DNA of 64,000 bases from Thermococcus radiotolerans (lineage in GTDB: Archaea; Methanobacteriota_B; Thermococci; Thermococcales; Thermococcaceae), in contig NZ_CP015106.1 in the NCBI RefSeq assembly GCF_002214565.1, positions 62,001 to 126,000 on the forward strand. Reading direction: 5' to 3'. The position numbers and the translations under genes were made by a program. Shown here in pieces: positions 1 through 64,000 of the stretch. The first letter of the stretch is position 1. Each line of letters begins with the position of its first letter. The notes beneath the pieces were generated by a model. It was not told where the DNA came from. It ran no database searches and saw only the letters and a program-made list of their open reading frames with translations.

Positions 1-384
1 AGCACCGGGATACTTCTCCAGCAGGTCGAGGATTATTTCAACGTCGCGCGGGCTCTTCAGGTGGTGAACCTCAAGCACGCGGTTATCGGCGACGACGCTC
101 AGGCCGGGCCTCTCACCGGGGTCAATGGCTATGTATACCCTTTTAAACCTCTCCCTCCCTTCGAGCTTGGCGAGCAGTTCGTCTATGAAGTTCTCGTTCC
201 TCACGACCACCTTGACCGGGAAATCTACTCTGTCGTAGTCCGCCTCGCTCGTCAGGACGACCTCGACGTCGAAGGGTATTTTATCCCCTACCCTAAGGCT
301 ATGGAATGGTATGCGGTACTCCTTCAGCACCTTTGTCGCCAGGTAGTAAACCCTGGCGTCACTTGTTACGATGGCTACCCTCAT
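1..384 (-). CDS. Conserved archaeal protein with RNase H/RuvC-like motif (partial)
   Basis: The gene is cut by the left window edge, leaving the first 128 codons from an ATG at 384. The N-terminus (MRVAIVTSDARVYYLATK) looks like a small alpha/beta domain. Around residues 88-100 is IAIDPGERPGLSVV, the Asp-Pro-Gly strand typical of RuvC/RNase H-fold nucleases, here preceded by hydrophobic residues. I infer a nuclease-like or resolvase-like fold, but the rest of the active site lies outside the window, so the function is open. It is divergent from the acidic-peptide gene at 515. Confidence 0.6.
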   Translation of the reverse strand, partial: MRVAIVTSDARVYYLATKVLKEYRIPFHSLRVGDKIPFDVEVVLTSEADYDRVDFPVKVVVRNENFIDELLAKLEGRERFKRVYIAIDPGERPGLSVVADNRVLEVHHLKSPRDVEIILDLLEKYPGA

Positions 385-475
385 GGTTTCTGATACGTCT
401 CCACAATTAAAAACCTTTCTAACCGTTCTAATCAAAAATTTTGGCCACGAAAGGCTTCGATTCTGTGGAAAAAAG

Positions 476-482
476 TTTATAA
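476..482 (+). promoter_or_regulatory. TATA box of the acidic-peptide gene
   Basis: TTTATAA lies in an A-rich stretch 33 nt before the ATG at 515. The expected initiation point about 25 nt downstream leaves a short leader that contains the GGGGG ribosome binding site at 504-508. This supports the short 50-residue reading over any longer start upstream. Confidence 0.6.
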
Positions 483-514
483 GCCATTATTGGCAAGTAG
501 AAAGGGGGATACGG

Positions 515-667
515 ATGCAGCCTCCTAAGAAAAAGAAGAAGGTCGAGGAGTTTGAGGAGGAGCTCTTCGAGGAAGAGGAGGAGTGGGAACTCGAAGAGGA
601 CTGGGAGGATGAGGATTGGGAAGAGGAGTGGGAGGAGGAAGACTGGGAAGAGGAGGAAGAGTGGTGA
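515..667 (+). CDS. Very acidic 50-residue Trp-rich peptide
   Basis: A 50-residue protein starts with five consecutive lysines (residues 5-9) and then is almost only Glu, Asp and Trp: 26 Glu, 4 Asp, and Trp at 24, 30, 35, 39, 44 and 50. The start is chosen because a good ribosome binding site (504-508) and a TATA box (476-482) precede it, and because the coding frame upstream crosses the promoter. The composition suggests a disordered or single-helix polyanion that could bind basic proteins or metal ions. I do not recognise a family and assign no function. The serine-rich reading on the opposite strand is a shadow. Confidence 0.65.
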   Translation: MQPPKKKKKVEEFEEELFEEEEEWELEEDWEDEDWEEEWEEEDWEEEEEW

Positions 668-694
668 GTTAAACGTTTTCTTTTACGCAACCCA

Positions 695-700
695 TTTATA
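695..700 (+). promoter_or_regulatory. TATA box of moeA
   Basis: TTTATA within CCCATTTATAGAAC, 31 nt before the moeA ATG. A GGTGAT ribosome binding site follows at 722-727. Confidence 0.5.
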
Positions 701-731
701 GAACGGAGTTCTCTTTTCTCCCGGTGATAGA

Positions 732-1934
732 ATGGCGTTCCTGAAGGTCGTTTCCCTGGAGAAAGCTCTCCAAGTCATAAACTCATTTCCCTTGGAGCCA
801 GAAATCGAAAGCGTTCCTCTGAGCGAGGCCCTGGGCAGGGTTTTAGCCGAGGACGTGACATCACCGATAAACGTCCCGCCCTTCGACCGCGCCACGGTCG
901 ACGGCTACGCCGTAAGGGCTGAAGACACCTTCATGGCGAGCGAGAGTGAGCCGATTAGACTGAAGGTCGTTGGGGAGATAAACGCTGGGGACACTCCAGC
1001 GATAGAGCTCAAGCCCGGCGAGAGCGTTTACATCTCCACGGGCGCGCCCCTGCCCAGGAATGCCGATGCGGTTATACAATTCGAGGACGTGAACAGGGAT
1101 GGAGAGGAGGTCGTCATCTACAAGCCGGCCTACCCGGGTCTCGGCGTCATGAAGGCCGGAACTGACATCCCGAGGGGGAAGACCATTCTCAAACGCGGAA
1201 CGAGGCTGACCTTCAAGGACACCGCGCTTCTCTCGGCGGTCGGTTTCTCGGAAGTCAAAGTCTTCAGGAAGCCCAAGGTTGCCGTGATAAGCACCGGAAA
1301 CGAAGTGGTTCTTCCCGGGACTGAGCTGAGGTACGGGCAGATATACGACATAAACGGCCGCGCCATAGTGGACGCGGTCAGGGAGCTCGGTGGCGAGGCT
1401 CTCTTCCTCGGCATAGCCAGGGACGACCGTGAGAGCCTCAAGGCGCTCATCGAGAAGGGAATCGAGTGCTGCGACATGGTAATCCTCAGCGGTGGTGCGA
1501 GCGGTGGAATAAGGGACCTGACCAGCTCAATAATCGAGGAGCTCGGCGAGATAAAGATTCACGGCATAGCGATTCAGCCGGGTAAGCCGACGATAATCGG
1601 CCTGATCAACGGAAAGCCGGTCTTTGGTCTGCCTGGATATCCAACCAGCTGTCTGACCAACTTCACCCTGCTCGTTGCGCCGCTCCTAAGAAAGCTTCTC
1701 GGAAGGGAGAGCGAGATCAGAAAGGTCAGGAAGAAGCTCGCCCACAAGGTCTTCTCCGTCAAGGGCAGGCGTCAGTTCCTGCCGGTCAGGATAGAGGGCG
1801 AAAAAGCCCTACCCATACTCAAGGGCAGCGGCGCGGTCACGAGCTTCGTGGATGCCGACGGTTTCATCGAGGTTCCAGAGAACGTTGAAATACTTCCGGC
1901 GGGGGAGGAAGTAGAAGTTACGTTCTTTGGATGA
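732..1934 (+). CDS. moeA: Molybdopterin molybdenumtransferase MoeA
   Basis: A 400-residue protein with the full MoeA layout: an N-terminal linker domain carrying PPFDRATVDGYAVRAED (about 49-65), a central MoCF/MPT-binding domain beginning VAVISTGNEVV (about 180) with SGGASGG and GLPGYP, and a C-terminal beta domain ending in FFG. MoeA inserts molybdenum or tungsten into adenylated molybdopterin. In Thermococcales the metal is expected to be tungsten, used by aldehyde:ferredoxin oxidoreductases; this is family knowledge. GGTGAT sits at the right distance from the ATG. It is followed by a hairpin and T-run, so it is probably monocistronic. Confidence 0.95.
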   Translation: MAFLKVVSLEKALQVINSFPLEPEIESVPLSEALGRVLAEDVTSPINVPPFDRATVDGYAVRAEDTFMASESEPIRLKVVGEINAGDTPAIELKPGESVYISTGAPLPRNADAVIQFEDVNRDGEEVVIYKPAYPGLGVMKAGTDIPRGKTILKRGTRLTFKDTALLSAVGFSEVKVFRKPKVAVISTGNEVVLPGTELRYGQIYDINGRAIVDAVRELGGEALFLGIARDDRESLKALIEKGIECCDMVILSGGASGGIRDLTSSIIEELGEIKIHGIAIQPGKPTIIGLINGKPVFGLPGYPTSCLTNFTLLVAPLLRKLLGRESEIRKVRKKLAHKVFSVKGRRQFLPVRIEGEKALPILKGSGAVTSFVDADGFIEVPENVEILPAGEEVEVTFFG

Positions 1935-1972
1935 GTTGGCAGCGCGCCAACCGACGCATCAAAACCTTTTTT
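1935..1972 (+). terminator. Hairpin plus T-run after moeA
   Basis: Directly after the moeA stop, GTTGGC (1935-1940) pairs perfectly with GCCAAC (1946-1951) around a 5-nt loop, and TTTTTT follows at 1967-1972. The T-run may also serve as part of the serS promoter region. Confidence 0.45.
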
Positions 1973-2007
1973 AAACTCCTTCACCTTCTTTCCCCAGGTG
2001 AAAGGCT

Positions 2008-3375
2008 ATGCTGGACATAAAGCTCATCCGTGAAAATCCCGACCTCGTTAAGGGCGACCTCATAAAGCGCGGCGAGCTTGAGAAGCTCAAGTGGATAGAC
2101 GAGATTCTGGAGCTCGACAGGAAGTGGCGCGAGAACCTGAAGAGGATAAACGCCCTCAGGAAGGAGCGCAACCAGCTTGCCGTCCAGATAGGCAAGCGCA
2201 AGAAGGCGGGAGAGCCGATAGACGATTTGCTGGCTAAAAGCAACGAGATAGTCAAGCAGATCGAGGAACTTGAGAAAGAGGTTGAAGAGCTGAGGAAGCA
2301 GATAGACTACTACCTCTGGCGCCTGCCGAACATCACCCACGAGAGCGTTCCCATAGGTAAGGACGACAGCGAGAACGTTCCAATAAGGTTCTGGGGTAAG
2401 GCCCGCGTTTGGGAGGGCTTCCTTGAGAGCTTTAAGGAGCAGAGCCTCGGAAAGATGGAGTACGAAGTCCTCGACTGGAGGCCGAGGCTCCACGTTGACA
2501 TGCTTGAACTCCTGCGCGGTGCCGACCTTGAGAGGGCCGCCAAGGTCAGTGGTGCAAGGTTCTACTACCTCATGAACGAGCTGGTTATCCTCGACTTAGC
2601 ATTGCTCCGCTTCGCCCTCGACAAGCTCATCGAGAAGGGCTTCGTCCCAGTCATACCGCCCTATATGGTCAGGCGCTTTGTTGAGGAAGGCGTCACGAGC
2701 TTCGGGGACTTCGAGGACGTTATCTACAAGGTCGAGGGTGAGGACCTCTACCTCATCCCGACGGCCGAGCACCCGCTTGCCGGCCTTCACGCCAACGAGA
2801 TAATCGAGGGGAAGGACTTGCCCCTCCTCTACGTCGGCGTTAGCCCCTGCTTCAGGAAGGAGGCCGGAACGGCAGGAAAGGACACGAAGGGAATCTTCCG
2901 CGTTCACCAGTTCCACAAGGTCGAGCAGTTCGTCTATGCGAAGCCCGAGGAGAGCTGGGAGTGGCACGAGAAGCTCATCCAGAATGCGGAGGAAATATTC
3001 CAGGAGCTTGGGATTCCCTACCGCGTTGTGAACATCTGCACCGGCGATCTGGGATACGTTGCGGCAAAGAAGTACGACATCGAGGCCTGGATGGCCGGCC
3101 AGGGCAAGTTCAGGGAGGTTGTCAGCGCGAGCAACTGCACCGAGTGGCAGGCGAGAAGGCTGAACATCCGCTACCGCGACAAGACCCACGAGAAGCCCAA
3201 GTTCCTCCACACTCTCAACTCGACTGCCATAGCGACGTCGAGGGCGATAGTGGCGATACTCGAGAACTTCCAGACGGAAGAGGGCGTCGTGAAGCTCCCG
3301 AGGGCGATCTGGAAGTACACGGGCTTCAAGGAGATACTGCCGGCCCACATGAAGGAACGCTGCTGCCAGGATTGA
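2008..3375 (+). CDS. serS: Seryl-tRNA synthetase
   Basis: A 455-residue class II aminoacyl-tRNA synthetase of the common (not methanogen-type) form. It starts with the typical MLDIKLIRENPDLVKGDL, then a long antiparallel coiled-coil tRNA-binding arm (about 30-110). The catalytic core carries class II motif 2 (FRKEAGTAGKDTKGIFRVHQ region, about 290-310) and motif 3 with TSRAIVAILEN near residue 411. It charges tRNA-Ser with serine in the cytoplasm. An AGGTGA ribosome binding site precedes the ATG. A pyrimidine-rich stretch after the stop (about 3380-3402) may end transcription. Confidence 0.97.
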   Translation: MLDIKLIRENPDLVKGDLIKRGELEKLKWIDEILELDRKWRENLKRINALRKERNQLAVQIGKRKKAGEPIDDLLAKSNEIVKQIEELEKEVEELRKQIDYYLWRLPNITHESVPIGKDDSENVPIRFWGKARVWEGFLESFKEQSLGKMEYEVLDWRPRLHVDMLELLRGADLERAAKVSGARFYYLMNELVILDLALLRFALDKLIEKGFVPVIPPYMVRRFVEEGVTSFGDFEDVIYKVEGEDLYLIPTAEHPLAGLHANEIIEGKDLPLLYVGVSPCFRKEAGTAGKDTKGIFRVHQFHKVEQFVYAKPEESWEWHEKLIQNAEEIFQELGIPYRVVNICTGDLGYVAAKKYDIEAWMAGQGKFREVVSASNCTEWQARRLNIRYRDKTHEKPKFLHTLNSTAIATSRAIVAILENFQTEEGVVKLPRAIWKYTGFKEILPAHMKERCCQD

Positions 3376-3420
3376 TGCGTTCTTTTTCATCTCTTATCTT
3401 CTTGCACTCGTTGGACGGTA

Positions 3421-3454
3421 TGCAGTACAAGGGTTTATAAAGGATTGTACTGTA
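3421..3454 (+). promoter_or_regulatory. Inverted repeat flanking the TATA box of the first DUF4143-type ATPase
   Basis: CAGTACAA (3423-3430) and TTGTACTG (3445-3452) are a perfect 8-bp inverted repeat with a 14-bp spacer, and the spacer contains the TATA box TTTATAA (3434-3440). The outer bases extend the symmetry (TGCAGTACAA against TTGTACTGTA). A protein bound here would cover the promoter. The half-site core TACAGTA recurs in the promoter of the second ATPase of this family at 59579-59633. Confidence 0.6.
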
Positions 3455-3472
3455 TATAGTCCACGATGAGTC

Positions 3473-4729
3473 ATGATTGAGAGAGAAACCTGGGCCGAGA
3501 TCGTTCTCGACTACCGTTCGCTTCCTTTCGAGGGGATAGAGAGGGAAATAGAGGTAAAAGTTCCCAACACCCAGATGGCTGTGGCAATAATCGGGCCGAG
3601 GAGAGTTGGCAAGACTTACCTCATGCGCCAGATTATTGAGGAACTTAGATCGGAGGGTGTCCCTGAGGAGAGCATCGCCTACGTAAACCTCGAAGATCCC
3701 AGGCTCGTTGGAGCTTCCCTTGAGGATTTGATGACCCTGCTCGAAGTCCTAAGGGAGATGGGCGGGGAAAAGCTCCACATCTTTCTCGACGAGGTCCAGG
3801 TAGCTGAGGGCTGGGAGCGCTTCGTCCGCTACCTCCTCGACACCGGTCATATGGTCTTTATTTCCGGCTCTTCTTCAAAGCTCCTCTCGAAGGAGATAGC
3901 GACCCAACTTAGAGGACGCTCCATAGCGGTTCGCGTTTTTCCCTTCTCGTTTCGGGAGGTTTTGAGGGCAAAGAGATTCCCGCTTAAGCGTTATCTTTCG
4001 AGTAGCGAGAAGGCGAGACTCAGGGTGCTCCTCGGGGAGTATCTCGAATGGGGAGGCTACCCCGAAGTCGTGCTGAACCCCCAAGTGAAAATTGAAGTCC
4101 TAAAGGGAATCCTTGACCTCGCAATATACCGCGACATCGTGGAGCGCTGGGAAGTCAGAAACGTCTCCGCTTTACGGCTGCTCCTGAAAGTCCTCGCCCG
4201 CTCAAGCCACATTACGCTCACCAAGGCCTACTCAACTATGAAAAGCCTCGGAATATCGATAGGCAAGGGGACTCTCTCTGATTACTTCGAATACTTGGGT
4301 GATGCTTTCATACTGCATCGCCTTCCTCCCTATGTGAAATCCTACAAGAAGGCCGAACTACTTGGCTTCAAGCCCTACCTTATTGATAACGGCCTCCTTC
4401 GTATTATGGGGGTCAAGGACAGAGGGAGGTTGCTCGAAAACCTTGTCATGGTCGAGCTTTTGAGGAGGGGCTTTGAGCCGGGAGAAGATCTGTTCTACGT
4501 CCCTGGAGATGGATGGGAGGTCGATTTCCTGGCTGGAGACGAGCTAATTCAAGTTAGCTATGAGCTCCATTCGCTCAACAGGGAGCGCGAGCTTGGGACA
4601 CTCCGGAAGGCTGAGAAGAAAATTGACGCTGAAAAGCTCACAGTCATAACTTTCACGGATAAAGAGAGCATTAAGCTGAACGAAAAGAGAATTGAGGTCA
4701 TCCCGCTCCACGAGTGGCTCCTTCGCTAA
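3473..4729 (+). CDS. P-loop ATPase, AAA_14/DUF4143 type (copy 1)
   Basis: A 418-residue protein with Walker A GPRRVGKT at 41-48, Walker B LHIFLDEVQ at 101-109, and a sensor-like ISGSSSKLLSKEIATQLRGR segment near 135. This is followed by a helical winged region and a C-terminal restriction-endonuclease-like part with VDFLAGDELIQVSYEL. That is the layout of the archaeal ATPases with AAA_14 and DUF4143 domains, whose role is unknown; such genes are often lineage-specific and mobile. The ATG is chosen because it follows a TATA box by about 33 nt. The promoter carries an inverted repeat. Its stop overlaps the convergent nucleotidyltransferase by 4 nt. A second, diverged copy lies at 58263-59579. 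Confidence 0.85.
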   Translation: MIERETWAEIVLDYRSLPFEGIEREIEVKVPNTQMAVAIIGPRRVGKTYLMRQIIEELRSEGVPEESIAYVNLEDPRLVGASLEDLMTLLEVLREMGGEKLHIFLDEVQVAEGWERFVRYLLDTGHMVFISGSSSKLLSKEIATQLRGRSIAVRVFPFSFREVLRAKRFPLKRYLSSSEKARLRVLLGEYLEWGGYPEVVLNPQVKIEVLKGILDLAIYRDIVERWEVRNVSALRLLLKVLARSSHITLTKAYSTMKSLGISIGKGTLSDYFEYLGDAFILHRLPPYVKSYKKAELLGFKPYLIDNGLLRIMGVKDRGRLLENLVMVELLRRGFEPGEDLFYVPGDGWEVDFLAGDELIQVSYELHSLNRERELGTLRKAEKKIDAEKLTVITFTDKESIKLNEKRIEVIPLHEWLLR

Positions 4730-5430
4730 ACCCCTCCGTGCTCCCTCACTTTTTTCCTGACGTTCGGGTCGCGGTCGGCTATCACCTTTAGGGCCTCCTC
4801 AAAGCTCATCCAGTCGGGAACTTCCTCGTTGATGTAGATTCCGGTTCTCCCGATGCTGTCCCTCCTCGTCAGGACGTGGACGCGCTCGGTAACGATGTCG
4901 ATGCTCACGCCGAGGATTTTTGCAACCTCACTCTCCCTTCCCACGACTTCCCTCTCGATGTGCCCCCTTTCGGTGGGGACTATGAGTATCAGCTTCTTGT
5001 TCACCCCGGGGACGCGCTGCCTGGTCTTCACGCCCCATGTGTCTATCATCCCGCCCCATCTGTAAAACTCAAGCTCCCTGTTCGTGGGCTCGATCAACGG
5101 GAAGGTGACCGTCGTTTCCTCGTCTATCTCGATGACGCCCTTGATGAGGTGCCACGGGGTTGCCATGACTATCTTCCTTCTGCTCACGAGTCCCTCAAGG
5201 GCGAGCTCGATGAGGTAGCTCGGCACCCGGTAGGGGATGAAGATGTCTATGTCGCTGTCCCGTCTGACGTCTCCCCTGGCGACACTACCGTAGAGCTGGG
5301 GGTCGAACTGGCCCAGTCTTTCCATTATTCCCAGCGCTTTCTCCCGCTTCTCCCAGAGGTAGCGCCACCTCTTCGGTGAATAGACAACCTCCCTCTCGTC
5401 CCAAACGCGAACAACCTTTTCCCTCGGCAT
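4726..5430 (-). CDS. Nucleotidyltransferase, DNA polymerase beta superfamily
   Basis: A 234-residue protein with the nucleotidyltransferase signature LYGSVARGDVRRDSDIDIF (about 46-64), that is GS-X10-DxD with both metal-binding aspartates present. The remainder is unfamiliar: a segment with TPWHLIKGVIEIDEETTVTFPLIEPTN and a C-terminal helical part that may bind nucleic acid. The substrate is unknown; relatives transfer a nucleotide to antibiotics, RNA or proteins. Unlike the MNT gene at 24724, no HEPN partner is next to it and it is longer than minimal MNT proteins. The ATG at 5430 is supported by divergence from the gene at 5512. Confidence 0.75.
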   Translation of the reverse strand: MPREKVVRVWDEREVVYSPKRWRYLWEKREKALGIMERLGQFDPQLYGSVARGDVRRDSDIDIFIPYRVPSYLIELALEGLVSRRKIVMATPWHLIKGVIEIDEETTVTFPLIEPTNRELEFYRWGGMIDTWGVKTRQRVPGVNKKLILIVPTERGHIEREVVGRESEVAKILGVSIDIVTERVHVLTRRDSIGRTGIYINEEVPDWMSFEEALKVIADRDPNVRKKVREHGGV

Positions 5431-5474
5431 CGAGCTAAGCTCGACCGGAACGTTTAAAGCCCTACCGATAGCGT

Positions 5475-5482
5475 TTTATATA
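5475..5482 (+). promoter_or_regulatory. TATA box upstream of the SecB-like gene
   Basis: TTTATATA lies 30 nt upstream of the ATG at 5512, with a GGTGGTGA ribosome binding site between them. Confidence 0.5.
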
Positions 5483-5511
5483 GCTGGAACCAGTTTTGGG
5501 TGGTGAAAGAA

Positions 5512-5940
5512 ATGCCAGTGCTGGGATTCAACGTAACCAAAATAGAGCTCGAGAGGGTTACCCTCGCGGTGCCCCAGGGCCAGATAGAGGTCAGGCTCTC
5601 CCCCAAGGTTAAAGAGATGCGCCTCGGGGAGATACGCACTCCCACGGGGAAGATGAACGGAATAGAGATACTCTTCAGGTACGAGATTGATTACAACCCT
5701 AGGATCGCCCAGGGTGCGATTGAGGGTGTGATACTCTACGTTCCGCCCCAGAAGGATAAAATGGACGAGATACTGAACCTCTGGGAAGATGAGAAAAAGA
5801 TAGACTCCCTGACCTTCGCGGAGGTCGTCAACTTCATAACCAAGGAGATTTCCCCGATCCTCATGCTGATGGCCAAGGAGATGCGCCTGCCCTACCACAT
5901 ACCCCTTCCGAGGGTTGAGGTCAAGCCTCAGCCCCAGTGA
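5512..5940 (+). CDS. Conserved archaeal protein, possible SecB-like fold
   Basis: A 142-residue protein. The ATG at 5512 is preferred over in-frame GTG codons at 5500-5505 because those lie in the GGTGGTGA ribosome binding site. The pattern is four predicted beta strands (about 5-85), then a charged helix, and a C-terminal helix followed by LPYHIPLPRVEV. This order, and the run ISPILMLMAKEM before LPYHIPLP, resembles the end of bacterial SecB (a helix beginning LFPYAREV, then FPxLxLxPVNF). An archaeal SecB-like protein is known in Methanocaldococcus (MJ0357). The similarity is by eye only; a structure prediction would decide. Confidence 0.6.
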   Translation: MPVLGFNVTKIELERVTLAVPQGQIEVRLSPKVKEMRLGEIRTPTGKMNGIEILFRYEIDYNPRIAQGAIEGVILYVPPQKDKMDEILNLWEDEKKIDSLTFAEVVNFITKEISPILMLMAKEMRLPYHIPLPRVEVKPQPQ

Positions 5941-5957
5941 TCCTTTCCCTTCTTCCT

Positions 5958-7145
5958 TTAATGATATATTCCCTCAGCCTCGTGGATTCTGTTCGCGGCC
6001 TCTTTGAGACCCTCCCTCATCATGGCGTTCTCGGCCAGCTCCAGCGCCCGCAGGTAGGCCTTCTTGTTGAAGTAGTACTCAACGGTCTCTATATCCGCCA
6101 GAACTTCCTCCGATCCTGTGGATGCCGCGAACTGCTTGAGCGCGGCTATGCGGACCCTGACGCGGAACCTGAGGTCGCTCTTGGTCTCCAGAACGCTCTT
6201 GTAAGCCTCCATGGCCTCGTTGAGCTTGCCCATCCCGATGAGGGCTTCAGTTAGCTCGGTGAGCTTCTCAGCGGCCATCTCATCGTCTCCCTTGGCCCTG
6301 TAGGAGCTCACTATCTGGTAGAGCATCCTCGCGGTGTTGAGTCCGATGAGCTTGGCCCGGCTGAAGTTCTTCGCGAGCAGATAGGCGTACTGAGCCTTCA
6401 CGAGGCAGCTAGTCGTCCCGTCGAGGTCTCCGCGGGAGTAGGCTATCTTGCTCGCCTTCTCGAAGTTCTTGGCGGCGGTGTCCATCATCTCGATGAAGTG
6501 GATGTCGTAGCCGAATATTGCCCGGATAAAGCCTGCGAGCCGGTAGAACGCCTCCGCTGCGCCCTTGGCGTCGCCCTTCTCCAGCCTGCCCTCGGCAATC
6601 TGACCGTAGAGGGTTATCAGGGTCTCGGCGAGCCTTCTGTAGGACTCAACGTCGTTTATGGTCCTGTAGTAACGGTAGGCCGCCTCGTACGCCCTTATGG
6701 CCATCGGTATGTCATCGTTGTCCTGGTAGGAGTTACCCAGGTCCTCGTAGATGGCCGCGAACTCCTCTGCGTACTTCATCAGGTTCTTCTCATCGTTAAG
6801 CGTCATGAAAATCTCAAGGACGTTTGAGCAGTACTCATCGAGAATATCGAGGTCAACCTCGGCCCGGGAGATTTCCTCCTCTATGAGGTCGATATACAGG
6901 TAAGCACTCTTCAGGAGGGAGGGACGGGCCTTCTCAATGGCCTTCGTCTTTTTGAGAAGAACGTATCCCAGGTACTTGTAAAGCCTCGCGGCGTCCTCCG
7001 TTTTACCTTCTTCCTCATAGCCTTTAGCGGCGCGAAGGACCAATTTGAGCCCATCCTTGATTCTTCCCTCATTGAGCCTCTTGAAGGCGAGCTGTTCTAG
7101 CTCTTCTGGTCCCTCTAGCCCGACGTTCGCTGGCAAATTTCTCAC
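5958..7145 (-). CDS. Helical-repeat (TPR/SNAP-like) protein
   Basis: A 395-residue, all-helical protein made of repeated helix pairs of roughly 35-40 residues with TPR-like spacing of small and aromatic residues (for example AARLYKYLGYVLLKK, AYEAAYRYYRTINDV, AAEAFYRLAGFIRAI). No signal peptide, membrane segment or enzyme motif is seen. It is probably a scaffold for protein-protein contacts, reminiscent of alpha-SNAP-type helical solenoids; the partner is unknown. The start is a GTG at 7145; an upstream ATG at 7152 is out of frame. It is the last gene of the minus-strand run that includes sua5. Confidence 0.7.
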   Translation of the reverse strand: MRNLPANVGLEGPEELEQLAFKRLNEGRIKDGLKLVLRAAKGYEEEGKTEDAARLYKYLGYVLLKKTKAIEKARPSLLKSAYLYIDLIEEEISRAEVDLDILDEYCSNVLEIFMTLNDEKNLMKYAEEFAAIYEDLGNSYQDNDDIPMAIRAYEAAYRYYRTINDVESYRRLAETLITLYGQIAEGRLEKGDAKGAAEAFYRLAGFIRAIFGYDIHFIEMMDTAAKNFEKASKIAYSRGDLDGTTSCLVKAQYAYLLAKNFSRAKLIGLNTARMLYQIVSSYRAKGDDEMAAEKLTELTEALIGMGKLNEAMEAYKSVLETKSDLRFRVRVRIAALKQFAASTGSEEVLADIETVEYYFNKKAYLRALELAENAMMREGLKEAANRIHEAEGIYH

Positions 7146-7209
7146 CCCACATGATTCAAGTCCAGGGCTTGCTGGCTAAATTTAAGGGCTCGGGATATTT
7201 AAGCGTTGT

Positions 7210-8229
7210 CTATGCCCAGACTATTCTGTACCCTGCTGCCTTTCTCAGGCGGTTCATAACCGCGAATCCAAGGCCCCTCTCCTCGATGCCCTCGGCGATT
7301 ATCACGTCAACGCCCCTCTTATCGAGCTCCCTGAGCGCCCTGAAGAGGTTTCTCGCAACTTCCTCCTCGGTTTTCCCCAGGTGGAAGAACTCGTCCGCCT
7401 CGTACTTCTCCGTTGCCATGACCCCAACGCGCAGGCCCTTGGAACGATACTCCTCCACCAGCTCGGCTATCTTTCTCCTCACGTTTTCGCGCTTCCCCTC
7501 GACAACTATCACCTGCGCGCTGGGCGAGTAGTGCCTGTACTTCATGCCCGGCGAACGGGCGACGTCGACCAGCTTGCCCCTGACGGCGGGATGTATCTCG
7601 ACCTCCCCTATGACCTTCTCTATCTCCTCAAGGGGCAGGCCGCCGGGCCTCAGCAGGGTCGGTCTCTCCGAGCTGAGGTCTATAACCGTTGACTCGACCC
7701 CAATCTTCGTTTCGCCGCCGTCGATTATGCACTCGATTCTCCCGTAGAAGTCGTCTATCACGTGCTCCGCCAGCGTTGGGCTCGGCTTTCCGCTTATGTT
7801 TGCCGACGGCGCCGCAATCGGGGTGCTGGCCTTTATGAGGGCGAGTGCTATGGGGTGCGCCGGCATCCTCACCGCGACGGTATCGAGGCCGCCGGTGGTA
7901 ACGTACGGAACCTCCTCCCTCTTCGGCAGGACCATCGTCAGGGGCCCCGGCCAGAACCTCTCGGCGAGCAGCTTTGCCTCCCCTGGAATTTCTCCCGCGA
8001 GCTTTTTTAGGTCATCGAATTCTGCGATGTGAACTATGAGTGGATTGTCGGCCGGCCGTCCCTTGGCCTCAAAGATTCTCCTCACGGCGTTTTCGTTGAG
8101 CGCATCCGCCCCGAGACCGTATACCGTCTCGGTGGGAAATGCGACGAGCTTTCCCTCCAGTATGAACCTCGCGGCTATCCTTATCCCTCTCTCGTCAAGC
8201 CCATCTCGCATGTTGATTACTACCGTCAT
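7210..8229 (-). CDS. sua5: Threonylcarbamoyl-AMP synthase (Sua5)
   Basis: A 339-residue protein with an N-terminal YrdC domain (GKLVAFPTETVYGLGADA near 30, then PADNPLIVHI and SANISGKPSPT) and a C-terminal Sua5 Rossmann-like domain (about 215-339) joined by the conserved linker PGMKYRHYSPSAQV. The two-domain length separates Sua5 from the short TsaC/YrdC form. It makes threonylcarbamoyl-adenylate from threonine, bicarbonate and ATP, the first step of t6A37 tRNA modification; the KEOPS complex completes it and is not in this window. A GGTGAG ribosome binding site precedes the ATG. Confidence 0.95.
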   Translation of the reverse strand: MTVVINMRDGLDERGIRIAARFILEGKLVAFPTETVYGLGADALNENAVRRIFEAKGRPADNPLIVHIAEFDDLKKLAGEIPGEAKLLAERFWPGPLTMVLPKREEVPYVTTGGLDTVAVRMPAHPIALALIKASTPIAAPSANISGKPSPTLAEHVIDDFYGRIECIIDGGETKIGVESTVIDLSSERPTLLRPGGLPLEEIEKVIGEVEIHPAVRGKLVDVARSPGMKYRHYSPSAQVIVVEGKRENVRRKIAELVEEYRSKGLRVGVMATEKYEADEFFHLGKTEEEVARNLFRALRELDKRGVDVIIAEGIEERGLGFAVMNRLRKAAGYRIVWA

Positions 8230-8270
8230 TCTCTCACCAAGGATTCACCGAGAAGAGGCCGTTAAAAATG

Positions 8271-9299
8271 TTACCCAGCGACTTCCTCGTAGACCCTCTC
8301 GACCTCTCGGGCGACGGCACTCCACGTGTACAAGCCGGCTATCTTCCTTCCAAGGGCTCCCGCCCTGGCGTTGAACTTGGGTTCGAGGAGTCTTTTCACG
8401 GCATTGACCAGCTCCTCGAAGCTCTCAAAGGTGAGACCGTTCTTCCCCTCGCGTATAAGCTCCGGGATCGCGCTCACGCGCCTTCCCACCGCGGGGACGC
8501 CTAGGCTGTTGGCCTCCAGCACTACCAGACCGAAGCCCTCCCTCCTGGACGGCAGAACCAGAAGCCTGCTCCTGGACAGTACTGCGCCAACGTCGTGGCG
8601 ATAACCGGCGAACTCAACGTTCGGAGGTGCGGTCGCTTGGAGCCTTCTCCTGAGGGGACCGTCGCCGACGACCAGAAACTTTTCGTTCGGAAAGACGCGT
8701 GCCAGCTCTATGAATGTCTCCGGGCTCTTGTAGTCCCTGAGCGCACCGATGAACGTGATGTACTCCCTCCTCCCCTCCGCCGGCTGGAGAGGTTTCACCC
8801 CGTTGGGCACGACCCTGACCCTTCCCGCACCCAGGGAGGCGGCCTTTCCCGCTAGCCAGTGGCTGACGGCTATGACTGCATCGGCATTGGCCAGCGTTCT
8901 CTTGACGTAGAACCGCCCCAGGGTTAGCTTCGCCGTGTGCTCCAGATCGCTGCCGTGGGCAGTGACCACCAGGGACAGTCCGGTTCTTTCTTTCGCGAGG
9001 ACCGCGGCGTAGCTGGTCGTTCCCACAAAGTGGGCGTGAATCAAATCGAAGTCAAATTCCCGGTGGAGTCTGCATATTTTCTTTGCCCCCAGCAGGGCAA
9101 AGGTCGTCCCTCTGATCCCGTATACAGGAGGAACGGTGACTTGATGCACGAACTCAGCCTCGAAGCTCCTCGGCTCTACTGGCCCGTAGGTGAGAACGTG
9201 AACCTCGTGGCGCTTCCTTAGCTCCCTCACGAGGTTGTCCAGGTGGTTCGCAACGCCTCCGCCATGGGGTGGGTAGTGTCCTACCATCAGAATCCGCAT
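8271..9299 (-). CDS. Glycosyltransferase, GT4 family
   Basis: A 342-residue GT-B fold glycosyltransferase. The N-terminal domain has MRILMVGHYPPHGGGVANHL (glycine-rich acceptor loop), and the C-terminal donor-binding domain has FIGALRDYKSPETFI and the E-x7-E motif in REGFGLVVLEANSLG. No membrane segment is obvious. It probably adds a sugar from a nucleotide sugar to a lipid, polysaccharide or protein glycan at the inner membrane face. Its position just downstream of a secreted surface protein (9338-10543) and asparagine synthetase fits cell-envelope work, but donor and acceptor cannot be read from sequence. Confidence 0.85.
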   Translation of the reverse strand: MRILMVGHYPPHGGGVANHLDNLVRELRKRHEVHVLTYGPVEPRSFEAEFVHQVTVPPVYGIRGTTFALLGAKKICRLHREFDFDLIHAHFVGTTSYAAVLAKERTGLSLVVTAHGSDLEHTAKLTLGRFYVKRTLANADAVIAVSHWLAGKAASLGAGRVRVVPNGVKPLQPAEGRREYITFIGALRDYKSPETFIELARVFPNEKFLVVGDGPLRRRLQATAPPNVEFAGYRHDVGAVLSRSRLLVLPSRREGFGLVVLEANSLGVPAVGRRVSAIPELIREGKNGLTFESFEELVNAVKRLLEPKFNARAGALGRKIAGLYTWSAVAREVERVYEEVAG

Positions 9300-9337
9300 T
9301 TTGACCGGAGAAAATGGAGAAGAGACGTTAAAAAGGC

Positions 9338-10543
9338 TTATGGTCTCCCGTGGTTCTTTCTGCCAGGCGTTCCGGGCGAGGGTCTCTTGGTCGTCAGTTT
9401 GGCTAGGGTGTCCTTTATCTCGGGGATTAGCTCGTTGAGGAGGAGGGAGTATTTGCCCTGCTTAAGGGCCTCCTTCGCCTGGCTGATGAGGGACTCCAGT
9501 TCACTCACGTCGTAGCCCTTCCTCTTGAGGACCTTGGCCATAATCTCGAACTGCTGAATCTCCATCTGCAGCTGCATGTTTGGCAGACCCTGGTACACAG
9601 TTCTCATCTCGCGGTACGCCCGCGATATGACGAAGTCCGCGTTGAAGCTCGCCATCATGGCAAGCTGGTATGCCCTGGAATATTCACCGGAGTTGTACGC
9701 GTCCCATGCAGCGTTCAGGGCAGTCTTCGCCTCTTCGAGTTTCTTCCTTGCGGCGGGTATCTGGAGTCCATCAAGGAGCCCCTCGGCGCGGCCCGTCTTG
9801 TTCTGGACGTTGATGAGCAGGGAGTAGACCTCCTCCCTCGTGGGGGACTGGACGAGGTTGTCTTCGTTGTAGGCGGCGAAGTGGCTCTTCATCCAGGCGT
9901 CTATCTTCTCACGGTTCAGCGGGAACATCGGCTTCTCCCGACCAGAATAAGTCGCCGCGTATTTGACCTCGGATACGTGCATAAAGCGCTCCAGGGCGGT
10001 TATCGTCACGTTTTCCCTGCCCTCGTCAGTCAGTACGAGAATCGGCTTTCCTTTGAACTCGTACGGCATAAGTTTCATGGCCCTCAGGTAGCCCTCAATA
10101 GCAAGGGCATCACGGCCGTTGGCTATGACGACGGTTCCTATCTCGTCGAAGGCCTCCGGGAACTCCTCCTTGAGCGCCTGGATTACTACGAGGTTCGTCT
10201 CGTATCTGGTTTCGCCGTACCAGCGCTCGTACGGGATTCCAAACTCATCAAAATCCTTTGTGTACTCCTCAGGTATCGCCACAGGGCCGCCTACGATTAT
10301 CACCCTCTCGGGCTCGACGCTGAGTATCTCGGCGCTCACCGCGGGGTCGTAGGTGCCCCAGGGGCTGACTATAAGGTGCGCCCCCAGGAGGTCGGCCACG
10401 TTCTGGGCTATCGCCCAGTCGGCCTCGTTGTCGCTGACCAGGATGACCAGCCGGGTCTCCTCCGCGGACGCGCGGGGAAGGGGCACGGCACCCAGGATGA
10501 AGATAAAGCTGATGAAGATTACAAGGCCTTTTTTACCTATCAC
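9338..10543 (-). CDS. Secreted surface protein with cell-wall-binding repeat 2-like domain
   Basis: A 401-residue protein from a GTG start with a good AGGTGAG ribosome binding site. Residues 1-28 form a clear signal peptide (KKGLVIFISFIFILGAVPL, cleavage near ASA-EE). Residues about 30-190 resemble the cell-wall-binding repeat 2 family (LVILVSDNEADWAIAQNV, then VERVIIVGGPVAIP-like text), seen in clostridial and archaeal surface proteins. The second half is helical with heptad-like stretches. It ends in a basic, Pro/Gly-rich tail with no C-terminal anchor. It is likely exported to the pseudoperiplasm or S-layer. A 22-bp palindrome covers its promoter. Confidence 0.75.
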   Translation of the reverse strand: MIGKKGLVIFISFIFILGAVPLPRASAEETRLVILVSDNEADWAIAQNVADLLGAHLIVSPWGTYDPAVSAEILSVEPERVIIVGGPVAIPEEYTKDFDEFGIPYERWYGETRYETNLVVIQALKEEFPEAFDEIGTVVIANGRDALAIEGYLRAMKLMPYEFKGKPILVLTDEGRENVTITALERFMHVSEVKYAATYSGREKPMFPLNREKIDAWMKSHFAAYNEDNLVQSPTREEVYSLLINVQNKTGRAEGLLDGLQIPAARKKLEEAKTALNAAWDAYNSGEYSRAYQLAMMASFNADFVISRAYREMRTVYQGLPNMQLQMEIQQFEIMAKVLKRKGYDVSELESLISQAKEALKQGKYSLLLNELIPEIKDTLAKLTTKRPSPGTPGRKNHGRP

Positions 10544-10569
10544 GTCTTCTCACCTGCTTCTACCTTGGG

Positions 10570-10591
10570 AAAAGGCTTATTTAAGCCTTTT
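10570..10591 (-). promoter_or_regulatory. 22-bp perfect palindrome over the promoter of the surface-protein gene
   Basis: AAAAGGCTTA (10570-10579), TT, and TAAGCCTTTT (10582-10591) make a perfect inverted repeat with a 2-bp centre. On the minus strand it contains the TATA-like CTTAAATAA about 35 nt before the GTG start at 10543. It is either an operator for a dimeric repressor or simply a symmetric TATA region; the 10-bp arms favour the first. Confidence 0.5.
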
Positions 10592-10686
10592 TCACGCAAT
10601 CGTTTGCCCCCGTTCGAGGGTGGGGAGAATAGAGGGATGGAAATCCTCCCTCGGCGGCCGGAATATTAACGGACGTTCAGAAACGT

Positions 10687-12129
10687 TTACTCGCGTTTAA
10701 AAACCTCTCTGAAGGCTTTTTGGGCGTATCCGCTCAGGGTCAGGTTTTCTCTCTTCGCCAGCTTTTCGAGGAGTTTTTGAGCGTGGCTTCCGTACTGGGC
10801 GGCCTTCTTCTCGCGCTCGACTATCTCCCTCGGCAGACCGAGCTCGCCGGCCGTCTTTCTGAGAATGGCCTTCCTGACGCCGTTCTCAATCTTTGCACTT
10901 ACCGGTGTTCCCAGAGCGACGGACACGACCGCCAGGTCAAGGAATGGCACGCGCCCCTCAACGGAGTTGAGCATGGCTATCTTGTCGTCCCTGGCCAGGT
11001 TCCTCTCCCCCATCTCGAGGAGGTCCCTCTCCATCAGCGCCGGGTCCCTGAGGTACTTCGCATAGCCGCCGAACAGCTCATCCGCCCCCTGCCCGCTCAG
11101 GAGGAGCCTGCAGCCCTCTCCACCCGCGAGCCTCGTGGCGAAGTACAGGGGGATGCCTATCGCGAGATTCATTGCGTTCGGCTCCTCTATTGCGAAGATC
11201 ACTCTAGGAACGGCCTCACGGACGTCATCCAAGTCAAAAACGTACTCCCGGAGGGGAAGTCCGAGAAGCTCGCTGGCTTTTCTGGCCCACTCTAGGTCCG
11301 GACTGCCCTCGGCGCCGGCGGTGTACAGGACGACATCGGAGTAGCGGGACGCCAGAAGGGCGATTAGCGCGCTGTCCAGCCCCCCTGAGAACAGGACTCC
11401 GGTTCTCTTTCCGACCCGGACCCTCACGGCGTGCTCCAGAACGTTCAAAAGTGCGCGCTTTGCCCCTTCCGGCGTTAGGGTTGCCCTCCTCAGCTCCGTG
11501 AGCGTGAAAACCTTCCTTCTCTCCACACCCCGCCGGGAGATTACAACGAGCTCACCGGGCTCCACGGGAATCGCTTCCTCGCCTATAGCCCAGAGAACCT
11601 TTCTCTCCGATGCGAAGAAACCTCTTGGGGAATAGTAGAGAGGCCTTATCCCCACGGGATCGCGGAAGAGGTATATCCTCTCCCCGTCGCTGAAAGCCAC
11701 CGCGTAGTCGCCCTCAAGCATGAGCATGGCTTTTCTTACGGCCGCCTCCACGGACAGTCCTTCCCCAAGCAGGTGCTCGATGAGCCTGAGGATTACCTCG
11801 CTGTCGACGTCCGTCTCGAAGGATGCGCCTTTTTCCTCCAGGTACTCCCTCAGATGGGGGTGGTTGTAGATCTCCCCGTTGTGGACGAGGGCGAGGTCGT
11901 TGTAGAAGGGCTGAGTGTATCCCAAGGAGCCGGTCATCGCCAGCCTGCACTGAATGAGGCCAACCCTCCCGTCCGGGATCTCGGCAACGCGCGAGAAGTC
12001 TTCCGATTTGAACACTCCTGTGTCGGTCCACACACCGAAGGAGTCCTCTCCCCTGTGCTTTCCGGCGAGTATCATCCTCACGAACCTGTCTCTCAAACCT
12101 TCACCGATTCCTCCGGCTATCAGACACAT
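10687..12129 (-). CDS. asnB: Asparagine synthetase (glutamine-hydrolysing)
   Basis: A 480-residue protein. It begins MCLIAGG, placing the nucleophilic cysteine at position 2 of a class II glutamine amidotransferase domain (HNGEIYNHPHLREYL near 75-90). The synthetase domain carries the PP-loop pyrophosphatase motif VLFSGGLDSALIALLAS near 240 and GQGADELFGGYAKYL near 330. It converts aspartate to asparagine with glutamine and ATP. Of the usual AsnB forms this is the short archaeal type. The start is fixed by the requirement for Cys2. Downstream, 143 bp separate it from the surface-protein gene, which has its own promoter. Confidence 0.92.
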   Translation of the reverse strand: MCLIAGGIGEGLRDRFVRMILAGKHRGEDSFGVWTDTGVFKSEDFSRVAEIPDGRVGLIQCRLAMTGSLGYTQPFYNDLALVHNGEIYNHPHLREYLEEKGASFETDVDSEVILRLIEHLLGEGLSVEAAVRKAMLMLEGDYAVAFSDGERIYLFRDPVGIRPLYYSPRGFFASERKVLWAIGEEAIPVEPGELVVISRRGVERRKVFTLTELRRATLTPEGAKRALLNVLEHAVRVRVGKRTGVLFSGGLDSALIALLASRYSDVVLYTAGAEGSPDLEWARKASELLGLPLREYVFDLDDVREAVPRVIFAIEEPNAMNLAIGIPLYFATRLAGGEGCRLLLSGQGADELFGGYAKYLRDPALMERDLLEMGERNLARDDKIAMLNSVEGRVPFLDLAVVSVALGTPVSAKIENGVRKAILRKTAGELGLPREIVEREKKAAQYGSHAQKLLEKLAKRENLTLSGYAQKAFREVFKRE

Positions 12130-12250
12130 GCTCCCACCGTACGGATTTGAACATACGATGCCAAAAGGCTTCTTCCTTATCCCTTGAAAAAGTTTTCACA
12201 ATCCGTCCAACTAACTGAAAGTCCGCTCAAAAACTGCGTATTCGAATGAA

Positions 12251-12994
12251 CTAAGTCAGGTCGCCGCAGGTGCAGCGGTGCTCGTAGGCCAGGGTCTCAA
12301 GGTCATCGAATCCCTCTCCCGTCTGGGTGGAGATGTAGAGAACCCTCGTCGGGGGAGCCAGTTCCGGAAGGGTCGAGCACATCCTGTAGGCGAGGAGCCC
12401 TTGCGTGGACGGCTCCAGTCTGAGCCTGGCGGTGAGGTACTCAACGTCGTCGAGGTACCGTCTGTACTCCTCGAGGTTCTCCACGGTGTCAACCTTGCTC
12501 ATCGCTGGAACGGTGGTTGTTCCGAGGCGTAGCTCTATCATCAGGCCGAAGAACCTGGCGAAGCAGAAGTCCGCAGGTTTCCTCAGTATGTCCGGGCTGA
12601 AGAGATAAACCGTGAGCGGCTCAGGGAGGCCCTCCATCAGCCTGACGCCGAAGTCGTGGAAGAGAAACGTCTCCATCTGGCCGGGAGTGTCGAGGAGCAC
12701 GTAGTTGTTCTCCCCGTCCAGTTCCATGATCGAAGAAACGTACTCAGAAACCCGCGGGAGAAGCCTATCGTAGCTCTCCACTATGGCTCCGTTGGGACCG
12801 TAGCCCTCTTCCATGATCTCCCAGGCGGTCACCTCGACCCTAACGTCGAGGTCCGGCCTGTAGGGCAGTTTCTTCACGCCAGTGTCCAGGTTCACGTACG
12901 AGACTCTGTAATCGTTTTCTTCCAGGTATTTTCCAAACGCCCGGGTTAGGGTGGTCTTTCCGCTTCCGGCAGTCCCCACAAAGGTTAGTATCAT
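12251..12994 (-). CDS. GPN-loop GTPase
   Basis: A 247-residue P-loop GTPase with Walker A GTAGSGKT at about 7-14, the family-defining Gly-Pro-Asn insertion (YGPNGAIVES near 67), switch II-like DTPGQME, and a KxD base-recognition motif (SKVDTVE). It closely follows the dimeric archaeal GPN-loop enzymes characterised in Pyrococcus. Eukaryotic Gpn1-3 assist RNA polymerase II assembly; the archaeal role is unsettled. The start ATG overlaps the stop of the MinD gene by 4 nt, so the two are co-transcribed. The last residues contain CTCGD, an unusual Cys pair. Confidence 0.9.
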   Translation of the reverse strand: MILTFVGTAGSGKTTLTRAFGKYLEENDYRVSYVNLDTGVKKLPYRPDLDVRVEVTAWEIMEEGYGPNGAIVESYDRLLPRVSEYVSSIMELDGENNYVLLDTPGQMETFLFHDFGVRLMEGLPEPLTVYLFSPDILRKPADFCFARFFGLMIELRLGTTTVPAMSKVDTVENLEEYRRYLDDVEYLTARLRLEPSTQGLLAYRMCSTLPELAPPTRVLYISTQTGEGFDDLETLAYEHRCTCGDLT

Positions 12995-13728
12995 CTCATC
13001 ACCCTGGCTTTGAAGCCGGATATCCTCGCTATCCTCTCGGCCAGCTCCATGTATGCCTTTGCGCCCTCCGATTCGGGTTTGTACTCCACTACTGGAACGC
13101 CCTCAAGGGTCGCCTCCCTCACGGCGGGGTCTTCAGGGATGACGGCGAGAAGGGGCAGTTCCATTACCTCCTCCGCCACCTCGGGCGGAATTTCGGTCTC
13201 GCTGCGTCCGTAACGGTTCAGGACGAAGCCCAGAATGGCCAGACCCGCCTTCCTCAGAACCATCCCTACCTTCATGGTGTCGGTAACGCACGAGATTTCG
13301 GGGTTTGTGACGAGAAGAACCTCCTCTCCGCTCAGCATGGCGTTCATGGCGTCCATCTGAAGGCCGGCTGGAGAGTCTATGACAACAAAATCGAACTTAT
13401 CCTTCAGCCGCTTTATCGTCTCGGGGAGCTTCCTGGGGTCGGCCCGTATAACGTGCTCCCAGTCTATCGACGCGGGAACGAGGTGAACGTTCTCATAGGC
13501 TGTGGCGTATATGGCGTCGCTTATGGTTGCCCTACCGGCCAGAACATCGTGAAGGGTAGTGTAAGCGTCGTCTATTCCCATGACGAGGCTCAGGTTGGCC
13601 ATTGTGAGGTCTGCATCAACGGCACAGACGTGATAGTTCATCTTCCCGAGGGCGATGGCGAGGTTAGCCGTCGTTGTGGTCTTTCCCGTGCCTCCCTTGC
13701 CGGAGGCTATGGATATCAGCCTACCCAT
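12991..13728 (-). CDS. MinD/ParA-family ATPase (copy 1)
   Basis: A 245-residue deviant Walker A ATPase: GRLISIASGKGGTGKTTTTA at the N-terminus, with the signature lysine (SGKGG), a DADLTMANLSLVMG switch I, and DSPAGLQMDAM as the Walker B region. I start at the second ATG (13728), four codons after a possible one at 13740, because GGTGGG lies at ribosome-binding distance. The C-terminus ends ARISGFKARVMR, weakly amphipathic and basic, which could touch the membrane as in MinD. These proteins position cell structures; a second paralogue is at 33856-34644. It is co-transcribed with the GPN GTPase and divergent from the PIN ATPase gene. Confidence 0.88.
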   Translation of the reverse strand: MGRLISIASGKGGTGKTTTTANLAIALGKMNYHVCAVDADLTMANLSLVMGIDDAYTTLHDVLAGRATISDAIYATAYENVHLVPASIDWEHVIRADPRKLPETIKRLKDKFDFVVIDSPAGLQMDAMNAMLSGEEVLLVTNPEISCVTDTMKVGMVLRKAGLAILGFVLNRYGRSETEIPPEVAEEVMELPLLAVIPEDPAVREATLEGVPVVEYKPESEGAKAYMELAERIARISGFKARVMR

Positions 13729-13836
13729 TGTCCCACCCATTTATTTTTCGGCTAAACCTTTATGAACCTTTAGCTGTAGCACCCCTTGGAAGTAACATAA
13801 TCGAAGGAGAGTTTCGAATCTTCTGAGGTGAGAGAG

Positions 13837-15645
13837 ATGAGAATGTTTGTTGCTGATACGAGCGTGATCGTTGACGGCAGACTTACACAGTTCCTTGCGG
13901 GCGTTGAAGGGAAGGTCAAGGTCGTCATACCAGAGGCTGTCGTTGCTGAGATAGAGCACCAGGCCAACGAGGGGAAGGCGATAGGTCACGTTGGACTTGA
14001 GGAGCTTAAAAAGCTCCGCGAAATGGCAAACGAGGGCAGGATTATCCTGGAGTTCCATGGAGAAAGACCAGAGCTCTGGCAGATAAAGAGGGCCAAATCA
14101 GGGGAGATAGACAACATGGTCAGGGAGATAGCCAGGGAGCTCGGCGCCACCCTGATAACCGGAGACCAAGTGCAGAGGGACATCGCGATAGCCAAGGGCA
14201 TAGACGTGATTTACCTGACCGCCAGGAAGGAGGTCAAGCACCGCCTCGAGGACTTCTTCGACGAGACGACGATGAGCGTTCACCTGAAGGCGGGATTGAG
14301 GCCCCTCGCGAAGAAGGGAAGGCCGGGCGAGTGGAGGCTCGTTCCGACTGGCGAGGATGTTTTGACCGACGAGGAGCTTGAGGAGATAGCCGACGACATA
14401 GTCGAGAGGGCGAAGCGCGACCCCGAGAGCTTCATAGAGCTCGACGAGCCCGGAGCGACGGTTGTTCAGCTCAGGAACTACCGTATAGTCATAGCCAAAC
14501 CGCCCTTCGCGGACAGGATAGAGATAACCGCCGTCAGACCGGTCAAGAAGCTCAGCATTGAGGATTACGAGCTGAGCGAGAAGCTCATGGAGCGCCTCAG
14601 GGAGAAGGCCGAGGGAATACTCATCGCCGGAGCGCCAGGTGAGGGGAAGACAACCTTCGCTCAGGCTCTGGCCGAGTGGTACGCCGGAATGGGCAGGATA
14701 GTTAAGACGATGGAGAAGCCGCGCGACCTGCAGGTCGGTGAAGAGATCACCCAGTATACTGCCTTGAGCGGCAGGATGGAGAAGACCGGCGACATACTCC
14801 TCCTGGTGAGGCCGGACTACACGATATTCGACGAGATGAGGAAGACGAGCGACTTCAAGATATACGCCGACCTGAGGCTCGCGGGAGTCGGTATGGTCGG
14901 AGTCGTGCACGCAACGAAGCCTATAGATGCCGTCCAACGCTTCATCGGCAGGGTCGAGCTTGGAATGATACCGCAGATAGTCGATACCGTCATCTTCATC
15001 AAGGCCGGAAGGGTCGCCAAGGTCCTGACGCTGGAATACCTTGTCAAGGTGCCGAGCGGCATGAGGGAAGAGGACCTAGCCAGGCCGGTGATAGAGGTCC
15101 GCGATTTTGAGACCGGCGAGCTGGAGTACGAGATATACACCTACGGCGAGGAGATAAGCGTCGTGCCCGTCAAGAGGGAGGAAAAGGCTCCCGCCCTCAA
15201 ACTCGCGGAGAAGAGGCTCAAGCAGGAGATAAAGAAGTTCCTGCCTGATGTCTACACCGAGGTCGAGATAGTCAGCCCGCACAAGGCGATAATCTACGCC
15301 GACGAGTTCGACATCCCGGCGATAATCGGCAAGAAGGGCAAGCGCATCACCGAGCTGGAGAAGAGGATAGGCATAAGCATCGACGTCAAGAGCTTCACCG
15401 AGAGGGAAGAAACAAAGCCGAAGGAGAGGATACCCGTCGAGATCGAGGAGAAGAAGAAAACGATAGTTCTCCGCGTTTCGCCCGACTACGCTAAGAGGCC
15501 TCTGAAGTTCTACGGCGGGGAGCAGTACGTCTTCACGGCGACGCCCAGCAAGAAGGGTCTTGTAAAGGTGAGCAAGAGCACGCCGATAGGCAAGGAACTC
15601 AAGAGGCTCATCGAGGCGGGGATACCCATCTGGGCAACCGCCTGA
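13837..15645 (+). CDS. PIN-domain ATPase with KH domain (PINA type)
   Basis: A 602-residue protein. The ATG at 13837 follows GAGGTGA; earlier GTG codons overlap that site. Residues 1-130 form a PIN domain (FVADTSVIVDG, then GEIDNMV and LITGDQVQRD) with the acidic metal ligands. A VirB11/PilT-like ATPase follows, with Walker A AGAPGEGKTTFA near 265, then TIFDEMRK and VVHATKPIDAVQRF. A KH-like RNA-binding segment (AIIGKKGKRITELEKRIG) lies near 490. Archaeal PINA from Sulfolobus acts with Holliday-junction helicase Hjm and resolvase Hjc, which is the best guide to function. Confidence 0.9.
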   Translation: MRMFVADTSVIVDGRLTQFLAGVEGKVKVVIPEAVVAEIEHQANEGKAIGHVGLEELKKLREMANEGRIILEFHGERPELWQIKRAKSGEIDNMVREIARELGATLITGDQVQRDIAIAKGIDVIYLTARKEVKHRLEDFFDETTMSVHLKAGLRPLAKKGRPGEWRLVPTGEDVLTDEELEEIADDIVERAKRDPESFIELDEPGATVVQLRNYRIVIAKPPFADRIEITAVRPVKKLSIEDYELSEKLMERLREKAEGILIAGAPGEGKTTFAQALAEWYAGMGRIVKTMEKPRDLQVGEEITQYTALSGRMEKTGDILLLVRPDYTIFDEMRKTSDFKIYADLRLAGVGMVGVVHATKPIDAVQRFIGRVELGMIPQIVDTVIFIKAGRVAKVLTLEYLVKVPSGMREEDLARPVIEVRDFETGELEYEIYTYGEEISVVPVKREEKAPALKLAEKRLKQEIKKFLPDVYTEVEIVSPHKAIIYADEFDIPAIIGKKGKRITELEKRIGISIDVKSFTEREETKPKERIPVEIEEKKKTIVLRVSPDYAKRPLKFYGGEQYVFTATPSKKGLVKVSKSTPIGKELKRLIEAGIPIWATA

Positions 15646-15652
15646 GAAAACT

Positions 15653-15660
15653 TTTTATAG
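15653..15660 (+). promoter_or_regulatory. TATA box of the small-membrane-protein operon
   Basis: TTTTTATAG lies just after the PIN ATPase stop and 32-39 nt before the GTG at 15692. One promoter is expected to serve all five small genes, because no further gap exceeds 2 nt. Confidence 0.5.
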
Positions 15661-15691
15661 TTTGCTTTCTTCTTTTCTATGGTGGTAAGGA

Positions 15692-15925
15692 GTGGGAGCG
15701 GCGGATGCGCTGGCAATCATAGGAGGGGCTTTCTTTCTTATCCTAATCCTCACCCCCTTCCTTCCAACGGGCCTGAGCTTCCTAGGAACCCTCCTTCTAG
15801 TGTTTCCAATGGTGATCCTGATACTTCTGCTGGTTAAGGTCTATGATATCGAGGATAGGCTTGCAGAACTGAAAAAGGACGTTGAAGAGCTGAAAAAACC
15901 GGGGGCACGGAGAGATGAAATATGA
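15692..15925 (+). CDS. Small membrane protein with C-terminal coiled coil (1 of 5)
   Basis: A 77-residue protein from a GTG start preceded by GGTGGTAAGG. Two close hydrophobic segments (about 5-24 and 27-50) form a membrane hairpin, then IEDRLAELKKDVEELKK makes a short cytoplasmic coiled coil. No family is recognised. It overlaps the next gene by 11 nt. Base composition is lower in GC than the flanking PIN ATPase gene. Confidence 0.65.
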   Translation: MGAADALAIIGGAFFLILILTPFLPTGLSFLGTLLLVFPMVILILLLVKVYDIEDRLAELKKDVEELKKPGARRDEI

Positions 15926-16148
15926 CTACGACTCCCTTGAGGCTGTAGGGGCGATAGTGACGGGTGTTGCCCTGGTGATACTGCTCACCGCCGGAGAAGC
16001 TGGACTGCTCTTTGGTCCTCTGCTACTTGCTATGGGACTCATCATCTGGAAGATGGGTGAGATGAGGAGGGAATTCACCGAGAAGCTCGAATCCCTAATG
16101 CAGGAGATAGATTCCCTCAAAGGCTCTGGAGGCACCGCCGATGGTTGA
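15915..16148 (+). CDS. Small membrane protein with C-terminal coiled coil (2 of 5)
   Basis: A 77-residue protein. Residues 11-47 hold two hydrophobic segments (GAIVTGVALVILLTA and LLFGPLLLAMGLIIWKMG), followed by a charged helix (REFTEKLESLMQEIDSLK) and a Gly-rich end. It has the same plan as the gene before it, though the sequences are not obviously alike. It overlaps its upstream neighbour by 11 nt and its downstream one by 8 nt, implying translational coupling. Confidence 0.65.
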   Translation: MKYDYDSLEAVGAIVTGVALVILLTAGEAGLLFGPLLLAMGLIIWKMGEMRREFTEKLESLMQEIDSLKGSGGTADG

Positions 16149-16365
16149 TGTCTCCACCAAAGGATTCATGATAATCGTTTTTTCCATACTCATCGTGATT
16201 TATCCTGTGGGGTGGTTCTTTGTCTTTATGACTGCTCTGCTCTTTGCCGCGGTTGGCTGGACGGTTATTGGAATAGCAAATGAAATCGATGGCCTTAGGT
16301 CGGAGATGTGGAAGCTTCGCCATGAGATAAAGGCGCTTAGGAAAGAACTCAGGACGGTGGAGTGA
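16141..16365 (+). CDS. Small membrane protein with C-terminal coiled coil (3 of 5)
   Basis: A 74-residue protein. Residues 8-48 form a membrane hairpin (FMIIVFSILIVIYPVGWFF, then a second hydrophobic run), and residues 49-74 are a charged helix (DGLRSEMWKLRHEIKALRK). Only 1 nt separates its stop from the next ATG. It is unknown outside this cluster as far as I can tell. Confidence 0.65.
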   Translation: MVDVSTKGFMIIVFSILIVIYPVGWFFVFMTALLFAAVGWTVIGIANEIDGLRSEMWKLRHEIKALRKELRTVE

Positions 16366-16366
16366 G

Positions 16367-16612
16367 ATGAAGCTCGTGAGGGACCTCACCGTGCTCTTTG
16401 CACTTCTTGTATCCATCTCCCTGCTCCTATGGGCCCAGCCCGAGAGCAGAGGTTCGGTGGATTTCTATCTTGGCATTGCCCTTGTTGTTCTGGTTTTCCT
16501 GCTCATTGCCATCTGGATGGAGCTGGAGCGCCTGGAGGATAGAATCCTCGAACTGGAATTCATCCTCGGTGAGTCGAGGGGGGATGAGAACGATGCGGGG
16601 AATATGGAATGA
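16367..16612 (+). CDS. Small membrane protein with C-terminal coiled coil (4 of 5)
   Basis: An 81-residue protein with two membrane segments (about 8-24 and 32-50), then the acidic helix MELERLEDRILELEFILGE. The terminal residues GDENDAGNME are acidic. Its last codons overlap the start region of the fifth gene. Confidence 0.65.
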   Translation: MKLVRDLTVLFALLVSISLLLWAQPESRGSVDFYLGIALVVLVFLLIAIWMELERLEDRILELEFILGESRGDENDAGNME

Positions 16613-16790
16613 TAAGGTTTTCTGGGGTATCTCTGGAATTGCCCTGCTTCTCTATACCTATGGCATATTCGTGAAGCCTAGCACTCTGGCACTGGTCATT
16701 GGAAGCGTTTTCTGGGCTGCGGCGTTCCTGTATCTCCTGTGGGGAAGCTTTAGGAAGAAGATTCGGAAGATCATTGGGAGTGCGGGATAA
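16593..16790 (+). CDS. Small membrane protein (5 of 5)
   Basis: A 65-residue protein with two membrane segments (about 9-27 and 31-49) and a short basic tail (SFRKKIRKIIG) in place of the acidic coiled coil of the other four. The start is the ATG at 16593, nine nt after a possible ATG at 16584 that sits too close to the GAGGGGGG ribosome binding site. It overlaps the previous gene by 20 nt. A box C/D RNA candidate on the other strand begins just after its stop. Confidence 0.6.
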   Translation: MRGIWNDKVFWGISGIALLLYTYGIFVKPSTLALVIGSVFWAAAFLYLLWGSFRKKIRKIIGSAG

Positions 16791-16791
16791 G

Positions 16792-16847
16792 GGCTCAGCT
16801 GCGAGGGTACTCATCACGCATCAGCTAGCGAAATTGTCTTCATCGCC
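16792..16847 (-). ncRNA. Box C/D guide RNA candidate
   Basis: Read on the minus strand: box C GATGAAGA (16844-16837, one mismatch to consensus), a 12-nt guide (16836-16825), D' CTGA (16824-16821), 3-nt spacer, C' GTGATGA (16817-16811, perfect), a 12-nt guide (16810-16799), and D CTGA (16798-16795). GGC before C pairs with GCC after D. Spacing is exactly that of archaeal C/D sRNAs. The D' guide is complementary over 10 nt to UAGCGAAAUU, a strongly conserved 23S rRNA stretch, and the N+5 rule points to the C of that motif. The D guide target is unknown. Confidence 0.75.
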
Positions 16848-16895
16848 GGGTTAATTTCTCGCAAGATTTTTTAACCCTTTTCCGGAGGAGAGACC

Positions 16896-17450
16896 ATGCT
16901 GGTTTTGGCCTCTGCCTCACCGAGGAGGCGGGAGATACTCGCTATGTTCATACGGGAGTTCGAGGTTATTCCGAGCAGGGCGAGCGAGGAATGCGGCCTG
17001 GAAGATCCCGCCGAGTACGCCCTGGAGCTGGCCCGGAGGAAGGCAAGGGAGGTCTATGGACGCGTTGGTGGAACCGTCATCGGCGCCGATACAGTGGTCA
17101 GCATAGACGGTCGCATCCTCGGAAAGCCGGGGAGCAAGGAGGAGGCCTTTGAGATGCTCAGACTTCTCAGCGGGAAGGTGCACAGGGTCACGACGGGCTA
17201 CTGCATAATCCATGGGGGGATGGAGATCTCGGGAGTTGTCATCACTGAGGTCAAGTTCCGGGAGCTTGACGATGATATAATCGAGGCGTACATCGAGACC
17301 GGCGAGCCTATGGACAAGGCAGGTGCATACGGCGTACAGGGAAAGGCCGGCCTCTTCGTCGAGTGGATAAGGGGCGACTACTACAACGTCGTCGGCTTCC
17401 CGCTGGAGATAGTCTGGAAGCTGAGGGAGCTTGGATTTGAGGTTATGTGA
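16896..17450 (+). CDS. maf: Maf-like nucleoside triphosphate pyrophosphatase
   Basis: A 184-residue protein. It begins LVLASASPRRREILAM, the Maf phosphate-binding signature, and continues with IPSRASEE, VIGADTVVSIDGRILGKP and AGAYGVQGKAGLFVEWIRGDYYNVVGFPL, covering the whole family. Maf proteins hydrolyse dTTP/UTP or modified nucleotides to monophosphates, protecting nucleic acids from abnormal bases. A GGAGGAG ribosome binding site precedes the ATG. Length is as usual for the family. Confidence 0.92.
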   Translation: MLVLASASPRRREILAMFIREFEVIPSRASEECGLEDPAEYALELARRKAREVYGRVGGTVIGADTVVSIDGRILGKPGSKEEAFEMLRLLSGKVHRVTTGYCIIHGGMEISGVVITEVKFRELDDDIIEAYIETGEPMDKAGAYGVQGKAGLFVEWIRGDYYNVVGFPLEIVWKLRELGFEVM

Positions 17451-17485
17451 GGTTATCACGATTTCTCCGCGTTTCGGTGAAAAAA

Positions 17486-18142
17486 CTACAAAAACTCCCC
17501 GAACAGCAGGTCTTCCTTCGTGCCTCCCGCCTTCTTGAAGACCCTCTCGCTCCAGGAGACGCTCCCAACGTCCCGAGGTCTGTGGGCGTCGCTCGCGAAG
17601 ACCAACTTTACGCCGCGCCTTATGCATTCCCTTATGAAGCTGATATCGGGGACGCGGTAGCGGGAGCTTATCTCGAAGGCCTTTCCGCTCGCCTCCGCCA
17701 GCTCTATGAGCTCCCTCAGGCTCTCTTCATCGGGATAGCCTATGTGCGGAAAACTCGCCCCGAAGTGCCCGATTATGTCAACACTCTCGTCGAGGAGTGC
17801 GCCCTTCACGAGCTCAACGTATTCCTCCGGGTCATCCAGCCAGAGATGGACGCTGGCTATGACGTAATCCAACTTTTCCACCATTCCCGCGGCAACGTCA
17901 ACGCCGTTGTGGGTTATATTGGCCTCGATCCCAGCCAGAACCGTTATCCCGCTCTCCTCTCTCCAACGGCGGACCTCCCGGATATAGCGGTTGAAGGCCC
18001 TGCCCGTGAGGTAGTGGCTGTGGTCGCTTATCCCGAGCAGCCTCAAACCCCTGACCTCTGCGGCCGCAACGTTGTCTCCTATTCCGCCAACGCCGTCGGA
18101 GTATGCTGAGTGCGTGTGTATATCGTGGGGAAAGTCGAGCAT
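17486..18142 (-). CDS. PHP-domain phosphoesterase
   Basis: A 218-residue TIM-barrel-like PHP protein: DIHTHSAYSDG (first metal-binding motif), GISDHSHY, LAGIEANI, then GHFGAS and FASDAHRPRDVGSV near the end. All His and Asp metal ligands typical of the family are present. PHP proteins hydrolyse phosphoesters; candidates include histidinol phosphatase and nucleotide or RNA phosphoesterases, and the substrate cannot be told. It is convergent with maf and divergent from the methylmalonyl-CoA genes. Confidence 0.82.
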   Translation of the reverse strand: MLDFPHDIHTHSAYSDGVGGIGDNVAAAEVRGLRLLGISDHSHYLTGRAFNRYIREVRRWREESGITVLAGIEANITHNGVDVAAGMVEKLDYVIASVHLWLDDPEEYVELVKGALLDESVDIIGHFGASFPHIGYPDEESLRELIELAEASGKAFEISSRYRVPDISFIRECIRRGVKLVFASDAHRPRDVGSVSWSERVFKKAGGTKEDLLFGEFL

Positions 18143-18222
18143 GTTAGAAACTCCGTGGGGAGATTAAAAAGCCTTCTGGACAAAATATCCAAAGTAAAGT
18201 CCAACCTTTAGTTTTGACAACC

Positions 18223-18230
18223 TTTAAATA
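18223..18230 (+). promoter_or_regulatory. TATA box of the methylmalonyl-CoA mutase C-subunit gene
   Basis: TTTAAATA is 33 nt upstream of the ATG at 18263, with GGTGGTGA at 18253-18260 as ribosome binding site. Confidence 0.5.
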
Positions 18231-18262
18231 CCGTCTGAAACAAAACTCACCCGGTGGTGAAA

Positions 18263-18694
18263 ATGGTCGAGCGCTCCAAGGTTAGGGTTCTCGTTGCAAA
18301 ACCGGGACTTGACGGTCACGACAGGGGAGCCAAGGTCGTTGCGAGGGCCTTGCGCGATGCAGGTTTTGAGGTCATCTACACGGGCATAAGGCAGACTCCG
18401 GAGCAGATAGTGGAGAGCGTCATTCAGGAGGACGTTGACGTCCTTGGAATAAGCATCCTCTCCGGTGCGCACATGGTTCTGATTCCCAAGATACTCAGGC
18501 TCCTTGAAGAGCGCGGTATAAAGCCAAACGAGGACGTTCTTGTGATAGCCGGCGGAATAATTCCGCCCGACGATGCCGAGCAGCTTGAGAATACCGGCGT
18601 CGCCAGGGTTTTCGGCCCGGGAAGCCCGATAGGCGACATCATAAGCTTCATAGACGAGAACGTTCCGAAGCTCAAGAAGTTCAGGTCGGCCTGA
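18263..18694 (+). CDS. Methylmalonyl-CoA mutase, cobalamin-binding (C-terminal) subunit
   Basis: A 143-residue protein. [20 protein letters not shown] carries the DxHDRG motif whose histidine ligates the cobalt of B12, followed by the Ser/Gly-rich turns ([10 protein letters not shown] and AGGIIPPDD) of the B12-binding Rossmann domain. It is the small subunit of a split mutase; the catalytic large subunit is not in the window. It works in interconversion of succinyl-CoA and methylmalonyl-CoA. I start at ATG 18263 because the earlier GTG codons lie in the ribosome binding site. It is followed by meaB and the epimerase. Confidence 0.93.
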
Positions 18695-18702
18695 ACCCAA
18701 CC

Positions 18703-18710
18703 TTTATAAT
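18703..18710 (+). promoter_or_regulatory. TATA box of meaB
   Basis: TTTATAAT lies in the 48-nt gap before meaB, 33 nt from its ATG, so meaB and the epimerase can be transcribed independently of the mutase subunit. Confidence 0.5.
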
Positions 18711-18742
18711 TTCTTGCTGGATAATTTGTCCGAGTGGTGACG

Positions 18743-19702
18743 ATGATAGACGACCTTATAGAACGCATGCTCCAGGGGGACAGGCGCGCCACGGCGAGGC
18801 TCATAACCCTCGTTGAAAACGATGAGGAGAAGGCCAGGGAAATAATACGGAAGATACATCCCCACACCGGAAACGCCTACATCGTTGGCATAACCGGGCC
18901 GCCCGGAGCCGGGAAATCGACACTTCTCGACAAGCTCATCAGGGTTGCCAGGGAAGAGGGGAAAATCGTCGGCGTCATAGCCATAGACCCCACCTCCCCC
19001 TTCACGGGTGGAGCGTTGCTCGGCGACAGGATAAGGATGCAGAGGCACTCGACCGACCCCGGAGTTTTCATCAGGAGCATGGCGACGCGCGGCTCCCTCG
19101 GCGGACTCGCCAAGGCCACGAACGACGCCATAAAGGTTCTCGACGCCTACGGCTGCGACGTCATCTTCGTCGAAACGGTTGGGGTTGGCCAGATCGAGAT
19201 TGACATCGTTAAGACGGCCGATACCGTGGTTCTCGTAACCGTGCCAGGCCTGGGAGACGACGTGCAGGCAATAAAGGCGGGCCTTATGGAGATAGCAGAC
19301 GTCTTCGTAATCAACAAGGCCGACAAGGAAGGGGCGGATGCAACGTACTTCGAGCTCAACCTCATGCTCGACCTTGAGAAAGAGCGCTGGGAGAAGCGCG
19401 GCTGGAGGCCGCCAATAGTTGAGACCGTGGCAACGACGATGAAGGGAATCAGGGAGCTCTGGTCGGCCATAAAGGAGCACCATAACTTCCTTGAGCGTAG
19501 CGGTGAGATAGAGCGGAAGAGGAAGTTCCGGGCCGAGGAGGAGGTCAAGACCATAGTCTCCGGAAGGATAGCAAAGGCGATAAGCGAGAGACTCGCTGAG
19601 GAAGAGGTGGCGGCCCTGATAGAGAAGATTGTGATGCGTGAAATCGACCCTTACTCTGCCGCGGATCTGGTACTTGAAAAAGCCCTGGGGGTGAAGGTAT
19701 GA
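18743..19702 (+). CDS. meaB: Methylmalonyl-CoA mutase-associated GTPase MeaB (ArgK family)
   Basis: A 319-residue G3E-type GTPase: Walker [19 protein letters not shown] (about 50-67), [26 protein letters not shown] (metal/switch region), and NKADKEGAD for guanine recognition. It gates B12 loading and protects the mutase from inactivation. Its position between the mutase B12 subunit and the epimerase is the standard arrangement. The start ATG follows GTGGTGA. Its stop overlaps the epimerase start by 4 nt. Confidence 0.94.
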
Positions 19703-20100
19703 TAAAGAAGATAGACCACGTTGGTATAGCCGTTAAGAACCTCGACGAGGCCATAAAAGTCTGGGAGGGCCTCGGCCTCAAGGTCGAGGAGATTGAAGAG
19801 GTCCCGGACCAGGAGGTAAGGACCGCGATAATCCACGTTGGGGAGAGCAGGATTGAGCTCCTGGAGCCCACCGCTGAGGACTCCCCGATAGCCAAGTTCA
19901 TAGCCAAGCGCGGTGAGGGCATACACCACATAGCCCTCGGCGTTGAGGACATCGAGGGGCACCTCGAGAAGCTCAAGGAGGAGGGCTACAGGCTCATAGA
20001 TGAAAAGCCGCGCATAGGTGCGGGCGGTGCGAGGATAGCTTTCGTTCACCCGAAGGCCGTAACAGGTGTGCTTCTCGAACTATGTGAGAGGGAGGAGTGA
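19699..20100 (+). CDS. mce: Methylmalonyl-CoA epimerase
   Basis: A 133-residue glyoxalase/VOC-fold protein of typical length. [20 protein letters not shown] provides the first metal-binding histidine, and [15 protein letters not shown] and the later ELCE segment the others. It interconverts (R)- and (S)-methylmalonyl-CoA, completing the set with the mutase subunit and MeaB upstream. The ATG overlaps the meaB stop. Confidence 0.94.
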
Positions 20101-20275
20101 TACCTCAAAAGGAGTGGCGTTTGGTGCCGTCTCTCTCTTTTATATTTAACTGAACGGTCCGAGCGGTTGCTTGCGCAGATTCATACCGTAACGTTTATTA
20201 AGCATGTTTGCAAACCTACTGTGGCCGTGGTGCGGTAAGAATAATACTTGAGTAATGTGTACGAAGTGATGACTT
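20101..20275 (+). other. Intergenic region, 175 bp
   Basis: This stretch holds no gene. There are TATA-like sequences (CTTTTATATTTAA near 20138 and GTTTATTAAG near 20191), either of which could drive the gene at 20276; the first is close to the end of the epimerase gene. I see no stable hairpin or guide-RNA boxes. Confidence 0.4.
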
Positions 20276-20701
20276 ATGATGTTTAGGGGGCGACCCCTGA
20301 GGAAGGAGTCACGAATACTGGACTACCGCCGTCTCAACGATATTCTGGTGAGGAACCCAAACAGGGGAAAGATTCTCATAACCCGAAGGTCTCCTTTCGA
20401 GGTTAACGCTCCGAACGTTTACCAGATATGGATCACCAAGGTTACCCACCCCAACGCCGTCCATCCCTCCAAGCTTCACGTCATCGAGCAGATTGTGTGG
20501 GACAGACTTCAGGATAAGAAATCCGACGTTGTTCTGGACGCCGTCGAGTACCTGATGATAGAGAACGGGGTCGAACCCACGCTTCGCTTCGTGGGCAAGA
20601 TACGGGACATGGCCGTCATGAAGAACTCGGACTTCTATGTCACGGTTAGCGACGGTCTGGATAACAGGCTACTCAACGTCCTCCGCAGAATAGTCGAGTG
20701 A
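20276..20701 (+). CDS. Conserved hypothetical protein upstream of smc
   Basis: A 141-residue soluble, basic protein. It shows no motif I recognise. The first 50 residues (RPLRKESRILDYRRLNDIL) are highly basic, and a beta-rich middle (ILITRRSPFEVNAPNVYQIW) is followed by helices. It lies 59 bp upstream of smc but smc has its own TATA box, so co-regulation is not certain. It could be a nucleic-acid binding protein given its charge; that is only a guess. Two adjacent ATG codons (20276 and 20279) are possible starts. Confidence 0.6.
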   Translation: MMFRGRPLRKESRILDYRRLNDILVRNPNRGKILITRRSPFEVNAPNVYQIWITKVTHPNAVHPSKLHVIEQIVWDRLQDKKSDVVLDAVEYLMIENGVEPTLRFVGKIRDMAVMKNSDFYVTVSDGLDNRLLNVLRRIVE

Positions 20702-20718
20702 ACGCGCGGCAGGTAAAG

Positions 20719-20726
20719 TTATATAA
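20719..20726 (+). promoter_or_regulatory. TATA box of smc
   Basis: TTATATAA is 35 nt upstream of the smc ATG, followed by AGGTGTAGG as ribosome binding site. Confidence 0.55.
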
Positions 20727-20760
20727 CCTACTTCATCATTCTCCAATTTAGGTGTAGGGC

Positions 20761-23700
20761 ATGCCGTACATCGAGAAGATTGAAATGAAAGGTTTCAAAT
20801 CCTACGGTAACCGAAAAGTAGTCGTTCCGCTTTCTAAGGGGTTTACAGCGATCGTTGGTGCCAACGGTTCTGGAAAGAGCAACATTGGTGACGCCGTTCT
20901 CTTCGTTCTCGGTGGACTGTCCGCCAAAGCCATGCGCGCAACCAGGATAAGCGACCTTATATTCGCGGGCACAAAAACAGAGGCGCCGGCAAAGTACGCC
21001 GAGGTAGCGATGTACTTCAACAACGAGGACAGGGGCTTTCCACTAGATGAGGACGAGGTTGTGATAAAGCGCCGCGTTTATCCCGACGGCAGGAGCACCT
21101 ACTGGCTTAACGGCAAGAGAACCAGCAGGAGCGACATTCTGGACGTTCTCAGCGCGGCGATGATTTCGCCGGAGGGCTACAACCTCGTTCTCCAGGGTGA
21201 CATCACCAAGTTCATCAAGATGAGCCCGACCGAGAGGAGGATGCTCATAGACGAAATCTCTGGAATAGCGGAGTACGATGCAAAGAAGGAGAAGGCACTG
21301 AAGGAGCTGAAGCAGGCGGAGGAGAATCTGGCGCGCGTTGATCTGCTCATCCGCGAGGTCAAGACCCAGCTCGATAAACTCGAAAAGGAGCGCAACGATG
21401 CCCTTCGCTACCTCGACCTGAAGGAGCGCGTTGAAAGGGCTAAAGTAACGCTTCTCCTGGGTGAGATAAGGAAGCTGAAGTCCCTGATTGAGGAGAACAA
21501 TCTCCGCGACAAGGAGATAGAGGCCGAGATAGCCGCCATAGAGGAGCGCCTCAAGGACATAGCCAAGGAGATAGTCGCCAAGGAGAAGGAGCTGAACGCC
21601 ATCGAGAAGGAGCTTGAGGAGAAGAGCGAGGACGGCATCCTTGAGGTTACCCGGAAGATCAGCGAGGTTCAGTCGAAGATCGAGATGGCAAGGAAGAACA
21701 TCGAGCTGGCTCAGAAGGAGATAGAGGACAGCCAGCACAGACTCGCCAAGACCAAGGAGGAGCTGAAGAAGGTATCCGAGGAGATAGAGAAGAGCAGAAA
21801 CGCCATTCAGCGCTGGACGAAGAGGCGCGAGAAGCTCAAGGCGGAGATAAAGGAGAAAGAGGTCGTCAAGAACGAGCTGGTCATCAAGCTCGGCGAGATA
21901 GACAGGGACTTCGCCATAGCCAAGCAGGACTTCGACAAGGTCGTTGACGAACTTGAGGAGGCCAAGAAGGAGCTCTACATGAAGGAGAGCGATATCAGAA
22001 AGTTCGAGGAGGAGATAGAGCGCCTTAAGGGTAAGATCGCCCAGGAGGGCACCAAGAGGACGGCTCTCAAGTCCAAAATCGAGGAGGCCAAGAAGTCCCT
22101 TGAGGCCAAGCGCTCCGAGCTCGGGGAGATAGACGGAAAGATGTCCAAGGCCGAGACGAGGCTTAGAAAAGCTGAAAAGGAGCTTGAGGATAAGACCAAA
22201 GCTCTCAGAAAGGTCGAAGGGGAGCTTTCCAAGGCCAGGGAAGAGCTCATCAAGGCCGAGGCCCAGAGGGAAGTTCGTGGAAACCGCGCGGTCGAGTTCC
22301 TCAAGAGCCAGAACATCCCCGGCCTCTACGGCCCCCTGGGGGAACTGATAACAGTCGCGGACAAGGACTACGCTCTGGCAGTGGAGGTCGCCCTCGGCGG
22401 GAACTACGACAACGTTGTGGTCGAGGATGACAAGGTCGCTGAAAAGGCAATCAAGCTCCTCAAGGAGAAAAAGCTCGGAAGGCTGACCTTTCTCCCGCTC
22501 AACAAGATAAAGCCCCGCTCGATGCGCGAGAAGCCCTCCCTCGGAATCCCCGCGATGGACGTTGTCCAGTACGACCCGCGCTTTAAGAACGCCGTGGCGT
22601 ATGCCCTAGGTGATACGCTCATTGTAAATGACATGGACGAAGCCAGAATCGTAGGGATCGGAAAGGTTCGCATGGTAACCCTAGGCGGTGAGCTCCTTGA
22701 GAGAAGCGGAGCGATAACCGGCGGTCACTACAGGCCGAGGGGTAAGCTCGGGGTAAACGTCGACGAGATAAGGAAGAGGGTCGAGAAGCTCGAACGCGAG
22801 AAAGAAGCTTTGGAATCGGCAGTTAACGCGCTCAAGATCGAGGTTAAGGGTCTCCAGAACGAGCTTTTTGAGCTCCGCATGAGGAAGAGCGACCTGAGCA
22901 AGGACCTGCAGGTAGTCCAGAGGGAGATGGAGCGTCTTCTCGCTGAGGACAAGGCCCTCAAGGAGGGTATCGAAGAGAGCGAGAAGCTCATTGAAGTCCT
23001 CGAGAAGAGGATTCACGGTACGAAGGGTGAGATGGCGAAGCTCCGCGGAAGGATAGAGCGGCTTGAGAAGAAGAAGGAGAAGCTCAAGAAGGCCCTGGAG
23101 AACCCCGAAGCGAGGGAATTGAACCAGAAGATCAGGGAAGTGGAGCACGAGATAAGCAAGCTCAGGGAGGAGCTGAGCAAGGTCGAGAGCAAGCTTGAGA
23201 ACCTTGAGATAAGGATAAACGAGGAGCTCCTTCCGAGGAAGGCCGACCTTGAGGAGGAGATAGAGGGCCTCGTGAACAGGATAAACGCCCTCAAGGCCAA
23301 CATCACCGAGAACGAGAACGCGATAAAGGAGTTCGAGAAGCAGCTTGAGGAGCTCAGGAAGGCGGAGGAGAGCGTTAAGGACGAGCTCAAGGAGCTCCGC
23401 GAGAGGCGCGAGAAGGTCAAGAACGAGATAATAGACCTCCGCTCGGAGAAGGATGAGCTCAACTCCAAGCTCCAAGAGCTGCGCATCGAGGCCAACACCC
23501 TCAAGATAAAGCTCGCCCAGTACGAGGCAACGCTGAAGGAGAAGCAGGACGAGCTGAAGCACCATGATACAAAGCTCATAAGGAGCATTAAGGAAGTCCC
23601 GCTGGAGCTTGAGGCCCTCCGCGAGCAGATAGAGAAGATGGAGGAGGAGATACGCTCCCTTGAGCCCGTCAACATGAAGGCCATAGAGGACTTTGAGGTC

Positions 23701-24327
23701 GTTGAGCGTCGCTACCTTGAGCTGAAGAGCAAGCGCGAGCAGGTCGTTGCCGAGAAGGAGAGCATAGAGGAGTTCATCGAGGAGATAGAGGGGCAGAAGA
23801 GGAACGTCTTCATGCAGACCCTCAGCGAGATAGCCAAGAACTTCTCGGAGCTCTTCGCGAAGCTCTCCCCGGGAGGAAGCGCCAGGCTCATCCTTGAGAA
23901 CCCAGAGGATCCCTTCGCGGGCGGTCTTGAGATAGAAGCCAAGCCGGCAGGAAAGGACGTCAAGAGAATAGAGGCAATGAGCGGCGGTGAGAAGGCTTTA
24001 ACTGCCCTCGCCTTCGTCTTCGCGATACAGCGCTACAAGCCTGCCCCGTTCTACCTCTTCGACGAGATCGATGCACACCTCGACGATGCCAACGTCAAGC
24101 GCGTCGCTGACCTCATCAAGGAGGCCTCCCAGAACAGCCAGTTCATCGTGATAACTCTGAGGGACGTCATGATGGCCAACGCGGACAAGATAATCGGCGT
24201 CAGCATGAGGGCCGGTGTCTCGCGTGTCGTTGCACTCAGCCTCGAGAAGGCCATGAAGATACTCGAGGAGGCAAGGAAGAGGAGCGAGGCCGAGCACGCG
24301 GAGATGTTCGGCCACCTGAGCGGGTGA
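20761..24327 (+). CDS. smc: Chromosome segregation ATPase SMC
   Basis: A 1188-residue SMC with all expected parts: Walker A GANGSGKSNIGDAV at 33-46, Q-loop region LVLQGDITKFI near 140, two long coiled coils (about 165-500 and 670-1010), a hinge (about 515-660, GLYGPLGELITVADKDYALA), the ABC signature AMSGGEKALTALAF near 1075, and Walker B FYLFDEIDAHLD near 1100. It forms a ring dimer that compacts and segregates chromosomes with kleisin ScpA, encoded at 25149. A HEPN-MNT pair separates the two; smc overlaps the HEPN reading by one start codon. Antisense open frames inside it are shadows of the coiled-coil codon bias. Confidence 0.98.
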   Translation: MPYIEKIEMKGFKSYGNRKVVVPLSKGFTAIVGANGSGKSNIGDAVLFVLGGLSAKAMRATRISDLIFAGTKTEAPAKYAEVAMYFNNEDRGFPLDEDEVVIKRRVYPDGRSTYWLNGKRTSRSDILDVLSAAMISPEGYNLVLQGDITKFIKMSPTERRMLIDEISGIAEYDAKKEKALKELKQAEENLARVDLLIREVKTQLDKLEKERNDALRYLDLKERVERAKVTLLLGEIRKLKSLIEENNLRDKEIEAEIAAIEERLKDIAKEIVAKEKELNAIEKELEEKSEDGILEVTRKISEVQSKIEMARKNIELAQKEIEDSQHRLAKTKEELKKVSEEIEKSRNAIQRWTKRREKLKAEIKEKEVVKNELVIKLGEIDRDFAIAKQDFDKVVDELEEAKKELYMKESDIRKFEEEIERLKGKIAQEGTKRTALKSKIEEAKKSLEAKRSELGEIDGKMSKAETRLRKAEKELEDKTKALRKVEGELSKAREELIKAEAQREVRGNRAVEFLKSQNIPGLYGPLGELITVADKDYALAVEVALGGNYDNVVVEDDKVAEKAIKLLKEKKLGRLTFLPLNKIKPRSMREKPSLGIPAMDVVQYDPRFKNAVAYALGDTLIVNDMDEARIVGIGKVRMVTLGGELLERSGAITGGHYRPRGKLGVNVDEIRKRVEKLEREKEALESAVNALKIEVKGLQNELFELRMRKSDLSKDLQVVQREMERLLAEDKALKEGIEESEKLIEVLEKRIHGTKGEMAKLRGRIERLEKKKEKLKKALENPEARELNQKIREVEHEISKLREELSKVESKLENLEIRINEELLPRKADLEEEIEGLVNRINALKANITENENAIKEFEKQLEELRKAEESVKDELKELRERREKVKNEIIDLRSEKDELNSKLQELRIEANTLKIKLAQYEATLKEKQDELKHHDTKLIRSIKEVPLELEALREQIEKMEEEIRSLEPVNMKAIEDFEVVERRYLELKSKREQVVAEKESIEEFIEEIEGQKRNVFMQTLSEIAKNFSELFAKLSPGGSARLILENPEDPFAGGLEIEAKPAGKDVKRIEAMSGGEKALTALAFVFAIQRYKPAPFYLFDEIDAHLDDANVKRVADLIKEASQNSQFIVITLRDVMMANADKIIGVSMRAGVSRVVALSLEKAMKILEEARKRSEAEHAEMFGHLSG

Positions 24328-24332
24328 GGTTG

Positions 24333-24737
24333 ATGTTTGACCGGGAGGAGTTCGAGAGGTGGCTGTCTCAGGCTGAGTACACACTGAGAAGCGCTGAAAA
24401 TGACTTGAACTCTAAATTTTACTCGTGGGCGTGCTTCAAAGCCCAACAGGCGGCGGAGTACGCCGTCAAAGCTCTACTTTTTGGGTTAGGAGTTATGGCT
24501 TATGGCCATTCAATAAAAAGGCTGCTTGATGTACTTTCCAAGGAGATCGAAGTTCCTGAGGAACTCTTTGACAACGCCCGGTTACTCGACAGGCACTACA
24601 TTCCTCCGAGGTATCCTGACACATACATAGAAGGCGCCCCTTACGAGTACTATGGGGAGAAGGATGCCCTTGAAGCAATTGATTCGGCACGTAAGATAAT
24701 CGCCTTCGTCAGGGGGATCGCCGATGGACTTCAGTGA
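24333..24737 (+). CDS. HEPN-domain protein (probable toxin of a HEPN-MNT pair)
   Basis: A 134-residue helical protein with the HEPN pattern: WLSQAEYTLRSAENDL and WACFKAQQAAEYAVKALL in the first helices, then LLDRHYIPPRYPDTYIEG, the recurring LDxxYIPxRYPD motif of nucleotidyltransferase-linked HEPN proteins, and AIDSARKIIAFV at the end. Many HEPN proteins are RNases neutralised by the partner MNT enzyme through AMP addition near the active site. The ATG at 24333 is chosen because GGGTGAGG just upstream serves as ribosome binding site. It overlaps the MNT gene by 14 nt. Base composition is more AT-rich than smc and scpA on either side. Confidence 0.85.
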   Translation: MFDREEFERWLSQAEYTLRSAENDLNSKFYSWACFKAQQAAEYAVKALLFGLGVMAYGHSIKRLLDVLSKEIEVPEELFDNARLLDRHYIPPRYPDTYIEGAPYEYYGEKDALEAIDSARKIIAFVRGIADGLQ

Positions 24738-25143
24738 ACTACCGTATTGGAGGGACATTCAGGAGTACGTGGAGACCCTCAAAGAGGCTCTTCGACCAAA
24801 ACTTGTGCTGCTCTATGGGTCGGTAGCAAAGGGAACCTTTGGTCTTGGGAGTGACGTGGACATACTTGTGATAGCGGAGAATCTTCCCACGAATCCAAAC
24901 GAGCGCCTTAAACTTCTCTACGAGCTCGACAGAACCCGGGCCCCAATAGACGCCAAAGCATACACTCCAGAGGAAGTAAAAAAGATGCTCCTCAAGGGAC
25001 ACCCCCTCATAATGGATGCTCTCTCCGACGGGAAGGTTCTTTACGCAGATGAAGAATACCTCACGAAGCTCATGAAGATGTTTAAAGCTGCTAAGAGAAA
25101 ATTCCGCCGTTTTGAGAGGGGATGGATTAGAATTGAGAGGTGA
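24724..25143 (+). CDS. MNT nucleotidyltransferase (probable antitoxin of a HEPN-MNT pair)
   Basis: A 139-residue minimal nucleotidyltransferase. LLYGSVAKGTFGLGSDVDILV (about 36-56) contains GS-X10-DxD, and a later Asp in RAPIDAKAYT supplies the third metal ligand. The C-terminal 30 residues are strongly basic. In characterised HEPN-MNT systems the enzyme AMPylates a tyrosine of the HEPN toxin. It overlaps HEPN upstream, and scpA starts 5 nt after its stop, so the pair is transcribed within the smc-scpA operon. Confidence 0.85.
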   Translation: MDFSELPYWRDIQEYVETLKEALRPKLVLLYGSVAKGTFGLGSDVDILVIAENLPTNPNERLKLLYELDRTRAPIDAKAYTPEEVKKMLLKGHPLIMDALSDGKVLYADEEYLTKLMKMFKAAKRKFRRFERGWIRIER

Positions 25144-25148
25144 AACCG

Positions 25149-25808
25149 ATGGAATCGCGCCGTGAGGAGGAGATAACGCCTGTCGACATTCTCCTCCAGC
25201 TCGTCACCATGGGCAAGGTCGACCCATGGAACATAGACATCGTCGACCTGACCGAGAAGTACATCGAGAGGCTCAGGGAGATGAAGGAGCTCGACCTCCG
25301 CGTTTCGGCGAGGGCTATCCTGGCGGCGTCAATCCTCGTCAGGATGAAGAGCGAGGCCCTGCTCCACGCCGACGAGGAGGAAGAGGAGGAGCACCACGAG
25401 GAGCGCATAAGGGTCGAGGTTGAGCCTTTGGCTCCCCCGCTAAGGAGGGTAGAGCGCTACTACACCTTCGACGACCTGCTCGATGCGCTCATGGACGCCC
25501 TCGAGGAGGCCGAGAAGAGGAAGCCGAGGAAGAGGAAGAAGGTCGAGATAGAGGAGGAGGTCTTCGTAGTCGACGACTTCCGCGTTGACATCGAGAAGCA
25601 CGTCTACAGGCTCCACGAGATAGTCGTGGAGATGTACAGGGAGAGCAGGGAGCCGATAAACTTCTGGGACCTCGTCTTCGACCCAACGCCGAAGATAGTC
25701 GCCAGAACCTTCCTCTACCTCCTGTTCCTCTCCAATATGGGCAAGGTTGACCTCATTCAGGAGGAGCCCTTCGGGGACATACTCGTCGTGCCCGTGGAGG
25801 AGGCCTGA
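25149..25808 (+). CDS. scpA: Segregation and condensation protein A (kleisin)
   Basis: A 219-residue kleisin. The N-terminus (EEITPVDILLQLVTMGKVDPWNIDI and LDLRVSARAILAASILVRMKSEAL) is the SMC-neck binding helical part; an acidic linker (EEEEEEHHEE) follows; the C-terminal winged helix (VARTFLYLLFLSNMGKVDLIQ) binds the other SMC head. I start at ATG 25149 because GAGAGGTGA lies just before it; the in-frame GTG at 25140 is part of that site. Its last 52 nt overlap the convergent gene at 25757. Confidence 0.94.
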   Translation: MESRREEEITPVDILLQLVTMGKVDPWNIDIVDLTEKYIERLREMKELDLRVSARAILAASILVRMKSEALLHADEEEEEEHHEERIRVEVEPLAPPLRRVERYYTFDDLLDALMDALEEAEKRKPRKRKKVEIEEEVFVVDDFRVDIEKHVYRLHEIVVEMYRESREPINFWDLVFDPTPKIVARTFLYLLFLSNMGKVDLIQEEPFGDILVVPVEEA

Positions 25809-26227
25809 TTTCTTTCCTCCCTCTTTGCAGGCCTTATCGTTATGACCAGCAGGGGTTCCTCGCTTCCTATGTAGAGGCTCTTCTTTTCCCGGTTTATGTA
25901 GAAGCAGTACCTCCCGTTCGGAAGGCCTTTAACGAATTTTCGGGGGAGTGTATGCCTTGCAGTTCTACCATCGAAGAAGACGCAGTCGTAGGCCTCGGAA
26001 ATCTCGGAAACCCTCCTCCTGATTTCCTCCAGGGATAGCATCTCGCATTCGAGCCTGGCACAGACCAGGCTCTTTTTCCCGTCCGTGAGGATTACCACTT
26101 TCTCGTTCACATCGATCTTCCGCGAGCGGTCGAGAAAGTCCCACAGCTCGGCGTATATTCGTTCAAGCCTCCGCTTCTTCGCCAGCCTTTTGACGAGCCT
26201 CTCCTTGGCGTGCCTCGTGAGGAGCAT
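25757..26227 (-). CDS. Hypothetical protein, DUF4258/RelE-like start
   Basis: A 156-residue basic protein. MLLTRHAKERLVKRLAKKRR resembles the opening of DUF4258 and RelE-type proteins (His-Ala-Lys-Glu-Arg), and a beta-rich part (KVVILTDGKKSLVCARL, ARHTLPRKF, RYCFYINREKKSLYIGSE) follows. The toxin idea is weak because no partner gene adjoins. The last 17 residues, low-complexity and rich in Ser, Thr and Gly, are encoded antisense to the end of scpA and look like a tail gained by loss of an earlier stop. Confidence 0.55.
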   Translation of the reverse strand: MLLTRHAKERLVKRLAKKRRLERIYAELWDFLDRSRKIDVNEKVVILTDGKKSLVCARLECEMLSLEEIRRRVSEISEAYDCVFFDGRTARHTLPRKFVKGLPNGRYCFYINREKKSLYIGSEEPLLVITIRPAKREERNQASSTGTTSMSPKGSS

Positions 26228-26247
26228 GCCCTAACTTCGTCCGAGAA

Positions 26248-26255
26248 TTTATAAA
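26248..26255 (+). promoter_or_regulatory. TATA box of hef
   Basis: TTTATAAA lies so that initiation about 25 nt downstream falls at or next to the ATG at 26277, predicting a leaderless or nearly leaderless hef transcript. This agrees with the lack of a ribosome binding site there. Confidence 0.55.
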
Positions 26256-26276
26256 CTTCGCCGAGGATATAGGCAC

Positions 26277-28649
26277 ATGTATCTTCGCCGCGATCTAATC
26301 GAGCCCCGCGTTTATCAGGAGGTAATCTACGCCCGCTGCAAGGAAACCAACTGCCTCGTTGTCCTGCCAACGGGGTTAGGAAAGACGCTTATAGCCATGC
26401 TCATAGCCGATTACAGGCTCTCGAAGTACGGCGGCAAGGTTCTCATGCTCGCCCCGACGAAGCCTTTAGCAGTCCAGCACGCCGAGAGCTTCAGGCGGCT
26501 CTTCGACCTTCCCCCCGAGAGGATCAACGTCCTCACCGGCGAACTCTCCCCCAAACAGAGGGCCGAATTGTGGGTGAGGAGCACGGTAATAACCGCCACG
26601 CCCCAGACCGTTGAAAACGACATCCTTACCGGAAAAATCTCTCTGGAGGACGTTGTTCTGCTCGTTTTTGACGAGGCTCACAGGGCGGTGGGAAACTACT
26701 CCTACGTCTTCATAGCCAAGGAGTACCTCAGGACTGCCAAGCACCCGCTCGTGCTCGGCCTTACGGCATCCCCCGGAAGCGACGAGGAGAGGATACGGGA
26801 GATAGTCAGGAACCTCGGGATAGAGCGCATCGAGATAAGAACCGAGAGCTCCCCTGACGTCAAACCCTACGTTCAGAGGATGAGCTTCGAGTGGGTGAAG
26901 GTCGAGCTCCCCGGCATCTACAAGGAGGTGCGCTCCCTTCTGAGGGAGATGCTCAAGGAGAGCCTCAAACCCCTCGCCCAGTTCAAGCTGGTGAGCACGT
27001 ACTCGCCGGACATCTCAAAGAGGGAGGTTCTCCAGGCGGGTTCAAAGATAAACCAGGAGGTCGCGAGGGGCAACTACGAGCTCGGCCGGCTTAGGATGTA
27101 CCAGGCCAAGGCGGTAAAGTTGCAGCACGCGATAGAGCTGCTTGAGACGCAGGGGCTAACTGCGCTGAGGGCGTACCTCAAGAAGCTCAGGGAGGACAAG
27201 AGGACGAAATCCAGCAGGCAGCTCATGGAAGACCCGCGCATGAGGAAGGTGATATACCTCCTCGTTCAGGCGAAGGAGCTTGGCCTTGACCATCCAAAGA
27301 TGGAGAGCATGTTGAGTCTGGTTAAGGAGCAGCTGAAGAAAAAGCCGAACTCAAAAATCATAGTCTTCACGAACTACCGCGACACCGGGAGGAAGATCGT
27401 CGAGGTTCTCCGCGGTGAGGGAATAACGGCCGAGCGCTTCATCGGGCAGGCGAGCAGGAGCAACGACAGGGGGATGAGCCAGAAAGAGCAGAAGGAGACC
27501 CTTGAGAGGTTCTCGCGCGGCGAGTTCAACGTTTTGGTGGCCACGAGCGTCGGTGAGGAAGGCCTCGACGTGCCCGAAGTTGATCTCGTCATCTTCTACG
27601 AGCCAGTGCCCTCGGCCATAAGGAGCATCCAGAGGCGCGGAAGAACCGGGAGGCACAGACCGGGAAGGGTCGTTATACTGATGGCCAAGGGGACGCGTGA
27701 TGAAGCCTACTACTGGAGCTCCCGGAGGAAGGAAAAGGGCATGTTCGAGGCTATAAGGAAGATAGCGCGTGAACTTGAAAAAGCTCATCCACGCCGGGCT
27801 GAAATAAGGGAAAAGGTTCCGGAGCGTGTTGAGATGCCCTCAAAGGGAAAAATAGCTTCCCTCGATGAGTTCCTGAAGCCAAAGAAAAAGCCCGAAAAGG
27901 CTGAGAAGGTGGAGAAGGCCGAGAAAGCCGGGCCTTCCAAGGAGGAGGTCTATGAAAAGCTCCCGATAAAGCCTGTCTTTGTGAAGAAGCCCAGGGGGAT
28001 AGTCGTTTACGTTGACAACCGCGAGCTTAGGAGCGGCGTTCCAAAGCACCTGAAGGAGCTCGGAGCGGAGATAGAGGTCAGAACCCTCGACGTTGCCGAC
28101 TACGTTGTGAGCGAGGAGATTGGGATAGAGAGGAAGAGCGCCAACGACTTCATACAGTCCATCATCGACGGCAGGCTCTTCGACCAGGTTGAGAGGCTGA
28201 AGAGGGCCTACGAGAAGCCGGTGATAATCCTAGAGGGCGAACTCTATGGCATACGGAACGTTCATCCCAACGCCATCAGGGGCGCCATAGCCGCCGTAAC
28301 ACTCGACTGGGGGGTTCCGATACTGTTCTCCTCCGGAACCGAGGAGACGGCACAGTTCATCTACCTCATGGCCAAGCGCGAGCAGGAGGAGAGGAAGAAG
28401 GAGGTTCGCCTCAGGAGCGAGAAGAAGGCCTTAACCCTCGCCGAGAGGCAGAGGCTCATCGTTGAGGGCCTCCCCTACGTCTCGTCCACACTTGCGAAGA
28501 GGCTCCTCAGGCACTTCGGAAACGTTGAGCGCGTTTTCACCGCTACGGAGGAGGAGCTCCAGGAAGTCGAGGGAATAGGCAAAAAGAAGGCGAGGGAGAT
28601 AAGGAAGGTGATAACCGCCCCCTACGTTGAGGACGAGGACAAAGCTTAA
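26277..28649 (+). CDS. hef: Hef: fork-structure helicase/nuclease (FANCM/XPF family)
   Basis: A 790-residue protein joining an SF2 helicase to an XPF nuclease. Helicase: LPTGLGKTLIAML (Walker A, about 30-42), VFDEAHRAVGNYS (DEAH), LTASPGS, then IVFTNYRDTGRK, VATSVGEEGLDVP and RRGRTGRHRPGR. Nuclease: VYVDNRELRSGVPKHL and the catalytic GIERKSANDF (ERKxxxD), then two helix-hairpin-helix segments (YVSSTLAKRLLRHFG and EVEGIGKKKAREIRK). A basic Pro/Lys/Glu linker (about 525-560) joins the parts. It opens and cuts stalled replication forks. It is slightly longer than the Pyrococcus protein; no intein is present. Confidence 0.97.
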   Translation: MYLRRDLIEPRVYQEVIYARCKETNCLVVLPTGLGKTLIAMLIADYRLSKYGGKVLMLAPTKPLAVQHAESFRRLFDLPPERINVLTGELSPKQRAELWVRSTVITATPQTVENDILTGKISLEDVVLLVFDEAHRAVGNYSYVFIAKEYLRTAKHPLVLGLTASPGSDEERIREIVRNLGIERIEIRTESSPDVKPYVQRMSFEWVKVELPGIYKEVRSLLREMLKESLKPLAQFKLVSTYSPDISKREVLQAGSKINQEVARGNYELGRLRMYQAKAVKLQHAIELLETQGLTALRAYLKKLREDKRTKSSRQLMEDPRMRKVIYLLVQAKELGLDHPKMESMLSLVKEQLKKKPNSKIIVFTNYRDTGRKIVEVLRGEGITAERFIGQASRSNDRGMSQKEQKETLERFSRGEFNVLVATSVGEEGLDVPEVDLVIFYEPVPSAIRSIQRRGRTGRHRPGRVVILMAKGTRDEAYYWSSRRKEKGMFEAIRKIARELEKAHPRRAEIREKVPERVEMPSKGKIASLDEFLKPKKKPEKAEKVEKAEKAGPSKEEVYEKLPIKPVFVKKPRGIVVYVDNRELRSGVPKHLKELGAEIEVRTLDVADYVVSEEIGIERKSANDFIQSIIDGRLFDQVERLKRAYEKPVIILEGELYGIRNVHPNAIRGAIAAVTLDWGVPILFSSGTEETAQFIYLMAKREQEERKKEVRLRSEKKALTLAERQRLIVEGLPYVSSTLAKRLLRHFGNVERVFTATEEELQEVEGIGKKKAREIRKVITAPYVEDEDKA

Positions 28650-28670
28650 GTCAGGATTTGGGGAAATTCC

Positions 28671-28744
28671 ATTGCCCCCGGGAAACCGCGGGGGATGAGC
28701 GCCTCGGCGAGCCGTGATTCCCCTTCGCTCCCCGGGGGCACACT
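28671..28744 (+). ncRNA. H/ACA guide RNA candidate
   Basis: TGCCCCCGGG (28673-28682) pairs perfectly with CCCGGGGGCA (28731-28740), and ACA overlaps the end of this stem (28740-28742). Inside is a pocket (AAACCGC left, TTCGCTC right) around an upper stem that closes GGGGA with TTCCCC and contains ATGAG and GTGAT, able to form the sheared G-A pairs of a kink-turn that binds L7Ae. This is the archaeal H/ACA plan. The left pocket AAACCGC is complementary to GCGGUUU and the right GCTC to GAGC, both within the archaeal 16S segment GGAGCCUGCGGUUUAAUU, suggesting pseudouridylation there. It could otherwise be a terminator of hef. Confidence 0.55.
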
Positions 28745-28750
28745 TCTCGG

Positions 28751-29593
28751 TTACCTTGTGACGATGGCGTTCACCCCGGCCGCCGCTAGGGTAAGCAGCT
28801 CGAAGACCTTGTAGGCTTCCTCCACCGTTTTGGTCTCGAACTCGACCGTCTTTCCATCTATGCGCTTCACGAAGGGCAGCAGTTCAGCCGTGTCCGCCAT
28901 GTCGCTTCTGAGGAAGCGAACCCTAACGTGAACGGGCTCCTTCATCACGAGCGCCTTCGCTTCTCCCCTCTTCAGCCTCTCGACGGCCTCTCTAACGCCT
29001 TCCCTCAGCATGGTCTTTATCCTGCGCATTCCGGGACTCTTGGCGGCGTAGCGCGAGGGGGACTCCTTGAAGGGGACGCCGACGACCCAGGGGGTGAAGG
29101 CCTTAACGTCGGTCTCTATCAGCCTCCTGTCCCCGCCGACCAGAATTACCGGAATTCCCCAGCTCCCTAGAAGGTATGTGTTGAGCAGGAACTCGCTCAC
29201 CTCAACGCCGTTTATTTCAAGCCGGTCTATACTCGCCCCGCTGTAGGTGTGGTCGAAGGTCGCTCTATCGGTTCCAGCCTTGGCATGGTACCCGAGGAAA
29301 AGCGCGGCATCGCTCCCCTTTGCGAAGGCCACCATGCTGAGCGGCCTCGGAAAGCCCCTAACTAGTTCCACATAATCGGGCGTGTCCTCGGGCAGGATGT
29401 TGACCATCGGCCCGTGGCTGTCGGCTATGATGATCTCATCAAAACCGTTTTCATGAAGCGTCTCGGCCGTGACCTTTGCTATCTCGGTTGCTATCCTTCT
29501 AGCCTCGCCGTACAGGGCACCCTTCACGAAGAGATGCTCCCTGCTGACGATATAGGGCAGGCCCTCAAGGTCGAGGGATATGAAGGCACGCAT
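28751..29593 (-). CDS. M55-family D-aminopeptidase-like metallopeptidase
   Basis: A 280-residue protein. FISLDLEGLPYIV gives the Asp-x-Glu zinc ligands, IIIADSHGPMVNIL the first histidine, GYHAKAGT and FDHTYSG further ligands, matching the DppA/M55 family of D-aminopeptidases that form decamers. The substrate in archaea is not established; D-Ala peptides are the bacterial substrate. The start is ATG 29593; a GGTGAT just upstream serves as ribosome binding site, so earlier in-frame GTG/ATG codons are unlikely. Confidence 0.85.
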   Translation of the reverse strand: MRAFISLDLEGLPYIVSREHLFVKGALYGEARRIATEIAKVTAETLHENGFDEIIIADSHGPMVNILPEDTPDYVELVRGFPRPLSMVAFAKGSDAALFLGYHAKAGTDRATFDHTYSGASIDRLEINGVEVSEFLLNTYLLGSWGIPVILVGGDRRLIETDVKAFTPWVVGVPFKESPSRYAAKSPGMRRIKTMLREGVREAVERLKRGEAKALVMKEPVHVRVRFLRSDMADTAELLPFVKRIDGKTVEFETKTVEEAYKVFELLTLAAAGVNAIVTR

Positions 29594-29704
29594 CGGCATC
29601 ACCACGATAAAAATCGAAGCGATAAAAGATAAGTCTTGTGGTAGGCGCCATAACTGCGGGGAATATACGGCACGAAATTCAATAATTCCCGCTCATGAAA
29701 AAGG
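29594..29704. other. Divergent intergenic region with an imperfect inverted repeat
   Basis: Between the divergent genes at 29593 and 29745, GCGGGGAAT (29656-29664) and ATTCCCGC (29685-29692) form an imperfect inverted repeat separated by about 20 bp. Its position between two promoters could make it an operator, but the spacing is wide and the pairing imperfect, so confidence is low. No gene is visible here. Confidence 0.3.
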
Positions 29705-29711
29705 TTATATA
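29705..29711 (+). promoter_or_regulatory. TATA box of the gene at 29745
   Basis: TTATATA within AAGGTTATATAGGG lies 34 nt upstream of the ATG, with GTGGTGAT as ribosome binding site between. Confidence 0.55.
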
Positions 29712-29744
29712 GGGCTTCTTTCATAGAATAGAGTGGTGATTGGT

Positions 29745-29984
29745 ATGCAAATCGTTGAACTCGACATTAAATTGCCCTACGAAGGAAGGGGGAAGATTCT
29801 GAGCCGTCTTTATGAAAAGGTTAGGGGCAAGATTCGGGACATACACTTCTTCCCGCCAACCCTGGAGGGCATTAGCGAAATCAGGATGGAGATAGTCGAA
29901 GATGACGCTCCAAAGCTTCTCTCCGAGCTCAAAAGGATAATCAAAAACGGAAAGGTAACCTTCAAGGTCCTCTCTGAGGCCTAA
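29745..29984 (+). CDS. Small conserved hypothetical protein
   Basis: A 79-residue protein predicted beta-alpha-beta-beta-alpha-beta, like a small ferredoxin-like/ACT-type domain: MQIVELDIKLPYEG, a helix (GRGKILSRLYEKVRGKI), then paired strands. No catalytic motif. I start at ATG 29745 because GTG codons at 29733-29738 lie in the ribosome binding site. Its stop overlaps the convergent GGGP synthase gene by 4 nt. Confidence 0.65.
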   Translation: MQIVELDIKLPYEGRGKILSRLYEKVRGKIRDIHFFPPTLEGISEIRMEIVEDDAPKLLSELKRIIKNGKVTFKVLSEA

Positions 29985-30742
29985 CCCTTTATCCCCTTAT
30001 TGAGTTCTTCCAGCTTTTCTCTGGCCTTCTCAAGCGAATCCGCCTTCTCTATCGCCGTTCCTGTGACGATGATGTCGGCCCCGGCCTCGACGGCCATTCT
30101 TGCCTGTTCCCCGGTTCTTATGCCACCTCCGACGATGAGCGGTACCTCTATAACCCTCCGGACGAGGGAGATCATCTCCGGCGGAACGGGCTCCCTCGCC
30201 CCGCTTCCTGCTTCGAGATAGACGAGGCGCATTCCCAGGTACTGTCCAGCCAGGGCGTAGGCCGCCGCAATCTTCGGCTTGTGCCTAGGGATTGGCTTGG
30301 CGTCGCCAATCCAGCCGACGGTTTCCCCGGGCTCGATGATGAGGTAGGCCATCGGAATAGGTTCTATTCCGTAGCGTTTGACAGTGAAGGCGCCAAGGGC
30401 CTGGGAACCGGTTATGAAAAACGGGTTGGTCGAGTTGAGCAGGCTCATGAAGAATATCGCGTCGGCGTGCCTGCTTATCCCCCCGTGGGAACCGGGAAAT
30501 AGTATCGTTGGAAGGCTCGAGTTCTCCTTTATTGCCCTCACGACACCATTCAGAACGTCCCCCTCGGCCCCGGTGGAGCCGCCTATCATCACCGCATCAG
30601 CGCCGACTTCTTCACTCATCCTCGCTATCTCTCCGGCGATATCTGGGGTAACGTCGTCGGGATCGATGAGAACGAAGTGGAGCTTCTCTCTCTTGAGCTT
30701 TTCATGAATGTAGGACTCAACTCTCCCCAGTTCGAGCTTCAT
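29981..30742 (-). CDS. Geranylgeranylglyceryl phosphate synthase
   Basis: A 253-residue TIM-barrel enzyme of the GGGPS/PcrB family: HFVLIDPDDVTPD, MIGGSTGAEGDVLNGVV, ILFPGSHGGISRHADAIFFM, then YLEAGSGAREPVP and VGGGIRTGEQARM (phosphate-binding). It joins geranylgeranyl diphosphate to glycerol-1-phosphate, the first ether-lipid step. The substrate comes from the G1P dehydrogenase encoded at 42572-43612. ATG 30742 is preferred over GTG 30751, which overlaps the GGTGAGG ribosome binding site. It overlaps the GIY-YIG gene upstream by 26 nt. Confidence 0.95.
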   Translation of the reverse strand: MKLELGRVESYIHEKLKREKLHFVLIDPDDVTPDIAGEIARMSEEVGADAVMIGGSTGAEGDVLNGVVRAIKENSSLPTILFPGSHGGISRHADAIFFMSLLNSTNPFFITGSQALGAFTVKRYGIEPIPMAYLIIEPGETVGWIGDAKPIPRHKPKIAAAYALAGQYLGMRLVYLEAGSGAREPVPPEMISLVRRVIEVPLIVGGGIRTGEQARMAVEAGADIIVTGTAIEKADSLEKAREKLEELNKGIKG

Positions 30743-31181
30743 TTTCCTCACCGAATTCTATAGCTTCCCTCTCGCTTTTAACCCTTTTCCATTTCAGACC
30801 CAGTCCTTCGAGGATTCTGATAAGGAGGGCGTCCGGTTCTTCGTCGAATCTGTAGAGGTTCGTCTCCACCCTAACGTCACCAGCTCCGAAACCCTCCACC
30901 GGCTCCCCATGCCTGGAGACCTCCACTGAGAGCTTCTCCTCAAGCCTCTCCTCGCTCGGAATCATGTACGCCCTCAGGAGCTCCGCATCCTTCAGGAGGA
31001 AGTCTATGTGCCAGTGAAGCTTTTTGTGCCTCCTGAAGTGCCTGGCGACCCTTTTCTCGAGGGAGTTCATGGCGGAGCCGACGTAGACGTAGTATCCGCC
31101 CTTTAAGGGGAACCTGCGTCCCTTCGTGGTTATTTCGCTCTCCTTGGGCAGATGGATAACCAGGAAGTACGCGCCCTTCAT
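30717..31181 (-). CDS. GIY-YIG domain protein (DUF123)
   Basis: A 154-residue protein. YFLVIHLPKESEI then GGYYVYVGSAMNSLEKRVARH contains the GIY-YIG-like pair with its following Arg, and HWHIDFLL the next conserved block of DUF123. A separate C-terminal tail (about 120-154) is Glu-rich. DUF123 proteins are presumed nucleases related to UvrC/Slx1, sometimes fused to endonuclease III, which hints at DNA repair. It runs into the lipid gene by a 26-nt overlap. ATG 31181 is preferred to GTG 31196. Confidence 0.8.
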   Translation of the reverse strand: MKGAYFLVIHLPKESEITTKGRRFPLKGGYYVYVGSAMNSLEKRVARHFRRHKKLHWHIDFLLKDAELLRAYMIPSEERLEEKLSVEVSRHGEPVEGFGAGDVRVETNLYRFDEEPDALLIRILEGLGLKWKRVKSEREAIEFGEENEARTGES

Positions 31182-31202
31182 GGAAGTGACTCCCACTCAG
31201 AG

Positions 31203-31210
31203 TTTATAAA
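31203..31210 (+). promoter_or_regulatory. TATA box of the DUF2095 gene
   Basis: TTTATAAA is 33 nt upstream of the ATG at 31243; the same AT-rich block also lies just upstream of the divergent GIY-YIG gene. Confidence 0.5.
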
Positions 31211-31242
31211 CCCTCAAGCCTAATTCCCCATAGGTGTGGAGA

Positions 31243-31629
31243 ATGGACGAAAAGAAAAAGAAGCGCCCCGTTGACGAGTTTGCCTGGCAGGAGTATGACA
31301 AAGAGGAGTTTGAGGAGCGTTTCCCTGCCCTAGCGAAGGAACTCGAGGAGGAAGGGGTTCCGATAGACGCTTACAGAACCGACGAGAAGAAGGCCATCGA
31401 CGAGGAGGCGAGGGATTTCTCCGGCTACAATCCAACCGTCATAGACTTTCTCAGGAGATGCGAGACCGATGACGAGGCGCTTGAGATAATCAACTGGATG
31501 GAGGAGCGTGGGGAGATAACCCACGAGATGGCCAAGGAGCTGCGCATAACCCTAGTCCAGAAGGGTGTGAGGGCTTTCGGCTCCAAAAAAGAGTGGGGAT
31601 GGTACGAGAGACACAGAAAGAGGGAATAA
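31243..31629 (+). CDS. DUF2095-like conserved archaeal protein
   Basis: A 128-residue charged, helical protein. The opening (VDEFAWQEYDKEEFEERFPALAKEL, in part) and the later FLRRCETDDEALEIINWMEERGEI and GSKKEWGWYERHRKRE recall an archaeal family known as DUF2095. No function is known. ATG 31243 follows GGTGTGGAG; the GTG at 31234 would lie inside that site. It is convergent with the AMP phosphorylase gene, with 1 nt between stops. Confidence 0.7.
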   Translation: MDEKKKKRPVDEFAWQEYDKEEFEERFPALAKELEEEGVPIDAYRTDEKKAIDEEARDFSGYNPTVIDFLRRCETDDEALEIINWMEERGEITHEMAKELRITLVQKGVRAFGSKKEWGWYERHRKRE

Positions 31630-31630
31630 T

Positions 31631-33142
31631 TCAGATGTTCCCTATCCTCTGCAGGACCATTCCCTCTATCCTTATCGGCTCCGTTCTCCTGGCGAGGACT
31701 ATCGCCTGGTCGAGCCTTGCTTCGCTCTCGGCGCGTATCGTGAATAGAGGATCGCCTTCCTTGACCTTTTCTCCGACCTTGACGTAGAGTTCTATCCCGG
31801 CTCCCTTGTCCTCCGGGGCACCGGCGGCCCTCGCTATCCCCGTTATTGCCTTGTTGTCTATCCCGGTTATGTAGCCGCTGATGGGGGCCGTGAAGGTGTA
31901 GGTCTTATCGCCTATCGGTATCTCCTCCGGCTTGATGTCGGGGTTTCCGCCCTGCTCCTCTATAATTTCCCTCATCTTCTCGTAGGCCTTTCCGCTCTCC
32001 AGGATTTCCCTCGCCATCTTCTTGCCCATCCCTGTCGGCGCCACTCCTCCCATCTCAAGGAGAATGCCCGCCAGCCCAGTGGCCTTCTCTATCAGGCTTC
32101 CGGGGCCCTTCCCCGTCATGAGCGCCGATAGGGCCTCCCTGGCCTCAAGCGCCGGACCGACGGTGTGACCTATCGGCTGACCGCCGTAGGTTATGGCCAC
32201 CTCCACGTACTGGCCGAGCCTTCTGCCCAGCTCTATGAAGTCCCTGGAGAGGGCCCTGGCCTGATCGACCGTCTCCACCTTGACGCCCTTGCCCGTTGGG
32301 ATGTCGATGAGGACGTACTGGCTTCCCATCGCGTACTTCTTTGACATTATGCTGGCGAGCATGAGGCCGGTCGGGTCGATGCTCAGCGCGCGTTCGGACT
32401 TTATCGTGATGTCGTCGGCCGGGGCGAGGTTCAGAGCGCCGCCCCAGACCATACAGGCGCCTATCTTCTCCACGATGCGCTTTATCTCGTCGAGGGAGAA
32501 GCTTACGTCAGCGAAAACCTCGACCACGTCGGCGGTGCCTGCGGCGCTTGTGATTGCCCTCGAGCTGGTCTTGGGTATCGTCAAACCGGCGGCGGCGACG
32601 ATGGGCACGACGAGTATGTTGGTCTTGTTTCCGGGGACGCCTCCGATGCTGTGGACGTCCATGATCGGCTTTCTGTCTATATCAAGCATGTCTCCGGTCT
32701 CGGCCATCGCTATCGTCAGCGCGGCAATCTCGTCCATGTCGAGGCCGTTTATCTCAAGTGAGGTGACGAAGGAGCTTATCTCGATGTCGCGGAGCTTCCT
32801 GTCCACGATGTCTTTGATTATCGCCTCTATCTCGACCTTCCTGAGCTTCCCTCCGTGCATCTTCTTCTTTATGTAGCGGACGCTCTCGGGGGTGCCGCTT
32901 GGTATAACGGTGACGACCTCACCCTCGGAGAAGCTGTGGAGCCCGAGTATGTCCCTGCTTATCCCAATCTCTCCCTCCTTCACGAGGTTGCTCACGACAA
33001 CGCTTCCGTAGACGGTTTTCTTTCCGGCCTCGATCTTCACGAGGTCATCCGGGTGGAGTTTGGCCTTCTTGGCTTCCTTCTCGTTGATGAAGACCGAATA
33101 CCTCCCGCTGTACATGTCGAGTATCCTAATCTTGGCCTTCAT
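31631..33142 (-). CDS. deoA: AMP phosphorylase
   Basis: A 503-residue protein. An archaea-specific N-terminal domain ([20 protein letters not shown]) precedes the nucleoside phosphorylase fold: [20 protein letters not shown] (phosphate/base site), [27 protein letters not shown] and [15 protein letters not shown]. It phosphorolyses AMP (and CMP, UMP) to base and ribose-1,5-bisphosphate, which feeds archaeal RuBisCO through an isomerase; those partners are not in the window. The length equals that of the studied Thermococcus enzyme. ATG 33142 is at proper distance from GGGAGG. Confidence 0.95.
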
Positions 33143-33268
33143 GATCATCCCTCCCTTTCACACACGAGTTCACAGTATTGGACAGAAGAGTACTTAAATG
33201 TTTTCAACTGATTGACCGTCAAAATGAGCACAGCCGTTCATAAAGCTTGGCAGAGAAATGTAAAAAGA

Positions 33269-33517
33269 TCAGCCGCTGAGACCCTGGCCGTACTCGGCCA
33301 CCGGAACCACGCTGTTCTGGAGCTCGCCGGTGCTGAGGAGAACCCTCACGACGTCGGGGACTATCTCCCTCACCGCCGGCGGCAGAAGTCCCTCTCCCCT
33401 GAGATAGTAGCCAACGACCTCGCTCAGTGGGGCGCTTACGAGCCTGCCCTTAAAAACACGGACCACCTTATCCTCCACCTCGACTATCCTGTCTGGATAG
33501 CCGAGCCTAACCTTCAT
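33269..33517 (-). CDS. Small conserved hypothetical protein
   Basis: An 82-residue protein (KVRLGYPDRIVEVEDKVVRV at the start, then two short helices and SVVPVAEYGQGLSG at the end). No motif or membrane segment is seen. The start is the ATG at 33517 after GGGGTGGGG, rather than a codon 25 positions earlier. It lies downstream of the NfeD-stomatin-MinD cluster on the same strand, 90 bp after its neighbour, so it may belong to the same transcript. Confidence 0.6.
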   Translation of the reverse strand: MKVRLGYPDRIVEVEDKVVRVFKGRLVSAPLSEVVGYYLRGEGLLPPAVREIVPDVVRVLLSTGELQNSVVPVAEYGQGLSG

Positions 33518-33607
33518 AGCGCCCCACCCCCAGAATGGAATTAATACTGAAGGGCTTTTAAAATTTAACGCCACAGAAATGTTTAATAACAAAAGGAACA
33601 GAAAAGC

Positions 33608-33856
33608 TCAGAGGTTCCTGACTTCTTCGTCTATGGACTCTTCAAGGGTCTTCTCCCACTCCTCGACGTCGAAGTCAACGAGCTCGCTCTCAAGGTCCTC
33701 CTTGAGGCTGGTGACGCGCCTCTTGAGGGCACTCTTGGTCTCTTCGTCGTAAACGACGTAGTACGGGTTGCTCTTGGCTGAGTAGTAGAGCATCAAGAGG
33801 ACTATGTTGAGCACGATGAGGATGATCACTATTCCGTAGAGCAGTGCCTCGGCCAT
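33608..33856 (-). CDS. Small membrane protein linked to MinD
   Basis: An 82-residue protein with one membrane segment (about 4-26, LLYGIVIILIVLNIVLLMLYY) and a cytoplasmic charged helix (SALKRRVTSLKEDLESELV) with an acidic end. Its ATG overlaps the MinD stop by one base (TAATG), the tightest coupling in the region. It is a natural candidate for a membrane anchor or activator of the MinD ATPase, by analogy with MinD partners; this is inference from position alone. Confidence 0.7.
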   Translation of the reverse strand: MAEALLYGIVIILIVLNIVLLMLYYSAKSNPYYVVYDEETKSALKRRVTSLKEDLESELVDFDVEEWEKTLEESIDEEVRNL

Positions 33857-34644
33857 TACCTCTTCCCTCCAAACAGTGCTTTGAACACCCTCTTTATCGG
33901 ACTCTCTGGCTCAGGTGCCTGCCACTTGATTCCCGCGAGCTTGGCCGCGAGCTGCTTGATGGCTATGGCCGCCGGACTGGTCGGGTTCTTGATGACGAGT
34001 GGCACACCGTAGGCGGAGGCACGCTTGACCTCCGGGTCCTCGGGTATCATAGCGAGGACCGGTACCTCAAGGATGGCCTCTATCTCCTCCTGGGTCAGTT
34101 CGGTCTTCTCGTTGGTGACCCTGTTGAGTATCGCACCGAGCGGAAGGGTTCCGAGTTTCTCGGCGATCAGCTTTGTTTTGAGCGAATCGGTGATGGCGGA
34201 GATTTCAGGGTTTGTAACGATTATAAGCTCCTTTCCAATGAGGAGCGCGGTAACGGACGTCATCTCAAGGCCCGCTGGGGCATCGATAAGGACAAAATCC
34301 GCCATCTGGCCGATTTCTCTGATCAGCTGCCTGAGCCTCTCGGGTTTGGCCTTCTTTATCTTCTCGAGGCTCAATCCACCGGGGATGACCTTAACCCCGG
34401 CCGGGCCCTCGTAGATTGCATCCCTGAGATCGGCCTCTCCTGCCAGAACATCGTGGAGCGTTATTGGAATGTCCTCCATACCAAGAACAAGGCTGAGATT
34501 TGCCATGGTTATATCAGCATCCAGCAGGATGACCTCCTTTCCAAACTGGGCAAGGGCAACACCCAGATTGGCAACAGTCGTTGTTTTACCCGTTCCACCC
34601 TTTCCCGATGCAAAAACAATTGAACGACCTTCCAAAGTTAACAC
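33856..34644 (-). CDS. MinD/ParA-family ATPase (copy 2)
   Basis: A 262-residue deviant Walker A ATPase: VFASGKGGTGKTTTVANLG, LLDADITMANLSLVLG, and FVLIDAPAGLEMTSV as Walker B. The C-terminus SPIKRVFKALFGGKR is a short amphipathic, basic helix like the MinD membrane-targeting sequence. Compared with copy 1 (12991-13728) this sequence is more complete at the C-terminus. The GTG start at 34644 follows GGGGG. It is coupled to the small membrane protein and lies downstream of the stomatin-NfeD genes, so it may act at the same membrane site. Confidence 0.88.
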   Translation of the reverse strand: MLTLEGRSIVFASGKGGTGKTTTVANLGVALAQFGKEVILLDADITMANLSLVLGMEDIPITLHDVLAGEADLRDAIYEGPAGVKVIPGGLSLEKIKKAKPERLRQLIREIGQMADFVLIDAPAGLEMTSVTALLIGKELIIVTNPEISAITDSLKTKLIAEKLGTLPLGAILNRVTNEKTELTQEEIEAILEVPVLAMIPEDPEVKRASAYGVPLVIKNPTSPAAIAIKQLAAKLAGIKWQAPEPESPIKRVFKALFGGKR

Positions 34645-34809
34645 CCCCGGTATGAGCGGTGACCGCCCTTTCCCATAAAGCGTTCCTGAAGTTCTTCAAT
34701 TTTATACGGAGTAGTGTCTCTGTGTGTATGAAGTATGCAGGCAATGCTTTTATTTTTTGCGGTTCATCCAGGATGGAAAAGAAAAGATGGAAGAAAAGCC
34801 ATTCACACC
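34645..34809 (-). other. Intergenic region before the MinD gene, 165 bp
   Basis: No gene. A TATA-like GTATAAAATT on the minus strand near 34703-34712 may drive the MinD-membrane protein pair. I see no structured RNA. Confidence 0.35.
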
Positions 34810-35658
34810 TTACTCTTGCTCAGCCTTCGCCTCGGCTTCCTTTTCAGCTTCCTCGCGGACCTCTTTCTCAAGCTTTATCTTTGCCACTTCGGCCGTCTCA
34901 CCAAGGCTCCTGAAGAGCTTCAGCATCTCCATCGGCAGGGTGAGTACGATGACGTTGCTCTTGTCGCCAGCCACGTCGCTTATGGTCTGGAGCGTCCTGA
35001 GCTGGAGTGCCATCGGGTGCTCCGAGATTATCTCAGCGGCCTCACGGAGCTTCTCGGCGGCCTGGCGCTCGGCCTCAGCAAGAAGTATCCTCGCACGCCT
35101 CTCACGCTCGGCCTCTGCCTGTCTTGCCATCGCCCTCTGCATTCCGCTCGGAAGCTCAACGTCCTTTATCTCGACCGTGCTGACCTTTATTCCCCATGGG
35201 TCGGTGGCCTCGTCGATTATCTTCTGGAGCTGGAGGTTAAGCTTCTCCCTCTCGCTGAGCAGCTCGTCGAGGTGTGCCTGACCGATGACGCTTCTCAGTG
35301 TCGTCTGGGCGATCTGGCTGGTGGCCATGATGTAGTTGCTGACCTGGGTTACGGCCTTGACTGGCTCTATGACGCGGAAGTAAACGACCGCGTTGACCCT
35401 GACGGGGACGTTGTCCTTGGTTATGGTCTCCTGAACCGGAACGTCGAGAACCCGGGTACGGAGGTCGACTATCACTGCCTTCTCGAATATCGGGATTATG
35501 AAGAACAGTCCTGGCCCTCTGGCCCCGACTATCCTTCCGAGACGGAATATCACTGCCCTCTCGTACTCCTTGACTATCTTTATGGCGCTTGCCAGTATAA
35601 TCAACACAAACAACAAAACAATGGCCAACACAACATTTCCGGCGCTTACAAGGGCCAT
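34810..35658 (-). CDS. Stomatin/slipin (SPFH-domain) membrane protein
   Basis: A 282-residue protein. One N-terminal membrane segment (about 9-28), then the SPFH domain: [40 protein letters not shown] and [14 protein letters not shown], then a coiled coil ([20 protein letters not shown]) and a Glu/Ala-rich end. It matches the Pyrococcus stomatin whose C-terminal region is cut by the partner protease encoded just upstream. It scaffolds membrane microdomains. ATG 35658 is preferred to 35664, which is too near the GGAGG site. The NfeD stop is 2 nt upstream. Confidence 0.93.
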
Positions 35659-35660
35659 GC

Positions 35661-36998
35661 TCATTCCTCCCTCCTTTCCTCAATTCTTTCAACGATAAGG
35701 GTGAGCCCTTTGACTTCAGCAACCCTAATTTTTTCTCCAACGGGTATACTCTTTCCATCCTTGCTCTCCGCCTTCCAGAGTTCGCCGTGGAGCTTGACGA
35801 CTCCCTCCGGGTCGAGGTCCTCGACAACCTTACCGACTTCTCCCACAAGCTCCTCCCTTCCGGCCTCTGGCTTCTTCCTGTGTGCCTTGACCACTGTCGC
35901 CGCACCGAAGAGGAAGAACAGTCCAAGGAGTATCGCCATGACGATGATGGCTATTCTGAGTATCGAGTACGTTTCACCGGTCACCAGGTATTCACCCCCG
36001 TTTCCGCTGAAGAGCATGATTCCACCCAGAATGAAGGTTATGACGCCCGCCACGGTGAACAGGCCGAAGGTCGGCGTCAGCGCCTCGGCTATGAAGAATA
36101 TCATGGCAAGCACGATGAGTATTAATGCCGCGCTGCTGTAACCGAAGTATCCCAGACCTATGAGGCCGAGAACGAGCATTATGGCACCGACGGTCTCCGG
36201 AACGTGCCAGCCGGGCGTGAGGAAGCCGAATATGAGGCCGATGAATCCGAGGTTGAGGAGGAGGTACGCTATCGTCGGGTCGGTTATGTACTTGACGACC
36301 GTGTCCCTGAAGGACGGTTCGATGTAGACGAGTCTTGCGTTCTTGAGGTGCAGGGTTACCTTCCCCTTTCCGGCCACGGGTATCTTTGTCTCCATCCCGT
36401 CGGCCTTCTGGAGGAGTTCATCAACGTTCGTCGCGATGACCTCGATGACACCGTACTTCAGGGCCTCCTCCGGTGTCACACTCCTGTCTTCCGTTATGAA
36501 CTCCTCGGCGAGTGTCTCGTTTCTCCCGCTCATCTTCGCGAGCTCACGGATGTACGCCACGTAGAAGTTGGTTACCTTGGGCGGCGCCTCGACGATGCTC
36601 CCATTCTGGCCGTAGCCGAGTATCGGCCTGCAGGCTCCTATGACCGTGCCAGGTGTCATCGCTATCAGGTGAGACCCTAAGGCTATGTACGTCCCCGCGG
36701 AGGCCGCCATCCCTCCGGAGGGGTGAACGTAGATTATGACCGGAACCTTTGCGTTCTGGATTCTCGTGACGATGGCCTGCATTGCATCGGCGCGGCCACC
36801 TGGGGTGTTGAGTTCGATTATTATCGCCTCTGCGTTGTTCCTCTCGGCCTCGCTGATGTATCTGTCGAACTGGTCAACGGTGTATCCCGTTATCATGCCG
36901 TCAACTTTGGCCACGTAAACCACGTTGCTCTGGGCATGAACGCTCGGAAGGAGCATGAGGAGCATCAGCAGGGCAATCAGGACAAACCTCGGCCTCAT
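35661..36998 (-). CDS. nfeD: Membrane-bound serine protease of the NfeD/1510-N type
   Basis: A 445-residue protein: signal peptide (1-22), a ClpP-like protease domain with Ser100 in [13 protein letters not shown] and Lys141 in APPKVTNFY forming the Ser-Lys dyad, four or five membrane segments (about 235-375), and a C-terminal NfeD OB-fold ([20 protein letters not shown]). The dyad is offset by three from the Pyrococcus enzyme (Ser97/Lys138), which cleaves the stomatin encoded immediately downstream. It faces outward at the membrane. A TATA-like GATTTAAA on the minus strand lies near 37031-37038. Confidence 0.93.
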
Positions 36999-37061
36999 CT
37001 GTACCGCCTGATAATAATACCACTGGATGGTTTAAATCTTTTGCCTGTCCTCCAAAAGTGA

Positions 37062-37070
37062 TTTATATAT
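37062..37070 (+). promoter_or_regulatory. TATA box of the glycosylase operon
   Basis: TTTATATAT lies 20-28 nt upstream of the ATG at 37090, implying a leaderless first cistron of the four-gene run 37090-38956. Confidence 0.6.
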
Positions 37071-37089
37071 TGGACGCCAATCTTCTAAT

Positions 37090-37389
37090 ATGAGTTTGAA
37101 GACCCTCGCCAAGCTCTACCGTGTTGCCCGGGGCGATGAGAAGGTTGAACGAGCTTGGAAGCTCGTGAGGGAGGCGGCTAGATATTCCAACCGCGAGCCG
37201 TACTGGGATTTCCTCAAGCGGAACTTCGATGTCCGTGCCGAGGACGTTAAAGACGCCCTTCGCTTTCTTGAAGAGAAAGGTGAGCTTCAAATCAAGCGTT
37301 CCGTTGACGGTAAAAGGCTCTACGTCTCGACCCTAAAGGATATAAGGGAGAACCCCGTTAGGCTCGACCGATGGCTGGGATTGACCTGA
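37090..37389 (+). CDS. Small winged-helix-like protein, first gene of glycosylase operon
   Basis: A 99-residue protein. Helices KTLAKLYRVARGDEKVERAW and NREPYWDFLKRNFDV precede KDALRFLEEKGELQIKRSV-DGKRLYVS, which reads like the recognition helix and beta wing of a winged helix. It could be a DNA-binding or regulatory protein. It overlaps the glycosylase gene by 19 nt, so the two are co-translated. The function is otherwise unknown. Confidence 0.6.
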   Translation: MSLKTLAKLYRVARGDEKVERAWKLVREAARYSNREPYWDFLKRNFDVRAEDVKDALRFLEEKGELQIKRSVDGKRLYVSTLKDIRENPVRLDRWLGLT

Positions 37390-38201
37390 GAAAGACTACC
37401 CATGAGATGATACGCAACGGCACTTGGAAGTTCGAAGACGGTGTTTTCTACCAGGCTTTTGAGAGCGGTGTCGCCGGCTACGATGGGGAGAACTTCATTT
37501 TTCCCGACTCGTGGGACAGAAGGGAAAGGAAGTCCGCGAAGGAAAAGCTGAAGTTCATTCTTGACCTCGATGCCGATCTGGATTCCTTCTACGCCGAGAT
37601 AAGCGATTCCCCCTTTGCATTCCTCATCGACGAGTTCTACGGCCTTACCGCCCCAAGGGCACCGAGCCAGTACCAAGCACTGATTGAAGTCATTGCCCAG
37701 CAGCAGGTCAGCTTCGAATTCGCCCAGAGAACTATCGCGAACCTCGTGAAGCTCGCGGGCAGGCCGGTAGGAGACTTACACGCATTCCCCACCCCTGAGA
37801 GGATAGCGTCTCTGAGCGAAGAGGAGCTGAAAAAGGCCAAGCTCGGCTATAGGGCGGGCTACATAAAGTCCCTGACGGAGCTTTATTTGGCCAAAAAGCT
37901 CGACCTCGAACTCTGGGACTGGGGCGTTGAGGAGGCCATCAAGTACCTCACAAAGTTTCGGGGCATAGGAAAGTGGAGTGCGGAGCTTTTCCTTGCGTAT
38001 GGCCTCAGGAAGAACGTCTACCCAGCCGGAGACCTCGGGCTCAGGAGGGGAATAGCAAAGATTTTTGGAAAGCGGGTTAAGGAAGTACGGGAGAAAGACG
38101 TGAGGGAGATAATAGAACCCTACGGGAAGTGGAAGGGGCTTCTGGCGTTTTACATCACCTGCTACGACAGGAAGACCGAGATGGAGAGGAAGAGAAAATG
38201 A
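37371..38201 (+). CDS. HhH-GPD DNA glycosylase (AlkA-like)
   Basis: A 276-residue protein with a C-terminal HhH-GPD domain: EVIAQQQVSFEFAQRTIANL, then the helix-hairpin-helix FRGIGKWSAELFLAYGL and the catalytic aspartate in VYPAGDLGLRRG. The lack of lysine before GKWSAE agrees with a monofunctional AlkA-type enzyme. It would excise alkylated bases such as 3-methyladenine. The N-terminal 90 residues (a beta-rich AlkA-N-like part) are divergent. No iron-sulfur cysteines are seen. The stop overlaps the next gene by ATGA. Confidence 0.88.
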   Translation: MAGIDLRKTTHEMIRNGTWKFEDGVFYQAFESGVAGYDGENFIFPDSWDRRERKSAKEKLKFILDLDADLDSFYAEISDSPFAFLIDEFYGLTAPRAPSQYQALIEVIAQQQVSFEFAQRTIANLVKLAGRPVGDLHAFPTPERIASLSEEELKKAKLGYRAGYIKSLTELYLAKKLDLELWDWGVEEAIKYLTKFRGIGKWSAELFLAYGLRKNVYPAGDLGLRRGIAKIFGKRVKEVREKDVREIIEPYGKWKGLLAFYITCYDRKTEMERKRK

Positions 38202-38530
38202 GCGAGATTAAGATTATTCTGGAAAAGGAGAAATTCAAGTCCCTAAAGGGACGCGACATCAATGCCCTCCTTCGTGAGAATCTTCCCCGGGTGGAGGATA
38301 CCCTGAGGGCCGAGCGCGAGGAGATTCTCCTTGAAAAGGTCGCAAAACTTGAGGAAAAACTTCGGGAGATGGAAGGTGAGATAGAGGAGCTCAGAGAGTT
38401 CTACGAGAGGGCTTTGAGGGACAAGGAGTTCATGATGACCGAACGGGAGAGGCTGAGGAGGGAAAACGAGGAGCTCAGGAAGAAGGTCGAGGAGAAAAGG
38501 AGAGAGCTTGAGAAAGTTCACGGATCGTGA
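38198..38530 (+). CDS. Coiled-coil protein in glycosylase operon
   Basis: A 110-residue protein. The first 30 residues (SEIKIILEKEKFKSLKGRDI) form a small domain and the rest, about 35-108, is one unbroken coiled coil with heptads of Leu and Glu (VAKLEEKLREMEGEIEELRE). The start ATG overlaps the glycosylase stop (ATGA), tying it to DNA repair by position. Function unknown. Because this composition is common, homology searches need low-complexity filtering. Confidence 0.65.
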   Translation: MSEIKIILEKEKFKSLKGRDINALLRENLPRVEDTLRAEREEILLEKVAKLEEKLREMEGEIEELREFYERALRDKEFMMTERERLRRENEELRKKVEEKRRELEKVHGS

Positions 38531-38557
38531 ACGAGTCGTTCATGGAGTGTGAACGGG

Positions 38558-38956
38558 ATGAAGCTCATCATCAAGCCGAACAAGGGCTTCGGGAAAATCG
38601 AAGTCGAGATAAACGAAGAGCTGTGGGGCGAGATAGAGCGTCTCGGCGAGAGGTATGGCGTTTCTCCCGAGAGGATCATTAAGATCGCCCTCACCGGGGA
38701 GTTCAAGGAGCCCACGGGCGACCTTGAGGGGCTTGAGGAGAAGGTGAGAGAGCTTGAGGAAAGAACGTGGGAGCTTGAGAAGGAGTACGCCCCACTCCGC
38801 TTCAAGGCCTACGGGTTAAGCGAGGACAACAAGATACTCGCCATCGAGCTCTCGGGCCTGCTTGCCGAGAACGGCGGGCTTAAGAGGTTTCTCCGCATGA
38901 AGCCCGAGCGCAACGTCGAGCTGAGAAAGCTTATATCCTACTACCTCCAAGGTTGA
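38558..38956 (+). CDS. Ribbon-helix-helix-like plus coiled-coil protein
   Basis: A 132-residue protein. IEVEINEELWGEIERLGERY followed by GVSPERIIKIALTGEF reads as strand-helix-helix, the pattern of ribbon-helix-helix DNA-binding dimers. A coiled coil follows (LEEKVRELEERTWELEKEY), then a helical C-terminus. It may bind DNA and pair through its coiled coil with the preceding protein. ATG 38558 follows GTGAACGGG; a GTG at 38549 is possible. Last gene of the operon. Confidence 0.55.
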   Translation: MKLIIKPNKGFGKIEVEINEELWGEIERLGERYGVSPERIIKIALTGEFKEPTGDLEGLEEKVRELEERTWELEKEYAPLRFKAYGLSEDNKILAIELSGLLAENGGLKRFLRMKPERNVELRKLISYYLQG

Positions 38957-38959
38957 ACC

Positions 38960-39013
38960 GCGGATGATGACAGCGAATTGCGCGGATCGGTGAAGAGCAA
39001 CGCTATCTGACGC
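38960..39013 (+). ncRNA. Box C/D guide RNA candidate
   Basis: Box C GATGATGA (38963-38970, perfect), a 12-nt guide (38971-38982), D' CGGA (38983-38986, one mismatch), a 3-nt spacer, C' GTGAAGA (38990-38996, one mismatch), a 10-nt guide (38997-39006), and D CTGA (39007-39010). GCG before C pairs with CGC after D. The whole is 48 nt from C to D. I do not recognise the targets: complements are CGCAAUUCGCUG (N+5 at the second A) and AUAGCGUUGC (N+5 at the C). Confidence 0.7.
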
Positions 39014-39019
39014 CGTCCC

Positions 39020-39096
39020 GGGCGGGCAGTGACGATTCCAAGACGGGCTGAACCGCTCTGCGGTTGTGACGTACCCTATGAGCGCCGAGCCCGTCC
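39020..39096 (+). ncRNA. Box C/D guide RNA candidate for elongator tRNA-Met C34 and 23S rRNA
   Basis: GGGCGGGC wording: an 8-bp terminal stem pairs 39020-39027 with 39089-39096 (one G-U). Inside are box C GTGACGA (39029-39035), a 12-nt guide, D' CTGA (39048-39051), a spacer with a 5-bp hairpin (39052-39064), C' GTGACGT (39066-39072), a 12-nt guide (39073-39084) and D CCGA (39085-39088). C, C' and D each deviate from consensus. The D guide is complementary over 10 nt to GCUCAUAGGG at the anticodon loop-intron junction of tRNA-Met (47300-47309), with N+5 on C34. The D' guide pairs 9 nt with CCCGUCUUG of 23S rRNA. Confidence 0.72.
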
Positions 39097-39582
39097 GGGG
39101 CGCTTTCTCCGGCGCTTCTTCTTCGGTATCAGTCTCACCGGGCTGCCGCAATCCGGGCAGATTCCCTCCGGCGGCATCTCTGAGAAACGCTTCCCGCAGC
39201 CGATGCAGACGTAGTTCCAGCGGATGACTCGCTTTATCCCGCGCTTCAGGGTTCTGAACTCTATCCTGAGGGTCTTCGCTATGTTCTGGAGGTTATAATC
39301 GTCGGTGAAGAGGACTCCCCCAAGCTCGTACGCTAGGGCGAGAATCTCGACGTCTGCCTCGCTGAGCTCGTTTAACTCGCCCGTTTTTCTCGCCGCTTCC
39401 CTTACCGCCTCAACGCTCTCCCGGGATGGGGACAGAACCCTCACCTTTCCGGCGCTTATCAGCCCCTCCAGAAAAAGCTTCGACTCCGGGTCTTTCACTT
39501 CATCGACGACCTTCGGCGTCGTAACCCCTTCCACATCGAACCCCTGAATGAAGACAGCCGCATCTATGACCTGAACCTTCAT
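39076..39582 (-). CDS. nob1: rRNA maturation endonuclease Nob1
   Basis: A 168-residue protein: PIN domain ([11 protein letters not shown] near 5-15, then [16 protein letters not shown] and [13 protein letters not shown] with the acidic metal ligands), then a zinc ribbon ([10 protein letters not shown] and [10 protein letters not shown], four cysteines) and a very basic tail ([15 protein letters not shown]). It cuts pre-16S rRNA at its 3' end in the small subunit. Its last 21 nt lie antisense to the C/D RNA candidate at 39020-39096. Confidence 0.95.
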
Positions 39583-39606
39583 GGCCTAAACTCGGAGAAA
39601 CCCTTT

Positions 39607-39626
39607 TTTAGATTTCCGTCGAAATG
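39607..39626 (+). promoter_or_regulatory. Box shared with the M42 peptidase promoter
   Basis: This 20-nt sequence differs at only two positions from 53794-53813, upstream of the M42 aminopeptidase gene. Here it follows a T-rich promoter-like stretch and precedes pxpA. The palindrome TTTAGAT-N4-ATCTAAA is perfect at 53794 but degraded in the right arm here. It may be a regulator site for peptide or amino-acid catabolism. Confidence 0.45.
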
Positions 39627-39641
39627 AAGCCGGTGGTGTGG

Positions 39642-40409
39642 ATGAAGGTTGACCTGAACTCTGACCTCGGCGAGAGCTTTGGCCGCTACAAACTCGGCCT
39701 CGACGAGGAGGTTATGAACTACATCACGAGCGCCAACGTTGCAACAGGCTGGCACGCCGGTGACCCTATAGTCATGAGGAAAACGGTAAGGCTCGCGAAG
39801 GAGAAGGGCATTGCCGTCGGGGCGCACCCCGGCTACCCGGACCTTCTCGGCTTCGGCAGGAGGTACATGAAGCTCTCGCCAGAGGAGGCGAGGAACTACA
39901 TCCTCTATCAGATCGGCGCCCTCTACGCCTTCACAAGGGCGGAGGGAATCGAGCTCCAGCACGTCAAGCCGCATGGGGCGCTCTACAACGCCCTCGTTAA
40001 AGAGGAGGAGCTCGCGAGGGCCGTGATAGAGGGAATAGCGGACTTCGATAGGAACCTGATATTCGTGGCCCTCTCCGGCTCAAAGCCGGCCGAGATAGCG
40101 GAGGAAATGGGCGTTAAGGTTGCCCATGAGGTCTTCGCTGACAGGGCCTACAACGCCGACGGAACCCTCGTTCCACGTTCGAAGCCCGGAGCGGTCATAC
40201 ACGAGGAGAAAGAGATAGCCGAGCGCGTGGTCTCGATGGTCAAGGACGGTGGAGTCAGGGCGATAAACGGCGAGTGGGTTGAACTTAGAGCAGATACAAT
40301 CTGCGTCCACGGTGACAACCCAAGGGCGGTTCAAATCGCGGCGAGGATAAGGAGGGTCCTTGAGGAAGAGGGCGTTAGGGTAGTGCCGATGAGGGAGATC
40401 GTGCGGTGA
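39642..40409 (+). CDS. pxpA: 5-oxoprolinase subunit A (PxpA, LamB/YcsF family)
   Basis: A 255-residue protein: [17 protein letters not shown] at the start, [27 protein letters not shown] and VKPHGALYN, the LamB/YcsF signature set. Together with PxpB and PxpC it hydrolyses 5-oxoproline to glutamate with ATP. ATG 39642 follows GGTGGTGTGG; GTG codons upstream overlap that site. It opens the three-gene operon pxpABC in which gene order is as in bacteria. Confidence 0.93.
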
Positions 40410-40413
40410 GACC

Positions 40414-41106
40414 ATGCAACCAACGATAAAACCCGCCGGCGATTCGGCGCTGCTCGTATCCTTCGGTGAGGTCATCGACGAAGAGGTAAACGCCAGAGTC
40501 CATGCCATTGCCGACGCTGTGGAGAGGGCTGACTTTGAATGGCTCGTTGAGGCCGTGCCGGCTTACTCGACGGCCTACGTCTTCTACGACCCCATCAAGG
40601 CGAGCTTCAGCGAGGTGAAGGCGGCCATTGAGCCCCTCCTCCAAGTTTCGCCGGAATCCTTCAAGGGGAGGCTCGTGGAAATTCCCGTCGTTTACGGCGG
40701 CCAGTACGGCCCGGATATCGGCTTTGTGGCGAAACACAACGGCCTGGCCGTCGATGACGTGATCGAGATACATTCCAAGCCGACCTACCGCGTCTACTTC
40801 CTCGGCTTTCTGCCGGGCTTCGCATACCTCGGAGGCATGGACGAGAGGATAGCCGTGCCGAGACTCGAAAAACCGCGCTTAAAGGTCCCGGCCGGAAGCG
40901 TTGGGATAGCAGGAAAGCAGACTGGCATCTATCCCCTCGAAAGCCCCGGGGGCTGGAGGCTCATCGGGAGGACTCCGCTCAGACTGTTCAATCCAGGGAG
41001 GGAACCCCCGACCCTCCTAAGGCCCGGCGACATGGTGAGGTTCGTTCCCATCGACGAGTCGGAGTTCCTGGAGCTCTACGAGGCCGAATGGGGGGGAGGG
41101 AGATGA
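40414..41106 (+). CDS. pxpB: 5-oxoprolinase subunit B (PxpB)
   Basis: A 230-residue protein: PTIKPAGDSALLVSFGEVID at the start and VYFLGFLPGFAYLGGMDERI plus VPAGSVGIAGKQTGIYPL later, the allophanate hydrolase subunit 1/KipI-type signature. It works with PxpC, which overlaps its stop by ATGA. It was once annotated as a kinase inhibitor relative; the operon with pxpA makes the oxoprolinase role the better reading. Confidence 0.92.
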   Translation: MQPTIKPAGDSALLVSFGEVIDEEVNARVHAIADAVERADFEWLVEAVPAYSTAYVFYDPIKASFSEVKAAIEPLLQVSPESFKGRLVEIPVVYGGQYGPDIGFVAKHNGLAVDDVIEIHSKPTYRVYFLGFLPGFAYLGGMDERIAVPRLEKPRLKVPAGSVGIAGKQTGIYPLESPGGWRLIGRTPLRLFNPGREPPTLLRPGDMVRFVPIDESEFLELYEAEWGGGR

Positions 41107-42107
41107 TTGAGCTTCTCAACGTTCCCTCACTTCTCACCGTCCAGGACTCCGGCAGGAGAGGCTACCGAAAGCTCGGTGTCCCCGTTTCCGGCTTCATGGA
41201 CGATTACTCCGCGAGGATAGCTAACTACCTCGTCGGAAACCCCGGTAACGCACCTCTCCTTGAGTTCCTCCTCGCCGGCCCAACGCTCAGGTTCAACGCC
41301 TCCTGCGTCTTTGCTGTTGCTGGGGACGTTGAGGTGAGACTCAACGGCACCCCCGTAGAACCTTGGATGAGTCACTGGGCAAAGAGAGGGGATATCCTTG
41401 AGGTTGGCGCCTTGAAGAGCGGACTCTATGGCTACATAGCCTTCGCCGGCGGAATAAAGTGTGAGCCGCTCCTCGGGAGCTGCTCGGCCTATCCCAAGGC
41501 CGGCCTTGGAAGGCCGCTGAAGGCCGGGGATATTCTGAACCTCGGCTACGCGGTACTAACCAGGAAGGATGGGAGATACCTTCCCCCGGGGCTGAGGCCG
41601 GACTATTCAGCGAAGGAAAAGACCGTCCGCGTCGTTCTCGGCCCCAACCTCGACCACTTCACCGGGGAGGGGATAGGGACCTTCCTGAGCGAGGCCTATA
41701 CCGTAACTCCCGAGTCCGACAGAATGGGTTACCGCCTCGATGGAAAGGCCATAGAGCACTCGGAGAAGGGCGCGGGGATAGTGACGGACGCCATACCGAC
41801 CGGCTCTGTTCAGGTTCCGGCCAACGGAAAGCCTATAGTGATGCTCCGCGACGCCCAGACGACCGGCGGCTACGCGAAGATAGCCGTCGTTGCAACGGCA
41901 GACCTCCCCATCGTTGCACAGAGCCGGCCTGGGGAGAGGCTGAGGTTTGAGGCGGTGAGCGTCGATGAAGCCCGGGAGCTTCTGATCAGGCGCGAGAAAA
42001 CCCTGAGGGCAATCAAGGGCTTCCTTGACGGGAAGATGCGCGCCTACAGGATAAGAACGGGGGAAGAAGAGCTGATCGCGTTCACAAAAGTGGAAAGAAG
42101 GGATTAG
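41103..42107 (+). CDS. pxpC: 5-oxoprolinase subunit C (PxpC)
   Basis: A 334-residue protein: [20 protein letters not shown] near the start, then [10 protein letters not shown] and [10 protein letters not shown], and [18 protein letters not shown], the allophanate hydrolase subunit 2 (KipA-like) signature. I start at ATG 41103, which overlaps the pxpB stop, because GGGGGGAGGGAG precedes it; an ATG at 41088 is upstream of that site. Its stop overlaps the convergent UPF0179 gene by 4 nt. Confidence 0.93.
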
Positions 42108-42538
42108 TCCTTCTTGCGCATGACCTTGACGACCTTGTAGGTCTTGCCGTTGCACTCGACGTCGTCGAGGATTTCTATTATTTTCACGTGGTCGCCCTCG
42201 AAGAGACCTTCCGGCCTGAACAGGTCCGCCTTTTCCTTGTCGCTGCAATCCGCGAAGTGGAGCTTTATAACAGAGCCCGCTATGGCCAGCCTCGGCTCTA
42301 TCGCGACCTCGATGCTCGGCTCGACGACTTCAACAACCCTAACCTTGCCCTCGTGGAGCGGGCAGGAGTGTGAGGGCATGCTCCTTACCCGGAGGATTTT
42401 ATACCTCCTGCCGGGTTCCAGGTTTCCGACGCAGACTCCCGCTAGCTTGCACGTCTTGCACGGTTCTGCCGGGCCGTAATATATGAATTCAACCCCTGGT
42501 CTTGCCAGCTTTTCCCCAACTAACGTGATTATTGCCAT
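42104..42538 (-). CDS. UPF0179 family protein
   Basis: A 144-residue archaea-specific protein: [20 protein letters not shown], then [10 protein letters not shown] and [12 protein letters not shown], giving at least four conserved cysteines, and a later CSDKEKAD and DVECNGKTY. The cysteines suggest a metal or iron-sulfur site. Biological role unknown. ATG 42538 is at good distance from GGAGGTG. Confidence 0.85.
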
Positions 42539-42571
42539 TCCAAACACCTCCGTTTTGTGAAGCGGTGATCT

Positions 42572-43612
42572 TCAGATGACTCCGGTGATTTTAGCGGCCT
42601 TCTCGGCTGCCTCTCGCGTGAGACCGTCCTTCCCGAGGATCGTATACCTCTCGGGCCTTATCGTGTGGGCAATCGTGAGGGCCTCGATTATGTACTCCGG
42701 GTCGATCCCAAGCTCGTATGCGTTAGTTGGCGCCCCGACCTTCTTTAAGGTTTCCCTAATCCTCTCCCACTTGAGCCCGTGGAGGTAGGCCATTATTATC
42801 GTCCCAACGCCGACCTGCTCGCCGTGCAGGGCCGGTTTCGGCGCTATGGCATCGAGAGCGTGGCTGAAGAGGTGCTCCGCGCCGCTTGCAGGTCTCGAAG
42901 AGCCCGCTATGCTCATGGCCACGCCGCAGGAGATGAGACCCTTAACAACCTTCCTCACGCTCTCCTCGTTGCCGAGGCGTATTATATCCGCATTCTTTAT
43001 CACCATCTTGGCGCTCATCAGGCTCAGCGAGGCCGCGTACTCGCTGTAGTACTCGCCCTTTATCCTGTGGGCCAGCTGCCAGTCCTTCACCGCCGTCAGA
43101 TTGCTTATCATGTCCCCCACTCCGGCGGCTAGGTAGCGGTAGGGGGCGGTCTTGATGACCCCGACGTCGGCTATCACCGCCACCGGCGGCACGGCCTTGA
43201 CCGATGTCTTGGTTCCGAGGTCTTTGATGGATGCATTTGCACTCGCTATGCCGTCGTGGGAAGCGGTCGTTGGGAAGCTGATGAAAGGAACTCCGGCTTT
43301 AAACGAGGCGAGCTTGGCGACGTCGATTATACTTCCGCCGCCAACGGCTATGAGCCAGTCAGAGTTATCGTCCCTAATTTTAGTCAGGGTCTTCTCGACC
43401 TCCTCCATGCTGGCCTCCCTGATTACCAGCGCGCTCACATCAAACGACTCCCTGAGGCTCTTCTCGATGTCCTTTCCGGCTATCTCCTTTGTCTTCGGTC
43501 CGTAGAGCACTAGAGCCTTCTCGCCCAGACCAAGTCTCTTCGCGACGTTAACGGCCTCTCCCTTCAGATTTTCGCCCAGCAGCACCTCTCTGGGCAGCTG
43601 CATCAGATGCAT
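42572..43612 (-). CDS. egsA: Glycerol-1-phosphate dehydrogenase
   Basis: A 346-residue iron-dependent-alcohol-dehydrogenase-fold enzyme: LIAVGGGSIIDVAKLASF (NAD(P) site), SFPTTASHDGIASANAS, GDMISNLTAVKDW, then GAEHLFSHALDAI and ALHGEQVGVGTIIMAYL with the zinc-binding Asp and His residues. It reduces dihydroxyacetone phosphate to sn-glycerol-1-phosphate, the archaeal lipid backbone used by the GGGP synthase at 29981. GTG codons at 43618-43621 precede ATG 43612 and overlap the GGTGG site. Confidence 0.95.
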   Translation of the reverse strand: MHLMQLPREVLLGENLKGEAVNVAKRLGLGEKALVLYGPKTKEIAGKDIEKSLRESFDVSALVIREASMEEVEKTLTKIRDDNSDWLIAVGGGSIIDVAKLASFKAGVPFISFPTTASHDGIASANASIKDLGTKTSVKAVPPVAVIADVGVIKTAPYRYLAAGVGDMISNLTAVKDWQLAHRIKGEYYSEYAASLSLMSAKMVIKNADIIRLGNEESVRKVVKGLISCGVAMSIAGSSRPASGAEHLFSHALDAIAPKPALHGEQVGVGTIIMAYLHGLKWERIRETLKKVGAPTNAYELGIDPEYIIEALTIAHTIRPERYTILGKDGLTREAAEKAAKITGVI

Positions 43613-43685
43613 CTCAACCACCGTCCTAATAACTATGGGTGGGAAAAGCTTTAAGGCTATCGGAACAACGGTCTATGGTGGTCGA

Positions 43686-44498
43686 ATGGGGCTCTACGAG
43701 TTCTTTTACGAGTACTTCATCAAACCGATACAGGAGAACCAGGGTTACAACCCCGTGAACACGGTTGTCTACGCTATAATCCTGGGTGTGGCTGTGATAC
43801 TCCTCTACAAGATGCTCAAGCGGATGGGGATAAAGGTTGACGACCGCTTCTTCAAGGCGCTCATTCCGTACATAATCCTCGGCCCATTGATGAGGAGCGT
43901 GACGGACGTCGGTATTCTGCCGAGAACCTACCTAACCGTCAGCCCCGGCGGCTACTTCGTCATAGCGGCCTTTGCGATAGCCTCTCTCTACGTCGTCTGG
44001 AGGCACGTCGGGCCTGGAGAGAAGCTCTATCCCCTCTACCGGGACTTCGGCTGGGTTCTGCTCGGTGGGCTCGTCTTCGTCCTGATAATAAACCGGGGGA
44101 AGGTTAACTTCAACCCGGAGGTCTTCAAGTACTTCATCCCGGCGCTGATAATAGCCGAGGGCTTTGTATGGCTCGTCTCGAAGAAGCTCGCCCTCATTAG
44201 GGACAACTCGCTCCTCTTCTACACCCACTTCTACGACGCCACAACGACGTTCGTTGGAATCCAGTTCCTCGGATTCTGGGAGCAGCACGTCCTCGCGAGG
44301 TGGCTGATGGATACCTTCGGGACGCCAGCGGTTATATACGCCGAGAAGTTTCTTATACTGCTGCCTATCGTGTGGATACTGGACCGGGCCATGGCGGACG
44401 AGGACCCGGATTTAATAAACTTCGTGAAGCTCACGATGTTCATCCTCGGTTTTGGGCCGGGAACGAGAAACCTGCTGATAATGCTGATGGGTGGTTGA
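43686..44498 (+). CDS. DUF63 integral membrane protein
   Basis: A 270-residue polytopic protein with about seven membrane segments. GLYEFFYEYFIKPI starts it; conserved polar spots in the membrane part (FYTHFYDATTTFVGIQFLG, AEKFLILLPIVWILDR) match the archaeal DUF63 family of unknown function. ATG 43686 follows GGTGGTCG. The next gene starts 1 nt after its stop. Confidence 0.85.
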   Translation: MGLYEFFYEYFIKPIQENQGYNPVNTVVYAIILGVAVILLYKMLKRMGIKVDDRFFKALIPYIILGPLMRSVTDVGILPRTYLTVSPGGYFVIAAFAIASLYVVWRHVGPGEKLYPLYRDFGWVLLGGLVFVLIINRGKVNFNPEVFKYFIPALIIAEGFVWLVSKKLALIRDNSLLFYTHFYDATTTFVGIQFLGFWEQHVLARWLMDTFGTPAVIYAEKFLILLPIVWILDRAMADEDPDLINFVKLTMFILGFGPGTRNLLIMLMGG

Positions 44499-44499
44499 T

Positions 44500-45270
44500 A
44501 TGGAGATTCCATGGAACGAGATTGCCCTCGAAATCGCGAGGGAGGTTGAGAAGGAAGTGATGCCCCTCTTTGGCACTCCGAGGGCAGGGGAGACGATAGG
44601 GGAAAACGTCAGCGGAGACGTTACCAAGTACGTTGACAAAGTGGCTGAGGACGTTGTTCTGGGCAGGCTCCAGCCCCTCGGGGTCAACATCGTCAGCGAG
44701 GAGATAGGCTTCATAGACAACGGGAGCGACTACACGGTTATCGTTGACCCAATAGACGGCTCCTACAACTTCGCCGCGGGGATACCGATATTCGCCTTCA
44801 GCTTTGCCGTCTTCAGGAGAAATGAACCCGTTTACGGTGCGATATACGAGTTCGTCAGGAGGACGTTTTACGAGGCCCTTCCAGGAGAAGGTGCCTACAT
44901 GGACGGAAGGCCTATAAGGGTCAGGAAACCCGAGCGCGGAAAGGAGGCACTGAGCTTCTACACGCGCGGCAGGTGTCTGGGCTTAATAAAGAGGGTCAAG
45001 CGGGTTCGGGTCCTTGGTGCCATAGCTGTCGAGCTGACGTACCTCGCCAAGGGCGCCCTCGACGGAGTCTTGGACATAAGGAACTACGTGAGGACGACGG
45101 ACATAGCCGCGGGGGTGCTCATAGCCAAGGAAGCCGGGGCGATAGTCACCGACGAGACCGGAAGGGAGCTGGAGCTGAGGCTCGACGCAACCACCAAGAC
45201 AAACGTAATAGCCGTCAACGACCGCTATCTGCTCGACATGATCCTGGAGGAGCTGAAAAATGAGCCTTGA
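44500..45270 (+). CDS. Inositol monophosphatase/fructose-1,6-bisphosphatase family
   Basis: A 256-residue protein: VSEEIGFIDNGSDYTVIVDP, DPIDGSYNFAAGIP (metal site) and TTDIAAGVLIAKEAG, the IMPase motifs A and B with metal-binding Glu and Asp. The archaeal enzymes of this size often have both IMPase and FBPase activity and function in di-myo-inositol phosphate or gluconeogenesis; the exact substrate is not readable. It starts at ATG 44500 after GGTGGTTGAT and overlaps the rhomboid gene by 11 nt. Confidence 0.92.
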   Translation: MEIPWNEIALEIAREVEKEVMPLFGTPRAGETIGENVSGDVTKYVDKVAEDVVLGRLQPLGVNIVSEEIGFIDNGSDYTVIVDPIDGSYNFAAGIPIFAFSFAVFRRNEPVYGAIYEFVRRTFYEALPGEGAYMDGRPIRVRKPERGKEALSFYTRGRCLGLIKRVKRVRVLGAIAVELTYLAKGALDGVLDIRNYVRTTDIAAGVLIAKEAGAIVTDETGRELELRLDATTKTNVIAVNDRYLLDMILEELKNEP

Positions 45271-45874
45271 GGGCTATTTCCACCGCTACGGGAAGGCTAC
45301 CTTCACCCTCTTCCTGATAAACGTCTCGGTCTACATCTTAGAGTCAATACTCAGCGGAAACCCCTTCAGCATAAGCATCGAAGTCTTGGCAAGGCTCGGC
45401 CAGTGGAACTACGCCGTCCTCAACTACGGCTGGTGGTGGCAGCTCATCAGCGCGATGTTCGTGCACGTGGGCATACTCCACATAGGCTTCAACATGTACT
45501 TCCTCCTGATGATGGGCAGGCAGCTCGAGGGAATCCTCGGGCCTAAACGGCTCGTTATGGTCTACCTCGTCTCGGGCCTGGCAGGAAACCTGCTGACACT
45601 CTTCCTGCTGCCGGCCAACTCGGTCAGCGCCGGCGCGAGCGGCTCGCTTTTCGGCATAGTCGGGGCGCTGATACTCATAACCGGCGTCGTCGGCGGGAAC
45701 ATGCAGGCCGCACTGATAAACGCCTTCGTGCTCTTCCTGATAAACAGCCTGCTGCCGAGCGTCAACATCTACGCCCATCTCGGCGGGCTGCTCGTTGGGA
45801 TGGCCATAGGCTACTACTACGGCAGGCGGATCAAGCGGCACCTGATTGCGAGGATGTACGGCTACGGGTGGTGA
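45260..45874 (+). CDS. Rhomboid-family intramembrane protease
   Basis: A 204-residue, six-membrane-segment protein. WWWQLISAMFVHVGILHIGFN contains the HxxxN-type loop, SAGASGSLFGIVGAL the catalytic Ser (GASG), and NIYAHLGGLLVGMA the catalytic His (AHLGG). Both members of the Ser-His dyad are present, so it is predicted active. It overlaps the phosphatase upstream, suggesting an operon with DUF63. Confidence 0.93.
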   Translation: MSLEGYFHRYGKATFTLFLINVSVYILESILSGNPFSISIEVLARLGQWNYAVLNYGWWWQLISAMFVHVGILHIGFNMYFLLMMGRQLEGILGPKRLVMVYLVSGLAGNLLTLFLLPANSVSAGASGSLFGIVGALILITGVVGGNMQAALINAFVLFLINSLLPSVNIYAHLGGLLVGMAIGYYYGRRIKRHLIARMYGYGW

Positions 45875-45892
45875 CGTCTCGTTTTTTCAATT

Positions 45893-46786
45893 TTAGGGAT
45901 GTCTAAGGGTTAAGATTCGGTGCACTTCCAGCCCCTTGGTCGTTTGGAGATACACCACATCCCCACGAAGCTTTACTTCCAGGGGTCTATCATCTGCTTT
46001 GAGTTCTCTGCATGAGATTTTTCTAAAGATGTTCCGTTTAAACACGCACAAACCGTTTTTCTCTGCCCCACTGATTCCCCTGAGGTAATATGCCACCGCT
46101 ACGTACTCTTCACTAACATCGAGAATCGCTCTGGCCCCTAACAAATGCTCGTCCATTTTCACAATTAGAGCCTTCTCCCTTTTACCGTCTTTGACCCTGT
46201 AAATGTGCACCTGAGAATTCATGGTAAAGACGCTGTAGTGAACGACCGTGAAGTATGTTTCATCGCCCAGAATCTTCACATCGTGGACTTGTGCTCTGGC
46301 TACACCGGGACATATCTCTCTGCTCAAATCCCCGGTTGATGCGTTCACGAAGTATATGCACGAACTCGTTAAAAGAAGCTCACCATTGTGATACTTCACC
46401 GGAAAAGCTTGGAAGTGCCTTTTCCACACTATATTAAGGCTGTAATCCACAAGTGCGGCATTGATTCCTGCCCAGTCACCGGGATAATAGGTGTAAAGGA
46501 CAATACCCTCTGGAATGCACACGTGCTCCTCTATAACACCCTCCAGGGAGAACTCCAGGCTTGAGGAGCTGTTAGTCGAGATAGTGAAGTTGACGAAGTA
46601 CCGGGAATGGTTTTCATAGTACTGGGACGTTATTTTGATGCTTGACGGACAGGACCGAAAGCCCGAATCGTCGCCGAAGTATATCCTCTCGGCTTCCACA
46701 GGAATCAAAATTCCACGAAAGAACAGGAACAGGCCCAAGGATAGAACCACAACAAGTACCAACCCAGCAATAGCTTTCTTTTTCAT
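45893..46786 (-). CDS. Anchored extracytoplasmic ORFan
   Basis: A 297-residue protein. KKKAIAGLVLVVVLSLGLFLFF is a basic-flanked N-terminal membrane anchor; the rest is beta-rich with scattered Cys (for example SCPSS, VCIPEG, REICPG) and many N-x-S/T sites, as in exported archaeal proteins. No family is recognised. Its base composition is clearly lower in GC than its neighbours, which suggests recent acquisition or relaxed selection. ATG 46786 follows GGAGGGTT, and a TATA-like ATTATATAG lies at 46838-46846. Confidence 0.7.
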   Translation of the reverse strand: MKKKAIAGLVLVVVLSLGLFLFFRGILIPVEAERIYFGDDSGFRSCPSSIKITSQYYENHSRYFVNFTISTNSSSSLEFSLEGVIEEHVCIPEGIVLYTYYPGDWAGINAALVDYSLNIVWKRHFQAFPVKYHNGELLLTSSCIYFVNASTGDLSREICPGVARAQVHDVKILGDETYFTVVHYSVFTMNSQVHIYRVKDGKREKALIVKMDEHLLGARAILDVSEEYVAVAYYLRGISGAEKNGLCVFKRNIFRKISCRELKADDRPLEVKLRGDVVYLQTTKGLEVHRILTLRHP

Positions 46787-46846
46787 AACCCTCCGACCTC
46801 GGGCCATCTTACCTTCAGGGAATGTTGGAATCCGTTCTATATAATG

Positions 46847-47187
46847 CTTTCTTGCGTACTCAGTGCTCGGTTTAGTCAGGTAAATGGCCTGTCTTTCGTC
46901 AGTGCTGAAGCTTTTGGAACAAGCTTCTCCAAAGAAACTTTGTTGGGCAAAGCTTCATCAAAGTTCGTGATTCCTTTATGAACGCTTTTTTTGCACGTGT
47001 TTGAACTTTCAAAGGGCCCATTACGCTCTGGAATTCCCGGATTTAGGGACAGTTATCGGGGGTTTACTCTTCCCCGCGCTCCAAAGGAGCGCTCCTTAGA
47101 AAAACCCATTCCCAACAACCTCTTTGAAGAGAATTCCCTTTTGTAAAACCCCTCAAAAGTGCAAACTTTCCAAAATCGAACTTTGAA
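46847..47187. other. Noncoding region with hairpins and repeats, 341 bp
   Basis: No plausible gene. It contains GAAGCTT (46907-46913) and AAGCTTC (46921-46927) as an inverted repeat, one copy of the tRNA-linked repeat (46935-46975), and a perfect hairpin GCGCTCC-AAA-GGAGCGC (47076-47092). It is AT-rich relative to genes, with purine- and pyrimidine-rich runs. With the ORFan at 45893 and the tRNA-Met at 47234 it marks an unstable island. Confidence 0.5.
46935..46975 (+). repeat. tRNA-linked hairpin repeat, copy A
   Basis: It begins AAACTT and ends TTCGTGATTCC, and shares the plan of copies B and C: inverted AAACTT...AAG(T)TT arms, then ATCAA-(A/G)GTT-(C/T)GTGATTC. It is the most diverged copy, with a one-base shorter loop. 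Confidence 0.5.
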
Positions 47188-47230
47188 AGAGAATCACAAA
47201 CCTTGATCAAACTTCGCGCAGGCGAAGTTT
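47188..47230 (-). repeat. tRNA-linked hairpin repeat, copy B
   Basis: On the minus strand it starts 3 nt after the CCA end of the tRNA-Met gene: AAACTTCGC-CTGC-GCGAAGTTT makes a perfect 9-bp hairpin, then GATCAAGGTTTGTGATTC follows. It probably serves as a 3' processing or termination structure, and is nearly the same as copy C after tRNA-Leu. Confidence 0.65.
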
Positions 47231-47233
47231 GAA

Positions 47234-47341
47234 TGGTGCCGGGGCGGGGCTTTGAACCCCGGACCTCTCGGTTTCTCAGGCTCCCCCGAAGGGGAGCGGC
47301 CCTATGAGCCGAGCGCTCTGACCAGGCTAAGCTACCTTCAG
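47234..47341 (-). tRNA. tRNA-Met (CAT), intron-containing, 5' acceptor strand mismatched
   Basis: The D-arm, anticodon arm with CAU, T-arm and 3' end CCCCGGC-A-CCA are those of elongator tRNA-Met. A 30-nt intron (47273-47302) with hairpin GCTCCCC-TTC-GGGGGAGC sits between A37 and A38, the usual archaeal place. The 5' acceptor positions 1-7 should read GCCGGGG but read CTGAAGG, so only two or three of seven pairs form. A TATA-like TTTAAAAA lies about 22 nt upstream (near 47350). Either the gene is a damaged copy, or the tRNA relies on another gene. The guide RNA at 39020-39096 matches its anticodon-intron junction. Confidence 0.75.
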
Positions 47342-47400
47342 GAGGGCATTTTTAAATCTTTCGATGGACACAAACTCGATGTTTCTCCGCTGGGGAGCTG

Positions 47401-47408
47401 TTTATAAG
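47401..47408 (+). promoter_or_regulatory. TATA box deciding the lipoprotein start
   Basis: TTTATAAG lies 22-29 nt before ATG 47430, so transcription should begin at that codon. The open frame continuing back to 47364 would cross the promoter and is therefore not used. Confidence 0.6.
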
Positions 47409-47429
47409 CTCATCCCGCAAGTTAGTTCC

Positions 47430-48599
47430 ATGATGAGAAGGTCCCTCGCGGCACTTATCATCGCGTTCATGGTCATCATCGCGGGTTGCCTCTCGGTCAC
47501 TCCGGAGACCGGAACGCCCGGAGGCACGGCATACCCATCCACGACTTCAACTACTCCTCCCTCGACCCCAACGCCCGGTTCATCCCCGGCAACCTGGACG
47601 AATCCCCTCGTTAAATGGGAGAACGCAACGGTCTCCTTGCCGAGCCAGGACGCCGAGCTCAACTGTCCGGGAATCCTCTGGCGCTACATTCTCAGGGACG
47701 CACTCCCCTGTATGCTGAGTAGGGAAGAGCTTGAAGTCATATCGCCCCTCGCGGAGGAGCTCAAGGGTGAAGACCTCACCCAAAGCGCCTGGAACGTCCT
47801 CGCCTGGGAAGGGGAGTGGCTGAGCTACGACTGGGAGAAGGCCAAGCAGCCCTTCGCCAAGGTCATAATATATCCCGACGGGCGGCAGGAGGTCGTTGAG
47901 GGGCAGAACAACACGATTCAGACCCCCTACGAGACGATAATGAAGAGAACCGGGGTATGCACCGACTACACCGTTCTCACGGATGCCCTGCTCTTGGCCA
48001 TGAACTACTCGCCCCTCTACGCGATGGCCATAAACCTCACTGATTTGGGGCACGCAACGGCCTTGGTAAAAATAAACGGCTGGTACTTTGCCCTCGACCA
48101 GCACCTTCCGCCCATGGATCTGGGTGCCTACTACCGCTACTGGGAGCGGCAGGGGAGCAGGATAATCAACGCCACGCTCTACGAAATAACGCCGGGCGAA
48201 GAGAAGGCCACCGTCAAGGTTCTCGGCGTCGTTACCGGCGAGGAGTTCCTCAACCAGGATTACACCATGGGCGATGCCGACGCGAGGAATTTAGCCGTCT
48301 CGATGATGAACTCTCTGTATAGCCGGTTCGGCCTGAAGGCCGATGAATCCCTGAAAAGCCTCTCCGACGGAAAGCTCCCGAAGGGATACAAGGCCGGCTG
48401 GACGTGGGGGGTTACCTATTACAACCTGGCCGACTACTACCACCCGTTTTTCCACGAACAGTACACCGAGTGGCTGGTCTCTCAGATGCTTTCAGACACG
48501 GAGTTCGCAGGCTACGTTCAGAAGAGCGACGCGGTCTGGATAGAGGTTAGAGTAGAGGGCGAGGATTTGATCCTCACCATCTACCTCGGGAGTTCTTAG
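47430..48599 (+). CDS. Transglutaminase-like lipoprotein
   Basis: A 389-residue protein. RRSLAALIIAFMVIIAGC has a lipobox (IIAGC), so the mature protein is likely lipid-anchored outside the cell. A Thr/Pro-rich linker follows (about 30-55). The main domain has GVCTDYTVLTDALLLAMNY, LGHATALVKINGWYFALDQ, giving the Cys-His-Asp order of transglutaminase-like proteases. I see no more specific assignment. The transcript should be leaderless. Its final 26 nt overlap the convergent DEAD-box helicase gene. Confidence 0.8.
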   Translation: MMRRSLAALIIAFMVIIAGCLSVTPETGTPGGTAYPSTTSTTPPSTPTPGSSPATWTNPLVKWENATVSLPSQDAELNCPGILWRYILRDALPCMLSREELEVISPLAEELKGEDLTQSAWNVLAWEGEWLSYDWEKAKQPFAKVIIYPDGRQEVVEGQNNTIQTPYETIMKRTGVCTDYTVLTDALLLAMNYSPLYAMAINLTDLGHATALVKINGWYFALDQHLPPMDLGAYYRYWERQGSRIINATLYEITPGEEKATVKVLGVVTGEEFLNQDYTMGDADARNLAVSMMNSLYSRFGLKADESLKSLSDGKLPKGYKAGWTWGVTYYNLADYYHPFFHEQYTEWLVSQMLSDTEFAGYVQKSDAVWIEVRVEGEDLILTIYLGSS

Positions 48600-49809
48600 A
48601 ATAGCCCCGGGAGTTCCTGGGGTAGCGAGAGTTTCTTCTTCCGTTTCTTCTGTAGCCATCCGAAGGGCCGCGCTCGTACCTCTCCCGGTACTCCTTCGGG
48701 ATATCCTCGCTGAGCTCGGATTTCCTTATCTCCACACCAGCTACCTGGGCAATGTAGCGCAGCCTCTTGAACTCGCCGGGCATTATGAAGGTTATCGCCC
48801 TTCCCCGCTTGCCCATCCTGCCGGTTCTCCCTATCCGGTGGACGTAGTCCTCGGCCGTCATGGGCAGGGAGTAGTTGACGATGTGGCTTATGTCCTGGAC
48901 GTCCAAGCCGCGCGCGGCAACATCGGTTGCCACGAGAATCCTCGTTCGCTTAGTCTTGAAGCGCCAGAAGGTTCTCTCACGGGCGGCCTGGCTCATGTCG
49001 CCGTTTAAAGCCTCGGCGCTGTAGCCCCCCCTCCTGAGCTTCTCGCTCAGCTCTCTGGTTTCCCTCTTGGTGGCGCAGAAGACTATGCCGTAAAAGTCGT
49101 CGCTGAGGATCTTCTTCAGCACCGTGAACTTTCTCGCGGGAACGACCTCTATGTACTCCTGATCCACCATCTCGGGCACGAGCTCGTCGCTGCTGACGCT
49201 TATAACCTCGTAGTTCCCCATGTAGCGCCTCGCGAGCCTTCTAATCTCGGGGGGCATCGTTGCGGAGAACATCAGCACCCTCTTCCTCCTCGGGGTCTCC
49301 CTGAAAATCGCCTCTATGTCGTCTATAAAACCCATGTCGAGCATTCTGTCGGCCTCATCGAGGATGAAGAACTTCACGGAGCTCAGATCGAGGGTCCTGC
49401 GCCTTATGTGGTCGAGAACCCTGCCGGGGGTTCCAACTACAACGTGGGTTCCCCGCTCAAGCGCCCTGATCTGCGGCCCTATCGGCTGGCCGCCGTAGAT
49501 GGCGTAGACGTAAACCCTCTTCCTCCCGCGGAGGCTCTTGATTTCATCCGCCACCTGGAGGGCGAGCTCCCTCGTGGGGGTCAATATTATCGCCTGAACG
49601 GCCTTTATCTTCGGGTCAATCGCCTCGATTATGGGGAGTGCAAAGGCAGCGGTCTTTCCCGTCCCGGTCTGGGACTGGCCGATTATATCGACGTCGCCCG
49701 ATAGAAGACGTGGAATGACTTCCCTCTGAATGTCCGTTGGGGTCTCAAAACCCTTCTCTCTAACCGCCACTAACGTGGCCCTGGATAAGCCTAAGCTTTC
49801 AAAACTCAT
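48574..49809 (-). CDS. deaD: DEAD-box RNA helicase
   Basis: A 411-residue SF2 helicase: Q-motif FETPTDIQREVIP, Walker A SQTGTGKT, PTRELALQ, TPGRVLDHI, DEAD in ILDEADRMLDMGFID, SAT, then VATDVAARGLDVQ and HRIGRTGRMGKRG. It ends in an Arg/Asn/Ser-rich tail (RNSRYPRNSRGYSKNSRGRW), likely for RNA contact. In Thermococcus a homologue is a cold-induced helicase. The ATG at 49807-49809 is 70 bp from the tRNA-Lys 3' end. Confidence 0.95.
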   Translation of the reverse strand: MSFESLGLSRATLVAVREKGFETPTDIQREVIPRLLSGDVDIIGQSQTGTGKTAAFALPIIEAIDPKIKAVQAIILTPTRELALQVADEIKSLRGRKRVYVYAIYGGQPIGPQIRALERGTHVVVGTPGRVLDHIRRRTLDLSSVKFFILDEADRMLDMGFIDDIEAIFRETPRRKRVLMFSATMPPEIRRLARRYMGNYEVISVSSDELVPEMVDQEYIEVVPARKFTVLKKILSDDFYGIVFCATKRETRELSEKLRRGGYSAEALNGDMSQAARERTFWRFKTKRTRILVATDVAARGLDVQDISHIVNYSLPMTAEDYVHRIGRTGRMGKRGRAITFIMPGEFKRLRYIAQVAGVEIRKSELSEDIPKEYRERYERGPSDGYRRNGRRNSRYPRNSRGYSKNSRGRW

Positions 49810-49878
49810 TTTCCTAACTCCTTACGTTACTCAAACGCATCCCTTCTCAAACGGAACGCGTCGAGAAGAAACGCGGTC

Positions 49879-49956
49879 TGGCGGGCCGGGGGGGATTCGA
49901 ACCCCCGACCACGGGATTAAGAGTCCCGCGCTCTAACCATGCTGAGCTACCGGCCC
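49879..49956 (-). tRNA. tRNA-Lys (CTT)
   Basis: A complete tRNA including the encoded CCA. The 5' acceptor GGGCCGG pairs fully with CCGGCCC; the anticodon loop CTCTTAA gives CUU for lysine; D and T arms (GGTTCGAATCC) are standard. No intron. Confidence 0.97.
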
Positions 49957-49985
49957 TCAACCCGAAGTCATAGACGGGAGGTTGC

Positions 49986-49995
49986 TTTATAAATT
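49986..49995 (-). promoter_or_regulatory. TATA box of tRNA-Lys
   Basis: On the minus strand ATTTATAAAG-type text lies about 30 nt upstream of the tRNA-Lys 5' end, facing away from the tRNA-Leu promoter at 50031. Confidence 0.6.
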
Positions 49996-50030
49996 TTTTG
50001 GTCAGAGGCCGAAAAGGGGGCAGGGAAAAC

Positions 50031-50038
50031 TTTATAAA
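50031..50038 (+). promoter_or_regulatory. TATA box of tRNA-Leu
   Basis: TTTATAAA within AACTTTATAAAGCC lies 29 nt upstream of the tRNA-Leu 5' end. Confidence 0.65.
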
Positions 50039-50066
50039 GCCTCTCCGAGCGTTATACTTTGGCAAC

Positions 50067-50154
50067 GCGGGGGTTGCCGAGCCTGGTCAAAGGCGCGGGA
50101 TTGAGGGTCCCGTCCCGTAGGGGTTCCGGGGTTCAAATCCCCGCCCCCGCACCA
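50067..50154 (+). tRNA. tRNA-Leu (GAG)
   Basis: A complete class II tRNA with long variable arm (TCCCGTAGGGGT region) and encoded CCA. The acceptor GCGGGGG pairs fully with CCCCCGC; the anticodon loop TTGAGGG gives GAG for leucine. No intron. Divergent from tRNA-Lys. Confidence 0.97.
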
Positions 50155-50157
50155 CAG

Positions 50158-50200
50158 AAACTTCGCGAAGGCGAAGTTTGATCAAGGTTCGTAGCTCCTT
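50158..50200 (+). repeat. tRNA-linked hairpin repeat, copy C
   Basis: It starts 3 nt after the CCA of tRNA-Leu: AAACTTCGC-GAAG-GCGAAGTTT forms a 9-bp hairpin, then GATCAAGGTTCGTAG. Apart from the loop it equals copy B for 32 nt, and it sits in the same place relative to its tRNA. Confidence 0.65.
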
Positions 50201-50417
50201 CTTGAGTGCCAATTTTTAAGTGGTTTCTCATTATCGGAACGTTTAACACGGAGAACAACCCAAAAATGCAATCTCACACTGGGTTTGCTTTCTTTCGACG
50301 CCCTGCGGGCGTCTTTCGTGTAAAACCCTCGCCAAAATGATTCCCGAAGTTGTTCTCTCAAATCCCTTCACTCCGCTGAACAACATTGGGGGTCTCCCTA
50401 TGTTACATGGGGCCCTC
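50201..50417. other. Noncoding region after tRNA-Leu, 217 bp
   Basis: No gene is seen. A perfect hairpin GACGCCC-TGC-GGGCGTC lies at 50297-50313 followed by TTTCGTG, and GTAAAACCCTC follows, a string also present (GTAAAACCCCTC) in the noncoding region at 47145-47160. It may be the end of the XPD transcript from the other strand plus decayed repeat material. Confidence 0.4.
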
Positions 50418-52340
50418 TCAGCCCCAGAACCTCCTCAAATACAGCCTCATCCTCGGCAAATCGACGGGCCTCATGCTCTCGCGCATCCAGTCCGGCAGGT
50501 CCTTCTTTATCGAACTCCAGAGGAGGCGGTAGTCTAGGACTATTATGGACCCCTTCTCCTCGGCTGAGCGGTGAACCCTTCCAGCCGCCTGGACGAGCTT
50601 CCTGTGGGCCGGCAGATAATAGCCGTAGTAGCGGCCCTTCCCCGGGAACTTGCGCTCGAAGTACCTTATCTGGGCCTGAACCCTCGGAGTTGGCCTCGCG
50701 TAGGGTATCCCAACGAGCACAACCCCGTTCATCTCGTCGCCGCTGTAGTCCTGCCCTTCGCTGTTCCTGCCCCCCATGACTCCCAGTAACACCGCTCCCC
50801 TGCCCTTGGCGTGGGCCTTGAAGCTCGCTATCATCGCATCGTTCTCTGCTGAGCTGACGCCCTGCTTTTCAATGAATATCGCCTTTCCAGTCTCCTCAAG
50901 ACGAACCTGGAGGTTTGCCGAGAGAAGTCCCTGAAGGACCTCGTAGGAAGCCGTGAAGACTCCGACGTTCTTCGGTATGAGCTTGGCCACCTCGACGATG
51001 TACTCCACCATGCGCCTGTAAACCTGGAGCGAGCGCTCGTCGCCCCTCGTCGAGACGTCTTTGGCGACTAAAACCTGCGCGTTTTCCCGCTTTACCATCC
51101 TCGGGAACTTTTTCATCCGGACGTTTTCGATGCCCATGACGTCGCGGAAGGCCTCCATCGGGGTGAGGGTTCCGGACATGAAAACCGCGCTCTGGACGTT
51201 TCTGATGAAGCCCAGGGCTTTCGAGGGATCCAGCGCCACGAGCTCAAGGCTCAATCCCCTGTCCCTGCTCATGAGGAAGAGGTAGTCCTCTCGTCCAATG
51301 AGCGAGAGCCAGAAGAGGAGGAACTCGCCGACGCGGCCGATGTAGGAGCGGGGCGGCTTGCCCTTCTCTATCCTGTCCTCCCTTATGGCGTCGCCAACCG
51401 CCACCATGTCGTTGAGTATTCTAACGAGCCTCCTGGTGTCAAGGCTCAGGATGTCAATGACGTGTGCAAAAACGAGCTCCGGCTGGATGGGGGTTTCGTG
51501 CACGTCCCTGTCCTTGAGCTTCTCGTCGTAGAGTATCTCCAGTCCGCGGCCGAAGATGCTGAGGAAGTTGGCTATCTCATGTTCGTTGTACTCGTCGGCC
51601 TCCTTTATCGCCCTGTTTACCGTGTGTATGCTTATCCGGTCGCTTAAGGCCGAGATAGCTTGATCAGGCAGGTTGTGGGCCTCGTCAAAAACCACTATCA
51701 GGTCGGAGTAGTCAACGTCAAGGGAGCTTATGAAGTTCTCCCGGATGGTGGGGCTGAGGAGGTAGAGGTAGCTGGCCACTATGACGTCAGCCTTCTCCGC
51801 TATCCTCTTGGTTAAATCGTAGGGGCACAGCTCTAAGGTCTCGGCGTAGCTCAGAATCTCGGCCGGATGGCTCGGCTCGCTCAGAAAGAACTTCACCAGC
51901 TCGTCGAATTCCGTCTTTTTCTTCTTCTCGTTCTCGTAGAACTCGCACTTCTTGAGCTTCTTGAGGTTCTTGCAAACGACCATGGCGGTGTAGGCATCGC
52001 TCGTGAACTGGGTGAGGTAAGTGTGAAGGCAGAGGTCCTTTCTGCTCCTCAGTTCGACGCCGGAAACCGGGTTCTTCCTGTTTATCGCCTTCAGCTCCTC
52101 TATAACCCTGTCCATCTGTCTGTGGGTTCTGGCTAGATAGAGAACCTTGTAGCCCATTTCCTTGGCGTAAGGCAGGATCCCCGCCAGAACGCTCACGGTC
52201 TTTCCAAAGCCGGTAGGGGCCTCTATTATGGCGTTCTCGCCGTTTTTAACTGCCTCCGCAACGAGGTCTATGAATTCCCGCTGGTGTGGTCTGAGTTCTT
52301 CGTAGGGAAAGTACTCGAACCCTTCGCCCGTTTCGCTCAT
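50418..52340 (-). CDS. XPD/Rad3-type DNA helicase (Fe-S)
   Basis: A 640-residue SF2 helicase: Walker A EAPTGFGKTVSVL, then cysteines in DLCLHTYL, VVCKNLKKLKKCEF and ELCPYDLTKR, the four-Cys 4Fe-4S site, then VFDEAHNLPDQAIS (DEAH), SGTLTPMEAFRD, and QAAGRVHRSAEEKGSI. It unwinds DNA 5' to 3'; the archaeal protein's role is in repair or replication restart, not in transcription. ATG 52340 is used because the promoter (a TTAAAA element) lies directly upstream; a reading 29 residues longer would cross it and the divergent gene. Confidence 0.94.
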   Translation of the reverse strand: MSETGEGFEYFPYEELRPHQREFIDLVAEAVKNGENAIIEAPTGFGKTVSVLAGILPYAKEMGYKVLYLARTHRQMDRVIEELKAINRKNPVSGVELRSRKDLCLHTYLTQFTSDAYTAMVVCKNLKKLKKCEFYENEKKKKTEFDELVKFFLSEPSHPAEILSYAETLELCPYDLTKRIAEKADVIVASYLYLLSPTIRENFISSLDVDYSDLIVVFDEAHNLPDQAISALSDRISIHTVNRAIKEADEYNEHEIANFLSIFGRGLEILYDEKLKDRDVHETPIQPELVFAHVIDILSLDTRRLVRILNDMVAVGDAIREDRIEKGKPPRSYIGRVGEFLLFWLSLIGREDYLFLMSRDRGLSLELVALDPSKALGFIRNVQSAVFMSGTLTPMEAFRDVMGIENVRMKKFPRMVKRENAQVLVAKDVSTRGDERSLQVYRRMVEYIVEVAKLIPKNVGVFTASYEVLQGLLSANLQVRLEETGKAIFIEKQGVSSAENDAMIASFKAHAKGRGAVLLGVMGGRNSEGQDYSGDEMNGVVLVGIPYARPTPRVQAQIRYFERKFPGKGRYYGYYLPAHRKLVQAAGRVHRSAEEKGSIIVLDYRLLWSSIKKDLPDWMRESMRPVDLPRMRLYLRRFWG

Positions 52341-52389
52341 GGGAAAGAGTTTTAACGGCTCGCTTTTAACTTTTCCCCAGGTGAAGGGT

Positions 52390-53813
<1,424 letters not shown>

Positions 53814-53863
53814 CTCATGTCCGGGATATTTAAGGTTTTAGGTGGGGTTCACACCCAGTTGAC

Positions 53864-54460
53864 TCATGGGTAAATCTTAACCCCCATTTTATCCTCGCCG
53901 TTGTCGTATATCTCGCGGATCCTGAAGAGATACGCCGGCGTTCTGCTCCAGTCCCGTGGCTTTTTTGGCCTGTGGAAGATGTCGTGGAGGGCGTTGGTGT
54001 ACTCCCACACGGGGCCATCCTCATGTATCTCCACGTCGCATCTGACCTCGTAGGATGTGCTCGGCGGGGTGAAGAAGAGCACCGTTGCCTCCTTCCTTCC
54101 CTCGGTTAGGTTTTTCCAGGTGTGCTTTCTGGCGAGCTCGAGGGACACCAGTTTCGTGAAGTCTATCCTTTCCCTCACGTAGATTTCCTCCAGGAGAAAC
54201 CTGCCCGCGTTTAGTGGGCTGTATGGCCTTCTGAGTTCCTCCCTCATCTTTTCGATGGTCTCGGCGAGAAGTTCCTCCCTGTGTATGAAGCCCACGCCTT
54301 TAATGGAACCGTTCACCCCCGCGGGTCCGCAGGTGATTATCGCCGCGTTGTGCCGTGTGAAGCTTATCAGAACCTCCGGGTCAAACTTTCCGTTCAGGAG
54401 GCGCTTTATTCCCTCGACCCTTTCCTCGAACGCATATCTGATGAACTCCTCTGGGAGCAT
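53864..54460 (-). CDS. Conserved hypothetical protein
   Basis: A 198-residue protein with beta-rich segments (AAIITCGPAGVNGSIKGVGFI, VVLFF-type, SYEVRCDVEIHED) and helices, which might be a split-barrel flavin-binding fold such as the pyridoxamine-phosphate oxidase group, but the match is weak. It starts at an ATG at 54460; the intergenic gap to the divergent SfsA gene is 67 bp. I do not assign a function. Confidence 0.5.
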   Translation of the reverse strand: MLPEEFIRYAFEERVEGIKRLLNGKFDPEVLISFTRHNAAIITCGPAGVNGSIKGVGFIHREELLAETIEKMREELRRPYSPLNAGRFLLEEIYVRERIDFTKLVSLELARKHTWKNLTEGRKEATVLFFTPPSTSYEVRCDVEIHEDGPVWEYTNALHDIFHRPKKPRDWSRTPAYLFRIREIYDNGEDKMGVKIYP

Positions 54461-54527
54461 GTTCCCACCGTATCCAATACGGCGCTATCGTTAAAAGCCC
54501 TCCCCCGGAGAACCTTCGGGATTGAAA

Positions 54528-55235
54528 ATGACGACCCTGCTGAAGCTCGATGCCGTTCCCTGCATCTTCCGCAAAAGGCTCAACCGCTTCGTGGCGCTGG
54601 TCGAGGTTGAGGGGGAGGAGAGGAAAGCCCTGGTGACCAACACGGGCCGCTTGGAGGAGTTCATGGTTCCCGGGAGGAGAGCGTTCTGCACGCCCAAGAC
54701 CGGCGGAAAGACGGACTTCGTCCTGGTTGCCTTCGAGGACCTGGGCGGAAAAGGGGCGGTGATAGACACCCGAACCCAGGCCAAAGCCTTCGAGCGGGCG
54801 GTGGAGCTTGGTTTGGTACCATGGCTGAGGGGTTGCCGGATAAAGCGGAAGGAGATCACGGTCGGCAAATCGCGCCTCGATTACCTCTTCGAATGCCCCA
54901 AGGGCGAGGTCTACGCCGAGATGAAGAGCGCCGTCCTGCGAGGGGGTGAAAAGGGAGAGTACGCGATGTATCCTGACTGTCCGAGCGTCAGAGGGCAGAA
55001 GCACATCAGGGAGCTTATAGAGCTCTCAAAAGCCGGGAAGAAATCCATAATCTTCTTCATCGGCGCGATGCCGGGCGTTGAGAGGTTCCGGCCCTACGAG
55101 AGGGGCGACCCGGAGATAGCGAGGCTCCTTAAAGAGGCGGACAAGGTAGGCGTTGAAATCCACGCGCTGGGCATCTCCCTTCTGCCCGATGGAAGGGTCG
55201 TTCTTGAGAGGCCGAGCCTTGAAATCGAGCTCTAA
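54528..55235 (+). CDS. sfsA: SfsA family protein
   Basis: A 235-residue protein: KRLNRFVALVEVEG near the start, VTNTGRLEEFMVPGRRA, SRLDYLFECPKGEVYAEMKS and ALRGGEKGEYAMYPDCPS-type nuclease core (YAEMKSAVLRGG), the SfsA layout. SfsA was named from E. coli sugar fermentation but contains an endonuclease-like fold; its role is uncertain. ATG 54528; a TTG at 54522 is in frame. Its stop overlaps the convergent GT2 gene by 4 nt. Confidence 0.85.
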   Translation: MTTLLKLDAVPCIFRKRLNRFVALVEVEGEERKALVTNTGRLEEFMVPGRRAFCTPKTGGKTDFVLVAFEDLGGKGAVIDTRTQAKAFERAVELGLVPWLRGCRIKRKEITVGKSRLDYLFECPKGEVYAEMKSAVLRGGEKGEYAMYPDCPSVRGQKHIRELIELSKAGKKSIIFFIGAMPGVERFRPYERGDPEIARLLKEADKVGVEIHALGISLLPDGRVVLERPSLEIEL

Positions 55236-56470
55236 ACCGCCGTCCGCGGGGTCTTGTACCACACCTTCTTGGCCTTTCCCGCCTCCCACAGGCCGGCCAG
55301 CGAAATGAATATCCATATCTGGGAGTATGTGTAGTACATGAGCGGCGCGAGGAGCCAGCAGCCAATGCTCCTTATCTTCCCGTCGTAGAGGCCGGCGAAT
55401 ATCTCCAGCAGGAACGCGACATAAACGAAGCTTAAGATGAGCCCCGTGAACCACGTGACGTTTCCGAAGGTTACCAGGAGTGCTACGAAGGCCACATCCG
55501 CCACTATGACGGCTATCGCCAGGAGGTAGTACACCATAAGCGTGAGGAGCAGGTCAAAGCGCAGGCCCCAGCCTGGAATCTCGCGGAACCTCTTTATGTG
55601 CTCCTTCACCGTGTAGACGTTTCCGGCCGCCCAGCGCGTCCGCTGCCTGAACCACACGCGCCAGCTCTCGGGTTCCTGCTCCCAGGTAACGGCGAGTGGA
55701 TTGTAGGCTATCCTCTTGCCCATGGCTATTATCCTGAAGGACATCTCCAGGTCCTCGGCGAGGGCCTCTTCGTCCCAGCCTCCGAGCTCTTCGAGCAGGT
55801 CCTTTTTGATTACAAAGTTCGTCCCGGGGAGCACCGCGGTTTTGTAGAGTTTGCTCTTTCCGCTCTGGCCCGCCAGCTGGAAGTAGAGGTACTCCATGCA
55901 TATGAACCTCGTGAGGATGTTCCCCTTCCAGTTTATCGTCCGAACCTTTCCAGTCACCGCCGGCGTCTCGTCGCTCAGCATCGCCACCAGGCCCTTGAGC
56001 GCCCCGGGCTCGGGTCTGTTGTCCGCGTCGTAGACCGCTATGACCTCCCCCCTGGCTAGCCTTAGGCCGTAGTTCAGGACGTAGCTCTTCCCCCTGCCGC
56101 CGCCCTCAACGCGGACTACCCTGATGAAAGGGTATTCCTTGGCGACCTCCTCGGCTATCCTCACCGTGTCGTCCGTGGAGCCGTCGTCCAGGAGGAGAAC
56201 CTCCAGTTTATCCTTGGGATAGTCGAGGTTTGCCATCGCCAGGAGCGTGTCCCTTATCACCACGGCCTCGTTCCTAGCGGGGATGAGGATGGTGATGGAG
56301 GGGAGCTCGCTCGGAATCGCGGGTTCCTTGAACTTTGAGTTGTACCTTAAACCTGCTATCGTCAGGACTATGTAGTAGAAGAACACGGGGTAGATAACCG
56401 CGGCCGAAAACAGCCAGATGAAGTGGAGGACTGCAACTACGATGTTCACGGCCCCGGTTAGTGGCCCCAT
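55232..56470 (-). CDS. Membrane glycosyltransferase, GT2 family
   Basis: A 412-residue processive-type glycosyltransferase: one N-terminal membrane segment, PSITILIPARNEAVVIRDTL and LLLDDGSTDDT (UDP-sugar site), VYDADNRPEPGAL (DxD), GTNFVIKKDLLEELGGWDE and RQRTRWAAGN (QxxRW), then three or four C-terminal membrane segments. It makes or extends an exopolysaccharide or glycolipid. ATG 56470 is preferred to 56482, because GGAGGGGGG lies between. Confidence 0.9.
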   Translation of the reverse strand: MGPLTGAVNIVVAVLHFIWLFSAAVIYPVFFYYIVLTIAGLRYNSKFKEPAIPSELPSITILIPARNEAVVIRDTLLAMANLDYPKDKLEVLLLDDGSTDDTVRIAEEVAKEYPFIRVVRVEGGGRGKSYVLNYGLRLARGEVIAVYDADNRPEPGALKGLVAMLSDETPAVTGKVRTINWKGNILTRFICMEYLYFQLAGQSGKSKLYKTAVLPGTNFVIKKDLLEELGGWDEEALAEDLEMSFRIIAMGKRIAYNPLAVTWEQEPESWRVWFRQRTRWAAGNVYTVKEHIKRFREIPGWGLRFDLLLTLMVYYLLAIAVIVADVAFVALLVTFGNVTWFTGLILSFVYVAFLLEIFAGLYDGKIRSIGCWLLAPLMYYTYSQIWIFISLAGLWEAGKAKKVWYKTPRTAV

Positions 56471-56527
56471 ACCCCCCTCCATGTTTTTATGTCCTTTGGC
56501 CTTATAAGCATGACTTCCACGCGGAAG

Positions 56528-56536
56528 CGTTTTAAA
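56528..56536 (+). promoter_or_regulatory. TATA box of the TOPRIM-xerA pair
   Basis: A CGTTTTAAAC element lies about 35 nt before ATG 56569, with AGGTGGTGT as ribosome binding site. Confidence 0.5.
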
Positions 56537-56568
56537 CCCGGAGTGGGAGAGAGAATTAGGTGGTGTGA

Positions 56569-57468
56569 ATGGCTATAGTCGATGTTAGAATTCTGGTTGA
56601 GGGTGCGAGCGACGTGGAGGTCGTAAGCAAAGCCCTTCAGGGTCTCGCTTTGGGAAGCGAGTACAACATAACGATATCCTCGATAATCCCGACGACGAAC
56701 GTCGAGATAGCTAAGAGCGCAGCCGCCGGGGCGGACCTTCTCATCATAGCGACCGATGCCGACCGGGTCGGGAGGGACCTTGCGGAGAGGCTCTTCAGCG
56801 AGCTGGGGGAGATGGTCGGGCACGTTGAAAGGATGAAGCTCCCCCTCGGCCACGATTTGGAGCACGTTGACGTTGAGCTCGTCAGGAAGGAGCTCAAGAA
56901 CACTCTCGTCCGCGCCGGCCTCAAGAGCCTTCAGATACTCCCGGAGTACATGGCACTCAGGAACCAGCTCCTCGACCTCAAGGGCCGCTACGACGGCCTG
57001 GGCGAGGAGTACAGGAAGCTCAGGGAGGAGTATGAAGCCATCACAAAGGCCTTTGAGGAGCTGAAGGAGGAGAACGCGAGGCTCAAGGAGGAGAACGAAG
57101 GGCTTAAGGCACTCCTTGAGAGCGCCAAGAACATTTACCGCGTTGACGAGGCATGGAAGTCCCTCTTCCCCGCCGAGCCGGTTCCGGACGAGGCATACAT
57201 TGGAAAGGCCGTTGAGAAGCTAGGTCTGGCGGGTAAGGTGATAGTCGGGCAGGGATACATCTTCGCCGAGGACAAGGGACTTGTGGACGAGCTCCTCAGG
57301 ACGGTTTACCTCAGCCTGAGCATAAAGGAGGAGCCCCCTAAGCCGCCCAAGCCGCCGGTTGAGGAGCCGCCGAAGCCCCAGGAGCCCGAACCCCGGAGCG
57401 AGCCGGCGGTCGTTGAGAACGCCGAGGTAAAGCCCGACGACATCGAGGGACTCCTGAAGGGGCTGTGA
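56569..57468 (+). CDS. TOPRIM-domain coiled-coil protein next to XerA
   Basis: A 299-residue protein. Residues 1-120 form a TOPRIM domain: [18 protein letters not shown] (catalytic Glu) and [16 protein letters not shown] (DxD). A coiled coil (about 145-190, with [20 protein letters not shown]) follows, then a compact domain (about 190-250) and a Pro-rich tail ([18 protein letters not shown]). TOPRIM domains cut or ligate nucleic acids in topoisomerases, primases and OLD nucleases. The stop is 1 nt before the xerA ATG, so it is probably a partner in chromosome dimer resolution or topology; this is inferred from adjacency. Confidence 0.78.
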
Positions 57469-57469
57469 T

Positions 57470-58312
57470 ATGGAACTCAAAGAGACGCTGGAGGAGTACG
57501 AGACCTACCTCGACCTCGAGGGGAAGAGCCCGAACACGATTAGGATGTACTCCTACTACGTGGGGCGCTACCTCGAGTGGGGCGGAAAGCTCAACTCCCG
57601 CTCCGCCCTCCGTTTTCTCGCGAAATTGCGCCGGCAGGGTTACTCCAACAAGAGCCTCAACCTCGTGGTCCAGGCGCTGCGCTCCTACTTCCGCTTCGAG
57701 GGCTACGACGAGGAGGCTGAGAAGCTCAAGCCCCCGAAGGTTCCCAGGAGCCTGCCGAAGGCCCTAACCCGCGAGGAAGTTAGAAAGCTGCTCTCGGTGA
57801 TACCACCAACGAGAAGGCGCGACAGGCTGATATTTCTCCTCCTCTACGGTGCAGGTCTTCGGGTAAGCGAGCTGTGCAACCTGAAGAAATCCGACGTTGA
57901 CTTCGAGCGCTCGCTGATAGTCGTCCGCGGCGGTAAAGGGGCCAAGGACCGCGTCGTGCCCATTCCAGGATTCCTTCTGGAGGAGATCAAGTCCTACCTT
58001 GAGACGAGAACGGACTCCAGCGAGTACCTCATCGTCGAGGAGGGGCGCAGAGAAAAGGACAGGATATCGCCCAAGACCGTCTGGTATCTCCTCAAGAAAT
58101 ACGGGGAACGTGCGGGGGTCAAGGTTACACCCCACATGCTCCGCCACAGCTTTGCCACTCACATGCTCGAAAACGGCGTTGACATAAGGGCCATCCAGGA
58201 ACTCCTCGGCCACTCGAACCTCTCAACGACGCAGATCTACACCAAGGTCACCGTCGAGCACCTCAGGAAGGCCCAGGAGAAGGCGAGGCTGATAGAGGGG
58301 CTGATGGAGTGA
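57470..58312 (+). CDS. xerA: Tyrosine recombinase XerA
   Basis: A 280-residue integrase-fold protein: SAM-like N-domain ([20 protein letters not shown]), catalytic domain with Arg in [15 protein letters not shown], Lys in [23 protein letters not shown] (HxxR), [11 protein letters not shown] (His and nucleophilic Tyr). All catalytic residues are present. It resolves chromosome dimers at dif, as in Pyrococcus. No clear dif site is identified in the window. Its last 50 nt overlap the convergent ATPase gene. Confidence 0.96.
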
Positions 58313-59579
58313 GCCCGAGCAGGAACTTCCAGAGAGGAATGGCATTTATTCTGCGGCCGTTCATTTCAATGGTTTCCTCTTCCTCGAGTGTCACAACCGT
58401 GAGATTCTCGCAGCCGAGATTTTTGCCCGCTCTAATGATGGCAGATAGCTCCCGCTCTCGTGCGTCCTTGAGGCTCAGAGTCACCTGAATCAGTTCTACA
58501 ACCCTTCCTGACTCCGAGACGACGAAATCAACTTCCTTTTCACCGGAGCCGCCGTAGTAGTGAACGTTGAGAAGCGGGTTTAGATAGTGCTTCCTTCTGA
58601 GAAGCTCAAGGAACACGGCGTTTTCAATATCCCTTGCGGGGTCCTTCTTTGAGAAGAGGGCCAGGCCGGTATCGACGAGATAAACCTTCTTGGGGGCTCT
58701 GAGAGACTCTTTTTCGGAGCGGGCAAACTTTGGAAGGAAGAAGACGAAGAACGAATCCTCAAGTGCTCTGAGGTACTCAAGGACTGTCGTTTTTGATGTT
58801 CCAAACTCGGACTTAAGGAAGCGATGGATTGAGCTGTACGAGGTGTACTTTGCGTAGTTCGAAAGCAGAAGCTTGACAAGGGCCTCAATCAGGGCCACGT
58901 TCCTTATCCCGTGCCTCTCTACGACGTCCTTCGTGATCATAACCGAGAGGTACTCTTCAAGTATCCTGACCTTATCGCCGAGCAGGGCCACCTCGGGGAA
59001 GGCGCCGTATTTTAGGTACTCATCCAAGAGCTTTCTTATTATATGCATCTTTCTGCCGTAAAGGTCGCGCTTTTTAAAGTCCATCCCCTTGAATCGAAGG
59101 AACTCCCTGAACGAGAGGGGAAGGAGGGTATATGAAATTCCGCGTCCCCTCAGCTGGGTCGCAACCTCTCTTGAGAGCAACCGCGAGGACGAACCCGTAA
59201 CCGCAACCATGAAACCCTCGTCAAGCAAATATCTTACGCCGATTTCCCAGTTGGGAACGCTCTGAATCTCGTCGAGAAGGAAGAAGACCTCGTCCCCAAC
59301 GTTCTCAGGATAGAGGTCAAAGTATGCATCAACAACTCCCGGAAAGTCCCGTCCAGTTATCCCGAACAGGAGCGGGTTCTCAAAGTTCAGGTAAACGTAG
59401 CGTTCCCTCTCATCTCCAACTAGTGAATAGAGGAGATACGTCTTCCCGGAGCGCCTTGGCCCAATTATAACCGTCGCCTTTCCAGGGTTCAGGGAAAGCT
59501 TTAGCTCTCTCTCCACAATATTTGGTAAATCCCTCTCGTGGAAGAGGCGGATGTATCTTTTGATGTCGTCAGGCTCCAT
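58263..59579 (-). CDS. P-loop ATPase, AAA_14/DUF4143 type (copy 2)
   Basis: A 438-residue protein with Walker A GPRRSGKT at 40-47, Walker B FFLLDEIQ near 99-106, [20 protein letters not shown], and a C-terminal nuclease-like part with [20 protein letters not shown]. It shares the full architecture of copy 1 at 3473-4729. The ATG at 59579 is chosen because the TATA box (59601-59609) implies a leaderless start there; a 23-residue extension would cross it. The last residues [17 protein letters not shown] are coded antisense to xerA. Its promoter has an inverted repeat with the same core as copy 1. Confidence 0.85.
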
Positions 59580-59633
59580 GGTACAGTATACAATACCAAT
59601 ATTTATAAAGGTTTGGTACGCCATACTGTACCA
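59579..59633 (-). promoter_or_regulatory. Nested inverted repeats flanking the TATA box of the second DUF4143-type ATPase
   Basis: TGGTACAGTAT (59579-59589) and ATACTGTACCA (59623-59633) are perfect 11-bp inverted arms. Inside them TACCAA (59594-59599) and TTGGTA (59613-59618) make a second pair. The TATA box (minus strand TTTATAAAT, 59601-59609) lies at the centre, and the inner arm reaches the start codon. The half-site core TACAGTA is the same as at the first ATPase gene (3421-3454). Confidence 0.65.
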
Positions 59634-59644
59634 AAATTGGATAT

Positions 59645-61024
59645 TCAAAGCTCCCCCTTCTTCCTCAGCATCGCGAGGTAGCTCGTGAATGCTCCTGCGG
59701 AGATGGTGTCCCCCAGGCCGACGGTTGAGACGGGATTTCTGACGAGCCTCGTCGGGATTATAACGACCTTGTACTCCCTGGTCCTCAGGCGCCTCTTCGC
59801 CTCCTCAAAGCGAAGCTTCACGAACTCGCCGTACTCGTTGTATGGGACCTTCATGCCGACTTTTACCTCCTCCGGGCTCTTTATGTCCCCGAGGGAAGCC
59901 CTCGCCGCGGCCAGTGTTGTTGCGAGCTCAAGACTGCTCCTCAGCTCATCCTCGCTCAGCGGATTGTCCGAGTGGGTGATGTACATGATGTAGTAAATCG
60001 TGTGTATCTGGAGCACCTCGAGGTTCATCTCGTCAACGAGGATTTTGCCGCCCAACACGGTGTCCTCTATGCGGTTGTAGGTGAATATCCTCTCCGCGAG
60101 CTTGGAGTAGCCGAGGGCGTTGAGGACGTGGGCTATCTCTGCCTCGTCCATGCCGACGCTGTCCACCAGCGGAAAGAGGTTGTAGATGACCTTCTTTCTG
60201 AGCTCGCGATTCTGTATCGAGGCGAACTCCAGATGAACCCTAACGTCCTTCTCCCGCTTGAGCAGGAGTATGTCCTTTTTGGCCTCCCTTAGGTAGTGGT
60301 TCGCGTCCTTGCCGTCCGAATAGCGGAGCTTTATCCCCTGATAGCCTGACAGAATGGCCCCATCAACCTGGAGGCCTATCTCAGGTAAGAACCTCTTCAG
60401 CTCGGGCTCGGTGTGGATCCTTATGCTCTCGAAGCGAGCTGAGACGATGAACCTGCCCGAGAATGGAACCCGTATCGTCTCGTCACCAAGCCTGAAGGTC
60501 GTTCCGGCGCGGAACTCGAAGATGCGGTTCACCTTTATCGGGTCGCCCTCCCTGTAGGCCCCGCGTGGGTGTTTGAAGGCCAGCCTGCCATCCTCGATGA
60601 CCGGATAGAAGAGGTTGGGCTTTTCCACGAACATCTCGGCCTGCTTCCTAGCGAGGTGGGGGGTGTAGACTATCACCCGCCTGAAATCAAGGTTCGCGAG
60701 TAGGTTGGCTATGATTCCGGCCTGGCCGCCCATCCTCTCAACGTCGTATTTGAAGTGAGAATCGAACCATGTGTGAAGCTCCTCGTTGACGAGGGGGACT
60801 GCCATGGGCTTCCCGGTTTTGAGGGCGTGAACCAGCCTCGCGACGAAGTCGAGGGGCTCGTTTATCTCCCTAGGGTAATCGTCCATCCTTTTCCTGACCG
60901 TTTCGGCCCCAAATTCTTCTATGAGTGCCTGCACAATCTCCCCGTTGAGAAAGGTTATCGCATCGACGTTCGTGTTGTAGGCGGTGTAGATCGAAAGTCC
61001 CATGGCCTCCTCGAGGAGCCCCAT
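59645..61024 (-). CDS. pfkC: ADP-dependent phosphofructokinase
   Basis: A 459-residue ribokinase-fold enzyme: SIYTAYNTNVDAI, FKYDVERMGGQAGIIANLL, DGAILSGYQGIKLR, HLEFASIQNRELR and VSTVGLGDTISAGAF with the catalytic Asp in GLGDT. The sequence follows the ADP-PFK branch (YPREINEPLDF, ITHSDNPLSE) rather than ADP-glucokinase. It phosphorylates fructose-6-phosphate with ADP in the modified Embden-Meyerhof pathway. The TGM element just upstream fits glycolytic control. ATG 61024 follows GGGTGAT. Confidence 0.95.
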   Translation of the reverse strand: MGLLEEAMGLSIYTAYNTNVDAITFLNGEIVQALIEEFGAETVRKRMDDYPREINEPLDFVARLVHALKTGKPMAVPLVNEELHTWFDSHFKYDVERMGGQAGIIANLLANLDFRRVIVYTPHLARKQAEMFVEKPNLFYPVIEDGRLAFKHPRGAYREGDPIKVNRIFEFRAGTTFRLGDETIRVPFSGRFIVSARFESIRIHTEPELKRFLPEIGLQVDGAILSGYQGIKLRYSDGKDANHYLREAKKDILLLKREKDVRVHLEFASIQNRELRKKVIYNLFPLVDSVGMDEAEIAHVLNALGYSKLAERIFTYNRIEDTVLGGKILVDEMNLEVLQIHTIYYIMYITHSDNPLSEDELRSSLELATTLAAARASLGDIKSPEEVKVGMKVPYNEYGEFVKLRFEEAKRRLRTREYKVVIIPTRLVRNPVSTVGLGDTISAGAFTSYLAMLRKKGEL

Positions 61025-61027
61025 TTG

Positions 61028-61044
61028 TATCACCCTCAGTGACT
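61028..61044 (-). promoter_or_regulatory. Thermococcales glycolytic motif (TGM)
   Basis: On the plus strand TATCAC (61028-61033), CCTCA, GTGACT (61039-61044); the consensus is TATCAC-N5-GTGATA, so one arm is perfect and the other has two mismatches. It lies just downstream of the TATA box (minus CTTTTAAG near 61069-61076), where the regulator TrmBL1/Tgr represses glycolytic genes when sugars are absent. This is the expected place for pfkC. Confidence 0.8.
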
Positions 61045-61113
61045 AACGTCTAAGAAATTCGGGTGAATTCTTAAAAGGGTTTCGGAAGCGGTGGATGGAA
61101 AAATGTTGAAGGC

Positions 61114-61827
61114 TCAGAACTCGGTGAAAAGCCTTCCAAGCCAGGGGATTCTCTCCATGACGTCCATCTCTCTCAAAGCGAGCCACAGCGATGCCTGGTT
61201 GCTCGTGACGACCGGAATGCCGAGGTCTTCCTCGAGGGGCTCGATTATCTCGAATGTCCGCAGGTTCGTGCAGCTGATGAAGATCGCGTCGGCCTCGTCC
61301 ATGAAGCTCGCCTTGGCCAAGCGGTATGCCTCGTAGGGTTCGAGCTTTCCGATCTTGGTGTTGTCCTCTATTCCAAGCCCCCTTATGTCGAGTACGTTGA
61401 ACTCGTTCGCCTCCAGGAACTCCCTCTCGCGGGCGTTTATCTCGTCCGTGTAGGGGGTTATGACCAGCACATCCCTCGCATCGAGCATCTTGAGGGCCTC
61501 GACGACGGCCGTGCTCGTGCTAACAACGGGGACGTTTACTTCTTCCTCTATTTGGGACTCAAGCTCCTTCTCGTAATCCTTCCCGCCGATGAACGACCCG
61601 CTGGTGCAGCCGTATAGAATCATCTCCACGCCGGCATCGCGCAGAAGCCTTGCCGCCTCGACGGCGAGGGTGTTCATCTTGACGAGCTCCTCCTCGGTGA
61701 CGTTTCTCAGCGGAACCCTCGCGGTGTGGAGCGAGACCCCATCGGGAAGGGCCTCGTGAAGCTCCATCTCCATGGTGGTGTTTGATGAGGGAACTATAAG
61801 CCCGAGCCTACCTCTCCATCCGTACAT
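61114..61827 (-). CDS. Asp/Glu racemase-superfamily protein (maleate isomerase-like)
   Basis: A 237-residue protein. LGLIVPSSNTTMEMELHEA opens it; the two catalytic cysteines are in YGCTSGSF and ISCTNLRT, at the places used in maleate isomerase and arylmalonate decarboxylase relatives. TPYTDEINAREREFL is also conserved. The substrate is not known; an amino-acid or dicarboxylate isomerase is likely. It starts at ATG 61827; divergent to the nitroreductase. Confidence 0.82.
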   Translation of the reverse strand: MYGWRGRLGLIVPSSNTTMEMELHEALPDGVSLHTARVPLRNVTEEELVKMNTLAVEAARLLRDAGVEMILYGCTSGSFIGGKDYEKELESQIEEEVNVPVVSTSTAVVEALKMLDARDVLVITPYTDEINAREREFLEANEFNVLDIRGLGIEDNTKIGKLEPYEAYRLAKASFMDEADAIFISCTNLRTFEIIEPLEEDLGIPVVTSNQASLWLALREMDVMERIPWLGRLFTEF

Positions 61828-61922
61828 GCTTTCACCTCTGCGGTGTTACGCTAGGATTCTCTTAAACCTTTGGTTTTGGAAAGGCTGATTAAGGCCGGCG
61901 AGAAAGCTCCATGGGTGGTAAC

Positions 61923-62531
61923 GTGGAGCTTGATGACGTGATATTGAAGAGAACCTCCGTGCGGTATTTCGAGGAGAGGGACGTTTCTGAGGAGGACGTG
62001 AGGGCGCTGATCGAGGCGGCGATAAGGGCACCTACCGCGAGTGGCCTGGAGAACTGGAAGTTCGTGGTCTTCAGGAGTGGAGACGCGAGGGAGAAGCTCT
62101 ACAACCTCATAGCGGAGGGCATGATTCGATACTACCGCGCGGTGAACCTGGCGGAGGGGAAGATAGAGAAGCTCAGAAAGCGCATGTACGAGCAGGGTAT
62201 GTACCGTGCACCTATCTACGTGGCGGTCTTCATCGACAGGCGCGTTCGATTCCTCCCGGGTGAGGAATTCGATGAGCCCGAGTTCATCTGGAGCGTCGAG
62301 AGCGCGGCGATGGCGATTCAGAACCTCATGCTCAAGGCCGTCGAGCTCGGCCTCGGAACGGTTTACATCGGTGTTACGAATTTTCCGGGGATAGACGAGG
62401 AGGTTCGGGAGCTTGCTGGCCTCGACGAGAACCACTACCTCGTTGGAGTCATCCCGGTTGGCTATCCCAAGGGGGAAGTTAAGCCTAGGAAGAGGAGAAA
62501 GACCCTCGATGAGGTGCTGGTCTTCATCTAA
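61923..62531 (+). CDS. Nitroreductase-family flavoprotein
   Basis: A 202-residue protein: LKRTSVRYFEERDVSEEDV (FMN phosphate site), APTASGLENWKFVVF, then SAAMAIQNLMLKAVELGLGT and VGVIPVGYPKGEVKPRKR. It is an FMN-dependent NAD(P)H oxidoreductase; the natural substrate is unknown. I use GTG 61923 because GGGTGGTAAC sits before it; an ATG at 61911 four codons earlier is also possible. Confidence 0.85.
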   Translation: MELDDVILKRTSVRYFEERDVSEEDVRALIEAAIRAPTASGLENWKFVVFRSGDAREKLYNLIAEGMIRYYRAVNLAEGKIEKLRKRMYEQGMYRAPIYVAVFIDRRVRFLPGEEFDEPEFIWSVESAAMAIQNLMLKAVELGLGTVYIGVTNFPGIDEEVRELAGLDENHYLVGVIPVGYPKGEVKPRKRRKTLDEVLVFI

Positions 62532-62572
62532 ACGTTTTTATTCCCTCCCTCTCAACTCCAACTGGTGGAAGG

Positions 62573-62899
62573 ATGATAGAGTTCGTGATATTGCTCGGCG
62601 TCATCGGCGGCTGGATAATAGTGGCCTCGACGCTCTTCCTCATGCTGGCCCTGGGCAAGATGTGGGGCCTAGTCGGGGTTCTGCTCCTCGTCGTGGCGAT
62701 TCAGATAAACCACTGGCTCAAGGGGAAGTACATGCACGCCATAGTCGATGCCACGCCGAGGGCCAAGGCCATAGCCGCGCACATATTCGAGATGAACGAG
62801 CTCATCCTTCTCTCGTCCTACCTGATATCGGTGGTTCTCTACGTCGTCATCCAGAAGTACGTGGAGATAGTCATCAAGTTCCCGCACGCACTGGGGTGA
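62573..62899 (+). CDS. Small membrane protein
   Basis: A 108-residue protein with three membrane segments (about 1-23, 28-44 and 76-97) and a short loop (HWLKGKYMHAIVDATPRAKA). No family is recognised. It sits between the nitroreductase and thiI genes with 4 nt before thiI, so it may be co-transcribed with thiI. Confidence 0.65.
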   Translation: MIEFVILLGVIGGWIIVASTLFLMLALGKMWGLVGVLLLVVAIQINHWLKGKYMHAIVDATPRAKAIAAHIFEMNELILLSSYLISVVLYVVIQKYVEIVIKFPHALG

Positions 62900-62903
62900 G
62901 AGC

Positions 62904-64000
62904 ATGAACGTCGTCATAGTCAGATACGGAGAGATAGGAACGAAATCCAGGCAGACGAGGAGATGGTTCGAGAGCATACTCATGAACAACATCCGCGAGG
63001 CCCTGGTGAGCGAGGGGATTGAGTTCAAAAAGGTCGAGGCGAAGCACGGAAGGATTCTCGTGAAGACGAATAAAGCTGGAGAGGCCGTTGACGTTCTCAG
63101 GCGGGTCTTCGGCATAGTGTCGCTCTCCCCGGCGATGGAAATCGACGCCGAGCTGGATAAGATCAACAGAACGGCTCTAAAGCTCTTCAGGAGGAAGAAG
63201 AGGGAGCTTGGCCTCGAGAAGCCGAAGTTCCGAGTCACAGCGAGACGTATAACCAAGGAGTTCCCGCTGAAGAGCCCAGAGGTTCAGGCTAAGGTCGGCG
63301 AGTACATCCTTGAGAACGAGGAGAGCGAGGTTGACCTCCACAACTACAACATCGAGGTCGGCGTCGAGCTGATGGAGGGCAAAGCCTACGTCTTCGTTGA
63401 CAAAATCTACGCCTGGGGCGGTCTTCCCATCGGCACCCAGGGCAAGGTGGTGGCACTGCTCAGCGGCGGCATAGATTCGCCGGTTGCCGCTTTCCTCATG
63501 ATGAAGCGCGGCGTTGAGGTCATTCCCGTCCACATATACATGGGCGAGAAAACCCTTGAGAAGGTGCGCAAGATATGGAACCAGCTCAAACGGTACGGCT
63601 ACGGCGGAAAAGGCGAGCTGATAGTCGTCAAGTCCAAAGAGCGTGAGATAATCCTTGAGAAGTTGCGCGAGATGAAGAAGGAGAAGTACACCTGCGTCTT
63701 CTGCAAGTACATGATGGTGAGGCACGCGGATAGGATAGCCCGGGAGTTCGGGGCGAAGGGTATCGTCATGGGTGATTCCCTCGGGCAGGTAGCTTCACAG
63801 ACCCTTGAGAACATGTACATAGTCAGCCAGGCGACGGACCTGCCGATATACCGTCCGCTTATAGGCCTTGATAAGGAGGAAATAGTTAGAATCGCCAAGG
63901 AGATAGGAACCTTCGAGCTCTCAACGTTGCCGGAGGATGAGATTCCGTTCATACCGAAGCATCCCGTTATAAGGGGCTCCTGGGAGGAGTTCAGGAAGCT
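62904..64000 (+). CDS. thiI: tRNA 4-thiouridine synthetase ThiI (partial)
   Basis: The gene runs off the right edge; about 365 residues are visible. MNVVIVRYGEIGTKSRQT begins the N-terminal domain, followed by THUMP (about 60-165, KAYVFVDKIYAWGGLPIG), then the PP-loop ATPase VVALLSGGIDSPVAAFLMMK, and YTCVFCKYMMVRHADRIA. ThiI adenylates U8 of tRNA and transfers sulfur. The rhodanese-like extension of bacterial forms would be beyond the edge, if present; archaeal forms often lack it. ATG 62904 is 4 nt after the preceding stop. Confidence 0.93.
   Translation, partial: MNVVIVRYGEIGTKSRQTRRWFESILMNNIREALVSEGIEFKKVEAKHGRILVKTNKAGEAVDVLRRVFGIVSLSPAMEIDAELDKINRTALKLFRRKKRELGLEKPKFRVTARRITKEFPLKSPEVQAKVGEYILENEESEVDLHNYNIEVGVELMEGKAYVFVDKIYAWGGLPIGTQGKVVALLSGGIDSPVAAFLMMKRGVEVIPVHIYMGEKTLEKVRKIWNQLKRYGYGGKGELIVVKSKEREIILEKLREMKKEKYTCVFCKYMMVRHADRIAREFGAKGIVMGDSLGQVASQTLENMYIVSQATDLPIYRPLIGLDKEEIVRIAKEIGTFELSTLPEDEIPFIPKHPVIRGSWEEFRK

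Follow-up and report, generated by a model that had tools for sequence, protein, structure and literature searches.

PDC-S01 has been described as a candidate phage defence family, encoded by a single gene with an ATPase and a PD-(D/E)XK domain, and is reported as the fourth commonest defence family across prokaryotes (PMC12988326). For most PDCs, experimental validation is pending (PMC12988326). In the open-access literature we found no experimental account of PDC-S01 function, no account of PDC-S01 regulation and no earlier report on DUF4143, AAA_14, SSO1545 or autoregulated Thermococcales ATPases. IniR is a mycobacterial signal-transduction ATPase with a DNA-binding domain and an ATPase domain modelled on SSO1545 (PMC5760070). 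Stf76 from the Sulfolobus plasmid-virus pSSVx is an archaeal winged-helix protein of 76 residues (PMC4027180). The 64-kb stretch of DNA analysed here (the window) carries two genes, copy 1 and copy 2, whose proteins share 39% identity and match the PDC-S01 profile over their full length (E 1.9e-95 and 2e-96). PF13173 and PF13635 (AAA_14 and DUF4143) score above the gathering score in both copies, with Walker A and B present. The family assignment in the preliminary description, DUF4143-type ATPases, is correct. By the PDC-S01 profile matches, both copies are members of a candidate antiviral defence family. The features of copy 1 are as follows.

3411..3430, no strand, site A of the copy 1 operator: TTGGACGGTATGCAGTACAA, arms of 6 and a spacer of 8, kept in L029-L036
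3434..3441, plus strand, copy 1 TATA box: TTTATAAA, at the exact midpoint of sites A and B
3445..3464, no strand, site B of the copy 1 operator: TTGTACTGTATATAGTCCAC, covering the expected transcription start
3473..4729, plus strand, ATPase gene of copy 1: AAA_14 and DUF4143, 418 aa, PADLOC PDC-S01

The copy 1 promoter reads TTGGACGGTATGCAGTACAA-ggg-TTTATAAA-gga-TTGTACTGTATATAGTCCAC, and the ATG follows 9 bases on. The centres of palindromes A and B lie 34 bp apart, with the TATA box midway. An inverted repeat around this TATA box had been noted before, and it is real: CAGTACAA and TTGTACTG form arms around TTTATAAA. Its parse has to be revised, as these arms are the right half-site of A and the left half-site of B, that is, the inner half-sites of two palindromes. 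TACAGTA, formerly taken as the core of the repeat, forms the core of neither site; it covers an arm plus part of the spacer. The window contains three occurrences versus 1.58 expected, and at least three are found in 19 of 100 shuffles; all three sit in the copy 1 and copy 2 promoters. At its 3' end, the copy 1 gene overlaps by 4 bases with a convergent PF01909 nucleotidyltransferase gene (4726-5430, minus strand).

Copy 2 repeats this layout of paired palindromes (~20-22 bp) as inverted repeats around the TATA box.

59613..59634, minus-strand reading, site A of the copy 2 operator: TTGGTACAGTATGGCGTACCAA
59602..59609, minus strand, copy 2 TATA box: at the midpoint of sites A and B, whose centres are separated by 35 bp
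59578..59599, minus-strand reading, site B of the copy 2 operator: TTGGTATTGTATACTGTACCAT, sharing bases with the start codon
58263..59579, minus strand, ATPase gene of copy 2: AAA_14 and DUF4143, 438 aa

Here the order is TTGGTACAGTATGGCGTACCAA-acc-TTTATAAA-ta-TTGGTATTGTATACTGTACC-ATG. Symmetric sites thus flank the TATA box at both copies, as had been proposed. From the distance between TATA box and ATG a leaderless mRNA is predicted for copy 2, so that site B overlaps the start. Since the TATA box sits between the sites in both promoters, site A should not be transcribed and the mRNAs should be leaderless or nearly so. A structured leader RNA was discarded for the same reason, with site A placed outside the transcript. 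The operators of the two copies are related (14/22) and have GTAC-N-GTAT in common, so cross-talk between them may occur. The last ~17 residues of the copy 2 protein (58263-58312) are an antisense reading of the xerA 3' end. The analogy with toxin-antitoxin modules, which was also drawn in the preliminary description, is not supported: such a module requires two co-transcribed genes, toxin and antitoxin, and both ATPase genes stand alone without a partner, with upstream gaps of 97 bp and 65 bp and convergent downstream genes.

Homologues were gathered from 94 Thermococcaceae genomes and their upstream DNA was retrieved, giving 142 AAA_14-DUF4143 promoters; 42 promoters, all from the 64-kb window, served as controls, and each promoter was scored against its own dinucleotide shuffles. 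The expectation that such repeats also occur upstream of other family members is borne out in these Thermococcaceae promoters. The paired-palindrome score reaches a mean z of 3.5 in the homologous promoters compared to 0.1 in the controls, and p<0.05 against their own shuffles is obtained for 101 of 142 homologous promoters and for 1 of 42 controls. Symmetry centred on the TATA region behaves similarly (mean z 2.8 versus 0.27). The Mann-Whitney p values of 1e-15 for paired palindromes and 1e-13 for TATA-centred symmetry overstate independence, because the promoters are related by descent, while the per-promoter shuffles are free of this problem. About one third of the single promoters miss p<0.05 in each statistic, in part because some clades have another geometry. 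This is the case for the clade L110-L133, in which a palindrome (e.g. TGTCCAGTATATTGGACA) is located between two TATA boxes.

When the promoters are ordered on the protein tree, the operator sequence is seen to change by clade. Copy 1 orthologues carry TTGKAC-N8-GTMCAA, a sister clade GGACTAT..ATAGTAC, another clade TGTTTTAT-N2-ATAAAACA and copy 2 orthologues TTGGTACNGTATNNYGTACCAA; further clades have TTGTGTATTANTAATACACAA, or GTTAAGTA..GAGGTAAA with its mirror, or still other operators. In 11 of 12 clades, the best match of site A is site B of its own clade (permutation p 5e-6, with representatives picked by eye). Two promoters, L299 and L293 (genomes G022 and G032), have a third palindrome, GGTACTGTGCGATGTACC, 34 bp farther upstream of site A. 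Outside this family of genomes, a Thermoplasmata MAG homologue with 48% identity keeps a copy 1-like operator pair, and a methanogen plasmid homologue (L248) has repeats 32 bp apart. Among bacterial plasmid homologues, one clear palindrome is found (L244); the others are unclear, and the bacterial cases as a whole are no more than suggestive.

The operators are specific for their genes. In the host genome (1.87 Mb, single contig), the copy 2 operator with up to 2 mismatches is found at its own promoter only. The exact copy 1 operator returns its own site A only; with one mismatch, its own site B and 7 other places are added, compared to 22 for the reversed-pattern control. Across the 94 genomes, an L166-type operator matches its own two sites only, and the copy 2-type operator gives 26 matches versus none for the reversed control, of which 19 lie at promoters of copy 2-type ATPases and 7 at the same locus without the gene. 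This gene specificity argues against a shared repressor, and the common repressor for both copies that had been suggested earlier is not upheld, as the operator differs per clade and a strict search returns the own promoter only. Within 1.5 kb of the gene, different subclades of the copy 1 lineage have no neighbouring gene family in common, and a neighbour acting as regulator was rejected on these grounds; inside a single subclade, the gene keeps a fixed place. The ATPase is the sole thing seen travelling with the operator. A 16-base pattern of the copy 2 operator hits 26 viral contigs, by our estimate about the chance level for so large a collection.

The protein itself offers a plausible DNA-binding element. 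In the AF2 model (pLDDT 93.4), the ATPase domain is joined by a predicted winged helix, placed in the DUF4143 part, and by a domain with a PD-(D/E)XK-like fold.

4163..4324, plus strand, predicted winged helix of copy 1: residues 231-284, recognition helix 265-277, from the AF2 model, with clade-specific residues
4421..4705, plus strand, PD-(D/E)XK-like domain of copy 1: residues 317-411, with E322, D351 and Q360, and S/T at 362 for the expected catalytic Lys

The GPRRxGKT and LDE motifs are invariant, and positions 266, 269, 270 and 273 of the recognition helix are variable and clade-specific. Divergence of the helix or the winged helix predicts operator divergence better than that of the ATPase domain, weakly so (partial correlation 0.12-0.27), and the apparent covariation of operator and helix is weak after allowing for overall divergence. 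Among the closest solved structures found by Foldseek are Cdc6/Orc1 on origin DNA, SSO1545 and PABY2304. The order of elements in the third domain of the AF2 model is that of the PD-(D/E)XK core fold, alpha-beta-beta-beta-alpha-beta. The catalytic Asp/Glu-Gln/Lys set is incomplete: E322, D351 and Q360 are conserved, and S or T occupies position 362 in 91 of 93 sequences. With few exceptions, S/T thus replaces the catalytic Lys of the motif region (residues 322-362, 4436-4558) in the Thermococcaceae set. Nuclease cleavage by this domain is doubtful because of the S/T at the Lys position.

The locus of copy 2, ADP-GK-xerA (57470-61033), was surveyed by synteny and not by motif, and compared with its relatives (L256-L262, L294-L312). 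Thermococcus genomes hold the filled allele, the operator pair without the gene, a single site, a gene remnant, or neither. All 7 gene-free copy 2-type matches fall in the interval from ADP-GK to xerA. Gene-free pairs are found for example in G014, G025, G043, G051, G062 and G065, single-site alleles in G016 and G044, and decaying gene remnants in G019 and G056. On the ADP-GK tree, filled alleles are mixed in among unfilled ones. Unfilled alleles keep a spacing of 35-36 bp with both arms mostly intact, well above shuffles, and their site B core is mostly GCAC/GCAT instead of GTAT. A cassette would be expected to have a third site where the ATPase gene ends; one was looked for at this 3' end and not found. 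Gene loss does happen, as the remnants in two genomes demonstrate. An operator pair kept without its ATPase speaks against plain cis-autoregulation, which does not predict such pairs. The simplest account is that the gene was lost repeatedly and its operator decayed slowly, or that recombination spread the alleles. The operator pair may also be a target site at this locus.

We conclude that each ATPase probably autoregulates through its own clade-specific operator, by winged-helix binding of the paired sites, repression and ATP-dependent release. The winged helix in the DUF4143 part would recognise the palindrome at A and B, on either side of the TATA box of its own gene, and both sites would be filled by two dimers or by a single higher oligomer. 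At site A, upstream of the TATA box and over the BRE, occupancy would block TBP/TFB; at site B, over the transcription start and start codon, it would block RNA polymerase. Negative autoregulation by these means would be tight. Binding or hydrolysis of ATP, perhaps when infection or the like is sensed, would then alter DNA affinity and lift repression. Autoregulation by the ATPase had been raised in the preliminary description as one option, and it gains support from sites that follow the ATPase gene rather than the genes next to it, from their specificity throughout the genome and from the predicted winged helix. Such a repressor needs a DNA-binding domain and a specific operator at its own promoter; the former is predicted by the model and the latter is found. 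It is the sites, their geometry, conservation and gene specificity and the predicted winged helix that carry this reading, and from them we infer ATPase binding, repression, the ATP switch and an inducing signal. On comparative grounds, autoregulation is well supported.

Chance symmetry has to be considered for any AT-rich archaeal promoter, as these often look palindromic around the TATA box. TTTATAAA is palindromic by itself, and the number of TACAGTA in the window is not unusual. The arms, however, lie outside the TATA box, the identity of A and B is clade-specific, and the 42 control promoters stay near z 0 against dinucleotide shuffles, so we regard chance as extremely improbable. A separate regulator encoded elsewhere, either a common repressor or one per paralogue, could bind the sites; this would fit the genomes that retain an operator pair with no ATPase gene, and the GTAC-N-GTAT shared by the operators of both copies. 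It is nevertheless unlikely, since operators vary by ATPase clade, the strict operator is absent from other promoters of the genome, a conserved neighbour gene is missing, and one unlinked co-evolving regulator would be needed for every ATPase.

The gene-free pairs bear on two related readings. In one, a mobile ATPase gene uses the paired sites for attachment or homing, and their promoter role is secondary. This would account for a gene that is present or absent at one fixed chromosomal place, for filled and unfilled alleles scattered over the ADP-GK tree, for pairs kept without the gene and for the modelled PD-(D/E)XK-like fold. Against it stand the lack of a third site at the gene 3' end, the S/T at the catalytic Lys position, the decaying remnants as a sign that loss occurs, and the same layout as ordinary promoters in other clades at unrelated loci. 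We consider it quite improbable. In the other, the pair serves in its own right as the site that a selfish or defence gene recognises, with promoter function built upon it. As the ATPase gene is gained and lost at one fixed spot while the pair, with its 35-bp spacing, persists, the pair could mark a self-recognised locus in a homing- or attachment-like manner; we give this reading a low probability.

The gene-specific operator pairs provide a handle on PDC-S01: for each ATPase, the cognate DNA site is the predicted ligand and the promoter of its gene the readout, and several paralogues per genome represent natural ATPase-operator pairs of differing specificity. The window proteins resemble PDC-S01 in matching the profile and in combining an ATPase with a PD-(D/E)XK-like domain; they differ from the family as described in that their nuclease-like domain has S/T where a catalytic Lys would stand. 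IniR, which likewise combines ATPase and DNA-binding domains, regulates a promoter to which it binds. In contrast to the ATPases discussed here, it is an activator of another operon, iniBAC, uses another DNA-binding domain, and autoregulation is not mentioned in its description (PMC5760070). Stf76 binds two sites in its own promoter (PMC4027180) but is without an ATPase or nuclease-like domain. Cdc6/Orc1, the best Foldseek match by E-value, shares AAA+ and a winged helix that bind DNA sites, but these proteins are replication initiators, their TM-score is low (0.31) and a PD-(D/E)XK domain is absent. The PF01637 ATPases, SSO1545 and PABY2304, have a related ATPase and winged-helix architecture. 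They form a separate Pfam family, and their palindromes extend from downstream of the TATA box into the first codons instead of flanking the TATA box. PF01637 genes L007-L013 and L216-L243 carry gene-specific palindromes, e.g. ACTTATGCCCCCGTAAGTTACTTACGGTGGCGTAAGTG in L240. In Thermococcus, 19 of 26 PF01637 genes have significant gene-specific symmetry at the transcription start and start codon (mean z 3.7 over the 26 genes versus 0.0 for controls). A shared regulatory habit thus seems to link AAA_14-DUF4143 with PF01637, both of them uncharacterised families of archaeal ATPases.
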